From positions 310,001 to 374,000 of the forward strand of contig NZ_FNVQ01000002.1 of NCBI RefSeq assembly GCF_900108065.1: DNA of 64,000 nt, given 5' to 3'. Each line of letters opens with the position of its first letter. Positions within the stretch are counted from its first letter, which is position 1. Shown here piece after piece: positions 1 to 64,000 of the stretch. A program made the translations under genes and the position numbers. This DNA comes from Marinobacterium lutimaris. Lineage in GTDB: Bacteria; Pseudomonadota; Gammaproteobacteria; Pseudomonadales; Balneatricaceae. The notes beneath the pieces are model-generated. The model did not search any database. It was not told where the DNA came from and was given only the letters and a program-made list of their open reading frames with translations.

Positions 1-391
1 GCCGCATCAGTTTCTCGATACGCTGACTTAACTGGACCCGGTCATAGGGCTTGGAGATATAGATATCGGGAGCGTTTTCCGGTGAGCCCAGCAGAAGCTC
101 GGACTTTTCCGGCTCGATCACAAGAATATAAGCGGCGGCGAAAAGGCGACGGCCCTCGGCCTGGAGGTCGAACATCAGCTGCAGGCCGTTTTTCTCGTTG
201 CGGCCGAGTTCGTAATTGAGGAAAAGGATATCCACAGCCTGCTCCCGCAGCAGGCTAAGCGCCATGTTGACCGAGGAAGCTACCTGAATATCGGAAACAC
301 CAATCTGCCCCAGGATCGTGCGCAGGGTCTGAAGGTCCTCGAACTTCTTGTCGAGGATCAACGTGGACTTTCCAGAAAACAGGTTTGCCAT
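1..391 (-). CDS. Receiver-domain protein, degenerate, truncated by window edge
   Basis: The first 130 residues of a CheY-like receiver domain are visible; the 3' end lies beyond base 1. The fold pattern fits: an N-terminal LILD strand, a VDILFLNYEL strand where the phospho-acceptor should be, and the conserved lysine in YISKPYD. The acceptor position holds Asn (about residue 59) instead of Asp, only one residue of the N-terminal acidic pair is present (D14, then K15), and the conserved Thr/Ser after strand 4 is not apparent. It therefore looks like a pseudo-receiver that cannot be phosphorylated in the usual way. Any output domain is outside the window. ATG at 391. Family assignment is good; function unknown. 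Confidence 0.75.
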   Translation of the reverse strand, partial: MANLFSGKSTLILDKKFEDLQTLRTILGQIGVSDIQVASSVNMALSLLREQAVDILFLNYELGRNEKNGLQLMFDLQAEGRRLFAAAYILVIEPEKSELLLGSPENAPDIYISKPYDRVQLSQRIEKLMR

Positions 392-477
392 AGCCTCAGC
401 CGTAACCGACTTTTTGCAAAAGTAGCATGAGAATCAGTAAATTAGCAAAAACCACGGCGATTGCGCGCGACAGACAT

Positions 478-516
478 AAAAAAGACCCGCGAGCACCAGG
501 CTGGCGGGTCTTTTCT
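478..516 (-). terminator. Rho-independent terminator of argG
   Basis: A stem with arms GACCCGC (484-490) and GCGGGTC (504-510) is flanked by an A run on the left and a T run on the right, so it can terminate on either strand. It lies just past the argG stop on the minus strand. Confidence 0.85.
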
Positions 517-537
517 GAAGATATTGGCGCGCGGGGA

Positions 538-1764
<1,227 letters not shown>

Positions 1765-1876
1765 GTATGCGACTCCAGATCACAGAAACCCGGCCCCCGA
1801 ATGGAGGGAACCGGTTAGAAATTCTAAAAGGCGGTAAGTATAACAGATTGCGCACGCACGCAGAACCAGCCCCTGC

Positions 1877-2749
1877 TCAGAGACTGGTACCTTCTTCACG
1901 CTCCAGGCGCACTGTGACACGGCGGTTACGGGCACGATTTTCGGCACTGTTGTTGGGCACAACAGGATAGCGCTCACCGTGATAGCGGGTGATGATCTTG
2001 TCTTCCGGCAGCCCCAGCTGCACCAGGTAGCGGGTGACCTCTTCGGCGCGCTTCTTGGAAAGGTCACGGTTCAACAGACGACGACCAAAGTTATCGGAGT
2101 GACCATCCACATAGATCGTCTGCACGCTGTTATCCGCCTTAACGTAGGTAGCGATCAGATCGAGACGCTGACGGGTGGCATCGGACAACCCGGACTGACC
2201 GGAGGGGAACAGAATCGCGGTGCGCGCCACCTGGCGGAAGTTCGCCGGCAGCAGGCCGGTCACACACTGAAGGTAATCGGTATAGGCCGACTGAAAGTTT
2301 GCCGCCGAAACTCCTACCTTTAACATTTCGGGAGAACCAAACCACTGATCGGTGTTAAAGGTGGGCGTCATCCCCTGATACAAGGCGGCCAGCATGTTTT
2401 CGGCAAGGGTCGCGGGTACTTCGATAACACCACTGGAGTCCTTGACCCGCACCACACCCAGCAATTTGGGCGCGATACCTGGCTGCCACTGGGAAGCCTC
2501 CGCCACCAGACGCGCGGGCCCGGTAATCTGCTGCTGCTGCGTTGGGGTAAGGATAAAACGCACCGCTTCGCCGGCTTCATGCTCGAAGGCTCCGGTGCCA
2601 TAAGAGGGGATCGCCTGGCTTAACAGGCAGGAAAACTGGGAGGTTTCCATCTGCCAGCGGGCTTCATCGATGGCGGCGCGAAACGTGACTGCTCCAGCCT
2701 GCGAAATCGGCAGGCAAAATAACAAAAACAGCAGGCAGGCTCGCATCAC
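1877..2749 (-). CDS. motY: Flagellar stator-associated protein MotY, OmpA-like
   Basis: 290 aa. A hydrophobic signal peptide (about residues 1-20, ending SQAGA) is followed by a MotY-type N-terminal domain and a C-terminal OmpA-like peptidoglycan-binding domain (about 165-285) with VDGHSDNFG, NRDLSKKRAEEV and NRRVTVRLE motifs. In Vibrio and Pseudomonas MotY forms the T ring of the polar flagellar basal body and helps anchor the stators to peptidoglycan. The position between argG and divergent rnt resembles Pseudomonas, where motY sits beside pyrC and rnt, which supports motY over a generic OmpA protein. No other flagellar gene is nearby. Start ATG at 2749; a second Met follows directly. Confidence 0.88.
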   Translation of the reverse strand: MMRACLLFLLFCLPISQAGAVTFRAAIDEARWQMETSQFSCLLSQAIPSYGTGAFEHEAGEAVRFILTPTQQQQITGPARLVAEASQWQPGIAPKLLGVVRVKDSSGVIEVPATLAENMLAALYQGMTPTFNTDQWFGSPEMLKVGVSAANFQSAYTDYLQCVTGLLPANFRQVARTAILFPSGQSGLSDATRQRLDLIATYVKADNSVQTIYVDGHSDNFGRRLLNRDLSKKRAEEVTRYLVQLGLPEDKIITRYHGERYPVVPNNSAENRARNRRVTVRLEREEGTSL

Positions 2750-2941
2750 TTAAACTTCCATCGATCTGGGTTTGCGCAGTTCAGCAGGACTGTCGTCCTG
2801 GCGTGGTCCCAAAGCTATCGCCCCGGCTATGAAAGCGTAACGGCCTTTTCGACAATAACTTTAGAAACTGGACCCTCATCACGCGACTGTTAGAATACAG
2901 ACAGGAATCTCCTCCCCACAACATTGATCTAAGGAAGCTGT

Positions 2942-3586
2942 TTGAGCTCTGCATCCAAACACCCAATGTCTGATCGCTTCCGCGGTTTTCTGCCCGTCGT
3001 CGTGGATGTGGAAACTGCCGGATTCAACTCCCGCACCGATGCCCTGCTGGAGATCGCTGCGGTCACCCTTACCATGGACGAAGAGGGCTATCTGATCCCG
3101 GACAAGAGCTTTGTCGCCCAGGTGGAGCCATTTGAAGGCGCCAACCTGGAGCCAGAAGCCCTGGCGTTCACCGGCATAGACCCCTACGACCCAGAGCGCG
3201 GCGCCATCAGCGAACAGAGCGCTCTGGAGATGATATTCAAGCCGATCCGCAAGTCAGTGAAATCTCACGACTGCAAGCGTGCCATCCTGGTCGGTCATAA
3301 CGCCTCATTCGACCACGGTTTTGTCTGCAACGCAGCCGACCGCGCCGATATCAAGCGCAATCCGTTCCATCCGTTTTCCACCTTCGACACGGCTACACTG
3401 GCCGGGTTGGCCTTCGGCCAGACCGTACTGGCCCGGGCCTGCGATGTGGCCGGTATCGATTTTGACGGCAAACAGGCGCACTCGGCCCTGTACGACACCG
3501 AGAAAACGGCCGAACTTTTCTGCACCATCGTCAACCGCTGGAAAGACCTGGGCGGCTGGGAGATGGTCCTGGCGACACGCGACTAA
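2942..3586 (+). CDS. rnt: Ribonuclease T
   Basis: 214 aa, normal length. This DEDD-family 3'-5' exoribonuclease trims the 3' ends of tRNA and other stable RNAs. Exo I is VDVETAG with D22 and E24, Exo II is [10 protein letters not shown], and Exo III is [14 protein letters not shown] with the catalytic His and Asp. The reading frame starts at TTG 2942, with AAGGAAG (2931-2937) correctly spaced upstream; the first ATG at 2966 (residue 9) has no good ribosome-binding site. It is divergent from motY. In Pseudomonas pyrC sits between these two genes; it is absent here. Confidence 0.96.
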
Positions 3587-3606
3587 CCCCTTCAGCACCA
3601 GACAAA

Positions 3607-3663
3607 CAGGATCGGCTTTTGCACAGATCAGCCTTGTGATCAGCTGTGCAAAAGCCGATCCTG
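3607..3663. repeat. Long perfect inverted repeat followed by a C11 tract
   Basis: The arms CAGGATCGGCTTTTGCACAG (3607-3626) and its exact reverse complement (3644-3663) are 20 bp each, around a 17-nt centre that can itself pair partly (ATCA/TGAT). It is followed at once by eleven C residues (3664-3674), not a T run, so it is not a classical terminator. It lies between rnt and the MFS gene. Confidence 0.85.
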
Positions 3664-3715
3664 CCCCCCCCCCCTTTCCTGTTCACCCTCGTTTAGCCAG
3701 CCCCGGAAACTTTCT

Positions 3716-5071
3716 ATGTACGCTCCTACACGCCGCGAAGGCGCCCTGTTTAATCTGGCAATATGCCTCGGTTTTATCATCGTTCAGCTCGATGTCAGCA
3801 TCGTCAATGTCGGCATTGAAGCCTTAAGCCATGCCTATAATGCCGGCATCGCCGACCTTGAGTGGGTTATCAACAGCTACTCGCTGATGTTCGCCGCCCT
3901 ACTGCTCTCCTCTGGCTCCATCGCCGACCGCTTCGGCACCAAGCGCATCTTTATCAGCGGCGCCCTGCTGTTTATGGCCGCGTCGCTCGCCTGCGCCCTT
4001 GCGCCGACACTGATCCTGCTGGAGATCAGCCGCGCCGTTCAGGGAATCGGCGCGGCACTGCTGGTACCGGCCTCGCTGACACTGATCCGCCACTACTATG
4101 CCGAGGATGTTGAACGTCGCTCCCATGCGATCAGCCTCTGGGCGACCTCGGGGAGCCTCGCGCTCGCCGCCGGCCCCATCGTTGGTGGCTTCCTCATTGA
4201 ACACGCCGGCTGGCAGAGTATCTTTCTGATCAACCTGCCGATCGGTGCACTCTGCGTACTGTTGACCGCGCGCTTCGCCAAAAGCCAGTCGCTGAACTCA
4301 CCCGGCATAGATGTTGGCGCTCAGTGCCTGGTGATCGCCACGCTGGGACTGTTGACCTTCGCACTGACCGAGTCAGGCAGTGCCGGCTGGGCCAGCGTCA
4401 TCACGCTGGGGCCGCTGCTCGCCGCCATTGTCACACTGATACTGTTTACGCTGCTAAACCGGCGTTCGGCGCGCCCGGTACTGCCGCTGTCGATTCGTGG
4501 CAGCGAACTGATCATGAGCTCGGCCGGCATCGGCTTTCTCTGTACGCTGATCTTCTACGGCATCATCTTTTCGATGAGTCTCTACTTTCAGAAATCCCTC
4601 GCCCGCTCTCCTTCGCAAACTGGCTGGCTGTTTCTGCCGATGATGCTCAGCGTAATTACCGCGAGCTACTATTCAGGCCGCCTGGGGCGCTACTTTCGAG
4701 TGCGCAACATCGTCATTATCGGCGGCACCTGTGCCCTGACAGGACTGGCACTGCTCTACACGCTGGCGAGCTACCACAGTACCTGGCTGGTAATCTTGCC
4801 AATGATGCTGATTGGCGCCGGAACATCACTGATTGTACCGGGCCTTGCCGATGTGGTGATCTCCCACGTCGAACACCAGGATGCGGGCACCGCCTCGGCG
4901 TTTTACTCCTGTGCCCGACAGATGGGCGGCGTCGTTGGCGTTGCCCTGTTTGGCTTTATTCTCTCGGGTTCAGAGGGCGATACCCTGGCCGATGAGCTGC
5001 AGACCATCTGCCTGCTGGCAAGCGCCCTGGTCGCCATCTGGCTGGTGCTGAACCAGCGCTATCAGCGCTAA
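3716..5071 (+). CDS. MFS transporter, DHA2/EmrB-QacA type
   Basis: 451 aa, hydrophobic throughout, with the DHA2 signature LDVSIVNVGIEAL in the first membrane helix, the loop GSIADRFGTKR (motif A) after helix 2, and RAVQGIGAALLVPASL (motif C region). Such proton-driven inner-membrane pumps export drugs, dyes or other hydrophobic compounds; the substrate cannot be told. It sits between rnt and the peroxiredoxin gene, which are nearly adjacent in Pseudomonas, so it is probably a lineage-specific insertion. Start ATG 3716 with GGAAA upstream; a C11 tract lies about 41 bases before the start. A shared bidirectional terminator follows. Confidence 0.85.
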   Translation: MYAPTRREGALFNLAICLGFIIVQLDVSIVNVGIEALSHAYNAGIADLEWVINSYSLMFAALLLSSGSIADRFGTKRIFISGALLFMAASLACALAPTLILLEISRAVQGIGAALLVPASLTLIRHYYAEDVERRSHAISLWATSGSLALAAGPIVGGFLIEHAGWQSIFLINLPIGALCVLLTARFAKSQSLNSPGIDVGAQCLVIATLGLLTFALTESGSAGWASVITLGPLLAAIVTLILFTLLNRRSARPVLPLSIRGSELIMSSAGIGFLCTLIFYGIIFSMSLYFQKSLARSPSQTGWLFLPMMLSVITASYYSGRLGRYFRVRNIVIIGGTCALTGLALLYTLASYHSTWLVILPMMLIGAGTSLIVPGLADVVISHVEHQDAGTASAFYSCARQMGGVVGVALFGFILSGSEGDTLADELQTICLLASALVAIWLVLNQRYQR

Positions 5072-5086
5072 GAAAACGCCAGACAC

Positions 5087-5115
5087 AAAAAAACCGCCCG
5101 AAGGCGGTTTTTTTT
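5087..5115. terminator. Bidirectional terminator between the MFS and peroxiredoxin genes
   Basis: The stem AACCGCC/GGCGGTT with a CGAA loop is flanked by seven A residues on one side and eight T on the other. It serves the convergent MFS (+) and peroxiredoxin (-) genes. Confidence 0.92.
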
Positions 5116-5131
5116 CAAACTCTGGCAGGCC

Positions 5132-5734
5132 TTACAGCTTGTCAGATTCCTCAGACAGGTACTTGGCAACACCTTCAGTAGAGGCAGCCATACCCTTGTC
5201 ACCCTTGTTCCAGCCAGCCGGGCAGACTTCGCCGTGCTCTTCGTGGAACTGCAGCGCATCAACCAGACGGATCAGCTCGTCCATGTTACGGCCCAGCGGC
5301 AGATCGTTAACGATCTGGGAACGTACGTTACCTTCCTGGTCGATCAGGAATGCGCCACGGAAAGCAACACCTGCGTCGGCTTCAACGTCGTAAGCCTGGC
5401 AGATTTCGTGCTTGGTGTCGGCAACCAGAGTGTATTTAACCTGACCGATACCACCGTCGTTAACCGGAGTGTTACGCCATGCGTTGTGGGTAAACTGGGA
5501 GTCGATGGAGACACCGATCACCTCAACGCCACGCTCAGTGAACGCGTCCATACGGTGATCCAGCGCGATCAGCTCGGAAGGACAAACGAAAGTGAAGTCC
5601 AGCGGGTAGAAGAAGACCAGGCCATATTTGCCCTTGATCGCTTCGCTGAGCGTGAATTCGTCAACGATGCTGCCATCGCCCAGAACCGCTGCCGCTGTAA
5701 AGTCAGGTGCTTTCTTACCTACGAGTACGCCCAT
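5132..5734 (-). CDS. Typical 2-Cys peroxiredoxin (AhpC/Prx1 family)
   Basis: 200 aa. It reduces H2O2 and organic hydroperoxides with a cysteine thiol. The peroxidatic Cys is C51 in DFTFVCPSEL and the resolving Cys is about C171 in GEVCPAGWNKG, as in typical dimeric 2-Cys enzymes. It resembles the Pseudomonas peroxidase encoded after rnt. No AhpF-type reductase gene is adjacent, so thioredoxin is the likely reductant (inference). It lies downstream of grxD but a hairpin at the grxD stop separates the two, so it probably has its own promoter in the 86-base gap. Confidence 0.95.
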   Translation of the reverse strand: MGVLVGKKAPDFTAAAVLGDGSIVDEFTLSEAIKGKYGLVFFYPLDFTFVCPSELIALDHRMDAFTERGVEVIGVSIDSQFTHNAWRNTPVNDGGIGQVKYTLVADTKHEICQAYDVEADAGVAFRGAFLIDQEGNVRSQIVNDLPLGRNMDELIRLVDALQFHEEHGEVCPAGWNKGDKGMAASTEGVAKYLSEESDKL

Positions 5735-5810
5735 GCTCTCTAAACTCCTTGCTTAGGTTGAGATATTCGGGACTGAATCAAACGCTAATAAAACCGCGTT
5801 ACATTAATAA

Positions 5811-5832
5811 GAAGAGGCGATCACGCCTCTTC
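5811..5832 (-). terminator. Hairpin overlapping the grxD stop codon
   Basis: Perfect 9-bp arms GAAGAGGCG (5811-5819) and CGCCTCTTC (5824-5832) enclose a 4-nt loop that contains part of the grxD stop codon. A T-rich stretch follows in the minus direction, consistent with a terminator that ends grxD transcription. Confidence 0.7.
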
Positions 5833-6156
5833 GGAACCTTCCTGCTTGGCAGCCGCTGCAACCAGCTCTTTGAGCTCGCCGCTTTCCGCCATCTCGCAGA
5901 TAATGTCGCAACCGCCAACCAGCTCACCGTTCACCCACAGCTGCGGGAAAGTCGGCCAGTTTGCGTATTTCGGCAGCTCGGCACGAATCTCCGGCGCTTC
6001 CAGAATGTTTACAAACGCAAAGCGCTCGCCGCACTCGACCAGCGCCGCCGAAGCCCGCGAGGAGAATCCACACTGGGGAAAACGGGGAGTGCCCTTCATA
6101 TATAGCAGAATCGTGTTGCTTTCGATCTGCTCTTTAATGGTGTCGACTACGCTCAT
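5821..6156 (-). CDS. grxD: Monothiol glutaredoxin, Grx4 type
   Basis: 111 aa, the usual length. The active site CGFS (Cys29 in FPQCGFSSRA) defines the monothiol class that binds a glutathione-ligated [2Fe-2S] cluster, often with BolA, and passes Fe-S clusters to target proteins. Other family motifs are YMKGTPRFP and the WPTFPQLWVNGELVGGCDI glutathione-binding region. The gene is directly upstream of the peroxiredoxin, a redox neighbourhood also seen in Pseudomonas. ATG 6156 gives MSVVDTIKEQI. Confidence 0.97.
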   Translation of the reverse strand: MSVVDTIKEQIESNTILLYMKGTPRFPQCGFSSRASAALVECGERFAFVNILEAPEIRAELPKYANWPTFPQLWVNGELVGGCDIICEMAESGELKELVAAAAKQEGSEEA

Positions 6157-6397
6157 GGTTACACCTTGCTGTTAAATGTCTGTGTACACGGACGCCTATG
6201 CCCGCAAAATAAATCAAACGGTATATCCTACCGCCCCGCTCGGACTATTTGAATATCCAAGTACGACCCGGGCGCACGAAAAGCGCTCATCCGTCTTCAC
6301 CGTTCACTTTGTACTCTTTATTGTGGCCTATTCTGTGCGCTTCAACCCTTACCCTTATGAATATTGCTAAAATTCTGACCCACACATAGAATGGTCG

Positions 6398-6425
6398 TTT
6401 TTTCGGCAGCTTTGGCTGCCTTTTT
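6398..6425 (+). terminator. Intrinsic-terminator-like hairpin in the argD leader
   Basis: The stem GGCAGC (6405-6410)/GCTGCC (6415-6420) with loop TTTG is followed by a T5 run and ends 22 bases before the argD ATG. No convincing gene lies upstream on this strand, so it may be a leader attenuator and not the end of another transcript (inference). Confidence 0.6.
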
Positions 6426-6447
6426 GCGTTGTATGGAGATACGCCAG

Positions 6448-7641
6448 ATGTCGCTTCAGCCCCTGATGAACACCTATAACCGGCTTTCGGTCGCCTTCGA
6501 TCATGGCGAGGGTGCTTGGATTTACGACACCGACGGGAACAAATATCTGGACGCTCTCTGCGGCATCGCCGTCACCGGCCTCGGACACGCCCACCCCGCC
6601 GTTACTAAAGCGATCAGCGACCAGGCTGGCCGCCTTATTCACTGCTCCAACCTGTATACCGTTCCGCTGCAGGAGCAGCTCGCCGAGAAGCTGACCACGC
6701 TGTCCGGCATGGATAACGTCTTCTTCGGCAACTCCGGCGCCGAGGCCAATGAAGCCGCCATCAAACTGGCCCGTCGTTATGGCCACAGCAAAGGCGTTGA
6801 CTGCCCCACCATCATCGTGATGGAGAACTCTTTCCACGGCCGCACCCTGGCGACCCTGAGCGCCACCGGCAACCGCGCCACCCAGGCCGGCTTCGAGCCG
6901 CTGGTCGCAGGTTTCGTCCGCGTGCCCTACGATGATGTCGAAGCGGTCCGCCAGGTCGCCGAAAAGAACACCAATGTCGTCGCTATCCTGGTTGAACCCG
7001 TACAGGGCGAAGGCGGCGTGCATATCCCCGCAGAGGGCTACCTGAAGCAGCTGCGCGAGATCTGCGACCAGCAGGAGTGGCTGCTGATGCTGGACGAGGT
7101 CCAGACCGGCAACGGCCGCACCGGCCGCTATTTTGCCTTCCAGCACAGCGACATCATGCCGGACGTAGTGACCACCGCCAAAGGCCTCGCCAACGGCGTA
7201 CCTATCGGCGCCTGCCTGGCCCGTGGCGAAGCTGCCAAGCTGTTCACGCCGGGCACCCACGGCACCACCTTTGGCGGCAACCCGCTGGCCTGCGCCGCAG
7301 CGCTCGCCGTGGTCGACACCATCAGCGCTGAAAACCTCTGCCAGCGTGCAGAGGAACTGGGTAACTATCTGGTTGAGCAGTTCCGCGTCCAGCTGGGCGA
7401 TGCCCCCTATATCCGCGAAGTACGCGGCAAGGGCCTGATGATCGGTATCGAACTGACCGAAGCCGGTACCGAACTTGCCGTTCTGGCCAAGGTTAAGGGC
7501 GTACTGTTGAACGTCACTGGCGGTGGTCGCGTGGTACGCTTGTTGCCGCCGCTGATCATGAGCCAGAGCGAAGCAGACCTGCTGATCAACACCGTCTCCC
7601 AACTGATCCGTGTATACGCCGGAGACGAACGCGACAGCTGA
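6448..7641 (+). CDS. argD: Acetylornithine aminotransferase
   Basis: 397 aa from ATG 6448, chosen because GGAGAT lies about 8 bases upstream and the product begins [17 protein letters not shown] as in the family; an in-frame ATG at 6433 lacks such a site. This PLP-dependent class III aminotransferase converts N-acetylglutamate semialdehyde to N-acetylornithine and may also act as succinyldiaminopimelate or succinylornithine transaminase. Motifs: [42 protein letters not shown], and the PLP lysine in [14 protein letters not shown]. argF follows after a 67-base gap, so the two are probably co-transcribed for arginine synthesis. Confidence 0.95.
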
Positions 7642-7708
7642 GCAGAGACTCAGACACATTCATCTAACTAAAATACCTGGAACCGGCGGCTTGTCCGCCG
7701 CTAACACT

Positions 7709-8620
7709 ATGACCACAAGACACTTTCTGACCCTGCTGGATATGACGCCGGCGGAGCTGCAAGGCATTATCGAACGGGCTACCGAGCTCAAGCACATGCG
7801 TAACAACGGCGAGATCTACGAGCCGCTGAAGAACCGCGTCATGGCGATGATTTTTGAAAAGGCCTCCACCCGCACCCGCGTCTCCTTCGAGTCCGGAATG
7901 GCGCAGTTCGGCGGCCACGCCATGTTCCTTTCACCGCGCGATACCCAGCTGGGCCGCGGCGAGCCGATCGAAGACAGCGCCCGCGTGATCTCCAGCATGG
8001 TCGATGTGGTCATGATCCGGACCTTCAGCCACGAAACCGTTGAAACCTTCGCCGCCCACTCCCGAGTGCCGGTGATCAACGCCCTGACCGACGACTACCA
8101 CCCCTGCCAGCTGCTGGCCGACATGCAGACGTTCCACGAGCTGCGCGGCTCCATCAAAGGCAAGACCGTGGTCTGGGTTGGCGACGGCAACAACATGTGC
8201 AACTCCTACATCAACGCGGCAAAGCAGTTCGACTTCAACCTGCATATCGCCTGCCCTGACGAGTTTGCTCCCAACGCCGAACTGGTACTGAAGAACGGCG
8301 ACCGCGTGCGCGTTTTCAACGATCCGGAAGAAGCCGTTGCCGGTGCGCACATGGTATACACCGATGTCTGGGCCTCCATGGGCCAGGAAGAGGAACAGAA
8401 ACAGCGCCTGCGCGAGTTTCGCGGTTACCAGGTCAGTCCTGCACTGATGGATCTGGCCGCCAAGGACGCCCTGTTCATGCACTGCCTGCCTGCCCACCGT
8501 GGCGAGGAGATCAGCGAAGACATGATGGATGACCCGCGCTGTGTCGCCTTCCATCAGGCTGAAAACCGTCTGCACGCGCAGAAAGCGCTGCTGGAGTTTC
8601 TGCTGGTCAAACAAGCCTAA
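7709..8620 (+). CDS. argF: Ornithine carbamoyltransferase, anabolic
   Basis: 303 aa. It makes citrulline from ornithine and carbamoyl phosphate. Carbamoyl-phosphate site [13 protein letters not shown] in [11 protein letters not shown], and the ornithine loop [11 protein letters not shown] are all present. ATG 7709 gives the family N-terminus [17 protein letters not shown]. No Shine-Dalgarno precedes it; instead a 6-bp GC hairpin (7684-7700) occupies that place. A TTG at 7691 in the same frame (with a weak TGGA upstream) is the alternative start. Downstream of argD. Confidence 0.96.
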
Positions 8621-8771
8621 GCAGCACCCAGTTATACGCGGGGCAAACCTCACCGCCCCGCGCCACCCCGCTGAACAAGCAGTTCTGCCGGAGCTGTCTC
8701 GCCGTTACACTCTTGTCAGTCCTGTCTCGCCAGAGCCGGAGCGGGCGACTATACTGGCGACAACGCCTTGT

Positions 8772-8784
8772 TTCGGTAACCGAA
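8772..8784. promoter_or_regulatory. 13-bp palindrome upstream of metR, possible operator
   Basis: TTCGGTAACCGAA is a perfect palindrome centred on base 8778, ending 16 bases before the metR start. Its place suggests an autoregulatory or cross-regulatory site. It does not match the usual MetR half-sites exactly, so the cognate protein is unknown. Confidence 0.35.
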
Positions 8785-8800
8785 GAGAGTCTGTGCAGGC

Positions 8801-9721
8801 ATGATAGAACTACGTCATTTGAAAACTCTGGCCGCCCTGCGTGATGCGGGAAGCCTTGTAGAAGCAGCCGAACGAGTTCATCTGACGCAGTCCGCGCTCT
8901 CACACCAGATCAAGGATCTCGAAGAGCGGCTCGATTGTTCCCTGTTTATCCGAAAAACCAAACCGATCTGTTTCACCAGCGCCGGACAGCGCCTACTGGC
9001 CCTGGCCGATGACCTGCTGCCGATGATCCGCAATGCCGAGCGAGATATCGCTCGCCTGGCGGGCGGCGAAGCAGGCAGGCTGAACATCTGCATCGAATGC
9101 CACAGCTGCTTCGACTGGCTGATGCCCACCATCGACCATTTCCGCCAGAACTGGCCGGAAGTGGAGCTAGACCTGTCTACCGGGTTTACCTTCCAGCCGC
9201 TGCCGGCTCTGGCCCGCGGCGATCTGGACCTGGTGATTACCTCTGACCCGGAACCACGGGCCGGCATCCATTACGTACCGCTGTTCAGCTATGAATCGGT
9301 ACTTGCCCTGGGCCCTCAGCATCGTCTGGTCGCACGCAAGTTCATCCATCCGCGTGATCTGTCTCAGGAAACACTGATCACCTACCCAGTGGATCCGTCG
9401 CGCCTGGATGTATTCACCCGTTTCCTCGACCCAGCCAACGTGGAGCCGGCCGAAATTCGCACCGCAGAACTGACAGTGATGATGGTGCAACTGGTCGCCA
9501 GCGGCCGCGGCGTAGCCGCCCTGCCAAACTGGGCACTGCACGAATATCAGCAGCGCGACTACGTGGCGATCCGGCCTCTGGGTGAAAAAGGGCTTTGGTG
9601 CACCCTTTATGCCGCCATGCGCGAAGACCAGAAAAACGCCGATTTCATGCTCGACTTCCTCGGCACAGCCCGGGATGTGACCTTCCGCAATCTGAACGGA
9701 ATCCGCAGCGCCTCCTCCTGA
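8801..9721 (+). CDS. metR: LysR-type regulator of methionine genes, MetR
   Basis: 306 aa. The N-terminal winged helix-turn-helix (LVEAAERVHLTQSALSHQI, about residues 18-36) is followed by a LysR substrate domain with the MetR signatures NICIECHSC, FDWLMPTIDHF, LDLVITSDPEPR and LITYPVDPSRLDVF. In enterobacteria MetR activates metE, metH and other methionine genes with homocysteine as co-effector. No met gene is adjacent. The palindrome TTCGGTAACCGAA just upstream may be a regulatory site. Assignment rests on strong similarity along the whole length to E. coli MetR as I know it. Confidence 0.9.
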   Translation: MIELRHLKTLAALRDAGSLVEAAERVHLTQSALSHQIKDLEERLDCSLFIRKTKPICFTSAGQRLLALADDLLPMIRNAERDIARLAGGEAGRLNICIECHSCFDWLMPTIDHFRQNWPEVELDLSTGFTFQPLPALARGDLDLVITSDPEPRAGIHYVPLFSYESVLALGPQHRLVARKFIHPRDLSQETLITYPVDPSRLDVFTRFLDPANVEPAEIRTAELTVMMVQLVASGRGVAALPNWALHEYQQRDYVAIRPLGEKGLWCTLYAAMREDQKNADFMLDFLGTARDVTFRNLNGIRSASS

Positions 9722-9789
9722 TCCTGCGGGGCTGCGGCCGCTTCACTCTTTGTTTAGTCCACTCAATAACATACACTTGACCGTCCATC

Positions 9790-9975
9790 AGGGAAGCTAT
9801 GATTAAGTCTATAGCGTCTCAGTGTGGCATGAAGTGCCCAGATACAAGGCGAGCTTTGCAGCCAATCCCCAAAATACCGGGGACTTTGGCCGTAGCCCTT
9901 GGCAAAAAGCTCAACGCCGTAGATGGGTGCCAGCCTGTAAGCCTGAGATGCCATGAACTTGTTCATAGCTTCCCT
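9790..9975. repeat. Foldback MITE-like element
   Basis: About 186 bp bounded by perfect 13-bp terminal inverted repeats, AGGGAAGCTATGA (9790-9802) and TCATAGCTTCCCT (9963-9975). Inside, the two halves continue as an imperfect inverted repeat: AAGTCTATAGCGTCTCAG on the left matches the reverse complement of the right half at 14 of 18 positions, and GGCGAGCTTTGC is mirrored near 9906-9918. The centre holds CCCC/GGGG around AAAATACC. No transposase is encoded, and no clear target-site duplication is visible. It occupies most of the gap between metR and the DAHP synthase gene, ending 30 bases before its ATG. Confidence 0.75.
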
Positions 9976-10004
9976 AGACAGTCATCAAGCACGTGGATAA
10001 CAAG

Positions 10005-11360
10005 ATGCAGAACTGGAGCCCGAGCAGCTGGAGAGAGAAACCGATCGTCCAGCAGCCCGTCTACCCCGATGCCGACGCCCTGGCGGCGGCCGAAGCCAAA
10101 ATGTCAAAGTACCCGCCACTGGTGTTTGCCGGCGAGATCCGTTCTCTTAAACAGGATCTGGCATCGGTCAGCCGCGGCGAGGGCTTTCTGCTTCAGGGGG
10201 GCGACTGCGCCGAAAGTTTTGCCGAGTTTAACGCCAACAAGATCAAGGACACCTTCCAGCTGCTGCTGCAGATGGCGGTGGTGCTGACCTTCGCCGGCAG
10301 TTGCCCGGTGGTCAAGATCGGCCGTATGGCTGGCCAGTTTGCCAAGCCGCGCTCCGCCGACACCGAGACCATCGACGGTATCGAACTGCCGGCGTACCGC
10401 GGTGACATCGTTAACGACATCGCCTTCACGGCGGCATCACGCACCCCGGATCCGCAGCGCCTGCTCGACGCCTACCATCAGGCTTCGTCAACGCTTAACC
10501 TGCTGCGCGCCTTCGCCGGCGGCGGCCTGGCGGACCTGCACCAGGTACACAAGTGGAACATGGGCTTTGTCGCCCAAAGCCCGCTGCACGAGAAATATGA
10601 ACACCTCGCCGCGCAGATCGAACAGACACTGGCGTTCATGAAAGCCTGCGGCCTGGGCCCGGATAACACCCCGCAGCTGAAAGAGACTGACTTCTACACC
10701 TCCCACGAGGCGCTGCTGCTCAACTACGAGCAGGCCCTGACCCGCATGGACAGCCTCACCGGTGACTGGTACGACTGCTCGGCCCATATGCTCTGGATCG
10801 GCGACCGTACCCGCCAGCCGGACCACGCCCATGTGGAGTTCCTGCGTGGCGTACACAACCCGATCGGTATCAAGGTAGGTCCGACCACCAACCCCGAAGA
10901 TCTTCGCCGACTGCTGGATATCCTCAATCCGGACAACACACCGGGCCGGATCACGCTGATCGCGCGCATGGGCGCGGAGAAGATTCTCGACAAGCTGCCG
11001 CCACTGGTGCGCGCCGTCAAAGAGATGGGCGCCAACGTGGTGTGGAGCTCCGACCCGATGCACGGCAACACCATTAAGGCCGGTAACGGGTACAAGACCC
11101 GCAACGTGGCCGCCATCCTGCACGAGATGCAGGGTTTCTTCGAGGTCCATAATGCCGAAGGCACTTACGCCGGCGGCGTGCATTTCGAGATGACCGGCAA
11201 CGACGTAACCGAATGTATCGGCGGCGCTTACCAGATCACCGAAGAGGGTCTGGCAGACCGCTATCACACCCATTGCGATCCGCGCCTCAACGCCGACCAG
11301 TCGCTGGAACTGGCCTTCATGATCGCAGACACCCTGAAAGTAGCCCGGAGACAACGTTGA
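10005..11360 (+). CDS. Class II 3-deoxy-7-phosphoheptulonate (DAHP) synthase
   Basis: 451 aa. It condenses phosphoenolpyruvate and erythrose 4-phosphate, the first step of the shikimate pathway. The plant-like type II (AroA-II) motifs are plain: [52 protein letters not shown] and [16 protein letters not shown]. This class is unrelated in sequence to the E. coli AroFGH type. ATG 10005 is preferred (GGAT 6-9 bases upstream); a GTG at 9993 in frame is the alternative. A foldback repeat lies just upstream, and a yqcC-like gene overlaps the stop. Feedback control by aromatic amino acids cannot be judged. Confidence 0.95.
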
Positions 11361-11683
11361 ACCATCGCCAGCAAATTTTGACCCTGCTGATGGAGGTCGA
11401 GCGCGAGATGCGTGCGCTCGAACTCTGGTCAGAGACCATGCCGTCGGCGGAAGCGCTGATGAGCCAGCAACCCTTCTGCGTCGACACCCTCGATTTCCAC
11501 CAGTGGGTGCAGTGGTTGCTGCTGCCCCGCATGGAGCAGATCGTCGTCGAACAGATGCCGCTGCCGGAAAAATGCGATATCGCCCCGATGGCCGAGGAAG
11601 CATTCAAACAGCTCGACGCGGAAACCGACCAGTTACTCAAGTTGATCGCGGATTTGGACATCGCGGTCACTGAAGGGAAGTAA
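11357..11683 (+). CDS. YqcC-family protein (DUF446)
   Basis: 108 aa, the normal family size. It starts at TTG 11357, overlapping the TGA of the DAHP synthase gene by three bases; GGAG lies about 8 bases upstream, so translation is probably coupled. Conserved family features are [36 protein letters not shown] and the C-terminal helical part. The family is small, soluble and alpha-helical with no established function; in many gammaproteobacteria it is found beside pseudouridine synthase truC, but here it accompanies a shikimate gene. Confidence 0.85.
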
Positions 11684-11724
11684 CCCGGGCAATCACTCGT
11701 TAGCAGGCTCTTAAAAAGGGTCTT

Positions 11725-11762
11725 AAAAAGCGTCTTCAGCAGCTCAACGCTGATCGCTTTTT
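11725..11762 (+). terminator. Terminator after the DAHP synthase-yqcC pair
   Basis: Nested stems AAAAAGCG (11725-11732)/CGCTTTTT (11755-11762) and TCAGC (11736-11740)/GCTGA (11749-11753) form one hairpin ending in a T5 run. Confidence 0.75.
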
Positions 11763-11799
11763 ATATTCTGCTGGGCGCCTCGGGCAGGGAAGTAGAACT

Positions 11800-13776
11800 A
11801 TGGAACACTCTCTTTTTGAACAGCTGCTGCTGATCCTGGTGGGGGCGGTCATCGCCACCACCCTGTTCCGGCGGCTGAAAATGCCACCGATACTGGCCTA
11901 CATCGCCGTAGGCGTGGTCATCGGGCCCTACGCTCTGCAGAAAGCCGATCCCCACGAGATGGAGCTGATGTCGGAGCTGGGGGTGGTGTTCCTGCTGTTT
12001 ATGCTTGGACTGGAGTTCTCCCTGCCACGAATGATCGCCATGCGGCGACTGGTATTTGGGCTAGGGGCGCTGCAGGTGGCGATGACCGCCGTGGCGCTGA
12101 TACTGATATCCCTGGCGTTAGGCATCGACATCAACAGCGCCATCGTCATTGCCGGCGCCCTGGCGCTCTCCTCCACGGCGGTGGTGACCCGCGAGCTGCT
12201 GCGGCTTAACCAGCTCAGCGCGCCCCACGGACAGATCTCCTTCGGCATCCTGCTGTTTCAGGATCTGGCGGCAGTTTTCTTCCTGATCATTGTCCCTGTG
12301 CTGGGCAGCAACGGCGGCGAAATCAACTCCGACGAACTGTTCATGTCGCTGCTGCAGGGCGCGGGTCTGCTGCTGGTACTGCTGGTACTTGGGCGCACTG
12401 TGCTGCCGGCACTGTTCAAGGAGATCGCCCGCTCTCGCTCGGACGAGCTGTTCGTACTGATGGCCCTGGTAACCGCCCTCGCCGCCGCCTGGATCACTCA
12501 CGCGGCGGGGCTCTCAATGGCACTGGGCGGCTTCCTCGCCGGCATGATGCTGGGCGAGAGCCATTACAAGCATCAGCTCGAGGCGGATATCCGCCCGTTC
12601 CGCGACGTACTGCTGGGTCTGTTCTTTGTCACTGTGGGGATGCAGCTGAACCTGGATACGCTGATCACCAACTGGCACTGGATCCTGATCTGCGCCCTCA
12701 GCCTGATGCTGCTGAAAGCCGCCATCATCGCCCTGGTGGTCGGCCGGGTGAACCGCGATGGCCATAACGCCCTGCGCTCTGCACTCTGCCTCGCCCAGGG
12801 CGGTGAGTTCGGCTTTGCCCTGCTGGCACTGGGTCTAGGCCATGGCGTCATCAGCAGCGAACTGAACGCCATCATCACCGCGACAATCATCCTCAGCATG
12901 GTGATCACACCACTGCTGATCGCCTTCAACGGCAATATCGCCTCCTTTTTGCTGCGCGAGAAGCTGCCGGAAACGGCCAGCGTCAGCGAGCCCAGCATCG
13001 AGGAGCTTAACGAAGCCAGCGAACACCTGGATGGTCACGTGATCATCTGCGGCTTTGGCCGTGTTGGCCAGATCGTCGCCCGCTTCCTGCGCCCACTCGA
13101 CATCCCCTATATCGCCATCGACTCCGACCCCTTCCGCACCCATGAGGCGGCCCAGGCCGGTGAACCGATGTTCTACGGTGATGCCCGCCGTGGCGATATC
13201 CTCAAGGCGATCGGGGCCGAACGCGCCCGACTGCTGATCCTGACCGTACCCGATCACGGCGAAAGCATGGCGGCGCTGAAGCAGATCAAGCGCAACTGCC
13301 CCGATCTACCGGTGCTGGTGCGCACCCAGGATGACAGCAAGCTGGAGCTCTACCAGAACGCCGGCGCCACCGAGGTAGTCCCCGAAGCTCTCGAAGGCAG
13401 CCTGATGCTGGTGTCGCATATCCTGACACTGCTGGAGATCCCGGAAGAGGATATCCGCTCCCGTATCGATGCGGTGCGCGCAGAACGCTACCAGCTGCTG
13501 CACGGCTTCCTGCATGGCAAACGTTCGAAGAAGGTCACCGAATCCGGCGACCCCAACGAGCTGCGCCATCCAGTTACGCTGACCGAGGACTGTTACGCCA
13601 GCGGCCGTACCCTGGAAAGCCTGGCGCTGAAAGCGCGCGTGGTTGCATTGAAGCGCGGAGACATAGAGCTGGGATCACCACCGGGTGAAGAGGTGCTGCA
13701 GAGCGGCGATATCGTCATCCTGACCGGCGAGCCCAGCCAGGTTGAAGCTGCCGAAGAACGCCTGTTCAGCGGCTGA
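11800..13776 (+). CDS. CPA2-family cation/proton antiporter with RCK domain (KefB/YbaL-like)
   Basis: 658 aa inner-membrane protein. Residues 1 to about 385 form the Na+/H+-exchanger-type membrane domain (start FEQLLLILVGAVIATTLFRR, then GLEFSLPRM and LFQDLAAVFFLI). A TrkA-N/RCK domain follows (about 412-525) with the dinucleotide-binding motif CGFGRVGQIVARFL, then a TrkA-C domain (about 570-658). Such proteins exchange K+ or Na+ for protons under control of NAD(H), glutathione adducts or other ligands. The partner KefF/KefG flavoprotein is not present, which favours a YbaL/RosB-like over a true KefB/KefC role. Confidence 0.88.
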   Translation: MEHSLFEQLLLILVGAVIATTLFRRLKMPPILAYIAVGVVIGPYALQKADPHEMELMSELGVVFLLFMLGLEFSLPRMIAMRRLVFGLGALQVAMTAVALILISLALGIDINSAIVIAGALALSSTAVVTRELLRLNQLSAPHGQISFGILLFQDLAAVFFLIIVPVLGSNGGEINSDELFMSLLQGAGLLLVLLVLGRTVLPALFKEIARSRSDELFVLMALVTALAAAWITHAAGLSMALGGFLAGMMLGESHYKHQLEADIRPFRDVLLGLFFVTVGMQLNLDTLITNWHWILICALSLMLLKAAIIALVVGRVNRDGHNALRSALCLAQGGEFGFALLALGLGHGVISSELNAIITATIILSMVITPLLIAFNGNIASFLLREKLPETASVSEPSIEELNEASEHLDGHVIICGFGRVGQIVARFLRPLDIPYIAIDSDPFRTHEAAQAGEPMFYGDARRGDILKAIGAERARLLILTVPDHGESMAALKQIKRNCPDLPVLVRTQDDSKLELYQNAGATEVVPEALEGSLMLVSHILTLLEIPEEDIRSRIDAVRAERYQLLHGFLHGKRSKKVTESGDPNELRHPVTLTEDCYASGRTLESLALKARVVALKRGDIELGSPPGEEVLQSGDIVILTGEPSQVEAAEERLFSG

Positions 13777-13825
13777 CGCGCAACTGGTAGAATAGCGGCC
13801 CCTCAACGCCAGATCAGGAGCCGCT

Positions 13826-14878
13826 ATGACCAGCCCCAACGAACAACCCACCCTCATGCAGGTGCTGCGCGAAGCCGGCGCGGCTGTGCGCGTGTTCGAT
13901 ATGGGTCGCCGCGTCAGCACGCTCACCTCCGATGAGTTCGAACGCATCGAAGAGGCACGTACCCCCTACCCCACTCCCTTCCTGCACCATGCCTGGCTGG
14001 GCATTTTGATCTGGCATCCGAAACAGCCCGCACAGAACGCCATCTGGTTTCTCAAGCTGCCGCTGGATGAGCAGGGCTACCTGGTGCAGGCCGCACGGGA
14101 CGACCTGGTCAGCCGACTGCTGCTCAACGCCGTCAACAGTCAGCAGGGCGCGCTGGAAGAGGATGCTCTGAAAGACAACCCTTACTCCTTCAAACCCGAG
14201 CAGGAGAAGATGGCGATCTTCCATGCCCGCGCCGCTCAGGCGACCAGCGCTCCCGCTTCTGCCTATTACGAAGCCGCCCAACAGTACATCAACGGCTCCA
14301 TGCCGCTGGATCGCTGGGCCGACCTGGCACTGCAGGGTTTGGCCGATCTGGTGGTAAGACTGGACGACAACAGCCCGGCCCTGGCGGCCCGCATCCCAGA
14401 GATGCCGGAGCCGGTGCTGGCATCGATCGCCACCCTGCTTGAACACGTTACTCCGCCGGTTGCCGTGCGTGATGCCCTGGCTGCACGCCTGGCGGGCGCA
14501 CTGACAGAGGGCGAAGAGAAAGCGCTGCTGGTCGCCGCTCTGATTCGCGGTCTCTCCAACGTGGCTGACGAGCGCTTTAAACAGCAGCAGGTGCTGCTGG
14601 TACTGCAAAGCGAGCATGCGCTGGAGGCGGAAGTAATCGTCGCCACCGCCACCCGCTGCAGCTCTGCATTGCAGGCACCAGAGGTACTGCTGCCATTTCT
14701 GGAAAGGTTGGCGCAAGGCAAGGCTGGGCAGGCAGGATTTAGCCGGGTGCTGGCGGATCTGATGTTTATGCCGGCGCAGCGGGCTTTGATCATGCAGGCG
14801 TTTCGCAGTCCGGAGCGCAGCGAGCAGTTGAGTAAGGCGATTGGGGAGATGTTTGGGCAGACGTTTACGCGTCATTGA
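13826..14878 (+). CDS. DUF3549-family protein
   Basis: 350 aa, predicted soluble and largely alpha-helical. It matches the DUF3549 proteins of Pseudomonas and relatives: LREAGAAVRVFDMGRRVS near the N-terminus, AWLGILIWHPK, NAIWFLKLPLDEQGYLVQAARDDLV, and a C-terminal half built of helical HEAT-like segments. No enzymatic motif or signal peptide is seen. The function of the family is unknown. SD AGGAG lies before ATG 13826. The gene seems to be on its own, 50 bases after the antiporter. Confidence 0.82.
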   Translation: MTSPNEQPTLMQVLREAGAAVRVFDMGRRVSTLTSDEFERIEEARTPYPTPFLHHAWLGILIWHPKQPAQNAIWFLKLPLDEQGYLVQAARDDLVSRLLLNAVNSQQGALEEDALKDNPYSFKPEQEKMAIFHARAAQATSAPASAYYEAAQQYINGSMPLDRWADLALQGLADLVVRLDDNSPALAARIPEMPEPVLASIATLLEHVTPPVAVRDALAARLAGALTEGEEKALLVAALIRGLSNVADERFKQQQVLLVLQSEHALEAEVIVATATRCSSALQAPEVLLPFLERLAQGKAGQAGFSRVLADLMFMPAQRALIMQAFRSPERSEQLSKAIGEMFGQTFTRH

Positions 14879-15197
14879 TGACGTTTTTTGAGCAGACTTA
14901 GCGTCTAAGAACGGCAGTATATTTCTATTGCAGGTTTCGCCTGCTGGCGAATTAAGGGCTTTGATGGCAAAGCCCTTAATAATCCCAAGCCACCCCTGCT
15001 GCTTGATCGGCTGCGCCGATTACCCTGTGCTTCTCGCCTGAAAGAGCGGGAAAGGAAACTCGGCTTCGCCTCAAACAGCCTTTCCCTTGTTTCTCTTTCA
15101 GGCTGCGATGCTCGGCTTCGCAGAAGGGGAATACTTGCTGCACTCAGAGATTCTGACTGCTAACGCGCCCTGTTGCCCTCTCTGCCAACAATACCAC
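14879..15197. other. Gene-free stretch with serial hairpins
   Basis: 319 bases between convergent genes. No coding frame is credible. It holds at least five hairpins in a row: TTCGCC/GGCGAA (14936-14951); 13-bp perfect arms ATTAAGGGCTTTG/CAAAGCCCTTAAT (14951-14980); ATCGGC/GCCGAT (15006-15020); a larger imperfect one with arms CCTGAAAGAG and CTCTTTCAGG near 15038-15111 that encloses GGAAAGG/CCTTTCC; and CTGCG/CGCAG near 15112-15124. It may be a composite repeat or an RNA; it may also end transcription from both sides. Confidence 0.7.
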
Positions 15198-16043
15198 TCA
15201 GACTATCGCGCCCGGCTCGTCGGGCAACTGGATCTCTTTACCCTGTTTATCAAGCTTTTCCTGGGCCTGAGCCTTCAGGCGCTTACGTACGGCGCTGCCC
15301 TTTGGCAGGGTCAGGTAGTAAAGCAGGCTGCAGGCTTCTTCCGGGGGCAGGCCCTGTTTCTCGCCAAAGGAGAGCATAAAGCGCGCCAGGGTGCCGTCCT
15401 GCTTATTCTCGATAGCAGGTACCACCGGCAGCTCCAGCTCCTCGCCCTGGCGTACGCGACGACAGAGCACATCATAGTGGTAGCTGAACTTGGGCAGTAC
15501 TTCCGGCTCATCTTCGCTGCGCAGCTCGAACCAGCCGGTGTTACGACCCGCCAGATACACTGCCGGATGGCTCCAGTCATGCGCACGGGGATGATCAGCG
15601 AACATGCAAGCTTCGGTGTAGGCATCACGCAGAGGCGGCAAACCGAAGTCACCGTCCAGATCGCGGATAATCGCCAGGAACTCGGAGATGGTGGGCATCC
15701 AGGCCAGGGTTTCCTTGCAGCGGTTGACCGCCGCCACCAGCTCCCGCTCGCCATAGCCGCGCAGGCTCAGCGCCCACTCCCGCTTGGCGATACGGATCTC
15801 CTGCTCTGTTTCGAAACAGCTTTTGAACTTGTGGCCATAGATCGCCATGAAACGGGTGAAAATCATATTGACCAGCACCTTGGTTTCATCAGCGATCACC
15901 TGCTCCTGGGGCTCACGCTCACCGTAGCCCGCCCGGGGATCACGCACTTCACGGCCCTGATCACCAGTCGGTGTTCTTGATGTCCATGAGCGCTGCGGTA
16001 ATCCGTTTCCGTTTTTCCCGAGAATCTGATCGGCTGTTTTCAT
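15198..16043 (-). CDS. Lambda replication protein P-like protein, putative helicase loader
   Basis: 281 aa from ATG 16043 (MKTADQILGKNGNGLPQ). The body (VLVNMIFTRFMAIYGHKF, KREWALSLRGYGERELVAAV, WMPTISEFLAII, DWSHPAVYLAGRNTGWFELR) resembles the phage lambda P family, whose members load the DnaB helicase. The start is inside the upstream DnaT-like gene (83-base overlap, other frame). GTG 15947, with AGGG just after the upstream stop, is an alternative start. With the DnaT-like neighbour it may be the cell's own helicase loader, since dnaC was not seen in this window and no phage structural genes are near. Family moderately sure, role inferred. Confidence 0.65.
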   Translation of the reverse strand: MKTADQILGKNGNGLPQRSWTSRTPTGDQGREVRDPRAGYGEREPQEQVIADETKVLVNMIFTRFMAIYGHKFKSCFETEQEIRIAKREWALSLRGYGERELVAAVNRCKETLAWMPTISEFLAIIRDLDGDFGLPPLRDAYTEACMFADHPRAHDWSHPAVYLAGRNTGWFELRSEDEPEVLPKFSYHYDVLCRRVRQGEELELPVVPAIENKQDGTLARFMLSFGEKQGLPPEEACSLLYYLTLPKGSAVRKRLKAQAQEKLDKQGKEIQLPDEPGAIV

Positions 16044-16851
16044 CTTTAGCTGCCCCTGTTGCGCCGGATTCGCGCTCCTGCTGATAACGCTGGTCGCGCG
16101 CATCCTGTGTCTGCTTCTTCACCCATTCCCGTTTTACCCAGGCAAGAAACTTCTGATCCCAGTTGCTTTCCTTGCGATCCTTATCAAGAAAGTAGAGCAC
16201 AAACTCGTCGATACAGCCGTCGGCAAAGTCAGCCGGAATGGCATAACGCGGCAGCATCTGATGGAACAGATCCGAGGGCTGCCAGCCGATAAACATCGCC
16301 TGCAGTTTCTGGTTACGCTGCTCTGCCTGCTCGAAGATCTCCTCAAGCTCATCCTTGTGACGGCGCCAGCCAATACTCCCACCGAAGGTGGGTGCCGGAC
16401 CTTTTTGCCGCGCAAGGTTAGTGTGACGCGCGGGTCTTGGCGCCGGTGGCGGTTCATCCACCACCGGGATATGGCGGACTTCCGTATGCGGCACCGCCTG
16501 GCGTTCTGCCGGGCGCGGCACCTGCTGTGGTCGGCGCTCTGCCTGATCCGACGAGCTGGCAAAACCGAGACGCACTCTCAGGTTACCGGCTGCGCCCCAG
16601 CTGATTTCCAGCAGCCCCTGCTCTACCAGCTTCTCGCTGAGTGCACGCAGCTGCTGCTCATCCCAGAAATCCGCCAGCGCCAGCCACTGGCTGCGGGAAA
16701 GCACCAGTTCGCCGCGTCCGCGCTCATCGGTCATCCCGTTGCGCTCTATTGCCTCGTGATAAAGGCCAAGCAGCAGGGCCGGCTCTACTCCCACCTGGCG
16801 TGCCAGGGAGGGGTAAATCAGCAGCGGCTTTTCCGGGAAACTAAAACTCAT
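15961..16851 (-). CDS. DnaT-like protein with C-terminal ssDNA-binding domain
   Basis: 296 aa. The N-terminal third (LIYPSLARQVGVEPALLLGLYHEAI) looks like a winged-helix replication-initiator type domain; a proline-rich linker follows (about 110-150); the C-terminal domain with GWQPSDLFHQMLPRYAIP, FVLYFLDKDRKESNWDQKF and WVKREWVKK matches the DnaT-type domain that binds single-stranded DNA and helps primosome assembly. The last 40 residues are charged and probably disordered. It overlaps the downstream lambda-P-like gene, so the two are translationally linked, much like dnaT-dnaC of E. coli. Confidence 0.7.
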   Translation of the reverse strand: MSFSFPEKPLLIYPSLARQVGVEPALLLGLYHEAIERNGMTDERGRGELVLSRSQWLALADFWDEQQLRALSEKLVEQGLLEISWGAAGNLRVRLGFASSSDQAERRPQQVPRPAERQAVPHTEVRHIPVVDEPPPAPRPARHTNLARQKGPAPTFGGSIGWRRHKDELEEIFEQAEQRNQKLQAMFIGWQPSDLFHQMLPRYAIPADFADGCIDEFVLYFLDKDRKESNWDQKFLAWVKREWVKKQTQDARDQRYQQERESGATGAAKDENSRSDSREKRKRITAALMDIKNTDW

Positions 16852-16922
16852 GAGCGACAGGCTCTCCTCGAATGGGTTTACGAACTCTAATTCTAGCTCA
16901 GTGGTGCCGGCTTCCGATACGC

Positions 16923-17777
16923 TCAGTCAAACACCACTGTCTTGTTACCATGCACTAGCACCCTGTCTTCCAGATGCCAGCGCAGGCCACGCGCCAACGC
17001 CAGTTTTTCCACATCACGTCCCAGGCGAACCATGTCGTCCGGCAGGCTGCGGTGGCTGACACGGGTCACCTCCTGATCGATGATCGGGCCCGCATCCAGG
17101 TCCGGCGTGACATAGTGGCAGGTGGCGCCGATCAGTTTCACGCCGCGATCATAGGCCTGATGATAGGGGCGAGCGCCAACGAACGACGGCAGGAAGCTGT
17201 GATGGATATTGATGATGCGATGCTGGTAACGCTCGCACACCCTTTCCGGCAGGATCTGCATGTAACGCGCCAGTACCACGGTATCGGCATCGTGCTCGTT
17301 AATCAGCTCGTCAACACGATCAAAGTGCGCCTGCTTGTTTGCCGGATCCACCGGTACGCAGTGGTACGGAATCCCGTGCCACTCAACCATGGAACGCAGA
17401 TCCTCATGGTTGGAGATCACACAGGGAATCTCGCAGAACAGCTCCTTGCTATGGTAGCGATAGAGCAGGTCCGCCAGACAGTGAGACTGACGGCTGGCCA
17501 TCAGCACCACCTTTTTCGGCTGGCTCGAATCGCTGATATGCCACTCCATCTCGAACGAGCTGGCGATCGGGGTGAACGCCTCACGCAGCTTCTCCAGCGA
17601 GAACGGCAGCGATTGCGCATCGATCTCCACACGCATAAAGAAATAGCCACTGAGTGGGTCGGAATGCTGGTTAGCATCGGTGATCGAGCCGCCGTGGCTG
17701 GAGATAAAATTACTGACCATCGACACGATGCCTACCCGGTCCGGGCAGGATAAAACCAAGCGGTAATTACGTTCCAT
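16923..17777 (-). CDS. purU: Formyltetrahydrofolate deformylase
   Basis: 284 aa, normal length. It hydrolyses 10-formyl-THF to formate and THF, balancing one-carbon pools and supplying formate for PurT. An ACT domain (about residues 5-80; LVLSCPDRVGIVSMVSNFI) precedes a formyltransferase-fold domain with the catalytic set in NIHHSFLPSF and the DLDAGPIIDQ motif. ATG 17777 gives MERNYRLVLSCPDR. It is upstream of the DnaT-like gene in the same direction (71-base gap), but no functional link is evident. Confidence 0.96.
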   Translation of the reverse strand: MERNYRLVLSCPDRVGIVSMVSNFISSHGGSITDANQHSDPLSGYFFMRVEIDAQSLPFSLEKLREAFTPIASSFEMEWHISDSSQPKKVVLMASRQSHCLADLLYRYHSKELFCEIPCVISNHEDLRSMVEWHGIPYHCVPVDPANKQAHFDRVDELINEHDADTVVLARYMQILPERVCERYQHRIINIHHSFLPSFVGARPYHQAYDRGVKLIGATCHYVTPDLDAGPIIDQEVTRVSHRSLPDDMVRLGRDVEKLALARGLRWHLEDRVLVHGNKTVVFD

Positions 17778-17886
17778 GAAAAATTGACCCTGTTCACTAC
17801 CTGCGAATAAAAGAGCGGTATTCTAACAGCCAGAGCGCCTGGCAGGGAGTCCGCCGGCTACCGTCGGCCACATCGCCTGCGCTAAC

Positions 17887-19461
17887 ATGAAAGGAAAACG
17901 CAAGGATATCCCCGGCATGAGCTTTACTCCGGAAAAGATGGCCCCACTCAAGGCGCGTCGCCTTGGCATAGACACCCATCATGAGCCGACCCTGTTCCTG
18001 CGCGCCGACAGCCCCATCTGCCGCTCGGAGGGCTTTGACAGCCTGTCACGCGTGCGGGTGGACTGGGGTGAGCGCCACATCATCGCCTCCCTCAACATGG
18101 TTTGCTCGGAACTGCTGGAACCTGAACAGGCGGGATTTTCCGAATCAGCCTGGGAGCGCCTGGAGCTGGTGCCCAACGCCGAAATCCGCCTGTCTCACCC
18201 GCGCCCGGTACAGTCACTTTCCCATGTCCGCGCCAAGGTGTTCGGCCATGAGCTCGACGAGCTGCAGCTGCAGAGCATCATCAACGATATCGTCGAGGGC
18301 CGTTATGCCGATGTCCACCTGGCCGCATTTATCACCGCCTGTGGCGACGACGCCCTGAATGACCGCGAGATCACCGGGCTGACCCAGGCGATGGTCAAGG
18401 CGGGCAGCCGCATCGACTGGGGCCTGGAGCAGGTGATCGACAAGCACTGCGTCGGCGGCTTGCCCGGCAACCGTACCACGCCGATCGTGGTATCGATCCT
18501 GACCGCCTGCGGCCTCACCGTCCCCAAGACTTCATCCCGCGCGATCACCTCCCCGGCCGGCACCGCCGACACCATGGAAACCCTCACCGACGTAGCCCTG
18601 TCGCTGGAGCGGATGCGCGAGGTGGTACGCACCCAGGGCGGCTGCCTGGCCTGGGGCGGTTCGGTACGCCTGAGCCCGGCCGACGATCTTCTGATCCAGG
18701 TGGAGCGGGCGCTGGATATCGACAGTGAGGGCCAACTGATCGCCTCGGTACTGTCGAAAAAACTGGCCGCCGGCGCCACCCATGTACTGATCGATATCCC
18801 CGTGGGCCCCACCGCCAAGGTGCGCAGCCAGGAAGCCGCCGACAAACTGGCGCAGAGCTTTCAGATCGTAGCCGCCAACCTGGGCCTGAAGCTTGAAGTA
18901 CTGATGACCGACGGTAGCCAGCCGGTAGGACGCGGCATAGGCCCGGCACTGGAAGCCCACGATATCCTCGCGGTGTTGAAAAACAAAGCAGATGCCCCCG
19001 CAGACCTGCGTCAGCGCGCCTGTAAAATTGCCGGAGCCATGCTGGAAATGGTGGGCCAGAGCCAATCCGGCGAGGGCGAGAAACGCGCACAGGAGGTTAT
19101 CGAATCCGGCAGCGCCTGGGAGAAATTCCATGGTATCTGCGAAGCCCAGGGCGGCCTGAAGAACCCGCCGGTAGCCCCCTATCGTTATGCCCTGATCGCA
19201 CCGCACGACTGTTGTGTCACCGGTATAGACAACCGCCAGCTGGCCAAGGTCGCCAAGCTCGCCGGTGCTCCGGCGGACCCTGCTGCCGGTATCGAGCTAC
19301 ACGTAAAAATCGGCGACCGGGTCAGCCAGTACGACACCTTGCTGACGATCCATGCAGAAAATGCAGGCGAGCTTAACTACGCGGTAGAGTACCTGAGCGA
19401 CCACACGCTGGTGATGACACTGACTAATGAAAAGGGCAACGACAGCGAAGGAGAGCACTGA
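17887..19461 (+). CDS. AMP phosphorylase-like / thymidine phosphorylase family protein
   Basis: 524 aa. Family signatures are KHCVGGLPGNRTTPIVV and PKTSSRAITSPAGTADTMETL, closer to archaeal AMP phosphorylase (KHSVGGVPGNK type) than to E. coli DeoA (KHSTGGVGD type). An extra N-terminal domain of about 90 residues also fits the AMP phosphorylase type. Archaeal enzymes turn NMP and phosphate into base plus ribose 1,5-bisphosphate. The stop overlaps the next gene's start (TGATG) and GAAGGAGAG serves it, so the two are coupled. ATG 17887 has no ribosome site; ATG 17917 with AAGGA ten bases before is a good alternative. Substrate is inferred, not shown. Confidence 0.82.
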   Translation: MKGKRKDIPGMSFTPEKMAPLKARRLGIDTHHEPTLFLRADSPICRSEGFDSLSRVRVDWGERHIIASLNMVCSELLEPEQAGFSESAWERLELVPNAEIRLSHPRPVQSLSHVRAKVFGHELDELQLQSIINDIVEGRYADVHLAAFITACGDDALNDREITGLTQAMVKAGSRIDWGLEQVIDKHCVGGLPGNRTTPIVVSILTACGLTVPKTSSRAITSPAGTADTMETLTDVALSLERMREVVRTQGGCLAWGGSVRLSPADDLLIQVERALDIDSEGQLIASVLSKKLAAGATHVLIDIPVGPTAKVRSQEAADKLAQSFQIVAANLGLKLEVLMTDGSQPVGRGIGPALEAHDILAVLKNKADAPADLRQRACKIAGAMLEMVGQSQSGEGEKRAQEVIESGSAWEKFHGICEAQGGLKNPPVAPYRYALIAPHDCCVTGIDNRQLAKVAKLAGAPADPAAGIELHVKIGDRVSQYDTLLTIHAENAGELNYAVEYLSDHTLVMTLTNEKGNDSEGEH

Positions 19462-20354
19462 TGCAGCCGCTACTGTTTAACCTGGATACCGATCCGGATC
19501 TGGGCAGCCGCCTGTGTCGGGCGCTGGATGCAACCCCTGGCGAGCTGGAGCAGCGCCACTTTCCTGATGGCGAAAGCTATCTGCGGGTGCACAGCGACCC
19601 CAACCAGCGGGACTGCCTCATCCTCTGTAACCTGTACCGGCCAGACAGCCTCACGCTCCGGCTGCTATTTCTGGCCGATACCCTGCGCGAACTGGGCGCT
19701 AAACGTATCGGCCTGATCACCCCTTACCTGCCCTACATGCGCCAGGACAAGCGCTTCCACCCCGGTGAATGTATCAGCTCCCGTCCCTTTGCACGCCTGC
19801 TCTCAAGCAGCCTGGACCTGCTGGTTACCGTGGACCCGCACCTGCACCGCTACGACTCGCTGGACGAGATCTACACACTGAAGTCCCGTGTCGTGCATGC
19901 CGCACCGATGATCGCCGACTGGATCATCCGCCAGATAGACAACCCTTTGCTGATCGGTCCGGACAGCGAAAGTGAGCAATGGGTATCCGAGGTCGCCCGG
20001 TTGGCGGGCGCTCCCTTCCAGGTGCTGACTAAGGAGCGCCGGGGCGACTATGACGTCAGCGTATCCCTGCCCGAAGTGGATAAGTGGCGCAGTCACACAC
20101 CGGTGCTGGTCGACGACATTATCTCCAGCGGCCGTACCATGCTGGAAACGCTAAACCACCTTAAAGCAGCCGGTCTGCCACGTGCCCGGATCATCGCCGT
20201 GCACGGGCTGTTCGCGGGCGACGCCTGGCAGCAACTGCAAGCCCTGGCGGACGTAACCACTTGCGAATCGGTACCCCACCCAAGCAATGGAATCAGTCTT
20301 TCAGACGCCCTGGCCAAAGCCACTCTTGAGCTGCTTTCGGAGCTTGATGCATAG
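19461..20354 (+). CDS. Ribose-phosphate pyrophosphokinase (PRPP synthetase)-like protein
   Basis: 297 aa, shorter than the standard bacterial Prs (about 315). Phosphoribosyltransferase fold with the PRPP loop VLVDDIISSGRTM near residues 215-227, the FPDGESYLRV strand, PYLPYMRQDKRF, and the flexible-loop region LTKERRGDYDVSV. These details are nearer archaeal-type Prs than the housekeeping bacterial enzyme, which should be encoded elsewhere. The ATG overlaps the TGA of the AMP phosphorylase-like gene by one base. The pair may convert nucleotide ribose into PRPP or the reverse; the exact reaction is not known from sequence. Confidence 0.82.
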   Translation: MQPLLFNLDTDPDLGSRLCRALDATPGELEQRHFPDGESYLRVHSDPNQRDCLILCNLYRPDSLTLRLLFLADTLRELGAKRIGLITPYLPYMRQDKRFHPGECISSRPFARLLSSSLDLLVTVDPHLHRYDSLDEIYTLKSRVVHAAPMIADWIIRQIDNPLLIGPDSESEQWVSEVARLAGAPFQVLTKERRGDYDVSVSLPEVDKWRSHTPVLVDDIISSGRTMLETLNHLKAAGLPRARIIAVHGLFAGDAWQQLQALADVTTCESVPHPSNGISLSDALAKATLELLSELDA

Positions 20355-20486
20355 AGCGTATCGCAGCGATGCACAGTTTAGACTGGTTCACAGACCGGCT
20401 CAGGGTGCATCATTAGAGGTTGCACCAGGCCGGCTGCGACAGCCCCATGCCTGAAACCCGTTTACCGATAGAGGCCTCATTTCACC

Positions 20487-21224
20487 ATGAACCCCGTGAT
20501 AGACCTGCTCAAGAGCCATCGTTCCATCCGCAAATTTCGCCCGGAGCCGGTTGATCAGGAGACAGTGAACCAGCTGGTCGCCGCCGGTCAAAGCGCGGCC
20601 ACCTCCAGCTTTATCCAGGCCTGCACCGTCATTCAGGTGGATGACCCGGAAGTACGCGGGCAACTGATGGAGTGCACCGGTGGACAGGTGTACGTCGGCA
20701 GCGCGCCCAGGTTTCTGGTGTTCTGTGCCGATATGCACCGCCACCAGATCGCCTGCACAATGCACGATGCCGAGATGCGCTCAGGCTTTACCGAGCAGTT
20801 TTTGACCGCCTCCCTGGACTGCGCCCTGTTTGCCCAGAATGTCGTGGTTGCCGCCGAATCAGCAGGACTGGGAACCGTTTATATCGGCGGTATCCGCAAC
20901 CAGATTCAGCGTGTGGCTGAACTGCTTGAGCTGCCGGAACTGGTCTACCCGGTATTCGGGCTCTGCCTTGGCTTCCCGGACCAGGACCCGGAGACCAAGC
21001 CGCGCCTGCCGCTGGAGAGCGTGCTTAAGCACGAACGCTACGATGACAGCCAGGAGCGCGAGATCATCGCAGCCTACGATGAAGAGATCCGCGAGTACTA
21101 CCGCACCCGCACCGGCGGCAACAAGGAGATGAGCTGGAGCGAGCAGATCTCCGGCATGCTGGTGAAGGAAGCCCGTCCTCATATGATGGATTTCCTCAAC
21201 AGCCGCGGCTTCCTGAAAAAATAG
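20487..21224 (+). CDS. nfsA: Oxygen-insensitive NADPH nitroreductase, NfsA type
   Basis: 245 aa, the expected length for this FMN enzyme, which reduces nitroaromatics and quinones by two-electron steps. N-terminal SHRSIRKFRPEPVD binds FMN; SFIQACTVIQV, TASLDCALFAQNVVVAAESAGLG (here cited in part: LFAQNVVVAAESAGLG) and VFGLCLGFPDQ complete the NfsA/FRP pattern. ATG 20487. No SoxS/MarA-type neighbour and no clear operator in the 132-base upstream gap. Confidence 0.92.
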   Translation: MNPVIDLLKSHRSIRKFRPEPVDQETVNQLVAAGQSAATSSFIQACTVIQVDDPEVRGQLMECTGGQVYVGSAPRFLVFCADMHRHQIACTMHDAEMRSGFTEQFLTASLDCALFAQNVVVAAESAGLGTVYIGGIRNQIQRVAELLELPELVYPVFGLCLGFPDQDPETKPRLPLESVLKHERYDDSQEREIIAAYDEEIREYYRTRTGGNKEMSWSEQISGMLVKEARPHMMDFLNSRGFLKK

Positions 21225-21316
21225 CTTTGCGGAGCTGCTCACCTTGCATGCAGCGCACAAAACTCGTCTATGCTGAAGTTGTAACCCAAGCGACATAGCC
21301 GAGAGAGCGAAAAGCC

Positions 21317-21640
21317 ATGCCAGACAGCAAGATCAATTCCCTGCTTGATGAGCTTGAGCATCGCGCGAAACGCGCAGCCAACGAACGCGAAGTCACACTG
21401 AAGGTGGATCAGGAAGACCTGATCCGCCTCAGGGCCTTGGCCGAAGTCTATGGACTCAGCGTCGATGAACTTACCGCCTGCCTGCTGCACAACATTCTGA
21501 TGGAGGTGGAGGAAAAACTCCCCTACCGTGCCGGCAAGAAGATTATCCGGGTCGAGGACGATGATCCGGTCTATGAAGACATAGGCCCAACGCCGCGCTA
21601 CCTGGAAGCAAAACGCCGGTTCGAGAAAGACTGCGCCTGA
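21317..21640 (+). CDS. Small conserved protein of unknown function
   Basis: 107 aa, acidic and charged, with SD GAGAGAG region before ATG 21317. The N-terminal half (LDELEHRAKRAANEREVTLKV, shown in part) is predicted helical; DLIRLRALAEVYGLSVDELTA resembles a ribbon-helix-helix or other small DNA-binding/oligomerisation fold. The C-terminus GPTPRYLEAKRRFEKDC is like Pseudomonas proteins loosely annotated as type 1 pili tip component, a name with no functional basis I can see. Alone between nfsA and the GTPase gene. Coding nature is likely from codon use; function unknown. Confidence 0.7.
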   Translation: MPDSKINSLLDELEHRAKRAANEREVTLKVDQEDLIRLRALAEVYGLSVDELTACLLHNILMEVEEKLPYRAGKKIIRVEDDDPVYEDIGPTPRYLEAKRRFEKDCA

Positions 21641-21786
21641 CAGGATAGATTTACACAGGTCTGTCGCACCGGCCTGCCATAGCAGCGGTGCCGCTCACAC
21701 TTGCCGCCAAACCTGCGGCACGGGACAATGCGCGCTCCCGACCAGATAAACCCCACGAAAAAAACCACGGAAGTTGAGAGCGCAGG

Positions 21787-22827
21787 ATGCTATCGATCGT
21801 CAAAAAAGGGATCGTCAAAGCCGTTCCCACCAATATCCTGACCGGCTTTCTCGGCGCAGGTAAAACCACCGCTATCAATCAACTGCTGGCCAATAAACCC
21901 GCGAACGAGCGCTGGGCGGTTCTGGTCAATGAATTCGGTCAGATCGGGGTCGACCAGTCACTGCTGAATAGCGGCGACGATATCCGCATCAGCGAAATCC
22001 CGGGGGGCTGCCTCTGCTGTACGCGCGGACCACAGATGCGTGTTGCCCTGGCCCGTCTGCTGCGCGAAGCCAAACCTGATCGCCTGCTCATCGAACCCAC
22101 TGGCCTTGGGCACCCCAGCGGTATTGTTGACCTGCTTCAGGGACCCGACTTCGCCGCGGCCATCGAACTGAGATCGATGATCTGCCTGATCGATCCACAG
22201 GTACTCGATGATCCCAGAGTGCTTCGGCATCAGGTGTTCAACGATCAGATAGAGCTGGCCGATATTCTCGTGCTGAACAAAACCGACCTCTGCTCGAGCG
22301 AACAGCTCGAAGAAGCCCGGCTGTTATCCAACAACATGTTCCCGCCTAAGGCTGCTGTACTAAACACGACCCGAGGCGAGCTAGCCACCGAATTTCTGGA
22401 CCTGACCAGCGCCCGCAAAGCCCGCCCTTCTATCAGCCTGAACCCCGGCTCTACAACAAATTACGCGCCAGGAGACAGGGACACAGAAGAAGAAACACAG
22501 AAAGCAGTGCCCGGTGGCGCCGCATTCTGGACAAGCGAACTGGATGGCTCATATAGCTATAGCTGGCAATTTGACCCACAGGATTGCTTCGCTACCGATG
22601 CGATTCTTGGCCTCCTCGATAACGAAAGCGAGCCGCTGCGCATTAAAGCCGTGCTACGAATCGGCCATGCATGGATCAGTTACAATCGCGGTTTTTCCAA
22701 TGATCGTGAGGTAAGGGAAAGCAGTTGGCGCCGCGATTCCCGCATCGAGATGATCAGCGACAGCAAACTGGACGCAGAGACGCTAAGCCTGCGTTTGCAC
22801 GCCTGCCTGACTGACAAAAAACAGTGA
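21787..22827 (+). CDS. COG0523 GTPase (CobW/ZigA/YeiR-like metallochaperone)
   Basis: 346 aa. G3E-family P-loop GTPase: Walker A GFLGAGKTT, the metal-binding CxCC in GGCLCCTRG, and NKTD for guanine specificity. A CobW_C-type domain follows (about residues 235-340; SYSWQFDPQDCF). Family members insert or allocate Zn, Co or Fe in target proteins. It begins with an unusual lysine-rich prefix, MLSIVKKGIVKAVPTN; the domain proper starts at about residue 13. No zinc-related gene and no clear Zur box are adjacent, so the metal is undecided. Confidence 0.88.
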   Translation: MLSIVKKGIVKAVPTNILTGFLGAGKTTAINQLLANKPANERWAVLVNEFGQIGVDQSLLNSGDDIRISEIPGGCLCCTRGPQMRVALARLLREAKPDRLLIEPTGLGHPSGIVDLLQGPDFAAAIELRSMICLIDPQVLDDPRVLRHQVFNDQIELADILVLNKTDLCSSEQLEEARLLSNNMFPPKAAVLNTTRGELATEFLDLTSARKARPSISLNPGSTTNYAPGDRDTEEETQKAVPGGAAFWTSELDGSYSYSWQFDPQDCFATDAILGLLDNESEPLRIKAVLRIGHAWISYNRGFSNDREVRESSWRRDSRIEMISDSKLDAETLSLRLHACLTDKKQ

Positions 22828-22918
22828 AAGCCTCAGTTTGAATCAGCCCGCTGCATAGGAATTACAGACGGTAGATTCCGGAGGGGAATTCCGAAGGGAG
22901 ATGGGTACGGGAGATATA

Positions 22919-22950
22919 TGGAGGTTGGATACCAGAGCATCCAACCTCCA
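22919..22950 (-). terminator. Hairpin downstream of the cold-shock gene
   Basis: Perfect 12-bp arms TGGAGGTTGGAT (22919-22930) and ATCCAACCTCCA (22939-22950), loop 8 nt. In the minus direction it follows the csp stop by 24 bases. There is no T run, only a TATAT stretch, so it may stabilise the 3' end as well as or instead of terminating. Confidence 0.6.
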
Positions 22951-22974
22951 TGAAACGGGCGCTACTTAAATAAC

Positions 22975-23187
22975 TTAAGCAACAACCGTTACGTTCTCAG
23001 CCTGAGGACCTTTCTGGCCCTGAGTTACTTCGAAAGTAACCTGCTGGTTTTCGTGCAGAGTACGACGGCCAGTGCCGTTGATTGCACGGAAGTGAACGAA
23101 TACGTCAGGACCGTTTTCCTGCTGGATGAAGCCGAAGCCTTTCTCATCGTTGAACCATTTAACGGTGCCGGTTACGAGCTGTGACAT
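22975..23187 (-). CDS. Cold-shock protein, CspA family
   Basis: 70 aa, one OB-fold cold-shock domain. RNP1 KGFGFIQQ and RNP2 VFVHFRAI are intact, and the protein begins [20 protein letters not shown] as in CspA/CspD-like RNA chaperones. SD AAGAGGCAAA before ATG 23187 is strong. Two hairpins lie in the upstream leader (23215-23232 and 23244-23266), consistent with a structured 5' UTR that could control translation with temperature, as known for E. coli cspA; whether this copy is cold-induced is not evident. Confidence 0.95.
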
Positions 23188-23214
23188 GTTTTGCCTCTTT
23201 CTTTTTACTTTCAG

Positions 23215-23266
23215 ACCAGCCTTTTGACTGGTGACTTCTAACTGATCGAAATCCTGTATTTCGATC
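23215..23266 (-). promoter_or_regulatory. Structured 5' leader of the cold-shock gene
   Basis: Two hairpins precede the gene. Near: ACCAGTC/GGCTGGT with an AAAA loop (23215-23232, one G-U pair). Far: perfect 9-bp arms GATCGAAAT/ATTTCGATC with loop of 5 (23244-23266). They would be part of a leader of at least 80 nt. No match to the E. coli cold box was identified. Confidence 0.45.
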
Positions 23267-24071
23267 TATTCAAAACGAACCCAACCGGCTGCCAACCCTA
23301 TGACAAGCCCGGAATGGAATCCGCGTGACGATAACCGGCTGCAGTACAACCTGGCTTCGCCGTTCCGGCAACCGCGTGAAGCTTTCCCGCGGTGCTGAAC
23401 ATTTTGAGTTTGGGCTTTTCAACCCCGGCCCGGGATCACCCTGCCTGTATCCCAACTCCTGCAAATTCCGGACGCAGAGAGGCCGCTATCGAGACATCGA
23501 AATCGACGACGATACGCTGGCAATCTTGAGTCAAACGGAAGGCGGCGGCCGAAATGGCCGAATGCTGAGATGGGGCAGTCGCTTCAGAGGCCGTCGTTCC
23601 CTGACAGATGGATCGTACCGGCAGTTTATGAAGCTTTGCGGTCAAATAACCGCGAACGTCTTGTTGCATCAAACTTAAAGTAACTCCGAACCAGCTTACC
23701 CGCTGGCGGGCCCGGTCTTGTCGCATCGTGCTTTAACTGGCTTAAACCTGCACGTTTAATGGCGCTTGTCGCTACCATTATTGTTGCCAACCGGAAGACA
23801 ACCTTTTCCGCATAATACTCCAGTTTCGATCAATTACAATGGCCTGTTTATGCGAACTTGCTCATTCATGGAATGACTTCTTCGTCTATTCTCTAAGCTG
23901 AATCAAAATTCTTTCGCCGGGCTACCGCAAGCGGCAAAACAGCGGCCCGGTCACGACGATGCGCCCGGTTGCGATACAGCCCCCGACATCGATAATTCAC
24001 CGACGCTTTGATGCCGAAACATAAACGCCGACAACATCGATCGCTAATCCGACAGTAAGGGAGTCGACAGG
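23267..24071. other. Long intergenic region, no supported gene
   Basis: About 800 bases between the divergent csp and chemoreceptor genes. Two open frames (23325-23678 plus, 23436-23726 minus) overlap each other, lack ribosome sites and have atypical composition, so I do not call them. A few short hairpins (for example GCGGT/ACCGC at 23638-23653, CCAGC/GCTGG near 23691-23706) are present. The stretch 23750-24060 is less GC-rich and should hold the promoter of the chemoreceptor gene. A small RNA is possible but not shown. Confidence 0.5.
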
Positions 24072-26048
24072 ATGCAATTGAAATTCACCCATAAAATACT
24101 GCTACTGATATTGTTTCCGCTGCTGCTACTGATATTGCTGCAGGGGCAAAGGGTCATTGCATCACTGAGCGTTGCCGAAGAGCTCTCCAATATCGAACGC
24201 TACGCAGAACTTGCCACCTATAACAGCCAACTGGTCCATGAGCTGCAAAAAGAGCGCGGCCTGACCAGCGGCTGGCTTGGTTCCGGTGACTCAGCCTTTG
24301 CCGAGCGCCTAAAGGCACAGAGAAACCTGACCGACCAGGCCCGCTCCGCCTGGCAGAGCTACCGTGAAAACCTGAGCGTTGATGACAGCCTGGTCGCCGG
24401 CATCCTGAGCAAAACCTCCGATCAGCTGCGCCAGCTTCAGCAGATACGCAGCAGCGTGGATGCCCGCAATATTGCTCTCGGCGAGGCTCTTGGTTACTAC
24501 ACCGGGCTCAACGCCGACCTGCTTTCGGTGGCGGGCCAGATTGAACGCTTGAGCAGCAGTGTCGCGATGAGCCGCATGGGTAACGCCTTCTTCGCGTTCC
24601 TTCAAGCCAAGGAACGCGCCGGTATCGAACGCGCGGTGCTGAGCAACGCCTTTGCCGCGGATCAGTTTTCCCCGGGGCTGTTCCCCCGCTTTCTGAACCT
24701 CGTCGCGGAACAGAACACCTACCTACGCCAATTCGCCATCGCGGCCCCCGACGCGCTGAATCAAAGCTGGCAGCAGGCCAGCTCAGGCAGTGCTTTCCAA
24801 TTCGTTGAGCAGGCGCGGGCCAAGGCTATCGAACGCGCCCAACAGGGCGGTTTTGGCCTCTCGGCCACTGAGTGGTTCAGCCAGGCCACCAGCCGCATCG
24901 AAGCGATGAAAAAGCTAGAGGATTCACTATCACAGGATCTGCTGGCACAGGCACAACTGGATCGTAGTTCCACATTGAAGGATATCTGGCTCCAGCTTGG
25001 CATGCTGCTGGCCGCCATTATCGTGGTCGGCTTTCTCTCCAGCTGGATCGTCCGCGGCGTGCGGCGCCAGGTACAGAGCCTGGCACAAACCATGGCCCAG
25101 GTGCGTGACCATCACGACCTCACGGCCAGGGCGGAAACCCTATCCGGGGATGAACTGGGTGATATCGCCCAGGCGCTTAATCACACCCTTGAGCAGTTCG
25201 CCGATGCCATTAAAGAGGTCCGGATCGCCAGCGAACGGGTCAGCGCCGAGGCCCGTAATACCCGCGACACGGTGAGACAGACCGAGCTGATCCTGCAAAC
25301 ACAAAACGCTGAAACCATGCAGGTCTCGGCCGCCATCGAAGAGATATCCACCGCCGTGGCGGATGTGGCCAACAGCACCTCCCACGCATCCGAGAGCGCC
25401 CGCTCAACCAATAGCCTGGCGTCCGAAGGACACGGCCGCATGCAGGATGCCTACGCCGCGATTCAGCAACTGGGGGAAGATATCGCACAGGTCGGCATCA
25501 TGGCGGCAGAACTTCAGGCCAGCAGCAGTACCATTTCAGAGGTGATCGATGTCATCAACGGTATCTCCGAACAAACCAACCTGCTGGCCCTGAACGCGGC
25601 GATCGAAGCGGCAAGAGCGGGAGAACAGGGACGCGGCTTTGCCGTCGTTGCGGATGAAGTGAGAACCCTGGCCCAGCGAACTCATGCATCCACCGCGAAG
25701 GTTGAGGAGATCATTACCCGCCTGCAGCGCCAGACCAGCGAGGCCAGCCAGCTGGTGGAGAAAAACCAGCGCGATATGGATATCACCACCGGACAGATCG
25801 GCGAGGTGCGCTCTACCCTGGATGCGATAGTCGCTGCGGTAGATAACATCACCTCGCTATCGACCCAGATCGCAGCGGCCGCCGAAGAGCAGTCCACCGC
25901 GATGAATGACATCGGCCGCAGCATCGCGACAATAGATTCAAGCTCGGAAAACATCAGCCAGCAGGCAGCAAACCTGGGCGGGCATGCGGAGCAGCAGACG
26001 CAGATGTCTGAACAGCTGGAAAAGCTGATCAGCCGCTTCCGCGTTTAA
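24072..26048 (+). CDS. Methyl-accepting chemotaxis protein with NIT sensor domain
   Basis: 658 aa inner-membrane receptor. TM1 (about residues 9-24), a periplasmic NIT-type all-helical sensor (about 40-300; [17 protein letters not shown] is its hallmark start), TM2 (about 308-327), HAMP, then a cytoplasmic signalling domain with the conserved hairpin tip [23 protein letters not shown] domains are known or proposed to sense nitrate/nitrite. No C-terminal NWETF-like CheR pentapeptide; it ends SRFRV. No che gene is adjacent, so it joins a chemotaxis system encoded elsewhere. Confidence 0.93.
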
Positions 26049-26084
26049 AAGAGAAGAGACTGAAAAATAGCAAGCGCGCGGCGG

Positions 26085-28373
<2,289 letters not shown>

Positions 28374-28497
28374 TAAAAGATAACCGGTTAAATCGAAGGT
28401 ATCGAAGATGACGTATGAGGCCGAACGGCCTGAAACATGCGCAGTATACCTTAGCCATGACTAATTTCCGATCAATATACTGCGACATTAAGCCGGA

Positions 28498-29241
28498 CTA
28501 GTCTTTAATCGGCTCCAGCCAGGCAACTCCCAACTGGCGCATCTGCCGCTCGATCCAGCGCGCCCGCTGCTGCACATAGGCTCCGGCAGGCTGTGCCGAA
28601 TAGCGCCAGGGGTTAGGCAGGATCGCCGCCAGCCGCGCTGCCTGGTTATCGCTGATGTTCTGTACCGGTCGCTGGTACCAGTATTCGCTGGCTGCACCAA
28701 CGCCATAAACACCAGGACCAAACTCAGCGATATTCAGGTACACCTCCAGAATCCGCTCCTTGCCCCAGATCCACTCCAGCAGAAACGCCAACGGCAGCTC
28801 CAGCCCCTTGCGCACCCAGTCGCGTCCCGGCCAGAGCAGCAGGTTTTTCGCCGTTTGCTGGGTCAGGGTACTGGCACCGCGGAGCCCCTCCCCTTCCAGA
28901 GCCTCGTTCACCGCGTCACCTATTGCCTGGGTATCGACGCCGGAGTGCAGCGGAAAGCGCTGATCCTCAGACGCGATTACTGCAAGCTGCATCCCAACAG
29001 GGATCTCTTCGATATCCACCCACTGATGGCGGAACTCGCCGCTGAACCCTTCCGGCGGGTTGATCCAACGGTGTACCTGCCAGCTCCACACCGGCGGATT
29101 CACGAAACGCAGCAGCAGGAGCAGCGCCAGCAAAAAGGCGATACAGCCCAGCAGCGTCCATACCATTAACCGACGCAGCCTGGCCCAAAAGCCTCTGCGG
29201 CGCCCGCTATTTCCTTTATTTCGACCTGGTATCAATCCCAC
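28498..29241 (-). CDS. mtgA: Monofunctional peptidoglycan glycosyltransferase
   Basis: 247 aa. A single N-terminal membrane anchor (about residues 20-45) and a GT51 domain: catalytic Glu in ASEDQRFPLHSGVD, RGASTLTQQTAKNLLLW, and KERILEVYLNIAEFGPGVYG. It polymerises lipid II into glycan strands on the periplasmic side without transpeptidase activity. Length and motifs match MtgA. Divergent from the diguanylate cyclase at 29347. Confidence 0.96.
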   Translation of the reverse strand: MGLIPGRNKGNSGRRRGFWARLRRLMVWTLLGCIAFLLALLLLLRFVNPPVWSWQVHRWINPPEGFSGEFRHQWVDIEEIPVGMQLAVIASEDQRFPLHSGVDTQAIGDAVNEALEGEGLRGASTLTQQTAKNLLLWPGRDWVRKGLELPLAFLLEWIWGKERILEVYLNIAEFGPGVYGVGAASEYWYQRPVQNISDNQAARLAAILPNPWRYSAQPAGAYVQQRARWIERQMRQLGVAWLEPIKD

Positions 29242-29346
29242 CGATCCGCTCTCATCCTGACTGTCTCTTACGCGGCCTGTTCAACTGCTAACTCGGCCAC
29301 CAATCTCTGATATGATCAATACCGCCCAATTCATAAGGATATCGAC

Positions 29347-31062
29347 GTGCGATTAACCATGAATCTTAAAACCCGATTCATGCTGCTGATGCTGGTACTC
29401 TTCCTCGTTGCCGCCGGCATAGTATGGATTCTTGTACGACAACTTTCAGAGTCCATTGTCGAGGAATGGGTCACCCGCTACGCCGAAAAGCAGGTACTGT
29501 ACGACAAGGGCCGTACGCTGCAACCTATCCTCACCGAAATCGCGCTGTCCCGCCAGTTTGCCAACTCCCACCAGCTGATCACCTGGGCCCGCAACCCGGA
29601 AGACCCTGAGCTCAAACGCCAGGCGATCGCCGAAATGGAGAACTACCGCCTCAACTTTGCAGACAACAGTTACTTCGTTGCACTGCGTGAATCGGGCGAT
29701 TACTACCACAATAACGCTGCCAATGAGTATGCCGGCAGCCAGTACCGTTACTCACTGGACCCTGACCGCCCCGCCGACAGCTGGTTCTACAAGATCATCC
29801 AGCAGAATCGCAATATGCATCTGAACGTCAACCCTGACGTTGAGCTGGGCGTCACCAAGCTGTGGATCGATATGCTGCTGCGCGACGGCGATAAGATCCT
29901 CGGCGTTGTCGGTACAGGACTCGACCTGACCCGCCTGCTCAACAACGTGGTCAGCAAGGAAGAACCCGGCATCACCAGCCTGTTTACCGACCACGACGGC
30001 GCGATCCAGATTTACCGCGATCAGAGCATGATCGACTTTGCCTCGATCACCAAGGCCAGCGCTGACAAAACGCGGGTAGAGCGACTTTTCTCCAGCGATG
30101 CCGACAAGCGCGCAGTACAGCGACTGATGAAGCAGCTGGTTAATAGCCCCGGCGAGATAAAGACCCGGTTCGTCACCATCGACGATCGACGCCATCTGGT
30201 GGGGCTCGCCTATATTCCCGAGATCGAATGGTACGAGGTCACACTGCTCGATCTGGAAAAGGTACTGCCGTTCAGCCATTTCAGCGGCATCCTGCTCAGC
30301 TTTGCGCTGATGCTGCTGGCCAGTCTGTTGATGCTGCACCTGGCGCTGAACCGCTTTGTGCTCGGTCCGCTGACGCAGCTTGAAGCCGGCATGGATGAGA
30401 TCCGTGAGGGGCACTACCCACAAAGCCTGCCCAGGACGCCCCCCAACAATGAGGTGGGCCGTTTGATGAATCATTTCCGTCACATGGCGCAGGCCGTACA
30501 GCACTCCCGGGAGGAGCTGGAGCAGAAGGTTATTAACCGTACCGAAGCGCTGGACCGCCTCACCAAGATCGACCCCTTAACCGAGTTGCTGAACCGCCGC
30601 GGCATGCAGGAACAGCTGGATAACCAGTGGCAGCTATTGCAGCGAGAGCGCCGCCGTTTTGGCATCGTCTGGCTGGACTTGGATCACTTCAAGCAGATCA
30701 ACGACCGCTACGGTCACAAGGCTGGCGACCAGGTGCTGCTGTCTATCTCAGACCAACTGCGCAAACTGCTGCGCGGTTACGACTACGCCGCCCGCTGGGG
30801 TGGCGATGAGTTTCTGCTGCTGATCCAGACCGACCGGCTGGAGCTGATCGAAAGCCTGAGCGAACGTATTCGCAGCTCGGTGGCAGAATCCAGCATCATC
30901 TATGATGAGTCCCAGCCGCCAATCCAGATTACCCTCAGCGCCGGCTGCCACCTGGCCTCCTCCAGCGACGAATCTCTGGAGAAAGCGCTTCAGGCCGCAG
31001 ATACAGCGCTTTACCAGGCCAAGGAGGCCGGCCGCAATCGCCTCGCCGTGCATCGCAAGTAA
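29347..31062 (+). CDS. Membrane diguanylate cyclase with periplasmic Cache-type sensor
   Basis: 571 aa. TM1 (about 10-30), periplasmic region of about 270 residues with PAS-like Cache features (VVGTGLDLTRLLNNVV), TM2 (about 305-325), HAMP, then GGDEF domain. The active site is WGGDEF at about residue 484, with the inhibitory RxxD (RGYD) five residues before, so product-inhibited c-di-GMP synthesis is expected. GTG 29347 follows AAGGAT with good spacing; ATG 29359 in frame is the alternative. The ligand is unknown. Confidence 0.93.
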   Translation: MRLTMNLKTRFMLLMLVLFLVAAGIVWILVRQLSESIVEEWVTRYAEKQVLYDKGRTLQPILTEIALSRQFANSHQLITWARNPEDPELKRQAIAEMENYRLNFADNSYFVALRESGDYYHNNAANEYAGSQYRYSLDPDRPADSWFYKIIQQNRNMHLNVNPDVELGVTKLWIDMLLRDGDKILGVVGTGLDLTRLLNNVVSKEEPGITSLFTDHDGAIQIYRDQSMIDFASITKASADKTRVERLFSSDADKRAVQRLMKQLVNSPGEIKTRFVTIDDRRHLVGLAYIPEIEWYEVTLLDLEKVLPFSHFSGILLSFALMLLASLLMLHLALNRFVLGPLTQLEAGMDEIREGHYPQSLPRTPPNNEVGRLMNHFRHMAQAVQHSREELEQKVINRTEALDRLTKIDPLTELLNRRGMQEQLDNQWQLLQRERRRFGIVWLDLDHFKQINDRYGHKAGDQVLLSISDQLRKLLRGYDYAARWGGDEFLLLIQTDRLELIESLSERIRSSVAESSIIYDESQPPIQITLSAGCHLASSSDESLEKALQAADTALYQAKEAGRNRLAVHRK

Positions 31063-31080
31063 CCAGGGTAAACACGCTGT

Positions 31081-32478
31081 TTATAAACGCTGCAACAGCG
31101 ATGTCAGCGCCTGTTCGGTGCGTGAATCCATGCCTGTGCTGACATTAAGCCGCATACAGTTACGGTACTTGCCAGAGGCGGAAAACAGCGCTCCTGGCGC
31201 GATGCGGTAATCTTCATTTTCCAGCTGCCGGTTGATCTCGACACAATCCACCGATTCCGGAAACTCGAGCCAGAGCAGATAGCCACCCTGGGGATAACTG
31301 ATGCGCGTACCGGCGGGCATGTGCTGCTGCAGCCAGGCGGTCACCTGATCCCGGTTACGCATATATTGCCCACGCATCTTGCGCAGGTGCCTCTCATATC
31401 CGCCCTGGGCAATAAACTCCGCCACGGCCAACTGCGGCAAGGTGCTTGATGCGGCCGTGGCGACAAACTTGCTATGCACCACTGCACTGCGATAACGACC
31501 AGGCGCGATCCAGCCAAGCCGCAGTCCCGGCGCCAGGGTTTTCGAGAACGAACTGCACAAAATCACCCGGTCATCGGTATCGAATGACTTGATCGTCACG
31601 GGCCGCGGCCAGGCGTAGGAGAGATCGCCGTAGATATCATCTTCGATGATCGCCACATCGTAGCGCTGCGCCAGTCGGTAAAGGGCGCGCTTGCGTTCAT
31701 CGCTGAGGGTGTAACCCAGAGGGTTGTTACAGGTCGGGGTAACCAGAATCGCCTTGATCGGCCACTGCTCCAGCGCCAGCTCCAGTGCCTCTACGCTGAT
31801 CCCCTCTTTGGCGTGGGTGGGTATCTCCATCACCTTGAGGCCGTTGGCCTTGATCGCCTGCATGGCGCCGTAGAAGCAGGGCGAATCCACCGCCACCACA
31901 TCACCCGGTTCGGTAACGGCGCGCAGGGCGCAGAACAGCGCTTCCTGACAGCCAGTGGTAATAACCAGATCATCCGGATGCAGCTGGCAACCGGAGTGAG
32001 CCGCCAGGCGTGCCACCTCAACACGCAACTCTTCACTGCCACGCAGGCTGTCATACTCCAGTGCCGCCGGATCCCCCCGCCGAGCCCTTCGGGCCCACAA
32101 CCGCAGTAACGGCTTCAGGGTATCGCCGGTAAGATCAGGCATCGCATGACCCAGGGAAAAAACCCGCGCCGACTTGTCTGCACCCAGCATCTGTAACACC
32201 CCCTCCCACTGGGAGATATCCAGCGGGCGCCGGGCGGTTGCCGTGGTGCTGGGCAGTTCAGCCGCCGCAGCCCGGTCACGGACGAAATAACCGGATCTCG
32301 GCCGGGACTCAACCAGGCCCAACAACTCAAGCCGGTGGTAAGCCTCTTGCACGGTGGTCACACTGACGCCACGCTCCCGGGTCAGGCTACGGATGGAGGG
32401 CAGACGATCACCGGCGGCGAACAGCCCTTTTTCTATCTGCTGGACAAGATGCTCCACCAGTTCTTCATACAGTTTCAA
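31081..32478 (-). CDS. MocR-type regulator: GntR helix-turn-helix fused to aminotransferase-like domain
   Basis: 465 aa. Winged helix (about residues 1-70; SIRSLTRERGVSVTTVQEAY) then a fold-type I PLP aminotransferase domain with the PLP lysine in SSFSKTLAPGLRLGW. MocR proteins sense PLP or amino-compounds and control vitamin B6, GABA, taurine or transporter genes. It is divergent from a DUF1127 gene; four copies of a GTAYACAGAT-like motif lie in the shared 162-base region, the likely binding sites. The target is unknown. Confidence 0.93.
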   Translation of the reverse strand: MKLYEELVEHLVQQIEKGLFAAGDRLPSIRSLTRERGVSVTTVQEAYHRLELLGLVESRPRSGYFVRDRAAAAELPSTTATARRPLDISQWEGVLQMLGADKSARVFSLGHAMPDLTGDTLKPLLRLWARRARRGDPAALEYDSLRGSEELRVEVARLAAHSGCQLHPDDLVITTGCQEALFCALRAVTEPGDVVAVDSPCFYGAMQAIKANGLKVMEIPTHAKEGISVEALELALEQWPIKAILVTPTCNNPLGYTLSDERKRALYRLAQRYDVAIIEDDIYGDLSYAWPRPVTIKSFDTDDRVILCSSFSKTLAPGLRLGWIAPGRYRSAVVHSKFVATAASSTLPQLAVAEFIAQGGYERHLRKMRGQYMRNRDQVTAWLQQHMPAGTRISYPQGGYLLWLEFPESVDCVEINRQLENEDYRIAPGALFSASGKYRNCMRLNVSTGMDSRTEQALTSLLQRL

Positions 32479-32499
32479 AGAAGCCCCCGCTGGTAACCA

Positions 32500-32584
32500 G
32501 TACAGATGTACAAAATTTTAGGTATACAGATAAATAAAACCCAATCTGTACACATAAAAACAGTTAACTCTGAATCTGTATACC
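32500..32584. promoter_or_regulatory. Cluster of four MocR-like operator motifs
   Basis: GTACAGAT (32500-32507, itself within GTACAGATGTACA), GGTATACAGAT (32521-32531), ATCTGTACAC (32544-32553) and ATCTGTATACC (32574-32584). The second and fourth are exact reverse complements; orientation changes halfway. MocR regulators bind such repeated half-sites between divergent genes. Confidence 0.6.
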
Positions 32585-32640
32585 TTTTTGACTCTCTCTT
32601 AATCTCTCTTTCCCAAGCCACTCCAGCCAAGGAGACAGAG

Positions 32641-32811
32641 ATGAAAATAATCGAAACCGCACAGAAAGCCTGGCGTGAACTCACATACCGCTACCGGCTG
32701 CACCAGACGCGCAGGAAGCTGCTGACACTGGACGAACATCAATTGAAGGACCTGAATATCTCCCGCGTCGACGCGCTTAGAGAGGGGAAAAAGCCCTTCT
32801 GGCAGCTGTAA
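32641..32811 (+). CDS. DUF1127 (YjiS-like) small protein
   Basis: 56 aa from ATG 32641, where AAGGAGACAGAG gives a strong ribosome site; upstream in-frame starts are not supported. The arginine-rich DUF1127 pattern is YRYRLHQTRRKLLTLDEHQLKDLNISR (cited in part: LLTLDEHQLKDLNISR). In alphaproteobacteria members of this family bind RNA and influence phosphate or small-RNA turnover; in gammaproteobacteria they are commonly found beside MocR regulators. Its expression is probably controlled by the divergent MocR protein. Confidence 0.88.
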   Translation: MKIIETAQKAWRELTYRYRLHQTRRKLLTLDEHQLKDLNISRVDALREGKKPFWQL

Positions 32812-32893
32812 ATTTTGTCGCTTCTGTAAACGACAGATCCACTATCCTGGAGTAATATGTATCCAAAGAGCATCTGTTTCGCGGAAGATCGAC

Positions 32894-33661
32894 ATGATAA
32901 AAAAGTCGCGCTTGCCCAGCCGACTGATAGTTGCGTTCGCGCTGGGCACCCTGATTACGGAAGTTTCAGCCGCACCTCTCGTCGTTGCCACCGAGGGAGT
33001 CTACCCGCCATTCAGCTATGTCGATGACAGCGGCCAGCTGAGCGGCTTTGATACCGATATCGCCCGCGCGCTTTGCCGCGAAATGGAGCGCGAGTGCGAA
33101 CTCCGCCAGGTCGCCTGGAGCGAGCTGATCCCCGAGATGGAAGCAGGCCGGGTAGACTTTACCGTCGCCAGCATGGCCAAAACCGATGAGCGCGCCAGGC
33201 GCGTCGACTTTACCGATTATTATTACCGCTCTCACTCGACCTTCGCCGGCGATCCAAGCCGCTTCAGCGATGTATCCCCTCAAGCACTGGCAGGCTTCCG
33301 CCTTGCCACCGGCCGAGACACCATCCAGGCCGAGTTTCTGCAGAATCACTACCCCAACAGCGAGATCATCCTGACCGACGATCTGCCGCAAACGTTGGAA
33401 CTGCTCAAGTCCGGCAAGGCAGACCTGGCGCTTTCCGACACCATCAACCTGCTGGACTTCCTGCAACAACCGGAATCGATTCAGTTCGACTATATAGGAG
33501 AACCGCTCCAGGCCGAGGAGCTTCACTCCAAGGCACACATCGCGGTACGCAAGGGCGAGGATAAACTGCTTCGGGATCTCAATGAGGCACTGGAAGACAT
33601 CCGCCTGGATGGAAGCTACGAGCGGATAAACCGCAAGTACTTCCCGTTCAGTATCTACTGA
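32894..33661 (+). CDS. Periplasmic solute-binding protein, family 3 (amino-acid type)
   Basis: 255 aa with a signal peptide (about 1-27, ending EVSAA). SBP_bac_3 signatures: VVATEGVYPPFSYVDDSGQL, FDTDIARALCREM, VDFTVASMAKTDERARRVDFT (cited in part). Such proteins bind polar amino acids or similar ligands. No ABC permease or ATPase gene is near; instead a membrane diguanylate cyclase follows within 25 bases, which suggests that the ligand-bound protein signals through it, like NspS-MbaA in Vibrio cholerae (analogy, inference). Confidence 0.92.
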   Translation: MIKKSRLPSRLIVAFALGTLITEVSAAPLVVATEGVYPPFSYVDDSGQLSGFDTDIARALCREMERECELRQVAWSELIPEMEAGRVDFTVASMAKTDERARRVDFTDYYYRSHSTFAGDPSRFSDVSPQALAGFRLATGRDTIQAEFLQNHYPNSEIILTDDLPQTLELLKSGKADLALSDTINLLDFLQQPESIQFDYIGEPLQAEELHSKAHIAVRKGEDKLLRDLNEALEDIRLDGSYERINRKYFPFSIY

Positions 33662-33682
33662 TCGATGCCAGGAGAGCCCGCC

Positions 33683-35317
33683 GTGCCGAGGAGCGAAGAG
33701 CGCCGTTTTCACCCCAGCCTGGCGCACGCCGTGCATTTCGGTATTTTCGCCCTGCTGCTGTTGCTGGTGCTGACCCTCTGGCTGGCACTGCCATTGCTGG
33801 ATGGCATCGCCGAAAAAGCGCGCGAAACCCGTGATGTGCATGTGCCGGCCATTACCCGCTGGCGTCACAACACCCAGCGCTCTGAGCAGCTCTACAACTT
33901 TATCAACACGCTTTACCGCTCCGAAGATCCCACCCGGGTGCGCAATATCAGGCTGCAGTCTCAGGTGCTGGCCAATGGTTTCTCCTTTGAACCGGATAAA
34001 CAGCTCGCCAAACAGGCCGAAAGGGTGATGCAGTCGGTGCTGCCACTGACCAATACACGGCTGAAACAGCACCAGCTGGAACAGGCCATGGCGATGCGAG
34101 CCAACCGCATACGCCAGTCCACCGACCGACTGGAAAACCTGTTCCTGAACCGGGAGCCACCGATGCTGGCCGCGGTGACGGTGAGCCACCTTACCTTCAC
34201 CACCGCGGCCGAAACCCGATACGCTTCGCTGCACGCCACCAACTGGCCTGAGCTGATCGATAACATCAGGGCAACGGAAGAATCGATCACCAACCTGCTG
34301 CAATACCATAACGAACACAACGAAGCCGCCCAGGAACTGCTCGCCCTGCTGCAACAGCAACGCGCGGACGCCAACCAGATACTGAGCCTGCAGAGTGAGG
34401 CCGAAGCCTACTACCAGAGCGCGATCAACGAGCAGCGTCATCTCAGCAGCCTGCTCAACACCGACGCAACGCTGAGCGCCCAGGATCTTGCACAGCGAAT
34501 GGAGGATGATGCCGGCCGGGTGCAGACCCTCGCCTGGACATTTATCCTCGCCTTCGTCGCCATCGGCGCGCTGCTTATTTTCGGCTTCAATTACCTGGTT
34601 CTCAGACCTATCCTGAAAGCCAGCAATGCACTGGAGATGGCCAGCGCAGGCAAGCCGATTGCCGCCTCCGACAAACAGCACACCTTCTTTAGCGAACTCA
34701 ATATGATCGCCAGAAACGTGCAGCGTTACGGCGATACCACCCAGGAGCTGCGCCGCCTCAACAACGAGCTGGAAAAGCTCTCTCAGCTTGATGGTCTGAC
34801 CGGCATCGCCAACCGCCGTCACTTCGATACCGCGCTACAGCAGGAATTCAATCGCGCCCAACGCCACCGCCAGAGCCTTGCCCTGGTTCTGCTCGATATC
34901 GACCACTTCAAACAGATCAACGATCACCACGGGCACCTGCAGGGCGACGACTGTCTGAAAGCCTTCGCGAGCCTGCTCAGGCGTTTCACCCAGCGTTCCG
35001 GCGACCTGGCAGCACGCTACGGCGGCGAGGAGTTTGTGCTGATACTGCCGACGCTACCGCTGACGGAAGCACAGAACCTCTGCGAGCAGATTCGCGCAGA
35101 AACACCGCAACTTTCCCTCTACTCCAGCCAGGGTGAGCTGATCAGCCTTAGCGTCAGTGCCGGCCTTGCCTACACTGATACTCCGACGCTCTGTAGTACA
35201 GAAGAGATGCTGGAGACCGCAGACACTGCGCTCTACGAAGCGAAAAAAGGCGGCAGAAACCAGGTCGTCACCAGACTCGTAAACACCACCGCTTCAAGCG
35301 CGAAACGCAGCGGCTGA
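33683..35317 (+). CDS. Membrane diguanylate cyclase paired with the solute-binding protein
   Basis: 544 aa from GTG 33683, chosen since AGGAGA sits 7 bases upstream; ATG 33665 has no site. TM1 (about 10-35), a periplasmic helical region of about 240 residues, TM2 (about 290-310), HAMP-like segment, then GGDEF with YGGEEF and the RxxD (RSGD) inhibitory site. It is therefore probably active. Starts 22 bases after the solute-binding protein gene and is likely co-transcribed, forming a two-part sensor for a small ligand that adjusts c-di-GMP. Confidence 0.92.
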   Translation: MPRSEERRFHPSLAHAVHFGIFALLLLLVLTLWLALPLLDGIAEKARETRDVHVPAITRWRHNTQRSEQLYNFINTLYRSEDPTRVRNIRLQSQVLANGFSFEPDKQLAKQAERVMQSVLPLTNTRLKQHQLEQAMAMRANRIRQSTDRLENLFLNREPPMLAAVTVSHLTFTTAAETRYASLHATNWPELIDNIRATEESITNLLQYHNEHNEAAQELLALLQQQRADANQILSLQSEAEAYYQSAINEQRHLSSLLNTDATLSAQDLAQRMEDDAGRVQTLAWTFILAFVAIGALLIFGFNYLVLRPILKASNALEMASAGKPIAASDKQHTFFSELNMIARNVQRYGDTTQELRRLNNELEKLSQLDGLTGIANRRHFDTALQQEFNRAQRHRQSLALVLLDIDHFKQINDHHGHLQGDDCLKAFASLLRRFTQRSGDLAARYGGEEFVLILPTLPLTEAQNLCEQIRAETPQLSLYSSQGELISLSVSAGLAYTDTPTLCSTEEMLETADTALYEAKKGGRNQVVTRLVNTTASSAKRSG

Positions 35318-35505
35318 CTGCAGGACGCTGGATTCCCAACACTTTGTTGGCAATCCAACAGTACTTACCGAACGAACCTACCTGATTTCAAAAGCTTAGC
35401 GCTGGCACAACCCTTGCCCTCTCCACTCGGTGCAGCGATTCAATGCAGCGCTGAGACTCGATGACATGCGACGACTCAACGCAGAGCAACAGCGAGGGCT
35501 TCAGA

Positions 35506-37230
35506 GTGAAACTTCAAATCGAACGTAATGTAGCTTCACGGCTATTCCAACAGTGTCCTTCGCTCTCTTCCTGGGAGGAGCAACTCAAACTCGCCAGCCG
35601 GGTCGAGATCCCTTTTCAGGTGTTCAACCTGGAGCAGCTCAACCTGCTGATCGATCTATACGACCAGCTTCCCGGCGGCGCCGGCAAGAAAGCCCAGCTA
35701 CAGGCCCTGCGGGACGCCAGTTTTGCGGACGAGCCGGTCAACGCAGGCGAGGACCTGGAGGAACTGCTGCCGGAACTGATCGCCCATCTGAGTCAGAATG
35801 TAGAACGCGGCTGGCTGTTTCGACTGGAGGGCAGCGGTACTCTGCTGCCCTGGGCGGTCTCCCGCATCGACTTCACCCCGGCGGGCAGCGAAGAACAGGC
35901 GCGCATCGTCATTGACCTCAAGGCTAACAGCCGTGGCAAGCTTGAGACCAAGCAGCTGATCATCTCCGAGCGTGACCTCAACAACCAGTCACTGGTTGAG
36001 TTGCTGGCCACCAAGGGCTACCTGAAAGAAACCGAACAGCTGCTGGCCAGCTTCGATGCTGCCAACGAGCGCTATATCAACTGGCGCGCCAACTTCGGTG
36101 AGCAGTTTTCCGGCAGCGGCACTGGTATCTATGCGGAAGACCCCAGTGCCTCGCACCGTAACAGCGACTGGGGCCGCAAGCCGCGGGTGGTGCTATCCGC
36201 CAGCGGCGGCGACGCCCGACTGGTAAACGACGAGGAGGTGCTGGCCGAGCGCGAACTGACGCTGCAGCAAAGCGGCAACATACTTAACGCCATGCTCAAG
36301 CGGATCGCGCGTCAGTCCAGCTTCAGCGATGAGGTGGACAAGCGCATCGAAGCCCTGGCCGAGGCGATCCCGGCTCACCTGTTCACCCGTATTCCGGTGC
36401 ACGCCTACATTCTTATGTTCCACCTGGAGCTGCACCATCATCTCTGGGTCCATGTGGATAACCTTGAGCCCTACCGCTATCAACCGGAGCTGAAAGACAA
36501 GCTCGTACTGCCGCAGGCCCATACCGACCTGATCGATATACTGACCGCCGAGATGGAGATGCTGCTGGACGATATCATCGAGGGTAAATCCGGCGGCACC
36601 ACCGTGCTCTGCAGCGGCCCGGCCGGCGTCGGTAAGACCCTCACCGCTGAGGTCTACGCCGAGATCATCGGCCGCCCACTTTACCGGGTGCACTCGGGCC
36701 AGCTGGGGCTGAACGTAGCGGAGATGGAAAAGAACCTGAAGGATGTGCTGATCCGCGCCCAGCGCTGGGGCGCGGTGATGCTGATCGATGAGGCCGATGT
36801 TTATATAAAACGCCGCGACGACAACCTGACCATGAACGCCGTGGTCGGGGTATTCCTGCGCGTACTGGAATACTTCAACGGCCTGCTGTTCCTGACCACC
36901 AACCGCATCGACGATATCGATGAGGCGATCATCTCCCGCTGTATCGCCATGGTCCGTTATCAGCATCCCGATACCGAGGAGCGCAGCCGTATCTGGCAGG
37001 TGATGGCGCAGCAGTTTTCTCTGCCACTGGAAGCAACGTTGCTCGATCAGCTGGCGGAGCGCTTCGCCAGCGCCAGCGGCCGCGACATCAAGGGGCTGGC
37101 GAAACTGGTGGCCAAGTTCTGCAGCTTCCGTGACTGTCCGCCGAGCATGGAGGTGTTTGAACACTGCGCCAGCTTCCGCGGACTGGATATGACCGGAACG
37201 AACGCCCTGAGCCCGAAGAGCGCCGCCTAG
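35506..37230 (+). CDS. AAA-family ATPase of unknown role
   Basis: 574 aa from GTG 35506 (SD GAGGG with 7-base spacing); the longer frame begins at ATG 35461. The first 350 residues match nothing I recognise: mixed helices, no membrane segment. Then a single AAA module: Walker A GPAGVGKTLTAEVYAE (about 372), Walker B VMLIDEADVYI (about 424), sensor 1 FLTTNRIDDIDEAIISR with arginine-finger-like arginines. So it is probably a hexameric remodelling ATPase. The stop codon overlaps a possible GTG of the next gene; the two are clearly one operon. Confidence 0.8.
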   Translation: MKLQIERNVASRLFQQCPSLSSWEEQLKLASRVEIPFQVFNLEQLNLLIDLYDQLPGGAGKKAQLQALRDASFADEPVNAGEDLEELLPELIAHLSQNVERGWLFRLEGSGTLLPWAVSRIDFTPAGSEEQARIVIDLKANSRGKLETKQLIISERDLNNQSLVELLATKGYLKETEQLLASFDAANERYINWRANFGEQFSGSGTGIYAEDPSASHRNSDWGRKPRVVLSASGGDARLVNDEEVLAERELTLQQSGNILNAMLKRIARQSSFSDEVDKRIEALAEAIPAHLFTRIPVHAYILMFHLELHHHLWVHVDNLEPYRYQPELKDKLVLPQAHTDLIDILTAEMEMLLDDIIEGKSGGTTVLCSGPAGVGKTLTAEVYAEIIGRPLYRVHSGQLGLNVAEMEKNLKDVLIRAQRWGAVMLIDEADVYIKRRDDNLTMNAVVGVFLRVLEYFNGLLFLTTNRIDDIDEAIISRCIAMVRYQHPDTEERSRIWQVMAQQFSLPLEATLLDQLAERFASASGRDIKGLAKLVAKFCSFRDCPPSMEVFEHCASFRGLDMTGTNALSPKSAA

Positions 37231-37244
37231 TGGAGCAGTCTCAG

Positions 37245-37616
37245 ATGAGCGACCTAGTAGCACTCTATGAACTCGTGCCTGCTAAAGAGTGGCTGAAAAA
37301 CCACAGGCTCTCGCCGAAGGAGATCGACTGCGTGATCGCGCTGAAGCTCAAGATCCTCGACGGCAAGTGCAAGATGAACAAGCAGGATAAAACCCTGGCT
37401 GCCGAACTCTACCGGGAGTGCCATACGCTAAAAGGAGATCAGCTTGGCGACGAGATGCACGCACTGATAGCTCGCGCCGGCGAGACACCCTCACAAGAGA
37501 TGATCGAGCAGATTTATGAAACCCGCGTGCTGGCGGAAACCAGGATCTCACGCCCGGTGATGAAAGCGTTCAAGGCGCGACTAAGAGACACCGGCCTGCT
37601 GCCGGCAAAGGAGTAA
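37245..37616 (+). CDS. Small protein of unknown function, partner of the AAA ATPase
   Basis: 123 aa from ATG 37245 with GGAG nine bases before; a GTG at 37230 overlaps the ATPase stop codon in the same frame. Helical, rich in Lys and Glu, with no motif I recognise (N-terminus MSDLVALYELVPAKEWL; YRECHTLKGDQLGDEMHAL in the middle). The tight spacing suggests co-translation and a shared role such as adaptor or substrate. No signal peptide or membrane segment. Confidence 0.65.
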   Translation: MSDLVALYELVPAKEWLKNHRLSPKEIDCVIALKLKILDGKCKMNKQDKTLAAELYRECHTLKGDQLGDEMHALIARAGETPSQEMIEQIYETRVLAETRISRPVMKAFKARLRDTGLLPAKE

Positions 37617-37678
37617 GTCCTTAGCGATGAAAGAGCTGACGGTCTCTCAGGGCCGCCAGCTCTTTTCTGGGTTCGAGC

Positions 37679-38677
37679 TTAGTCTTTCAGCGCCATCCCC
37701 TCGCTCGGCAGCAGTTCCCTGCTGGCCAGGAGACCTGCAAAATCGCTCAGGCGACGCTGGCGATAGCTGTCGAGATCCGCATTCTGGTAGTTATAAAAGC
37801 CTTCGCCATCGCGGATGCCACGACGATTCTGCTCCATGTTACTGGCGATCACTTGCGGCGGTGCGAAGCGCTCATCCAGCGTTTCCCGCATGTAGTTCGA
37901 CGCGTAGTAGAGGATGTCACCGCCCCCCCAGTCGATAAACTCCAGCAAGCCCAGCACCGCAAAGCGGGGGCCAAAGCCCACACGGACCGCCGTATCCACA
38001 TCCTCGGCGCTGGCGACGCCCTCCTCTACCAGGCGCGCGGCTTCGTTCATCGCCAGCGCCTGGATCCGGGGCACGATATAGCCAGGTGAGGCGCTGCACA
38101 CCACCGGCACCTTGCCGACCTGTTTCAGGTTCTGCTTCAGCCACGCTACCGTCGCTTCAGCGGTCTGATCGCCACGGCTGACCTCCACCAGCGGCATCAG
38201 GTGAGCAGGATTTAACCAGTGAGCATTGAGGAAGCGCTCCGGATGAGTAACCAGCGCTGCCAGATCGGTGACCAGGAACGTAGAGGTGGTCGATGCAATC
38301 ACTGCATCTTCCGGCGCATGGCGGCAGATCTCCGCGAAAGCCTCACGCTTGGCCTCCATCTTCTCCGGCACCGCTTCATAGATAAGACCCGCTTTAGCCA
38401 GGGCATCGGCTGCCTGCTGCTGACCGGCGAATTCCACGCGGGCCAGCACCGTCTCAACCTTGGAGCGCTCCAACAGGCCCAGCCCAGCCATAAACTCCAG
38501 GTCCTGGCGAATCTCCGTCAGCGCAGAGTCTTGTAGCTGCGCCAGCTGCTCTTCGCTGCGCGGTTTCAGGTCAACCAGACAGACCGACAGACCGGCAAAG
38601 GCATAGTTCAGGGCGATACCCCGTCCCATGCGGCCGGCGCCGACCGCTGCGACGCGCGGTAACACCTGGCTCATCAC
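37679..38677 (-). CDS. 3-hydroxyacyl-CoA dehydrogenase family protein
   Basis: 332 aa. Rossmann motif AAVGAGRMGRGIALNYAFAG at the N-terminus, NAD-binding domain then a 3HCDH C-terminal domain; the catalytic set in STFLVTDLA, HWLNPAHLMPLVEV and SPGYIVPRIQALAMNEA is present. Closest in outline to 3-hydroxybutyryl-CoA or carnitine/L-gulonate-type dehydrogenases; the substrate is not clear. ATG 38677 overlaps the stop of the opine dehydrogenase gene (four bases), so they form an operon, probably one catabolic route. Confidence 0.87.
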   Translation of the reverse strand: MMSQVLPRVAAVGAGRMGRGIALNYAFAGLSVCLVDLKPRSEEQLAQLQDSALTEIRQDLEFMAGLGLLERSKVETVLARVEFAGQQQAADALAKAGLIYEAVPEKMEAKREAFAEICRHAPEDAVIASTTSTFLVTDLAALVTHPERFLNAHWLNPAHLMPLVEVSRGDQTAEATVAWLKQNLKQVGKVPVVCSASPGYIVPRIQALAMNEAARLVEEGVASAEDVDTAVRVGFGPRFAVLGLLEFIDWGGGDILYYASNYMRETLDERFAPPQVIASNMEQNRRGIRDGEGFYNYQNADLDSYRQRRLSDFAGLLASRELLPSEGMALKD

Positions 38678-39759
38678 TCGATCCCCCGAAACAGCAGCTG
38701 CTCCATCTGAGATCGGCTCAGCTCGCTCAGACCCAGGTTTTCCAGCGTGCGACCTTCAGCGTAGAGATCACGCCCGGTAATAGCAGATGCCATGGCCAGC
38801 AGGCCCGCCGCGATCGGCGTGGGTGTGCCGCTCCAGCGACCGATGGAGACCAGCAGCGAGAGGCCCAGCGCGGTATCTTCAACCATGTAGCGGTGGCTCT
38901 GCAGATCGATCTTTTCACGCCAGTCACCGCTGTCGGTCAGCTTTTCATGCGCCGAGCGGCCGTACATCCACTCGTCGCCATCCTTGCTGTAGTGGTCGGC
39001 CAGCGGGAAATGCGGCGCCTTGTAGCCCAGGGCTTCGCGCAGAGCGATACGCTCAGCATCCAGCGCATCGGTAACGCGGCGGATCGACGGCTGAGTACCT
39101 TCATTGTGGATATCCCAGGCATCGAAGTGCTCCAGTGGGCCGGCATTCATCAGGATCAGCGGCGGATGGATGATGCCGCCGGCGTTCATCAGCGCGCCGC
39201 TAAGGCCGTCTTCGATCTCTTCGATAGAGGGGTAGGCTGCGCGGATAACGGCGAATGCATGTTCCGAATTGCGTGCCGGAAATACTCCGGTGGGCAGACG
39301 TGTGGCGTAGCCGCTGCACACCACCTCACGGGGACCGTGCTTGCGCGCCAGGTAAGGCAGGGTTCCGGTTTCCGCAAAGGAGACGTCGGCCGGGTTGCCG
39401 GCTTCTTTCAAGGCCTTGGCAAAGATGTAGCTACCGAAGGTGCCCGGCGGGAAAAACAGCACCTGACCATCGCTCAGTAAAGGCGCCAGCTCTTTCGACA
39501 GATCCACGTGGGTGGTGGATGGCAGCGGAATAACGATCAGCTCAGCGCCTTTGACAGCCTCTTCTAAAGAGGATGTCGGCAGAGCGATCGCCACGTCGCG
39601 TGTACCGCGAAAGTCCTTTACCTCTATAGAACCGGATTCCAACAGTGGCGCCAGTGCATCGGCATCCCTGCGCCAGAAACGCACCCGATGACCTTTCTCC
39701 GACAGCTCTGCCGCTGCCGCGTAACAACCATGACCACCACCGAGTACTGCAATTTCCAT
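38674..39759 (-). CDS. Octopine/nopaline dehydrogenase family protein
   Basis: 361 aa from ATG 39759 (GGAG before it; family start MEIAVLGGGHGCYAAAAEL); the longer frame to 39903 is not supported. NAD-binding GGGHGCYAAA, then the opine-dehydrogenase domain with ALMNAGGIIHPPLILMNAG and the catalytic His nearby. Such enzymes join or split an amino acid and an alpha-keto acid with NAD(P)H. Operon with the following 3-hydroxyacyl-CoA dehydrogenase; transporter and AraC regulator upstream. True substrate unknown. Confidence 0.85.
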   Translation of the reverse strand: MEIAVLGGGHGCYAAAAELSEKGHRVRFWRRDADALAPLLESGSIEVKDFRGTRDVAIALPTSSLEEAVKGAELIVIPLPSTTHVDLSKELAPLLSDGQVLFFPPGTFGSYIFAKALKEAGNPADVSFAETGTLPYLARKHGPREVVCSGYATRLPTGVFPARNSEHAFAVIRAAYPSIEEIEDGLSGALMNAGGIIHPPLILMNAGPLEHFDAWDIHNEGTQPSIRRVTDALDAERIALREALGYKAPHFPLADHYSKDGDEWMYGRSAHEKLTDSGDWREKIDLQSHRYMVEDTALGLSLLVSIGRWSGTPTPIAAGLLAMASAITGRDLYAEGRTLENLGLSELSRSQMEQLLFRGIE

Positions 39760-39902
39760 ACTGTTTCTCCAATCGCTAAAGAGTTGCGCCCGCATTAACG
39801 GCGACAGCGCCTGACGCAACCAGAGTCTCACCTTGGCGCTGCTGCCGATATGCAGATCGCGTAGCCAATATTCGCCTGGCGCAGCTTTCCTGCAGAGATG
39901 CA

Positions 39903-39934
39903 AAAAAGCCCGGGAATCACTCCCCGGACTTTTT
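39903..39934 (-). terminator. Terminator after the MFS gene
   Basis: Stem 39903-39914/39923-39934 with one mismatch (AAAAAG.CCGGG and CCCGG.CTTTTT), loop 8. On the minus strand it lies 37 bases beyond the MFS stop and separates it from the opine dehydrogenase operon; it also works on the other strand. Confidence 0.8.
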
Positions 39935-39970
39935 GCAATCTATTGATCTATTTATTGTTTTCGATGGATA

Positions 39971-41308
39971 TCAGTCTGCCAGCGAGGCGATGGTGCCACG
40001 GCAGTGCTTAAGCCCTACACGTAGACAGAGCGCCGCCAGCATGGCGGAACCTGCCGCCACCACCGACATGGAGTGACCCACTGCTGCCGGGTCTTCAAAC
40101 ACGTAATCGGTCAGCAGCGCCACCAGCGTGGAACCGCAGGTGATACCCAGCATATTCATGCCGACAAAGAACAGCGCGGTCACCTGAGCGCGCATCTGGT
40201 TGGGCGAAATGTTCTGCAGTGCCGCCGCAGAAGTCGCCATCGGGAAGCTGGCAAAATACATCGCCAGTGCATAGACACAGAGCGTTCCGACAAGTGAGTC
40301 GACAAACGGGAAGATAAAAGCGGGAATAATCACCCCCAGGCCACCGACCATACCGGCACGCATCGCCGCATCATCATGTCCCTTGCGGGTGAAGAAATCC
40401 ACCAGCCAGCCGCTGGTCAGCACGCCGGAGGCGTTGGCCACCAGCGCGACGACGCCGAGGTAGACACCCACCTGGCTCATGCTCAGCTCATAGTTGCGCA
40501 GCAGGTAAGCCGGGCCCCAGGACATCAGCGCATACAGCGTCAGCGCCAGCAGCGAGAAGCCCACATAGATGGAAGCGAAGGTGCCAAAATTCGCCTTCAT
40601 GTAGGCGCCTACTTCACCCAGGGTATAACCCTTGGCGCGCACTTCACCCTTACGCTCGGGATCCTTCACAGTGATCGCAAACAGCAGCGCCAGCAGCACA
40701 CCGGGCAGGCCGACAATCCAGAAGGTCAACTGCCAGGGCTTCATCACGCCGACGATCGGCAGAGAAACCTCACCCAGGCTGGAGATATATTCGATCGCCG
40801 CGCCGCCAATGATGAAGGCCAGCGCCGCGCCAAGGAATGAACCCGAAGAGTACACACCCAGCGCCATCCCCACCCGGTGTTTGGGGAAAGCATCGGTAAT
40901 CATCGAATAGGCCGCCGGTGACAGCGCGGCTTCACCGCAGCCCACCGCCATACGGGCAAAAAACAGCTGGCCGAAGGATTTCGCCAGGCCGCAGACCGCA
41001 GTGGCGAGGCTCCAGACGAAAATACCGCAGGCGATAAGCATCGGCCGTGAACGCGTATCAGCCCAGCGGGCGATCGGCAGCCCCATGAAAGCGTAAAACA
41101 GCGCAAACGCCAGCCCGGTCACCAGGCTGAACTGCGTATCGGTGATCTGCAGATCCGCCTTGATCGGCTCGATCAACAGGGTGATTACCTGGCGATCGAG
41201 AAATGAAAACACATAACCCAGTGTACAGAGCGCAACGATGTACCAGGGGTAAAGCGTTTTGCGCTCCACCCCCCTTTCCTGATTGAGTTCAGCTTTTGCG
41301 GCTAACAT
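39971..41308 (-). CDS. MFS transporter, Spinster-like
   Basis: 445 aa with about 12 membrane segments. FLDRQVITLLIEPIKADLQI after TM1, LPIARWADTRSRP (motif A) and GCGEAALSPAAYSMI are typical of the Spinster/ACS side of the superfamily, which carry organic anions, sugars or amino acid derivatives. It stands between the AraC regulator and the opine dehydrogenase gene, all on the minus strand, so import of the pathway substrate is a fair inference. Own terminator downstream. Confidence 0.85.
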   Translation of the reverse strand: MLAAKAELNQERGVERKTLYPWYIVALCTLGYVFSFLDRQVITLLIEPIKADLQITDTQFSLVTGLAFALFYAFMGLPIARWADTRSRPMLIACGIFVWSLATAVCGLAKSFGQLFFARMAVGCGEAALSPAAYSMITDAFPKHRVGMALGVYSSGSFLGAALAFIIGGAAIEYISSLGEVSLPIVGVMKPWQLTFWIVGLPGVLLALLFAITVKDPERKGEVRAKGYTLGEVGAYMKANFGTFASIYVGFSLLALTLYALMSWGPAYLLRNYELSMSQVGVYLGVVALVANASGVLTSGWLVDFFTRKGHDDAAMRAGMVGGLGVIIPAFIFPFVDSLVGTLCVYALAMYFASFPMATSAAALQNISPNQMRAQVTALFFVGMNMLGITCGSTLVALLTDYVFEDPAAVGHSMSVVAAGSAMLAALCLRVGLKHCRGTIASLAD

Positions 41309-41457
41309 GCGTTTCTCCTACGAATGATTTAATTCCCGTTAATGTGCAGGGGCTGAAAATCATCCTAAGTAAACGCTGACTGCGCCCGCTATCCTTAAGC
41401 GGCAGCCATTGTACGTTTCAGGAAACAACCTAGGGTGTTACCCAAGGATGTTGCGCA

Positions 41458-42447
41458 TCAGGGATATTCTGCACCGCTGAGCGTCTGTGAAGGCAGGCAG
41501 CCGTAGCGGCGTTTGTAGATCTGCGCGAAGCGTCCCTGGTTACCTATGCCGACACTCAGCAGGATATCGGTGACCTTCGCACTGGCAGGGTCGGCCCGTT
41601 TCAACTCCAGATGAGCCCGTTGCAGCCGCTGCTCGCGGATATACTCGGTGGGTGAAAGTTCGAGAAAACGCTGGAATCCATTCTGCAGGGTACGCGCAGA
41701 CACGCCGACGATATCCGCCAGATCAGCGAGCATCAGCGTATCGCTCAGGTTGGCATCGATGAAGTCTCTTGCCCTGCGTACATGGCAAGGCAGGGCTACC
41801 GGAGCGCTCTGTCGCAGCTGATCGGAATAGTTGTGAGGCTGGGTATTGATCAGCTGAGCGATCAATAGTTCGGCAAACTGGTGCCGGATAGGATCACTGC
41901 CCAGGCTGGCGTCATGGCACTGGTACTGCTGACAGAGATAATCCAGCGTACGCAGCCAGGCAGCCCCCGCTTCGCTCTGGTGGGACAGCTCCAGATCAAA
42001 CAGCAGCGGCGCTTTCATCTCCCGGTTGAGCAGGCGCGACAGCCGGTTTTCCACCAGATCGCGGCGTACCCGCAAAATCAGTCGCCGACAGCTGGCATCC
42101 ATCCGCGTCGTCGTCGGCTCGCTGGGTGAAACCACGGTGGTCATACCCGCCGCAGTGTTCGCCCGTCGGTTACCGTTAACCACTAACCCCGTGCCCGACA
42201 GCGTCGTCTGCACCAGGTAAAAGTCATTGATCTCGCCAGGCTCAAGCTGCACCTCGGCACCGTATTCCAGACAGAACAGCTCGACACTATCCAGCCGGAT
42301 ACCGTCCAGGCGCGTCGTCACACTATCGCCGCCACTAAGCACCTGCATGCGGTGAGGCCAGAGAAAATCACCGATCCGGTGGCAGGTTTCCTCCAGGTTG
42401 TGAGAGGCGAACAGGTTATGGTTCGAAAGCGGATGTGGCTGCAGCAT
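41458..42447 (-). CDS. AraC-family regulator with AraC-binding-like N-terminal domain
   Basis: 329 aa. N-terminal ligand domain of the AraC_binding_2 type (about 20-200; FYLVQTTLSGTGLVVNG), C-terminal double helix-turn-helix (about 225-325) with LADLADIVGVSARTLQNGF and VTDILLSVGIGNQGRFAQIY. Relatives include XylS, AntR and FeaR, regulators of aromatic or amine catabolism. Likely activates the neighbouring transporter-dehydrogenase genes (inference from position). Confidence 0.9.
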   Translation of the reverse strand: MLQPHPLSNHNLFASHNLEETCHRIGDFLWPHRMQVLSGGDSVTTRLDGIRLDSVELFCLEYGAEVQLEPGEINDFYLVQTTLSGTGLVVNGNRRANTAAGMTTVVSPSEPTTTRMDASCRRLILRVRRDLVENRLSRLLNREMKAPLLFDLELSHQSEAGAAWLRTLDYLCQQYQCHDASLGSDPIRHQFAELLIAQLINTQPHNYSDQLRQSAPVALPCHVRRARDFIDANLSDTLMLADLADIVGVSARTLQNGFQRFLELSPTEYIREQRLQRAHLELKRADPASAKVTDILLSVGIGNQGRFAQIYKRRYGCLPSQTLSGAEYP

Positions 42448-42836
42448 CGGAAACTATCCCCGGATAAGGCGTTCCCCGTGGATAAAACCTGTCGAGCTAA
42501 GGACAGGAGCCGCGGGGTTCAGTAAAGGCGAAATCTTGCGGCGGCACTGCGCCAGCGCAAAAACGCACTTACTCACAAAGCAAATGTCGCGCCAAAACCA
42601 AGAACAAAGGGATTAGAGTTCTTTTATTTCAATATCTTAAATATAGAAACAACAACTATATTAGATGAATAATCAACTAAAAATCATGCCTTTAAATGGC
42701 ACTTTATCGCGCCATATCGGTTAGCCCGGCCAGACTTTGCTCTATAAACGGGCGCACAGAGCGGGACGTTAAGCCCGGCGGAGGCTCGAGCATCGCGGTT
42801 AGGGCTCCGCTTAAGAGCCCTAAGCCTGCGAACCGA
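42448..42836. other. Intergenic region with AT-rich island
   Basis: 389 bases without a gene. 42595-42712 is strikingly AT-rich compared with the surroundings and has the inverted repeat AATATAG/CTATATT (42640-42646, 42656-42662). It is upstream of the AraC regulator and may be its promoter or a nucleoid-protein site. A perfect 8-bp hairpin TTAGGGCT/AGCCCTAA (42799-42823) follows the cytochrome c gene. Confidence 0.55.
42799..42823 (-). terminator. Hairpin downstream of the cytochrome c gene
   Basis: Perfect arms TTAGGGCT (42799-42806) and AGCCCTAA (42816-42823), loop 9, beginning 13 bases after the gene's stop on the minus strand. No T run follows, so it is only a possible terminator. Confidence 0.45.
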
Positions 42837-43241
42837 TCAGTTAAGAGATTTCAGAAATGCGATCAAGTAGTCCTGCTCTACCGGGTCGGTCACAGAGACA
42901 TGACGCATACGAGTGCCCGGCACCAGCGCCTCGTTGTCGGCGACCCACTTACGCAGGTTTTCTTCGTTCCAGGTCAGACCGGAGTTTTTCAGCGCATCGG
43001 AGTAGGCAAAACGCGGAACCGTGCCTGCTTCGCGCCCGACCACGCCGTGCAGATTGGGCCCGAAGCCATTCTTTGCCGGATCCAGTGTGTGGCAGGCTTC
43101 GCACTGATGAAACACGGCAGCCCCCGCCGCGGCCATCGCTTCCTGGTCGCTGCCTTCGGCGTATAGCGCGGGAGAAGCAACCAGAGCAGTGAGAGCCACC
43201 AGGGCAGAAGGAGAAAGTGCAGCTATCCAACGGTTATTCAT
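42837..43241 (-). CDS. Class I c-type cytochrome
   Basis: 134 aa from ATG 43241, with GAGGTG upstream; ATG 43253 is less well placed. Signal peptide (about 1-27, ending ALYAEG) then a single-heme domain: CxxCH in FHQCEACHTLDP, GPNLHGVVGREAG as in cytochrome c2/c550-like proteins, and the Met ligand in VPGTRMRHVSV. It is a periplasmic electron carrier. No oxidase or dehydrogenase gene is adjacent, so its partner is unknown. Confidence 0.93.
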   Translation of the reverse strand: MNNRWIAALSPSALVALTALVASPALYAEGSDQEAMAAAGAAVFHQCEACHTLDPAKNGFGPNLHGVVGREAGTVPRFAYSDALKNSGLTWNEENLRKWVADNEALVPGTRMRHVSVTDPVEQDYLIAFLKSLN

Positions 43242-43512
43242 GGCACACCTCATGAGGCCAGTTAACGAATAACTCGACTATAAGTCTCAGCTCAACGGGC
43301 CCACCTTAGTACTTCAGTACTGTTTGCCCACTTGGATTGATGCAGGTCAGTTTCTTTGACTACCTTACCCCTATGAAAAGATATGGCAGAGGGATTAAGT
43401 ACTGCCCCTCTTTCCAATGAAGTTAAGAGGCTATGCGTATAACATACAGCCTTTTTATTCTATACAGCCGGTCCGCTTATGAGCCGGTTGAATCAGACAG
43501 GGAGCTGATCGC

Positions 43513-44928
43513 GTGAACGCTGCTGTGACAGAAGCGAAACAATGGACCTTAGTGGAGGCAGCCCTGTCTTTATCCCGCCCCCTGGGTACGACCTGCTTTC
43601 TGTTCGCTCTTCTCGCCCTGGCCGGTTATTTCGGCAACGTGGAAGCTCTCTACAGGCCCCTGCAAGGTGGACCCGCTACGCACCCGCTGACCGCACTCTG
43701 CGTTCTGTTACTCGCCTTAGGCGTACGCGTTCCGCACAACGGTAGAAACAGTAGCCGGTTTTCTCTTGGCTGCAGTCTTCTGGTTGCAGCCATCGCGGCC
43801 CTTCGCCTGACAGAGATCAGCCTTGGCAACGACCTGACCTACTGGCTTACCCCTTTCCATGCAGCACTCCAGGCGGATCTGCAAAGTGGCGGGCAAAACA
43901 GTATGGGGACCAACTCGGCGCTGATGATGCTCACCTGCTCCGTCGCACTGGCATTCTTCCGCGCGGGCCTAGCCAACCTTTCCCAGATCACGGCCTCCGT
44001 CGCTGCCGCTATCCCTATTACCTCTTTTACCGGCTATTCCTACGGGTTGGAGGGTTTCTACGGCCAAATGTCTCTGCTGACAGCAACCGTGGGCCTTGGT
44101 CTCGCTATCGCCACACTTTCGCTAACGGCGGACCATGGCGGCTTAAGGGCGCTTCTAAGCCCCCATATTGGTGGCAGAGTCGCTCGAGCACAGGTCATCT
44201 TCGGCTATCTCATACCAACAGGCATGGGCTTTTTACTGGTGAAGTCCTTCACCTCAGGCACGGGACAACCGCAAAGCCTTTTCGGCATGTTTGTTGTCGC
44301 TGTCTGCTGGTTCATCATCCTGATGGTCTCGGTCTCATCCATCTATATCGAGAAGGCGGATTTTGCCCGTCGCCGCAGCGAAGCAAAACTGGCCGCCGCG
44401 GCACTCACCGACGAGTTGACCGGGTTACCTAACCGGCGAAAATTCTTCGATGCAGGCCGACATGAACTGGAAAGGATCAAACGCACCCGGGGCGAACTTT
44501 GGGTACTGATGATCGACCTGGACCATTTCAAGAAGATAAATGATACCGCCGGCCATGCCGTTGGCGACCAGGTACTGGTGGCAACAGCAACCGTGTTGAA
44601 GCAGTCGGTACGCAAGGTCGATATCGCCAGCCGGCTGGGCGGTGAAGAGTTCGCGGTGCTGCTGACGGAAACCGGACGCGCTGGATGTGATCGAGTGGCC
44701 GAGAGTATCCGCAACAACATCGAGTCTCTGCCGATCCCTGGATGGACCGATATTCATGGCCCGGTCACTACATCGATAGGCTGCGCCCGCCTCCTGCCGA
44801 CAGGCAGCCTGGATGAAACCCTGCATGCCGCCGACGAGGCGCTTTACCGCGCCAAGCACTGCGGCCGCAATCAGGTCGCGGTTAACGATGGCGACGCCAT
44901 CATCAACCTGCAGAAAGACGCTTACTAA
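43513..44928 (+). CDS. Diguanylate cyclase with multi-span membrane sensor
   Basis: 471 aa. About eight membrane helices in residues 20-275 (for example GTTCFLFALLALAGYFG and VIFGYLIPTGMGFLLV), which look like a MASE-type integral membrane sensor, then a GGDEF domain (about 300-460) with LGGEEFAVLL and an RxxD (RKVD) inhibitory site. DELTGLPNRRKFF opens the domain. Expected to make c-di-GMP in response to a membrane or respiratory signal. GTG is used at 43513, with a GGGAGCTGATC site before. A strong terminator follows. Confidence 0.93.
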   Translation: MNAAVTEAKQWTLVEAALSLSRPLGTTCFLFALLALAGYFGNVEALYRPLQGGPATHPLTALCVLLLALGVRVPHNGRNSSRFSLGCSLLVAAIAALRLTEISLGNDLTYWLTPFHAALQADLQSGGQNSMGTNSALMMLTCSVALAFFRAGLANLSQITASVAAAIPITSFTGYSYGLEGFYGQMSLLTATVGLGLAIATLSLTADHGGLRALLSPHIGGRVARAQVIFGYLIPTGMGFLLVKSFTSGTGQPQSLFGMFVVAVCWFIILMVSVSSIYIEKADFARRRSEAKLAAAALTDELTGLPNRRKFFDAGRHELERIKRTRGELWVLMIDLDHFKKINDTAGHAVGDQVLVATATVLKQSVRKVDIASRLGGEEFAVLLTETGRAGCDRVAESIRNNIESLPIPGWTDIHGPVTTSIGCARLLPTGSLDETLHAADEALYRAKHCGRNQVAVNDGDAIINLQKDAY

Positions 44929-44956
44929 AGCCCGATCCTGGCCCGCAGTGCACAAT

Positions 44957-44990
44957 AAAAAAGCGCCGGCGAAATCGCAGGCGCTTTTTT
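44957..44990. terminator. Bidirectional terminator
   Basis: AAAAAAGCGCC (44957-44967) pairs with GGCGCTTTTTT (44980-44990). It lies between the diguanylate cyclase gene (+) and fumarase (-). Confidence 0.93.
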
Positions 44991-45044
44991 CATTTCAGCC
45001 AGCCCATCGGCTCGTCAAAAGAGCGATGGGCGACAGGTGGAGTA

Positions 45045-46550
45045 TCAGGCGCTGTGCGCGATGATGTCCTTCCACTTGGCTGGGCCAGTGGTGTGCACTG
45101 ACTCGCCAGAGGTATCGACCGCGACGGTCACCGGCATATCCTTCACTTCGAACTCATAGATCGCTTCCATACCCATTTCAGGGAATGCCAGCACCTTCGA
45201 GCCGGTGATAGCCTTGGAGACCAGGTATGCGGCGCCGCCCACAGCCATCAGGTAAACCGCCTGGTTATCCTTGATCGCGTCGATGGCGACCGGACCACGC
45301 TCGGATTTACCGATCATGCCCAGCAGGCCAGTGCTTTCCAGGATCTGACGGGTGAACTTGTCCATACGGGTGGAGGTAGTAGGTCCTGCAGGGCCAACCA
45401 CTTCGTCACGGACCGGATCAACCGGGCCCACGTAGTAGATAAAGCGACCTTTGAGATCCACCGGCAGCTCTTCACCGTTGTTGAGCATCTCGACCATGCG
45501 CTTGTGCGCCGCGTCGCGACCGGTGAGCATCTTGCCATTGAGCAGGATGGTTTCGCCGACTTTCCACTCTTTAACCGCTTCCGGGGTGATCTCGTCCAGG
45601 TTGACGCGACGGGTGTTGGAGCCCACCTCGAAGGTCACTTCCGGCCACTCTTCCAGGCTCGGCGGCGTCAGCACGGCCGGGCCGTTACCGTTGAGCTTGA
45701 AGTGGGTGTGACGGGTCGCGGCACAGTTCGGGATCATGCAGACCGGCAGAGACGCTGCATGAGTCGGGTAATCCATGATTTTCACATCGAGGATAGTGGT
45801 CAGGCCGCCCAGACCCTGAGCACCGATGCCCAGCGCGTTGACCGCATCCATGATCTCCAGACGCAGCTCTTCAACGCGGTTCTGCGGGCCGCGCTCACGC
45901 AGCTCGTGGATATCGATCGGGTCCATCAGGGACTCTTTCGCCATGACCGCAGCCTTCTCAGCGGTACCGCCGATACCTATGCCGAGCATACCCGGCGGGC
46001 ACCAGCCAGCGCCCATGGTCGGTACGGTTTTGACGATCCAGTCGACGATACTGTCAGACGGGTTCAGCATCACCATCTTGGACTTGTTCTCGGAGCCGCC
46101 ACCTTTGGCCGCCACGTGAACCTCAACCTCGTCACCCTCTACGATCTCGTAGTGGATAACCGCCGGGGTGTTGTCCTTGGTGTTCTGACGCTTGCCGGCC
46201 GGATCAGCCAGGATGGAGGCGCGCAGCACGTTGTCCGGGTGCATGTAAGCCTGACGCACACCTTCATTGACCATATCGGTCACGGACATCTTCGCATCCC
46301 ACTGCACGTTCATGCCGACCTTCAGGAAGACGGTCACGATACCGGTATCCTGGCAGATCGGGCGCTTGCCTTCGGCACACATGCGGGAGTTGATCAGGAT
46401 CTGCGCCATGGCGTCCTTGGCCGCCGGGTTCTCCTCCTTCAGATAGGCTTCATGCACACCCTGGATAAAATCGATCGGGTGGTAGTAGGAGATGAACTGC
46501 AACGCATCGGCAACGCTGCTGATGAAATCATCCTGGCGAATAACGCTCAT
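45045..46550 (-). CDS. Class I fumarate hydratase, iron-sulfur
   Basis: 501 aa, with the N-terminal (alpha) and C-terminal (beta) domains in one chain as in FumA/FumB. It hydrates fumarate to malate in the TCA cycle with an oxygen-labile [4Fe-4S] cluster. Motifs: RPICQDTGIVTVF (cluster Cys), GGSENKSKMVMLNPS, CPPGMLGIGIGGTAEKA, GPTTSTRMDKF and FPEMGMEAI. ATG 46550. Downstream terminator shared with the diguanylate cyclase. Tartrate dehydratase or mesaconase activity is possible but fumarase is most likely. Confidence 0.94.
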   Translation of the reverse strand: MSVIRQDDFISSVADALQFISYYHPIDFIQGVHEAYLKEENPAAKDAMAQILINSRMCAEGKRPICQDTGIVTVFLKVGMNVQWDAKMSVTDMVNEGVRQAYMHPDNVLRASILADPAGKRQNTKDNTPAVIHYEIVEGDEVEVHVAAKGGGSENKSKMVMLNPSDSIVDWIVKTVPTMGAGWCPPGMLGIGIGGTAEKAAVMAKESLMDPIDIHELRERGPQNRVEELRLEIMDAVNALGIGAQGLGGLTTILDVKIMDYPTHAASLPVCMIPNCAATRHTHFKLNGNGPAVLTPPSLEEWPEVTFEVGSNTRRVNLDEITPEAVKEWKVGETILLNGKMLTGRDAAHKRMVEMLNNGEELPVDLKGRFIYYVGPVDPVRDEVVGPAGPTTSTRMDKFTRQILESTGLLGMIGKSERGPVAIDAIKDNQAVYLMAVGGAAYLVSKAITGSKVLAFPEMGMEAIYEFEVKDMPVTVAVDTSGESVHTTGPAKWKDIIAHSA

Positions 46551-46726
46551 TCGTGACTCTCCATTCAGGCTGGGGCCATTAATCGATAGTGGCTCTGGTT
46601 TGGATCAGGGCGCTATTCAAGCTTTGACAGACTCGCTGGCACCCCTCGGATGGCGCAGGATTATACACCAGATGTCGCAACGATGGTGCGGCTTGTGCGA
46701 CTAACGGTGTAGGCCAGGCTGCAGAT

Positions 46727-47593
46727 CTAGCCGATGGTGACGCAAAACAGTAAACCGAAAATCATCACCAGACGCCCGGTAGCAGGCGGCAACGGGCGCC
46801 GCTCTTCCGGCGGCCGATTCAGATAACGCAGCGGCATCAGCATAAACGGCAGGGCCGCCAGCAGTGGCCAGGGCGCAGGAATCATATCCATCCCCCAAAG
46901 CAGCAGTGTACTCAGTGGCGTAAGCACCAGCAGCGCCAGGTAAAGCCCGCGCGCGCGCTCGTATCCGGCACGCACCGTCAGCGTCTTCAGCCCCTGCCCC
47001 TTGTCGCTCTCATAATCGCGCAGCTCATTACTGAGCAGCAGTAGCGATACCAGCAGGCTGATCGGTACCGACTGCGCCAGAATCAGGCCATTGAGCGAAC
47101 CACCTACGGCGACGTAACTGCCAACCACCATGAACACGCCCATCAGCCAGAACACCAGCAGCACCGCCAGCCCTCGGGCCTTGTAGTTCAGTGGCCGCAG
47201 CGTATATCCCAGCGCCCCGATCAGGCCCACCAGGAACAGCCCCAGCAGCGCCATGGAGCGATCAAACACCAGGTAAAGCCCCAGAGGGGTCGCCAGCGCA
47301 AAACAGAGCATACCGAAACGGAAGTTACGCCGAATGGCGACTAGGCTGGCTTTTTCCTGCGCGCTATCACCGAGCTCAGCGATATCGGAATAGTCATTGA
47401 TCAGGTTTACACCCGCCTGCAGCAGCAGTCCACCGACCAATACCAGCAGTGCGTTCAGCGGCATGAGCAGCCCCTGCTGCCAGGCGGCGGTGATTCCAAT
47501 CAGACAGGTGGTGAGCGCCACGCCAAAAGAAAACGGCCGCAGTGCGCGTTTAAACTGGTACTTCTCTAGCGGGTAAGGGGGTAAGTTGCTCAA
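46727..47593 (-). CDS. UbiA-family prenyltransferase (MenA-like)
   Basis: 288 aa, nine predicted membrane helices. The two Asp-rich motifs of the superfamily are here: NLINDYSD (about residue 64) and NELRDYESDKGQGLKTL (about 190). These transfer a polyprenyl chain to an aromatic acceptor. It resembles MenA (demethylmenaquinone synthesis) more than UbiA, but no other men gene is seen and many such proteins in this group have no known acceptor. Lies between fumarase and TrhP genes; a terminator separates it from the latter. Confidence 0.82.
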   Translation of the reverse strand: MSNLPPYPLEKYQFKRALRPFSFGVALTTCLIGITAAWQQGLLMPLNALLVLVGGLLLQAGVNLINDYSDIAELGDSAQEKASLVAIRRNFRFGMLCFALATPLGLYLVFDRSMALLGLFLVGLIGALGYTLRPLNYKARGLAVLLVFWLMGVFMVVGSYVAVGGSLNGLILAQSVPISLLVSLLLLSNELRDYESDKGQGLKTLTVRAGYERARGLYLALLVLTPLSTLLLWGMDMIPAPWPLLAALPFMLMPLRYLNRPPEERRPLPPATGRLVMIFGLLFCVTIG

Positions 47594-47614
47594 GTCGGTA
47601 ACTGCCTGTCGCCA

Positions 47615-47645
47615 AAAACAAAACGGGAGCCTGAAGAGGCTCCCG
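47615..47645 (-). terminator. Terminator after the U32 (trhP) gene
   Basis: Perfect 9-bp arms CGGGAGCCT (47624-47632)/AGGCTCCCG (47637-47645); on the minus strand a TTTTGTTTTT tract follows. Confidence 0.9.
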
Positions 47646-47698
47646 TGATCATGCCATCATCCGGCGTACCGGACTAGCGCACTGCAGTTAATCAGCGA

Positions 47699-49060
47699 TT
47701 AACGCGGCGGTGCGTTGGGCAGATCGCGCATCAGCAGCGCGTGGCGCATATCGGTATCGAAATCCAGCGGGATCGTCACACGGTGACCGGAACCCGGCGC
47801 CGCATCTACCGCCTCGCCCTTCTTGTTGTAGAGCTCGGACAGCTTGAAGCGACGGTTGCCGGCCGGAGTCATCAACTCCAGGGTATCGCCCATCTCAAAG
47901 CGGTTTTTCACATCGATCTCCAGCGTACCGCGCTGGGAATCGTGATCCAGTACTTCACCGACGAACTGCTGGTGCACGCCGATGGAGCTGCCGTTTTCGT
48001 AGTTCTGGTATTCGTCATGCACGTGGCGACGGTAGAAACCTTCGGTGTAACCGCGGTTCGCCATGTTCTCCAGTACGTCCATCAGACCCATATCGAACGG
48101 TTTGCCGGCAACGGCATCGTCGATCGCCTGGCGGTATGCCTGGGCGGTACGGGCTACATAATAGTGGGACTTGGTGCGGCCTTCGATCTTCAGGGAATCC
48201 ACACCCATCTCCGCCAGCTTGTGTACGTGCTGGATGGCGCGCAGGTCCTTGGAGTTCATGATGTAGGTGCCGTGCTCGTCCTCGAACGCTGGCATGTACT
48301 CGCCAGGACGGTTCTCTTCCTGCAGCAGGAAGATCTGATCGGACGGCTTGCCTTCACCGAGGGCCGGCTCGTGGGTCGCAGCGCCCTGCTCAGCCGGATC
48401 GAACGACTGTACCGGCACCACATCGCCGGAGTCGTCTTCCTTCGCTTCGTGAGCGTCGTACTTCCAGCGGCAGGCGTTGGTGCAGGTGCCCTGGTTGGGA
48501 TCGCGGTGGTTCATGTAGCCGGACAGCAGGCAACGGCCCGAGTAGGCGATGCAGAGCGAGCCGTGCACGAACACTTCCAGCTCCATCTCCGGGCAGCGGT
48601 CACGGATCTCGGCAACCTCTTCCAGCGACAGCTCGCGGGACAGGATCACGCGCTCGATGCCGTTGCGGTGCCAGAACTTCACCGACGCCCAGTTCATGGT
48701 GTTGGCCTGAACCGACAGGTGGATCGGCAGATCCGGGTACTTGTCCTTCACCATCATGATCAGGCCCGGGTCGGACATGATCAGCGCATCCGGACCCATC
48801 TCGATGACGGGCTCGATATCGCGCATGTAGGTGGTGAGCTTGGAGTTGTGCGGCAGGATGTTACTGGCCACAAAGAACTTTTTGCCCAGGTCATGGGCAA
48901 TACGAATCCCTTCGGCCAGGTTGTCGTGCGTAAAGTCATTGTTACGCACACGCAGGCTGTAACGTGGCTGACCGGCATAAACCGCATCCGCGCCATAGGC
49001 GAATGCGTACTGCATATTTTTAAGCGTCCCCGCCGGGGACAGAAGTTCAGGAGTTCGCAT
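47699..49060 (-). CDS. trhP: U32-family protein TrhP (YegQ), tRNA uridine hydroxylation
   Basis: 453 aa from ATG 49060 (MRTPELLSPAGTLKNMQYA), the family start; the frame extends to 49171 but this part overlaps thpR. Cys-rich iron-sulfur region: CIAYSGRCLLSGYMNHRDP, GTCTNACRWKYD. YegQ/TrhP, with prephenate as a co-substrate in E. coli, makes 5-hydroxyuridine at tRNA position 34. Annotated as a peptidase in the past. Terminator downstream. Confidence 0.92.
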   Translation of the reverse strand: MRTPELLSPAGTLKNMQYAFAYGADAVYAGQPRYSLRVRNNDFTHDNLAEGIRIAHDLGKKFFVASNILPHNSKLTTYMRDIEPVIEMGPDALIMSDPGLIMMVKDKYPDLPIHLSVQANTMNWASVKFWHRNGIERVILSRELSLEEVAEIRDRCPEMELEVFVHGSLCIAYSGRCLLSGYMNHRDPNQGTCTNACRWKYDAHEAKEDDSGDVVPVQSFDPAEQGAATHEPALGEGKPSDQIFLLQEENRPGEYMPAFEDEHGTYIMNSKDLRAIQHVHKLAEMGVDSLKIEGRTKSHYYVARTAQAYRQAIDDAVAGKPFDMGLMDVLENMANRGYTEGFYRRHVHDEYQNYENGSSIGVHQQFVGEVLDHDSQRGTLEIDVKNRFEMGDTLELMTPAGNRRFKLSELYNKKGEAVDAAPGSGHRVTIPLDFDTDMRHALLMRDLPNAPPR

Positions 49061-49079
49061 CTTCAACAACGTATTTGGG

Positions 49080-49649
49080 TTAGAGGCTGCCCGCTCCGGC
49101 GGACAGGGGAATGTCAAAAAGCGGCGTGTAGACAGAACCACGCTCTCCGGGGCGGCTCTGGAACAGCACAACGGTATCGGCCGGTGCCGTTTCGCTAAGA
49201 TCCGGCCAGGTTTCCGGCACGTTAAAACGGTTATCCGCCGGCAGGCGCCCCAGGGTCACGTGCGGACGAAAGCCTCGCTCGTGATATCCCACACCGGCGC
49301 GTTCGACCACCTTCGCCAGCTTCTGCTGCAGATCGGCCAGCGGGGCCGGCTCAGAGGTCAGTGCGGCCACCAGCGACAGCTGCGGATTCACCGGATAGTA
49401 GTCCAGTGTGTCCAGCGGCACGCGGAAGGGCGACACGTCGCAGAGCACTTTGCGCGCTTCCTGCTCCAGTTGCTGCACCTGATCGAGACTGATCTCATCC
49501 AGAAAACAGAGCGTCAGATGGTAGCTTGATGAATCCACCCAGGTGGCATCAAGCCCCCGGTCGTATTCGCACAGAGCGTCCGAGTAATCGGCCAGTGCGC
49601 GCGCTACCCGTTCAGGGATAGGCAAAGCAAAAAAGGCGCGTATGTCCAT
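49080..49649 (-). CDS. thpR: RNA 2',3'-cyclic phosphodiesterase
   Basis: 189 aa from ATG 49649 (MDIRAFFALPIPERVARAL). 2H phosphoesterase with the two catalytic HxT motifs HLTLCFLDE and HVTLGRLPA. The family opens 2',3'-cyclic phosphates to 2'-phosphates and can ligate tRNA halves in vitro. 19 bases upstream of trhP on the same strand, so the two tRNA-related genes may be co-transcribed. Confidence 0.93.
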   Translation of the reverse strand: MDIRAFFALPIPERVARALADYSDALCEYDRGLDATWVDSSSYHLTLCFLDEISLDQVQQLEQEARKVLCDVSPFRVPLDTLDYYPVNPQLSLVAALTSEPAPLADLQQKLAKVVERAGVGYHERGFRPHVTLGRLPADNRFNVPETWPDLSETAPADTVVLFQSRPGERGSVYTPLFDIPLSAGAGSL

Positions 49650-49736
49650 GCGCGGTGTGTGGTGCCTCTTTTTGAAACCGGCTATTGTGCCGCTGAAATG
49701 TGCGGGACGCAATCCCGAGTAAAAAAGTCAGTTAAA

Positions 49737-50609
49737 TCAACCGCCCTCTACTCGGCGTTGCAGTTGGTTGAGCTGATCGCGCAGCTGCAGCAGGCTCTGG
49801 TTGAACTGACGGCGGGAACCGTCGATCGCCTGGATAGACTGTTCGATGCTGCTGATCTTGCGACTCAGGTCCGGCTGACTGTCCAGCTTCTGCTGCAGAC
49901 TCTGCACCTTACCCTGCATCGACTGCTGGGCAGCCGTGCGCTCATCCTTTTCCAGCGAGAGCGCGAAACTGGCGTCGCTGCTGACCGATTCGATACGCGA
50001 CTTCTGTTGGTCGAGCGAGCTCTCAAGGCTTGCCAGGGATTTCTTCACACTGGCCAGCTCCTGCTGAGTGCCTTCGACAGCTGCGACTTTTTTCTCGGTG
50101 TCCGCCAAAGTTTGCTGCAGCGACTCAACCGCCTTGCCCTGGGCATCCAGAGCTTTCTGCTGTTCTTCAAGCTGAGGCTTGTTACGCTGATAAGCTACGG
50201 TCCAGAGCTTGGCGATTTCGGAATCGAAATGCTCATACTTCTCCGAAGCCTGCCCTTCCAGCTCGCCAATGCGCCCCATCAGGGTCTGGCCCGCCTCACT
50301 GGCGCTATCGCTGTTCAGCGCCAACGTCTCTGACACTTCTGCCAGACGCTCGCGGGTTTTCTCCAGCTCTGCCTGCTGGGCATCCAGCGTCTTTTTCATC
50401 TCCAGGGTCCAGTAACCGAGGCCTGCAACACCTCCCGCCAACAGCAGCAGGATAAGGGTCAGCAGGAAACCACCGCCGCGACCGTTTTCAGGCTTGGCCG
50501 CCTTGGCAGGCCTTGGCGCTTGCCGCTCGGGGGCTGCCGCAGGTTTACGTACCGGCTCATCCGACTCCAAGCCCTGCAGGTCCAGCCCTGGCTCTTTGCG
50601 TTCACTCAT
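49737..50609 (-). CDS. Membrane-anchored coiled-coil protein, unknown function
   Basis: 290 aa. Short cytoplasmic N-terminus rich in Pro, Ala and Lys, one membrane helix (about residues 48-70; FLLTLILLLLAGGVAGLGYW), then a long heptad-rich coiled coil to the C-terminus (LEKTRERLAEVSETLAL and QLRDQLNQLQRRVEGG are examples). Orientation suggests the coil is periplasmic. Similar proteins occur in Pseudomonas without a known role. ATG 50609 with no strong neighbour; upstream on the minus strand of thpR. Confidence 0.75.
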   Translation of the reverse strand: MSERKEPGLDLQGLESDEPVRKPAAAPERQAPRPAKAAKPENGRGGGFLLTLILLLLAGGVAGLGYWTLEMKKTLDAQQAELEKTRERLAEVSETLALNSDSASEAGQTLMGRIGELEGQASEKYEHFDSEIAKLWTVAYQRNKPQLEEQQKALDAQGKAVESLQQTLADTEKKVAAVEGTQQELASVKKSLASLESSLDQQKSRIESVSSDASFALSLEKDERTAAQQSMQGKVQSLQQKLDSQPDLSRKISSIEQSIQAIDGSRRQFNQSLLQLRDQLNQLQRRVEGG

Positions 50610-50669
50610 AGTTCGATATTCAATCCATGTCCGCTGGGGAAAATCACACTAGCAGCTTTACCAAAGACG

Positions 50670-50692
50670 AAAAAGCCCCGCAATTGCGGGGC
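50670..50692 (-). terminator. Terminator of groL
   Basis: An 18-bp perfect palindrome (50675-50692, GCCCCGCA and its complement) is followed in the minus direction by a T5 run. Confidence 0.93.
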
Positions 50693-50720
50693 CTTTCAAG
50701 ACCTAAGCGTCGGGGCTGGC

Positions 50721-52394
<1,674 letters not shown>

Positions 52395-52422
52395 TTAACG
52401 TTATGAGCGATTAACGCGACGA

Positions 52423-52716
52423 TCAGTCTTCCAGTACGCCGTAGATTTCGCTTTCCTGCATGATCAGCAGCTCGTCATCACCGAGTTTCACGGTGTTGGA
52501 GCCGGCATACTGACCGAACAGGACTTTATCCCCCACTTTGACAGACGGCGCTTGAACTTCACCGTTGTTCAGCACGCGACCGGGGCCGACCGCGACGACT
52601 TCACCGCGATTCGGTTTCTCGGCAGCAGAACCCGGCAGGACAATGCCGCTCGCCGTGGTGGTCTCTTCCTCACTGCGACGAACTACTACACGGTCGTGAA
52701 GTGGACGAATATTCAT
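52423..52716 (-). CDS. groS: Co-chaperonin GroES
   Basis: 97 aa from ATG 52716 ([18 protein letters not shown]) with AGGAGAACAA upstream; the frame reaches 52788 but without support. Mobile loop [19 protein letters not shown] (about 17-35) and roof-loop region [11 protein letters not shown] are present. First gene of the groS-groL operon. Two sigma-32-like promoters lie 98 and 188 bases upstream. Confidence 0.99.
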
Positions 52717-52813
52717 CTGGTTGTTCTCCTGGTATCTAGGATCCAATGCGATGTTGGTTTTATTAACTGGGCCCGGGTGGGTGCCCAATTGTTTTAAATA
52801 TCTGTGGCTTCTT

Positions 52814-52841
52814 TTGTGGGGCCGCCCCTACCGATTTCAAC
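52814..52841 (-). promoter_or_regulatory. Sigma-32 heat-shock promoter, proximal, of groS-groL
   Basis: On the minus strand GTTGAAA (52841-52835), 13-base spacer, CCCCACAA (52821-52814). This matches the sigma-32 pattern CTTGAA-N13-CCCCAT-T with spacing as in E. coli groE. About 98 bases before the groS ATG. Confidence 0.72.
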
Positions 52842-52903
52842 GGTGCGGAGAAAATTTTTTTAACTCTCCGGGAGGGGGAAGCAAAATCGGCCCGCTGCTC
52901 CGT

Positions 52904-52932
52904 ATGTGGGGTGGGCCGATGTGGGATTCAAG
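52904..52932 (-). promoter_or_regulatory. Sigma-32 heat-shock promoter, distal, of groS-groL
   Basis: On the minus strand CTTGAAT (52932-52926), 14-base spacer, CCCCACAT (52911-52904). A better match than the proximal copy. It begins 28 bases after the fxsA stop. Confidence 0.7.
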
Positions 52933-52959
52933 GGGTAAACGCGGAAAGATTTTGTGGGT

Positions 52960-53436
52960 TCAGTCTTTGTTCTCGGTGCGGTCGATCACTTCGCCCTCGA
53001 TCACATCGCCATCGCGCGTTGGCGGCTCTCCGGCGCCCGGTCCAGACTGTTGAAAACCACCCTGCGCCGTACCCGAGGCCGCGATCACGGTGAAACGGCT
53101 CAACAGCAGACGCACAAAGGCTTGACGCACCGGAGGAATGAGGCAACTAAAGCCCATGATATCGGTGACAAATCCGGGGGTGATCAGCAGCGCGCCGCCG
53201 ACCGCAAGAACGATTCCCTCAACCATCTCCTGGCCCGGCACCTCATTGCGGCTGAGCCGCTCCTGCGCACGACCCAGCGTTGCCAGGCTCTGGTACCTGA
53301 GCATATTCACGCCGATAAAAGCGGACAGCAGCACCAGCCCGACGGTGTACCAGGCACCTATTGCCTGCCCCACCTGAATCAGAACAGTAATTTCAACGAT
53401 CGGAATGATTACAAAAAGAATAAACAGAAAGCGCAT
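52960..53436 (-). CDS. fxsA: FxsA-family membrane protein
   Basis: 158 aa. Membrane part of about 130 residues with the FxsA pattern: IPIVEITVLIQVGQAIGAWYT near the start (cited in part: VEITVLIQVGQAIGAW), RNEVPGQEMVEGIVLAVGG and LLITPGFVTDIMGFS. Then a Gly/Pro-rich acidic tail. FxsA of E. coli interferes with F-plasmid exclusion of phage T7; native role unknown. Its place before groS-groL in the same direction is widely conserved, and heat-shock linkage is possible. Confidence 0.9.
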   Translation of the reverse strand: MRFLFILFVIIPIVEITVLIQVGQAIGAWYTVGLVLLSAFIGVNMLRYQSLATLGRAQERLSRNEVPGQEMVEGIVLAVGGALLITPGFVTDIMGFSCLIPPVRQAFVRLLLSRFTVIAASGTAQGGFQQSGPGAGEPPTRDGDVIEGEVIDRTENKD

Positions 53437-53658
53437 CGCTCACCTCAGTCATTGCTGGCTGCCAGAAGCCTACCAGAGAGCGGCCGTGAACGGTAATCAG
53501 AGCAAAAAGGAGGGCTCAGACGCCAGCAGCGTCATGACCGCTAAATGAATTTTGCTGCAGTAGCGAAGCCGCGTGTTGCAGCGCAACATATTGCGGCGCA
53601 CAATGAAGACTGCTACAGCCATCACAATGTATTACCCCCAATACAGAGGACTAGCTTT

Positions 53659-54420
53659 ATGGATCTGAAAGACAAGGTTATTGCTATTACCGGTGGCGGC
53701 CGCGGCCTGGGCCGCGCCATGGCTCTGGAACTGGCGGACAAGGGCGCCAAACTGGCGCTGGTCGACCTGAACCAGGCGGATCTCGATGAAACCATCAATA
53801 TGTGTGTCGAAAAAGGCGTTGAAGCGCGGGGCTACGTTTTCGATATCAGCGAAGAGTCGGAAGTGGAAAAGCTGTTCGATGCCATCGTCAGCGACCTGGG
53901 TACGCTGCAAGGTCTGGTCAACAACGCCGGCATCACCCGCGACGGTCTTTTCGTCAAGGCGAAGGATGGTCAGGTCATCTCCAAGATGTCGAAGGAGAAC
54001 TGGGACCTGGTGCTCAAGGTCAACCTCACCGGCACCTTCCTCTGCGGTCGCGAAGCCGCCGCCAAGATGATCGAGCTGGGCACCGAAGGCTGCATCATCA
54101 ACATCTCCTCAATCTCCCGTTCCGGCAATATGGGCCAGACCAACTACACCGCCACCAAGGCAGCGGTGGAAGCGATGGCGGTGACCTGGGCCAAGGAACT
54201 GGCGCGTTACGGTATCCGTGCAGCGTCCATAGCACCGGGTTACATCGGTACCGAGATGGTCATGGCGATGAAGCCGGAAGCGCGGGAAAAGATCGAGGCG
54301 ATGATCCCCACCAAGAAACTGGGCAAACCGGAGCAGATCGCGAAAACCGTATCGTTCATTTTCGAGAACGATTACGTCGACGGTCGCTGCCTGGAAATCG
54401 ACGGCGCCCTGCGCATCTAG
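53659..54420 (+). CDS. Short-chain dehydrogenase/reductase, FabG-like
   Basis: 253 aa from ATG 53659 with AGAGGA before; the longer frame from 53545 is not supported. Classical SDR: cofactor loop TGGGRGLGRAM (residues about 10-20), D for adenine ring, NNAGITRDG, catalytic Ser in ISSISRSGN, and YTATK. C-terminus RCLEIDGALRI. It may be a second 3-oxoacyl-ACP/CoA reductase; not in a fab cluster. Its specific substrate is not known. Confidence 0.88.
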   Translation: MDLKDKVIAITGGGRGLGRAMALELADKGAKLALVDLNQADLDETINMCVEKGVEARGYVFDISEESEVEKLFDAIVSDLGTLQGLVNNAGITRDGLFVKAKDGQVISKMSKENWDLVLKVNLTGTFLCGREAAAKMIELGTEGCIINISSISRSGNMGQTNYTATKAAVEAMAVTWAKELARYGIRAASIAPGYIGTEMVMAMKPEAREKIEAMIPTKKLGKPEQIAKTVSFIFENDYVDGRCLEIDGALRI

Positions 54421-54563
54421 GCCAGCCGTCAGCCACTACGCCCGGGACCAGATCCCAAGCTGCCCCGGGCACCCTCCCCTCCGCTTGATACTCAACCCTT
54501 TCTTGATTTCCTGCGCCCCTGACGCACAATATTGGGCCGGCCCAGCCAGACCACAGGATCCCC

Positions 54564-55967
54564 ATGTCTTACAGCACCCTGCGCCAATGGATCAGCGCCT
54601 TCGGCGTCTACCTTAAGCCCCGCCCTCTGATTCTGCTGTTTCTCGGGTTCTCTTCCGGTCTGCCGCTGCTACTGGTGTTCTCCTCACTATCGTTCTGGCT
54701 GCGCGAGGCCAATATAGAACGTAGCACCATCGGCTTGATCTCCTGGGTCGCCCTGGCCTACGCGTTCAAATGGGTCTGGGCACCGCTGGTGGACCGAATC
54801 AAGTTACCGGTGCTGGGCGATCTGCTGGGGCGGCGGCGCAGCTGGATGCTGCTGGCACAGCTGGGCGTTGCCGGCGGTCTGCTCGGCATGGCGCTGAACG
54901 ATCCCGCTCAGAACCTTGAATTTACCGTCTGGATGGCGCTGCTGGTTGCCTTCTGCTCCGCCACCCAGGACATCACCGTGGATGCTTACCGCATCGAATC
55001 GGGCGATGAGAGAATGCAGGCCGCCATGGCCGCTACCTACATGGTGGGTTATCGCCTGGCGATGATCACATCCACCGCCGGTGTGCTCGCCCTCGCGGCG
55101 TTGGTTGATCCCAGCGAAGACACCTACCAATACGCCCCCTGGCTGTTCGCTTACGGCACCATGGCGATGCTGATGATCCCGGGCATTCTTACCACCCTGC
55201 TATCGCCCGAGCCCAAGGCCCCGGCGAACCAGGAGATCGAGTCGCAGATCCAGCAGGTGCAGCACTGGATATCTCATTCCGGTCGCAATAATGACCGTTT
55301 CTCACGTGCCGTCGGCTGGATCTATATCACCCTGGTTTCCCCTTTTGCCGACTTTATCAGGCGTTACCGCTGGCAGGCGTTGCTGATCCTGGCCCTGATC
55401 GGCAGCTACCGTATCGCCGATATCGTGATGGGTGTGATCGCCAACGTTTTTTATGTAGATATCGGTTTTACCAAGGCGGAGATCGCCGCCGTTACCAAGG
55501 TATTTGGCGTCATCATGACGCTGGTCGGAGCTCTGGCCGGTGGCGTACTGGTAAACCGTTTTGGCGTGATGAAGATTCTGTTTATTGGCGCACTGCTGGC
55601 CGCGAGCACCAACCTGCTGTTCGCCCTGATGGCGCTGAACGGCCCTATCGTCGAACTGCTGATGGTGGTGGTCTCACTGGATAATTTCAGCGCAGGAATC
55701 GCTACAGCAGCGTTTGTCGCCTACCTGTCAGCCCTGACCAACATCCAGTACTCCGCAACCCAGTACGCCCTGTTCAGCTCGATCATGCTGTTGCTGCCGA
55801 AGTTCCTCGGCGGCTTTTCCGGCATCGCCGTCGACTCGATCGGTTATCCGCTGTTCTTTACCGGCACAGCGATTCTGGGGCTTCCGGTACTTGTCCTGAT
55901 TGTTCTGGCGGCCCGCCATACTCAGATCAAACATCAGCCAACGCCGCCGGCTGACGGGAGCCATTAA
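54564..55967 (+). CDS. ampG: AmpG-family muropeptide permease
   Basis: 467 aa, MFS with 12-14 membrane helices. AmpG features are YLKPRPLILLFLGFSSGLPL, LKLPVLGDLLGRRRSWML (IKLPVLGDLLGRRRSWM in sequence) and FCSATQDITVDAYRIE. It imports GlcNAc-1,6-anhydro-MurNAc peptides for cell-wall recycling, tied to AmpC induction in some species. No ampC or ampD is adjacent. ATG 54564 after an AGGATCCCC. Confidence 0.92.
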   Translation: MSYSTLRQWISAFGVYLKPRPLILLFLGFSSGLPLLLVFSSLSFWLREANIERSTIGLISWVALAYAFKWVWAPLVDRIKLPVLGDLLGRRRSWMLLAQLGVAGGLLGMALNDPAQNLEFTVWMALLVAFCSATQDITVDAYRIESGDERMQAAMAATYMVGYRLAMITSTAGVLALAALVDPSEDTYQYAPWLFAYGTMAMLMIPGILTTLLSPEPKAPANQEIESQIQQVQHWISHSGRNNDRFSRAVGWIYITLVSPFADFIRRYRWQALLILALIGSYRIADIVMGVIANVFYVDIGFTKAEIAAVTKVFGVIMTLVGALAGGVLVNRFGVMKILFIGALLAASTNLLFALMALNGPIVELLMVVVSLDNFSAGIATAAFVAYLSALTNIQYSATQYALFSSIMLLLPKFLGGFSGIAVDSIGYPLFFTGTAILGLPVLVLIVLAARHTQIKHQPTPPADGSH

Positions 55968-56003
55968 AACTCCTGTTCATTTTTTAGGCCGCAACTTATT
56001 GCA

Positions 56004-56022
56004 AATGATATTGATTATCATT
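56004..56022. promoter_or_regulatory. Fur box
   Basis: AATGATATTGATTATCATT has 7-bp perfect arms AATGATA/TATCATT. Its 15-base core TGATATTGATTATCA matches the 7-1-7 Fur consensus TGATAAT-N-ATTATCA with one mismatch. It lies 43 bases before the next gene's ATG. Confidence 0.8.
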
Positions 56023-56064
56023 ACATTCAATAAAAGCGCCTATTAACGAACAGGGAGAGATACC

Positions 56065-56322
56065 ATGGCCTATCAGATTGACGCCTGGCTGGAACGCAAG
56101 GACCCGGAACTGAGAGTCACGCTGCGCAATACAGGAGTGGTGCTGCTGCACTGGCACAGCGCAGAGCTGCAACCGATGCTGGATGCGGGGCTGCTCAACC
56201 CGGAGGACTTCTGCAGCTGTCAGGGCAAGGAGAAAGAACTGGTGAGGGAGCTGTTTCTACTGGCCTGCATGGAAGAGAACGGCTGCAAACGCTGCAACGG
56301 TAGCGACGGGAAGAAGCACTGA
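56065..56322 (+). CDS. Fur-box-controlled small cysteine-rich protein, unknown
   Basis: 85 aa. SD GGGAGAG before ATG 56065 is good. Soluble; the N-terminal half (AWLERKDPELRVTLRNTG) is unremarkable, while the C-terminal part has five Cys: FCSCQGKEKE, LLACMEENGCKRCNGS. This could bind iron or a [2Fe-2S] cluster, or zinc. I do not recognise it; it is not Bfd (no YVCLC/GxCG pattern). A Fur box directly upstream implies induction when iron is short. Alone between ampG and yajQ. Confidence 0.75.
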   Translation: MAYQIDAWLERKDPELRVTLRNTGVVLLHWHSAELQPMLDAGLLNPEDFCSCQGKEKELVRELFLLACMEENGCKRCNGSDGKKH

Positions 56323-56376
56323 GCCCTCCCCGTCGCTAATTCGTCCCGCCACCAGAACGACTGGCGCGGAACCGGC

Positions 56377-56859
56377 TCAGTCGCGGAAATTGTTGAACTG
56401 CAGCGGCAGTTCGATATCCGCTTCGCGCAGCAACGCCATCGCCTGTTGCAGGTCATCGCGCTTTTTGCCGGTCACACGGACTTTTTCGCCCTGAATCTGT
56501 GACTGCACCTTCAGCTTGCTCTCCTTGATCAGCTTGGTGATCTTCTTCGCCATGGCCTGATCCAGCCCCTGGCGCAGTATGGCTTGCTGAGTCGCTTTGA
56601 CACCACTGACATCGGGATCTTTCACTTCCATACACTTGGTGTCGATCTTGCGACCGATCAGCTTGGCACGCAGCACATCCAGCATCTGCTGCAGCTGGAA
56701 ATCCACCTCTGCGGTCAGCGTTACGGTTTCATCCTGCAGCGCAAAATCCGCACTCACACCTTTGAAGTCATAACGATTTTCGATTTCACGGTTAGCCTGA
56801 TCCACCGCGTTGGTCACTTCATGCATATCCAGTTCGGATACGATATCGAACGAAGGCAT
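56377..56859 (-). CDS. yajQ: YajQ-family nucleotide-binding protein
   Basis: 160 aa from ATG 56859 ([20 protein letters not shown]; cited in part) with GGAGACAG before. Two tandem ferredoxin-like repeats; [17 protein letters not shown] and [24 protein letters not shown] (in part) are family marks. Xanthomonas and Pseudomonas members bind c-di-GMP, and E. coli YajQ binds nucleotides and tRNA. Given three diguanylate cyclases in this window, a role as c-di-GMP effector is plausible. Confidence 0.95.
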
Positions 56860-56994
56860 TTTCTGTCTCCTGAATAGGTGCATTCGGTACGGCCTGCCTG
56901 GCTTCTGCCCTACCGAACTTCAACTTTATTACTTTCTGTGATCCTGCCCGCACCGGTATCATGATGCTTTGCTTTACCCGCAAAGGAGATACAG

Positions 56995-57903
56995 ATGCAC
57001 TGGCATATTCTGGGCGCCGGCGCCGTGGGCTGCCTGTTTGCCGCGCGCCTTGAGCGGGCCGGTATCGACGTCAGCCTGCTGCTGCGCTCACCAGAGCGCC
57101 AGCAACAACTGAACCTGAACGCTAACCGTATAAGCTTACAGGACGGCGACCGGGTTGAAGAAGTGCCGATGCAAGCCGAACTTATCGAGGACGGGAATCC
57201 GATCAGCCACCTGCTGGTCACCACCAAGGCTTACGACAGCGCCAGCGCTCTGGAAAGTATCGCTCTGCGTCTGCTAACGGGCGCGCAAATCCTACTGCTT
57301 CAGAACGGTTATGGCCATCAGCAGGAGATCGCCCGCCGCTTCTCCGCATGGCCGGTCTGGGCGGGAATCACCACCTCCGGTGTACGTCGCCTGTCACCGT
57401 TTCAGCTGAAACTGGCCGGCCAGGGGGAAACCCGCATCGGGCCACTGAACCCGGCGGCAGTACAATACGGGACATTACCCGATGGCTGGCAGCAGTTGGA
57501 ACACCCGGTTATCGCTACCGATATTGAACGGGCGCTGTGGCAGAAACTGGCGATCAACGCGGCGATTAACCCGCTGACAGCGCTGCTGGGACGACCCAAC
57601 GGCGCTCTGCTGGAGCCCCAATATCTGCCACAATTAACCGGTGTCTGCCGCGAGATCGAGGCGGTCGCCAGCGCCTGCGGCCAAACGCTGTTCGATACGC
57701 CGCTGCTTGAACAGGTACTCAAGGTCGCCCGGGATACGGCGGAAAACCGTTCATCGATGCTGGAGGATTTCAGCGCCGGTCGAGCCACAGAGATTGAACA
57801 GATCACCGGCTTTTTATGCGCCGAGGCGGACAGACAGCGGGTGGCGACGCCATTAAACAGGGAGCTGCTGAATGCGGTAGTCTACCGACAGGGCAGAGCG
57901 TAA
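56995..57903 (+). CDS. panE: 2-dehydropantoate 2-reductase
   Basis: 302 aa. NADPH-dependent reduction of ketopantoate to pantoate for CoA synthesis. N-terminal Rossmann motif HILGAGAVGCLFAARLERAG, the K/N/S set in VTTKAYD, QNGYGHQ, and KLAINAAINPLTALLGRPNG with catalytic Lys. AAAGGAGA before ATG 56995. The following ppk2 gene starts 13 bases on, so an operon of panE-ppk2-pduO type is likely. Confidence 0.92.
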   Translation: MHWHILGAGAVGCLFAARLERAGIDVSLLLRSPERQQQLNLNANRISLQDGDRVEEVPMQAELIEDGNPISHLLVTTKAYDSASALESIALRLLTGAQILLLQNGYGHQQEIARRFSAWPVWAGITTSGVRRLSPFQLKLAGQGETRIGPLNPAAVQYGTLPDGWQQLEHPVIATDIERALWQKLAINAAINPLTALLGRPNGALLEPQYLPQLTGVCREIEAVASACGQTLFDTPLLEQVLKVARDTAENRSSMLEDFSAGRATEIEQITGFLCAEADRQRVATPLNRELLNAVVYRQGRA

Positions 57904-57916
57904 AAGAGGATTGAGC

Positions 57917-58684
57917 GTGTCGAAAAGCCAAAAGATGAAGCGGTCGGAATATGAAGAACTGAAGCTTGAGCTGCAGATCGAGCTGCTGAAGATGCAGAAC
58001 TGGGTACGCGCCAGCGGCGAGCGGGTGCTGATCCTGTTTGAGGGCCGGGATGCCGCCGGCAAGGGCGGCACCATCAAGCGCTTCATGGAGCACCTGAATC
58101 CGCGTAGCGCCCGGGTTATCGCGCTGGAAAAACCCACCGAGCGGGAAAAAGGGCAATGGTACTACCAACGCTACATCAAGCACCTGCCCGCCGCCGGCGA
58201 GATCGTGCTGTTCGACCGTTCCTGGTACAACCGTGCCGGCGTAGAGCGGGTGATGGATTTCTGTACGCCGTCGGAATATCTGGAGTTCATGCGCCAGACG
58301 CCTGAACTGGAGCGAATGCTGGTACGCAGTGGTATCAAGCTGTTCAAGCTATGGTTCGAGGTCAGCCGTGACGAGCAGTTCCGCCGCTTCCAGTCACGCC
58401 GTACCGACCCGCTGAAGCACTGGAAGCTCTCTCCCATCGATATGGCTTCGCTGGATAAATGGCACGATTACACCGAGGCCCAGGCCGCCATGTTCCGCCA
58501 CACCGACACCGCAGAAGCCCCCTGGACACTGATCCACTCCGATGACAAGAAGCGCGCCCGCATCAACGCCATGCGCTTTATCCTGGCCAGCCTGCCCTAC
58601 CCCGACCGCAACCAGGAGATTCAGCTGCAACCGGACTCGAAAATCGTCCTGCCCGCGCACCAGGCGCTGAAAGAACTAGAATGA
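57917..58684 (+). CDS. ppk2: Polyphosphate kinase 2
   Basis: 255 aa from GTG 57917 (AGAGGA 7 bases upstream; a TTG at 57911 is too close to it). Walker A FEGRDAAGKGGTIKRF, PTEREKGQWYYQRY, lid/Walker B VLFDRSWYNRAGVERVM are family marks. It phosphorylates GDP/ADP from polyphosphate or the reverse; class I single-domain by length. Between panE and pduO. Confidence 0.93.
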   Translation: MSKSQKMKRSEYEELKLELQIELLKMQNWVRASGERVLILFEGRDAAGKGGTIKRFMEHLNPRSARVIALEKPTEREKGQWYYQRYIKHLPAAGEIVLFDRSWYNRAGVERVMDFCTPSEYLEFMRQTPELERMLVRSGIKLFKLWFEVSRDEQFRRFQSRRTDPLKHWKLSPIDMASLDKWHDYTEAQAAMFRHTDTAEAPWTLIHSDDKKRARINAMRFILASLPYPDRNQEIQLQPDSKIVLPAHQALKELE

Positions 58685-58711
58685 AGCAAAAACCGCACAG
58701 GGGGAGAACCG

Positions 58712-59323
58712 ATGGGTAACAGACTGACTCGACTTTATACCCGCCGCGGCGATAAGGGCACCACAGGCCTGGCCAACGGCAGCCGGGTCGCCAAGACTCA
58801 TCCGCGCATCGAGGCGCTGGGCGATGTGGACGAGCTCAACTCCCTGCTGGGGCTGCTCGCCGCCGAGCTGTCTGATGACGACGAGCTGCACACCGACCTG
58901 ATGCAGATCCAGAACGACCTGTTCGATCTGGGCGGCGAACTGGCCGTGGCGGACAGCAACTACACGGTGATCGACGCCAGTTGCCTGGAAACGCTGGAGG
59001 AGCGCGTCGACCTGCTCAACGAAACTCTGCCGCCTCTGCAGGAGTTTATTCTGCCAGGCGGCAACCGCAGCGCAGCTCAGGCACACCTGGCCCGCAGTGT
59101 CTGCCGCCGCGCCGAGCGCCGCATGGTGGAACTTGCCGCCAACGACACAGTCAATCCATTAGCAATCGCTTATCTTAACCGCCTGTCAGATCTGCTGTTC
59201 GTTTATGCGCGGATTCTGGCCCGGCGCAACGATGGTGCAGAGATACTCTGGCGCCCAAGGGCTGCCCGGAAAACCGATAACAAAGAGAACGAGAGCAATG
59301 ATGCCCAAGCTTCTGACAACTAA
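58712..59323 (+). CDS. Cob(I)alamin adenosyltransferase, PduO type
   Basis: 203 aa. LYTRRGDKGTTGLANGSRV binds ATP at the N-terminus; DVDELNSLLG, FILPGGNRSAAQAHLARSVCRR (in part) and LNRLSDLLFVYAR complete the MMAB/PduO pattern. It makes adenosylcobalamin. Starts 27 bases after ppk2. A BtuF-like cobalamin-binding gene is 2 kb downstream on the other strand, so the area has some B12 link. The next gene overlaps its 3' end by 26 bases. Confidence 0.92.
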   Translation: MGNRLTRLYTRRGDKGTTGLANGSRVAKTHPRIEALGDVDELNSLLGLLAAELSDDDELHTDLMQIQNDLFDLGGELAVADSNYTVIDASCLETLEERVDLLNETLPPLQEFILPGGNRSAAQAHLARSVCRRAERRMVELAANDTVNPLAIAYLNRLSDLLFVYARILARRNDGAEILWRPRAARKTDNKENESNDAQASDN

Positions 59324-59651
59324 CTTCATGGAAAAGAACTTACTTGCTGCAGGACTCATACTGGGCCTGCTGCTGCCAACCCAGGCCCGCGCGGACTGCG
59401 CCTTCGATCAGACCATCTGTGAAGCGCGCTGCAGCATCAAGCACTTTGACAGCAATGCCGCACGCCTGGGCTGCGAATCACGCTGCGCCGCCGAACGCGC
59501 CGCCTGCAGCACCGAAGCCGGCGCCAAAAAAGCGCTTGAGATGGGTAAGGATGCCTGGGACGACACCGGCGCCTTTGTCGAAGGCTTTACCGGTGATGAC
59601 CCCGACGATGAGAAAAAGAGCGAGGAAAAGAGCGACCAGGAGTCACCCTGA
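59298..59651 (+). CDS. Secreted cysteine-rich small protein, unknown
   Basis: 117 aa from ATG 59298 (ATG 59301 and 59328 are also possible). Signal peptide ends LLLPTQARA, then mature protein from Asp-Cys: eight further residues separate the first Cys pair; CAFDQTICEARCSIK and CESRCAAERAACST give six or seven Cys with CxxxC spacing. The C-terminus is acidic, low complexity (DDPDDEKKSEEKSDQES). The Cys pattern suggests disulfides in the periplasm. I do not recognise a family. It overlaps the pduO gene. Confidence 0.7.
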   Translation: MMPKLLTTNFMEKNLLAAGLILGLLLPTQARADCAFDQTICEARCSIKHFDSNAARLGCESRCAAERAACSTEAGAKKALEMGKDAWDDTGAFVEGFTGDDPDDEKKSEEKSDQESP

Positions 59652-59657
59652 GATCCA

Positions 59658-61199
59658 TCAATTCGGCTTGCTGCCAGCGCGCTGGTTGAGTTCCAGCGCC
59701 AGCCTTACCTGCACTAAAAACTGGTTGAAGATGCGAAATGCCGCATCATCGAGCGGCGCACCGCCGGCCCGGATATCGGCGTAAAACATCCCCACCGGCC
59801 GCGAACCCACACGCAGGGGCGCCGCTACAAACCCCGCCGGCGCAAGGATTCTGCCAAGATCAGCCGGCAGCCTTTCCACCCAGCCCTTCTCCGAGCAGTC
59901 CGCTACCAGCAGCGTACTGTCCTGTTCCACCAGGCGAATAAACAGCTGCCCCAGCGGTTCTTTGAGGGAAAGCTGAAGCGCAGCGGAGAGTTCCTCGGAA
60001 CCAGCACCCCGTGTTACCCGCGCACTGAGTTGTTTGCCATCCTTGCTCAACAGGCAAAAGGCGACCCGCTCCAGGCGGGAGCAGCGCTCGATCGCCTCGA
60101 TGGTTGTATCCACCAGTTTCGATGAGGTCGCCGCTTCACCAACCAGCTGATTCATCTTGTCGAGATAATCCAGCTGCAGCTGACTCTGGCTGACAACCTG
60201 AGAGGTATCCGGCGCTGCTGCCTCGGCAACTCCGAACTGTTCGGCGCGGCTGCTGATATAGAACGCCAGCTTGCGCGAGAGCTCATCCAGGTCGCTGTTA
60301 CCGCTGCCTCGAAATGGCGGCTTTAATGTATGCGGGTTAAGGCCGTAATCGACACTGAGATCGCAAACCTGGCGGAAAGAGGCGTTGATCGCCTCTTCCA
60401 GCTGCTCCTGGGTCAGACCGGTGTTGGCAGATATCTGCTTGATCCGGCGTGTGTAATCCAGCTCACGGCCGGTATCCCGGTAGTAGATCATCTCCAGCAG
60501 ATCGTGGCTGCCGGCGGCCAGCAGATGGTTGAGCTTGTGGGCCGGGCGCAACTGTTCGGCGGTCATCGGATCCATCGTCTCCACCACCGTTTTGGGAAAA
60601 CCCCAGCTCTGGGTCAGATCCTGGCCGATATCGCTGAAGTGCCCGCCCAGCTGACGCAGCTGAATCTTTGTCCAACTGTCTTTGCCTTCCGCGCGTTCCG
60701 CCAGCATCACCCGATAGCGAGCCGGCAAGGTGAAGGCGACGATAATCTCTCCGAGACGGTAGAGCAGTCCGCAGATGTAGCTCTGCTCCACATCCTGGGC
60801 GCCACAGCGGATAGCGATCTCCCGCGCCATGGCGGCGTTGAGAAATGCACTGATCAGCAGCCGGTCTATACCGGTCTCCGGCTGGGCTGCATTGAAGGTT
60901 TCGATCAGTTTGAGAGTCATCGACAGGTTCTGAATACGCTCGAACCCGATCAGCACCACCGCCCTGGAGACCACGCTGATCTTGCCGTGGCTGCGGTTGT
61001 AATGCGGCGTGTTGGCGATCTTAAGCAGCTTGGCAGAGAGGTTGGCGTCTTTCATCACCGCCATGGCCAATGCCATGGCGTCGCTCTCGCGGGAAGAGCT
61101 GACCTGTTGAATACGGTTCACCGTGGCGCTGAAGATCGGCAGATCTCCCAGGCTGTCCAGCTCCGCATAAATCGCATTCAAAGTGTTCTGATATTTCAC
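59658..61199 (-). CDS. HDOD-domain signalling protein
   Basis: 513 aa. HDOD domain at residues 15-210 (LPIFSATVNRIQQVSSS, DANLSAKLLKIANTPHYNR, SRAVVLIGFERIQNLSM) and a GAF-like C-terminal region (about 330-505; GMFYADIRAGGAPLDD). HDOD proteins regulate motility, biofilm and c-di-GMP signalling; the metal site of true HD domains is lost. Ends seven bases after the convergent cysteine-rich gene. Confidence 0.87.
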   Translation of the reverse strand: MKYQNTLNAIYAELDSLGDLPIFSATVNRIQQVSSSRESDAMALAMAVMKDANLSAKLLKIANTPHYNRSHGKISVVSRAVVLIGFERIQNLSMTLKLIETFNAAQPETGIDRLLISAFLNAAMAREIAIRCGAQDVEQSYICGLLYRLGEIIVAFTLPARYRVMLAERAEGKDSWTKIQLRQLGGHFSDIGQDLTQSWGFPKTVVETMDPMTAEQLRPAHKLNHLLAAGSHDLLEMIYYRDTGRELDYTRRIKQISANTGLTQEQLEEAINASFRQVCDLSVDYGLNPHTLKPPFRGSGNSDLDELSRKLAFYISSRAEQFGVAEAAAPDTSQVVSQSQLQLDYLDKMNQLVGEAATSSKLVDTTIEAIERCSRLERVAFCLLSKDGKQLSARVTRGAGSEELSAALQLSLKEPLGQLFIRLVEQDSTLLVADCSEKGWVERLPADLGRILAPAGFVAAPLRVGSRPVGMFYADIRAGGAPLDDAAFRIFNQFLVQVRLALELNQRAGSKPN

Positions 61200-61319
61200 C
61201 GACTACCACACCTGTGAACCGCAGTTGCTCAATGGTTAGAGTGTTCCCATATACCTACATTAGAAGATTATATGAAAACCCTTGACGACTGAATGTAAAT
61301 TTCCTGCGGCCCTGGCCTT

Positions 61320-62177
61320 TTAGCGCGAGCTGCGCACATCAGCCACGGCGTTGCAAAGCGCCTCCAGACCATCGAGAAAACGGGGCGTTGCCCTGTGCAT
61401 CTGATCGGCCTGCAGGGTCACCAGTTGGTTCAGCGCCACCGCTGGAATCTGCTGCCAGGGCAGCCAGCGCTCGCGCCAGCTGGCGGCAAGTTCATTGGTG
61501 CTGACGATAATATCGGGTTTTGCCGCGATGACCGCTTCGAGGTTCAGCTGGGGCACGCTTTCCGGTCGCTCCGCAAAGACATTGTCGGCGCCGCAGAATG
61601 TGATCGCCTCGCCGATCAGCGTACTCTTGCTGACGCTCAGCAGGGGATCATCCCAAAGCTGGTAGAAAAGACGCGGACGAGGCCCGGCTTGCGGCGCCAA
61701 ACGGGCAAGGCGATCACGAAAAGCGCCAGCTGCCCCGGCTGCTTCCGATTCCCTGGCGGTTAACCGGCCAAGCAGCTCCAGGTTGCGGGGGATATCATCC
61801 AGGGTCACCGACGAAAGGCGAAAAACGCGCAGCCCCATGGATTCAAGATTCTGCAGCCTCGCTTCGGGATTACCCTGCTGCCAGGCCAGCACCAGATCGG
61901 GCTTGAGCGCGAGAATCGCTTCCAGATTGAACTGCTGATAGTCGCCCACCTGCGGCAGCTCAGCGACCGGCGGTGGATAGTCGGTATGCGCCACACGGCC
62001 GACAATCAGGTCGCCGGCACCGATGGCATAGAGGTTTTCAGCGATGTTGGGAGCCAACACGACAATCCGCTTTACCGGCTGTTGCAGGTTTAGCGTTTTG
62101 CCAGAGGCATCGGTCAGAACCTGGGCCTGAAGCAGGCCAGGCAGAAGCAACAGCAGTACAACAAGAAAGCGCGCCAT
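61320..62177 (-). CDS. Periplasmic cobalamin-binding protein, BtuF-like
   Basis: 285 aa from ATG 62177 (SD GGGGGCT before; signal peptide to about residue 18, LLQAQ). TroA-type fold with helical backbone: KRIVVLAPNIAENLYAIGAG, VGRVAHTDYPPP, LEAILALKPDLVLAWQQG. It likely presents B12 (or a siderophore) to an ABC importer; no btuC/btuD is adjacent. The nearby pduO adenosyltransferase supports B12. Confidence 0.82.
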   Translation of the reverse strand: MARFLVVLLLLLPGLLQAQVLTDASGKTLNLQQPVKRIVVLAPNIAENLYAIGAGDLIVGRVAHTDYPPPVAELPQVGDYQQFNLEAILALKPDLVLAWQQGNPEARLQNLESMGLRVFRLSSVTLDDIPRNLELLGRLTARESEAAGAAGAFRDRLARLAPQAGPRPRLFYQLWDDPLLSVSKSTLIGEAITFCGADNVFAERPESVPQLNLEAVIAAKPDIIVSTNELAASWRERWLPWQQIPAVALNQLVTLQADQMHRATPRFLDGLEALCNAVADVRSSR

Positions 62178-62255
62178 ATCAGCCCCCGGAAGAAAAGCGC
62201 AGTATACGCGCTCAACCACCGGGGACCAGTCCAGTGGACTTAAGGAGAGATTCTC

Positions 62256-63233
62256 TCAGAGTTTGATCAGGGTACGACCTCTCACCTCGCCACGCAGGAT
62301 CCGCTCCGCGTAGTCGGGTACCTCATCCAGGCTGATCTCCTGCCCGACATCCCCGAGAAGGTCCAGATCCAGGTCACTCAACAGGTTCTGCCATGCCTGT
62401 TGGCGAACGGGAGTCGGACAGTTAACCGAGTCCACGCCCTGCAGGCGAACATTGCGCAGGATAAACGGCATCACCGTTACCGGCAGCTCATGACTGCCCG
62501 CCAGGCCACAGGCAGCAACGGTGCCGCTGTAGTGGGTTTCCGCCAGCGCCCTGGCCAGCACCGTTCCGCCCACGGTATCAACGACACCCGCCCAGAGCTG
62601 TTTTTCCAGCGGGCGCGGCGGCGCGGCCATCTCGTCACGGCTACGGATCTCTTTCGCGCCCAGTTTACGCAGATAACCCTCTTCGCTGGTTCGCCCGGTC
62701 GCTGCGACCACATCAAAGCCCTTTTTCGCCAGCAGCGCCACGGCCACACTGCCCACACCACCGGAGGCGCCGGTCACCAGCACAGGCCCCTGCTCGGGTG
62801 TAACACCGCCCTGCTCCAGCGCCATCACACAGAGCATCGCGGTCAGGCCAGCCGTGCCTATCAGCATGGCGGTGCGCCCCGACATACCGTCCGGCAGCGG
62901 TACCAGCCAGTCGGCCTTTACCCGCGCTTTCTCTGCCATACCGCCCCAGTGGCGCTCGCCCACGCCCCAACCGGTGAGAACCACTTCATCTCCCGCTGCA
63001 AAGCGTGCATCTGCAGAGCTGGCAACACGACCGACAAAGTCGATGCCCGGTATCGCCGGGAAGGAGGAGATAATCTTGCCCTTGCCGGTTACCGCCAGGC
63101 CATCCTTATAGTTCAGTGAGGAGTAGGCCACATCAACGAGAACCTCGCCTTCAGGCAGAACGCTCTCATCGAGTTCGCGGATTTCCGCCTGGGTTTTGCC
63201 ATCCACCTGATCCAGTACCAGTGCCTTGAACAT
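62256..63233 (-). CDS. acuI: Acryloyl-CoA reductase AcuI/YhdH-type MDR oxidoreductase
   Basis: 325 aa. Medium-chain reductase without zinc: YSSLNYKDGLAVTGKGKI, IPGIDFVGRV, GWGVGERHWGGMAEKARV, TGASGGVGSVAVALL and LRNVRLQGVDSVNCP are YhdH/AcuI marks. It reduces acrylyl-CoA to propionyl-CoA, which protects marine bacteria using DMSP. No ddd gene is near. Divergent from a FadR-like regulator at 63460 that probably controls it. Confidence 0.9.
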   Translation of the reverse strand: MFKALVLDQVDGKTQAEIRELDESVLPEGEVLVDVAYSSLNYKDGLAVTGKGKIISSFPAIPGIDFVGRVASSADARFAAGDEVVLTGWGVGERHWGGMAEKARVKADWLVPLPDGMSGRTAMLIGTAGLTAMLCVMALEQGGVTPEQGPVLVTGASGGVGSVAVALLAKKGFDVVAATGRTSEEGYLRKLGAKEIRSRDEMAAPPRPLEKQLWAGVVDTVGGTVLARALAETHYSGTVAACGLAGSHELPVTVMPFILRNVRLQGVDSVNCPTPVRQQAWQNLLSDLDLDLLGDVGQEISLDEVPDYAERILRGEVRGRTLIKL

Positions 63234-63330
63234 GGAACACCTCCGCTTTAATTAGCTTTATTTGTCTATGTAGAGCATTTCGCGCTGCTCAGCATCCAGC
63301 CTGAGATAAGACTGAAAAATAGCACAGACC

Positions 63331-63355
63331 TATTTGTCTGACTTATTTACAAATA
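63331..63355. promoter_or_regulatory. Inverted repeat, possible operator
   Basis: TATTTGT (63331-63337) and ACAAATA (63349-63355) are perfect inverted arms with an 11-base spacer. Half-sites are alike to those of the 63377 palindrome. Confidence 0.45.
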
Positions 63356-63376
63356 AGAATCCAACACCACCCCGCT

Positions 63377-63391
63377 ATTTGTCAAACAAAT
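63377..63391. promoter_or_regulatory. FadR/GntR-type operator
   Basis: ATTTGT-CAA-ACAAAT is a perfect 6-3-6 palindrome that fits the FCD-subfamily consensus TNGTNNNACNA (TTGTCAAACAA). It lies between acuI and the regulator. Confidence 0.65.
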
Positions 63392-63459
63392 TAACAATAG
63401 ACAATCGATGTGAAATAATCGGCCCATATCTTCTATCTCACAGCCAGCAGGATATTGCC

Positions 63460-64000
63460 TTGGAATTCAGCCCCGTAAGCCAGCAGGATCTGCCGCGTCA
63501 GATCGCCGATCAGATTCGCCAGGCGATCACCGAAGGCAGTATCGGTGCAGACGAACGCCTGCCCACCGAAGAGGAACTGGCAAAACGCTTTGGCGTTTCC
63601 CGACCGACGATCCGCGAGGCGCTGAAACGCCTGGCGGCACAGAACCTGATCCGCTCGAAACGCGGCCCCAGCGGCGGCACTTTTGTGAACCGCCCCGACC
63701 TGGTCGAGCTGGGTGAAGAGCTCGCCAGCTCAACCCGCCTTCTGGTCGGCCTTAACAGCCTGTCACCGGAAGAGATGATCCAGTGCCGGCTCGAGATGGA
63801 GCAGCTCTGCGCGGGCCTGGCGGCTCGAAACCGAGCCGAGGCCGACCTCTCAGCCCTGGAAAGTGCACTGGCGCAACAGCGACGCTTTATCGACCAGCCT
63901 GAACAATTCTGCCGTGCTGATGTCTGTTTTCACCGGGCCCTGGTGGATGCCAGCGGCAACGCCCTGCTCAAACTGCTGATGTTTGCGGTGATCGAAGGGT
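63460..64000 (+). CDS. FadR-type GntR regulator with FCD domain, truncated by window edge
   Basis: First 180 residues are visible; the gene runs past base 64000. TTG start at 63460 with AGGAT six bases before. Winged helix: LPTEEELAKRFGVSRPTIRE (in part) and RLAAQNLIRSKRGPSGGTFV; then the FCD effector domain begins (CRLEMEQLCAGLAARNRAEA, CFHRALVDASGNALL). FCD regulators sense organic acids, often dismissed from DNA by the ligand. Divergent from acuI, with two TTTGT-based inverted repeats between. Confidence 0.87.
   Translation, partial: MEFSPVSQQDLPRQIADQIRQAITEGSIGADERLPTEEELAKRFGVSRPTIREALKRLAAQNLIRSKRGPSGGTFVNRPDLVELGEELASSTRLLVGLNSLSPEEMIQCRLEMEQLCAGLAARNRAEADLSALESALAQQRRFIDQPEQFCRADVCFHRALVDASGNALLKLLMFAVIEG

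Follow-up and report, generated by a model that had tools for sequence, protein, structure and literature searches.

A phosphorylase and PRPP-synthetase-like gene pair of Marinobacterium lutimaris as a candidate route for the recovery of nucleotide ribose phosphate

Introduction

The systems closest to the gene pair described here are found in both archaea and bacteria. The archaeal NMP shunt, as in Thermococcus, consists of a NMP phosphorylase, a R15P isomerase, and RuBisCO. In E. coli, ribose 1,5-bisphosphate (R1,5BP) is reported as the substrate of PhnN (PMC11452294, PMC9700705), and ADP and R5P are reported to have been seen together in the active site of the PRPP synthetase Prs (PMC9232217). 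In Bradyrhizobium diazoefficiens, the predicted operon bll3117-bll3116-bll3115 contains a phosphorylase gene (bll3117) and a MBL gene (bll3115) (PMC9104804), and no assigned function for this operon was found in the parts of the literature consulted.

Genes named "thymidine phosphorylase family" stand beside genes named "ribose-phosphate pyrophosphokinase" in numerous genomes of Pseudomonadota, as well as on plasmids from two or more further phyla, and these database names are probably wrong for the two adjoining genes. Both families are already known; no function was found for a bacterial phosphorylase–Prs2 pair in the mostly open-access literature covered. We analyzed one such pair in the window, i.e., the whole stretch of 64,000 nucleotides of the Marinobacterium lutimaris contig NZ_FNVQ01000002.1 (Table 1).

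Table 1. Position of the features of the gene pair in the window.
Feature	Positions	Strand	Basis or conservation
ORF1, NMP-phosphorylase-like gene	17917..19461	+	longest ORF from 17887; over the NF003338 and TIGR02645 cut-offs
Shine-Dalgarno-like AAGGA ahead of the probable start ATG 17917	17902..17906	+	sequence; Marinobacterium alignment
ORF1 phosphate-site motif DKHCVGGLPGNRTT	18439..18480	+	PGN-R/K-T type, vs GD.V in thymidine phosphorylases
ORF1 motif KTSSRAITSPAGTADTME	18526..18579	+	NMP-phosphorylase type
TGATG stop/start overlap ORF1/ORF2	19459..19463	+	sequence
ORF2 (Prs2), PRPP-synthetase family, NF005537 subfamily, 297 aa	19461..20354	+	
Prs2 ATP-site motif RQD	19740..19748	+	47/47 aligned members
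Prs2 DPHLHR: catalytic His127 and family-specific H129, R130	19833..19850	+	each 47/47
Prs2 GPDSES: metal-site Asp168 retained, E170 in place of Gly	19956..19973	+	E170 47/47
Prs2 flexible loop KERRGD: K191, R193, D196	20031..20048	+	each 47/47
Prs2 ribose-5-phosphate loop DDIISSGRT	20112..20138	+	

ORF1 and the Archaeal NMP Phosphorylases

The longest reading frame of the first gene (ORF1) spans 17887-19461 and encodes 524 aa, and its start is probably the ATG at 17917, 30 nt downstream of 17887; this ATG (ATGAG, then C or T) and an AGGA shortly upstream are present in 7/7 aligned Marinobacterium loci. The protein is composed of an N-terminal part, the glycosyltransferase-3 helical and a/b domains, and a PYNP C-terminal domain (Pfam PF02885, PF00591, PF07831). 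It scores over the cut-offs of NF003338 (673.9 bits, cut-off 434) and TIGR02645 (585.9 bits, cut-off 434.6), a subfamily that carries the name "thymidine phosphorylase", and ORF1 is annotated accordingly.

This database name would fit a true thymidine or pyrimidine nucleoside phosphorylase, whose neighbors would then be incidental. Such a reading is hardly credible, since all the DeoA/PyNP models fail on ORF1 (TIGR02643, 160 bits for a cut-off of 570.7; TIGR02644, 213 for 409; NF004490, 212 for 269), since fusions of this phosphorylase with PhnN exist (see below), and since the residue pattern sides with the archaeal enzyme. Indeed, 108 columns are conserved across 49 bacterial sequences; in 32 of them the residue is that of the T. 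kodakarensis enzyme and of none of five TP/PyNPs, whereas in 4 it is that of all five TP/PyNPs and differs from the archaeal enzyme (counts made without the TP reference L131, which was in a wrong reading frame). ORF1 matches the T. kodakarensis NMP phosphorylase, and its best solved structures are 4ga5/4ga4; its score for the AMP-phosphorylase equivalog TIGR03327 is 481.9 bits, below the cut-off of 535. By its sequence, ORF1 is thus a NMP-phosphorylase-like protein and not DeoA, as the initial annotation had proposed from two motifs that are both present.

ORF2, a Distinct Subfamily of the PRPP Synthetases

The TGATG overlap previously pointed out between the two genes is indeed there, and suggests a translational coupling of ORF1 and ORF2. 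ORF2, called Prs2 hereafter, passes the cut-offs of NF005537 (387.2 bits, cut-off 322) and of TIGR01251 (167.2 bits, cut-off 113). It passes neither that of NF002095, presumably the archaeal-type Prs model (191.1 bits for 296), nor that of NF002320. Among solved structures, the closest to it in sequence is 1u9y (3e-37), which we take to be M. jannaschii Prs. The description of this protein as "archaeal-like" therefore holds for the nearest structure and fails for the family model.

The catalytic and binding residues of PRPP synthetases are retained in Prs2 (RQD, H127, K191, R193, D218, D219, and T226, each in 47/47 members of an alignment made without the two Prs2 pieces of genome G259). Four other residues, H129, R130, E170, and D196, are invariant in Prs2 and differ in the host Prs and in M. 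jannaschii Prs. For instance, the Gly located two residues past the metal-site Asp is missing from Prs2 (GPDxES, with E170 in 47/47) and is present in these two references, the only ones compared. The difference in the flexible loop from the housekeeping Prs, noticed from the start, is real, but the K and R of this loop are still kept in 47/47 members, that of the window included. On this residue pattern, Prs2 is a distinct PRPP-synthetase subfamily, with the catalytic residues kept and invariant changes around them. Moreover, a further Prs match is found in 39/40 genomes having Prs2, in agreement with the earlier view that the second gene is not a copy of the housekeeping one.

The retention of every catalytic residue, together with the annotation of ORF2 as ribose-phosphate diphosphokinase, could also be explained by a plain second PRPP synthetase (R5P + ATP -> PRPP + AMP) that would serve nucleotide salvage and might be adapted to a scarcity of oxygen or ATP. 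We consider this improbable, because of the invariant changes that lie next to the catalytic residues, because a near-obligate link to a phosphorylase is unexpected for a spare housekeeping enzyme, and because PhnN replaces Prs2 in the fusion branch.

Pairing of the Two Genes in Other Genomes

This link was quantified in a sample of 398 Pseudomonadota genomes, using profile cut-offs for both genes. Both were over cut-off in 39 genomes, the phosphorylase only in 5, Prs2 only in 1, and neither in 353, a pairing that is far from chance (Fisher p = 2.4e-47, a value that treats genomes as independent, which they are not). Prs2 is located in the operon region, on the same strand, at 39 of the 47 phosphorylase places (directly downstream at 37), so that the conserved pairing on which the initial annotation depended is observed in other genomes. 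At two more places, Prs2 is contig-cut or under the cut-off; four of the remaining phosphorylase genes are fused to PhnN instead of having a Prs2 partner; and a second-copy phosphorylase (in G304) as well as one Prs2 (in G383) have no partner adjoining. A single-sequence scan of the genome contigs recovered Marinobacterium relatives only (6 loci).

Replacement of Prs2 by PhnN

These four phosphorylases with PhnN, plus two plasmid relatives, are PhnN–phosphorylase fusions. They exceed the PhnN equivalog cut-off (164–186 bits for 156) and form one clade within the tree of the bacterial phosphorylases, which was built without the fragment G236:C325 and in which the label "Prs2type" means "not fused" and also covers L104, which lacks a partner, and L150, which lacks an adjoining Prs2. 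The QRPTase tally is 6/6 for the six fusions examined; the gene maps come from a simple ORF picker that missed or misplaced some genes, for instance the QRPTase of L119 and L120. Among the matches listed for ORF1 and ORF2, none is to the PhnN model TIGR02322.

Because both partners, Prs2 and PhnN, handle phosphorylated ribose, the phosphorylase is predicted to make R1,5BP, and we hold this reaction to be very likely for ORF1. The fusions provide independent evidence supporting that the phosphorylase family would feed R1,5BP to PRPP metabolism. Furthermore, because PhnN makes PRPP, the partner swap speaks for a PRPP product no less than for R5P. Prs2, which belongs to the PRPP-synthetase stock, could then act as PhnN, the known R1,5BP to PRPP kinase that takes its place in the fusions, and phosphorylate R1,5BP (R1,5BP + ATP -> PRPP + ADP) to deliver PRPP for base salvage or exchange. 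On the other hand, this reaction would require another geometry in the Prs site (C1 phosphate on the gamma phosphate vs C1 hydroxyl on the beta phosphate), the operon partners of some relatives are catabolic, and another Prs match already exists in nearly all Prs2 genomes, all of which makes it unlikely.

Operon Neighbors

A beta-CASP-type RNase match lies at most 5 kb from the phosphorylase at 19/47 places and is lacking at 28/47 (the count used 48 rows, i.e., all those from phosphorylase-carrying genomes and some others). A phosphoketolase lies at most 3 kb away at 5/47 places, and an acetate kinase and a PEP-synthase-like gene are part of the wider operons of some relatives. The beta-CASP, phosphoketolase, and acetate kinase assignments were checked with Pfam on a few examples, the other members being assigned by profile or blastp cluster. 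At the genome-wide scale, a phosphoketolase is present in 14/44 phosphorylase genomes and in 48/354 others (p = 0.0036), a weak co-occurrence for which adjacency is the stronger signal. In the window's genome, the pair stands alone, with no RNase gene adjoining and no phosphoketolase found; its sole beta-CASP match is 260 kb away and reaches 286 bits, vs 393–776 bits for the operon-linked matches, bar one partial of 367.

A Possible Low Oxygen Connection

The link with low oxygen is limited to Bradyrhizobium, because published expression data exist there. According to Table 2 of PMC9104804, the loss of fixK2 lowers the expression of bll3117, bll3115, and bll2518-bll2517 (phosphoketolase and acetate kinase) under microoxia, and all of these are listed with putative FixK2 boxes. 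PMC6515984 reports that the bll3115, bll3116, bll3117, and bll2518 proteins are up in microoxia; it marks bll3115-bll3117 as outside the direct FixK2 regulon that an earlier study had defined, and reports them as unchanged in bacteroids of soybean. We found the published motif ATGATCTGGGTCAA at L090 and L092.

More generally, 66 FNR/FixK-like sites were detected in the loci, vs at most 27 for 19 scrambled motifs. FNR-like sites are not enriched before phosphorylase operons (7/56 vs 30/387 other promoters, p = 0.30), so that a general low-oxygen promoter signature was rejected, and no FNR-like box was found near the window's pair. The larger module of some relatives (see below) would suit energy salvage under low oxygen, with expression data coming from Bradyrhizobium only.

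A Proposed Route for Nucleotide Ribose Phosphate

Our best explanation, to which we give a probability of about 0.55, is a recovery of nucleotide ribose phosphate by the pair, with a larger module centered on it in some relatives. The reactions, direction, and physiological role that we infer would be as follows. ORF1 would convert NMP + Pi into base + R1,5BP. Prs2, its dedicated partner with a PRPP-synthetase active site, would consume this R1,5BP, which we consider reasonably probable, and ribose phosphate could be recovered in this way without R15P isomerase or RuBisCO. The catabolic operon genes of some relatives and the FixK2 and microoxia data lead us to propose that Prs2 may run toward R5P + ADP. 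The favored step would be AMP + R1,5BP -> ADP + R5P, i.e., the reverse of the PRPP-synthetase reaction with one phosphate fewer, by which the energy of the glycosidic bond would be stored as ADP while R5P would enter the pentose phosphate pathway; this AMP to ADP form is a tentative choice, with the odds somewhat against it. In the larger module of some relatives, the beta-CASP RNase would cut RNA down to 5'-NMPs, and the pentose phosphate would then yield acetate and ATP through phosphoketolase and acetate kinase.

Phosphorylases are reversible, and the chemistry of this favored step can be read backward: Prs2 would make R1,5BP from R5P + ADP and the phosphorylase would add a base to give a NMP, a cheap salvage. 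The RNase, phosphoketolase, and acetate kinase links suit breakdown better, and this synthetic direction is very unlikely. The initial annotation had supposed that the pair joins nucleotide breakdown and PRPP. The PhnN fusions do tie the phosphorylase family to R1,5BP and PRPP, but the RNase, phosphoketolase, acetate kinase, and PEP-synthase-like neighbors found in some relatives, as well as the FixK2 and microoxia data, point to catabolism instead of PRPP-making as the purpose.

If recovery of nucleotide ribose phosphate is indeed the role of the pair, bacteria would own a RuBisCO-independent recovery of nucleotide ribose and of part of the bond energy, tied to low oxygen in at least one lineage, and the PRPP-synthetase family would include an enzyme with a different reaction. 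Together with the RNA-cutting and low-oxygen energy genes of some relatives, the pair is pointing to an undescribed use of nucleotides or RNA as fuel. Taken to its full extent, this would make Prs2 a R1,5BP:AMP phosphotransferase, a new enzyme, in a pathway with the NMP phosphorylase, beta-CASP RNase, phosphoketolase, and acetate kinase that would ferment RNA to acetate and ATP at low oxygen, without isomerase or RuBisCO, while the PhnN-fusion sister branch beside nadC would recycle PRPP for the conversion of quinolinate to nicotinate; as a whole, this conjunction is doubtful. Through this pair, what becomes of bacterial R1,5BP can be tested using two small proteins and a single sugar phosphate.

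Comparison with Known Systems

No R15P isomerase was found over the TIGR00511 cut-off in 45 genomes, the host being devoid of any match, and no RuBisCO was found in the host genome. The absence of both enzymes, remarked on earlier, is thus confirmed for the isomerase and for the host, but does not extend to RuBisCO in general: 22/45 genomes have one, which is therefore neither required nor excluded, and a general RuBisCO link to the pair was rejected.

With the archaeal NMP shunt, the pair shares a homologous first enzyme. Indeed, in the 36 columns that clearly separate the archaeal NMP phosphorylase from the five TP/PyNPs, the bacterial residue is the archaeal one in 32. Unlike in the archaeal pentose bisphosphate pathway, the bacterial phosphorylase has Prs2 or PhnN as partner, with the isomerase over cut-off in 0/45 genomes and RuBisCO missing in 23/45, the host included. 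The PhnN ribose 1,5-bisphosphokinase of the phosphonate pathway fills the phosphorylase partner slot in the six fusions examined, but it is of a guanylate-kinase-like family, and the window's pair has no PhnN match. Prs2 resembles archaeal and bacterial Prs in sequence family and catalytic residues, and differs from them by its own subfamily, NF005537, and by its failure with NF002095 and NF002320. Finally, the B. diazoefficiens bll3117-bll3116-bll3115 genes are found as the same genes, in the same order, in the g110 loci L089, L090, L092, and L093, whereas the window's pair has neither an adjoining RNase gene nor a ATGATCTGGGTCAA-type box.

Organization and Conservation of the Gene Pair

The stretch (G000:C10:310001-374000) belongs to a host genome of 5.57 Mb and does contain the two open reading frames, joined by a TGATG overlap, that were described in the initial annotation. 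ORF1 encodes a nucleoside monophosphate (NMP) phosphorylase-like protein and ORF2 a PRPP-synthetase-family partner, Prs2. A scan for named relatives gave six Marinobacterium loci, with ORF1 identities of 82–95%; ATG 17917, which is common to 7/7 aligned loci of this genus, is probably the start of ORF1, judging from the sequences. The gene 3' of the pair belongs to the same family in 7/7 of these loci and the divergent 5' gene to one family in 6/7 (blastp clusters 120 and 130). Judged from their translations, these genes look nitroreductase-like and PurU-like, respectively.

The co-occurrence survey that the annotation had proposed reveals a conserved pairing. Among 398 Pseudomonadota genomes, profile matches over cut-off place the phosphorylase in 44 (47 places) and Prs2 in 40 (41 places), with both genes in 39. 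At 37 of the 47 phosphorylase places, Prs2 lies directly downstream on the same strand (5–170 nt between profile matches), and at two it belongs to the same gene run but sits some 4 kb upstream. Elsewhere, Prs2 is truncated at a contig end (one place, 261.9 bits), is adjacent and below cut-off (one place, 299.6 bits), or, in genome G236, stands like the phosphorylase at the end of a separate contig. PhnN, the ribose 1,5-bisphosphate (R1,5BP) kinase, replaces Prs2 at four places, and the remaining place is a second, partnerless copy in G304, which adjoins neither Prs2 nor PhnN and has a metal P-type ATPase-like gene upstream.

Out of 72,556 plasmid records, 115 carry ORF1 relatives and 103 carry ORF2 relatives. 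The pair is adjacent on plasmids of Criblamydia (Chlamydiota) and Pontibacter (Bacteroidota); on an Azospirillum plasmid, the phosphorylase adjoins an MBL-fold hydrolase gene, with no Prs2 beside it.

Features of the gene pair and of related loci
Feature	Locus	Positions	Source
ORF1, phosphorylase-like (probable start)	window	17917-19461	M. lutimaris
Ten residues probably added by longest-ORF start of ORF1	window	17887-17916	M. lutimaris
ORF2, Prs2	window	19461-20354	M. lutimaris
PhnN-phosphorylase fusion	L146	6301-9296	Variovorax plasmid
PhnN-phosphorylase fusion	L147	6390-9356	Pacificitalea plasmid
PhnN-phosphorylase fusions	L118, L119, L120, L121		genomic
ATP-cone protein, RNase-phosphorylase-Prs2 operon	L071	3804-4646	Criblamydia
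ATP-cone protein, RNase-phosphorylase-Prs2 operon	L073	1972-2817	Pontibacter
Second phosphorylase copy	L104	9197-10726	G304
Phosphorylase and MBL-fold hydrolase	L150	5998-9132	Azospirillum plasmid

Relationships of the Two Enzymes

ORF1 exceeds the cut-offs of NF003338 and TIGR02645 and falls below those of every DeoA/PyNP model, which bears out the annotation's view that it is not DeoA, but it also falls below that of the AMP-phosphorylase equivalog TIGR03327. Its closest solved structures are 4ga5 (E 6e-105) and 4ga4 (E 2e-104), deposited as putative thymidine phosphorylase, which we take to be the T. kodakarensis AMP phosphorylase. Across 49 bacterial phosphorylase sequences, 108 columns are conserved (at least 95%): 32 match the archaeal enzyme and none of five thymidine or pyrimidine nucleoside phosphorylases (TP/PyNPs), four show the converse, being shared by all five TP/PyNPs, 45 match both, and 27 are mixed. 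In a 67-row tree, the bacterial phosphorylases fall together with the four archaeal enzymes and separately from TP/PyNP (support 100/100). The archaeal enzyme is described as converting NMPs to R1,5BP (PMC9700705, PMC8376864).

ORF2 is a member of the PRPP-synthetase subfamily NF005537. An alignment of 47 Prs2 shows no variation in the ATP-site RQD, the catalytic His, the Lys and Arg of the flexible loop, or the Asp-Asp and Thr of the ribose site, and H129, R130, E170, and D196 are likewise invariant. At least one further Prs match is present in 39 of the 40 genomes with Prs2 over cut-off, the exception being G236 (70% complete); Prs2 is thus an additional enzyme whose catalytic parts are intact. 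Positions 129, 130, 170, and 196 are occupied differently in the host Prs and in that of M. jannaschii, both with Gly at 170, so that the loop following the metal-site Asp is altered in a family-specific way in Prs2. A 2026 preprint divides PRPP synthetases into many bacterial classes, and thymidine phosphorylase is absent from its main text (PMC13252144).

Probable Exchange of Prs2 for PhnN

Four Prs2-less phosphorylases (G392, G382, G308, and G249) and two plasmid relatives (Variovorax and Pacificitalea) carry an N-terminal PhnN fusion, scoring 164–186 bits against an equivalog cut-off of 156. The fusions form a single clade (100/100) within the bacterial phosphorylases, united with 26 unfused rows by a fork supported at 95/96, and they are therefore most simply explained by one exchange of partner, as far as the tree tells. 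According to PMC11452294 and PMC9700705, PhnN converts R1,5BP to PRPP. Since two unrelated phosphoribose enzymes fill the same slot, the phosphorylase product would be R1,5BP, consumed by the partner; this shared slot is our strongest evidence for that reading.

A quinolinate phosphoribosyltransferase (nadC-like) gene lies directly upstream of the fusion in 6/6 cases; it is identified in L118 by Pfam, in L146 and L147 by their annotation, and in L119, L120, and L121 by sharing a blastp cluster with that of L118. This arrangement suggests a PRPP-recycling cycle, quinolinate to NaMN, then to nicotinate and R1,5BP, then to PRPP. In Variovorax, bug27 has been reported beside nadC and phnN in a paper whose main text lacks the word phosphorylase (PMC11452294). 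Some fusion loci are flanked by transporters (TTT substrate-binding, TRAP, MFS). Neighbours that look like nicotinate hydroxylase occur in L120, where 2Fe-2S, molybdenum-hydroxylase, and cytochrome c genes are present, and in L119, where there are molybdenum-hydroxylase and cytochrome c matches.

Proposed Reactions and Operon Context

Most likely, ORF1 would convert NMP and Pi to base and R1,5BP, which Prs2 would then remove. In PRPP synthetase, the C1 hydroxyl of ribose 5-phosphate (R5P) attacks the beta phosphate of ATP and AMP is released. ADP in the same active site would yield R1,5BP and AMP; reversed, R1,5BP and AMP would give R5P and ADP. The invariant Glu, against Gly in the two reference Prs, could disfavour a third phosphate. 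ADP and R5P have been observed together in the E. coli Prs active site (PMC9232217). Alternatively, Prs2 would make PRPP from R1,5BP and ATP, which matches the PhnN swap at least as well; the R5P and ADP direction suits a position between an upstream RNase and a downstream phosphoketolase and acetate kinase.

Such wider operons do exist. The "MBL fold hydrolase" neighbour is of beta-CASP RNase type in two examples scanned (Beta-Casp 109–121 bits, RMMBL 69–70 bits), and matches to an alignment of such neighbours lie 24–944 bp from the phosphorylase in 19/47 places. Phosphoketolase lies within 3 kb in 5/47. The order Prs2, phosphoketolase, RNase, phosphorylase occurs in two genomes and on a plasmid of Agrobacterium, and the Criblamydia plasmid presents phosphoketolase, glycogen phosphorylase, ATP-cone protein, RNase, phosphorylase, Prs2, and acetate kinase (the last confirmed by Pfam). 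Its ATP-cone protein has a weak restriction-endonuclease-like match. In one genome a PEP-synthase-like gene comes next in the operon; universal stress proteins and metal P-type ATPases are recurrent neighbours. The host genome carries the bare two-gene core, without phosphoketolase and with its sole, distant beta-CASP match 260 kb off.

In six genomes with no phosphorylase over cut-off (G058 (L145), G062, G146, G298, G023, and G372), a beta-CASP RNase match lies about 1.4 kb from a low-scoring phosphoketolase match; the RNase-phosphoketolase link is therefore independent of the pair. Phosphoketolase scores (PF03894) fall mostly at 276–309 bits, with five at 222–230, one group at 134–154, and two at 55. 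The 134–154-bit group, which may have a different substrate, supplies 4/5 operon cases.

Possible Regulation under Low Oxygen

Table 2 of PMC9104804 lists 37 genes, in units with a putative FixK2 box, that are lower in a Bradyrhizobium diazoefficiens fixK2 mutant at 0.5% oxygen. They include bll3117 (phosphorylase, −6.6 fold) and bll3115 (MBL, −30.6), within the predicted operon bll3117-bll3116-bll3115, phosphoketolase bll2518 (−10.0), and acetate kinase bll2517 (−10.2), as well as DUF2933 and isoprenylcysteine methyltransferase genes, two families found next to the pair on plasmids of Roseovarius and Methylophaga. As reported in PMC6515984, the bll3115-bll3117 proteins and phosphoketolase are up in microoxia; its table marks bll3115-bll3117 as absent from the direct FixK2 regulon defined in an earlier study, and as unchanged in bacteroids. 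An exact copy of the published box ATGATCTGGGTCAA stands 5' of the operon in two genomes of g110, a group with loci that share the gene order bll3117-bll3116-bll3115. Taken across all operons, such boxes show no enrichment (7/56 versus 30/387 other promoters, p = 0.30), and the host locus has none near the pair. In G255 (L124), a sub-cutoff phosphorylase match with an in-frame stop and a beta-CASP RNase gene that is itself open are divergent, separated by a perfect FNR-like site; universal stress proteins are near, and no Prs2 was found in the region.

Comparison with the Archaeal Route

The gene families of the pair are already known; in the literature covered, we found no description of their joint function, of the RNase/phosphoketolase link, or of the PhnN fusion branch. 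In 45 genomes with phosphorylase or Prs2, no R15P isomerase (TIGR00511) exceeds cut-off; sub-cutoff matches in 23 (139–187 bits) are probably methylthioribose-phosphate isomerases. The annotation's absence of isomerase and RuBisCO thus holds in the host and, for an isomerase over cut-off, throughout these genomes, but RuBisCO is present in 22/45. The archaeal NMP-phosphorylase route needs both R15P isomerase and RuBisCO and, on these results, is unavailable in the host. The pair that the annotation singled out is a real finding, with stronger support than one sequence could offer, but it more likely serves the recovery of ribose and energy than the supply of PRPP.
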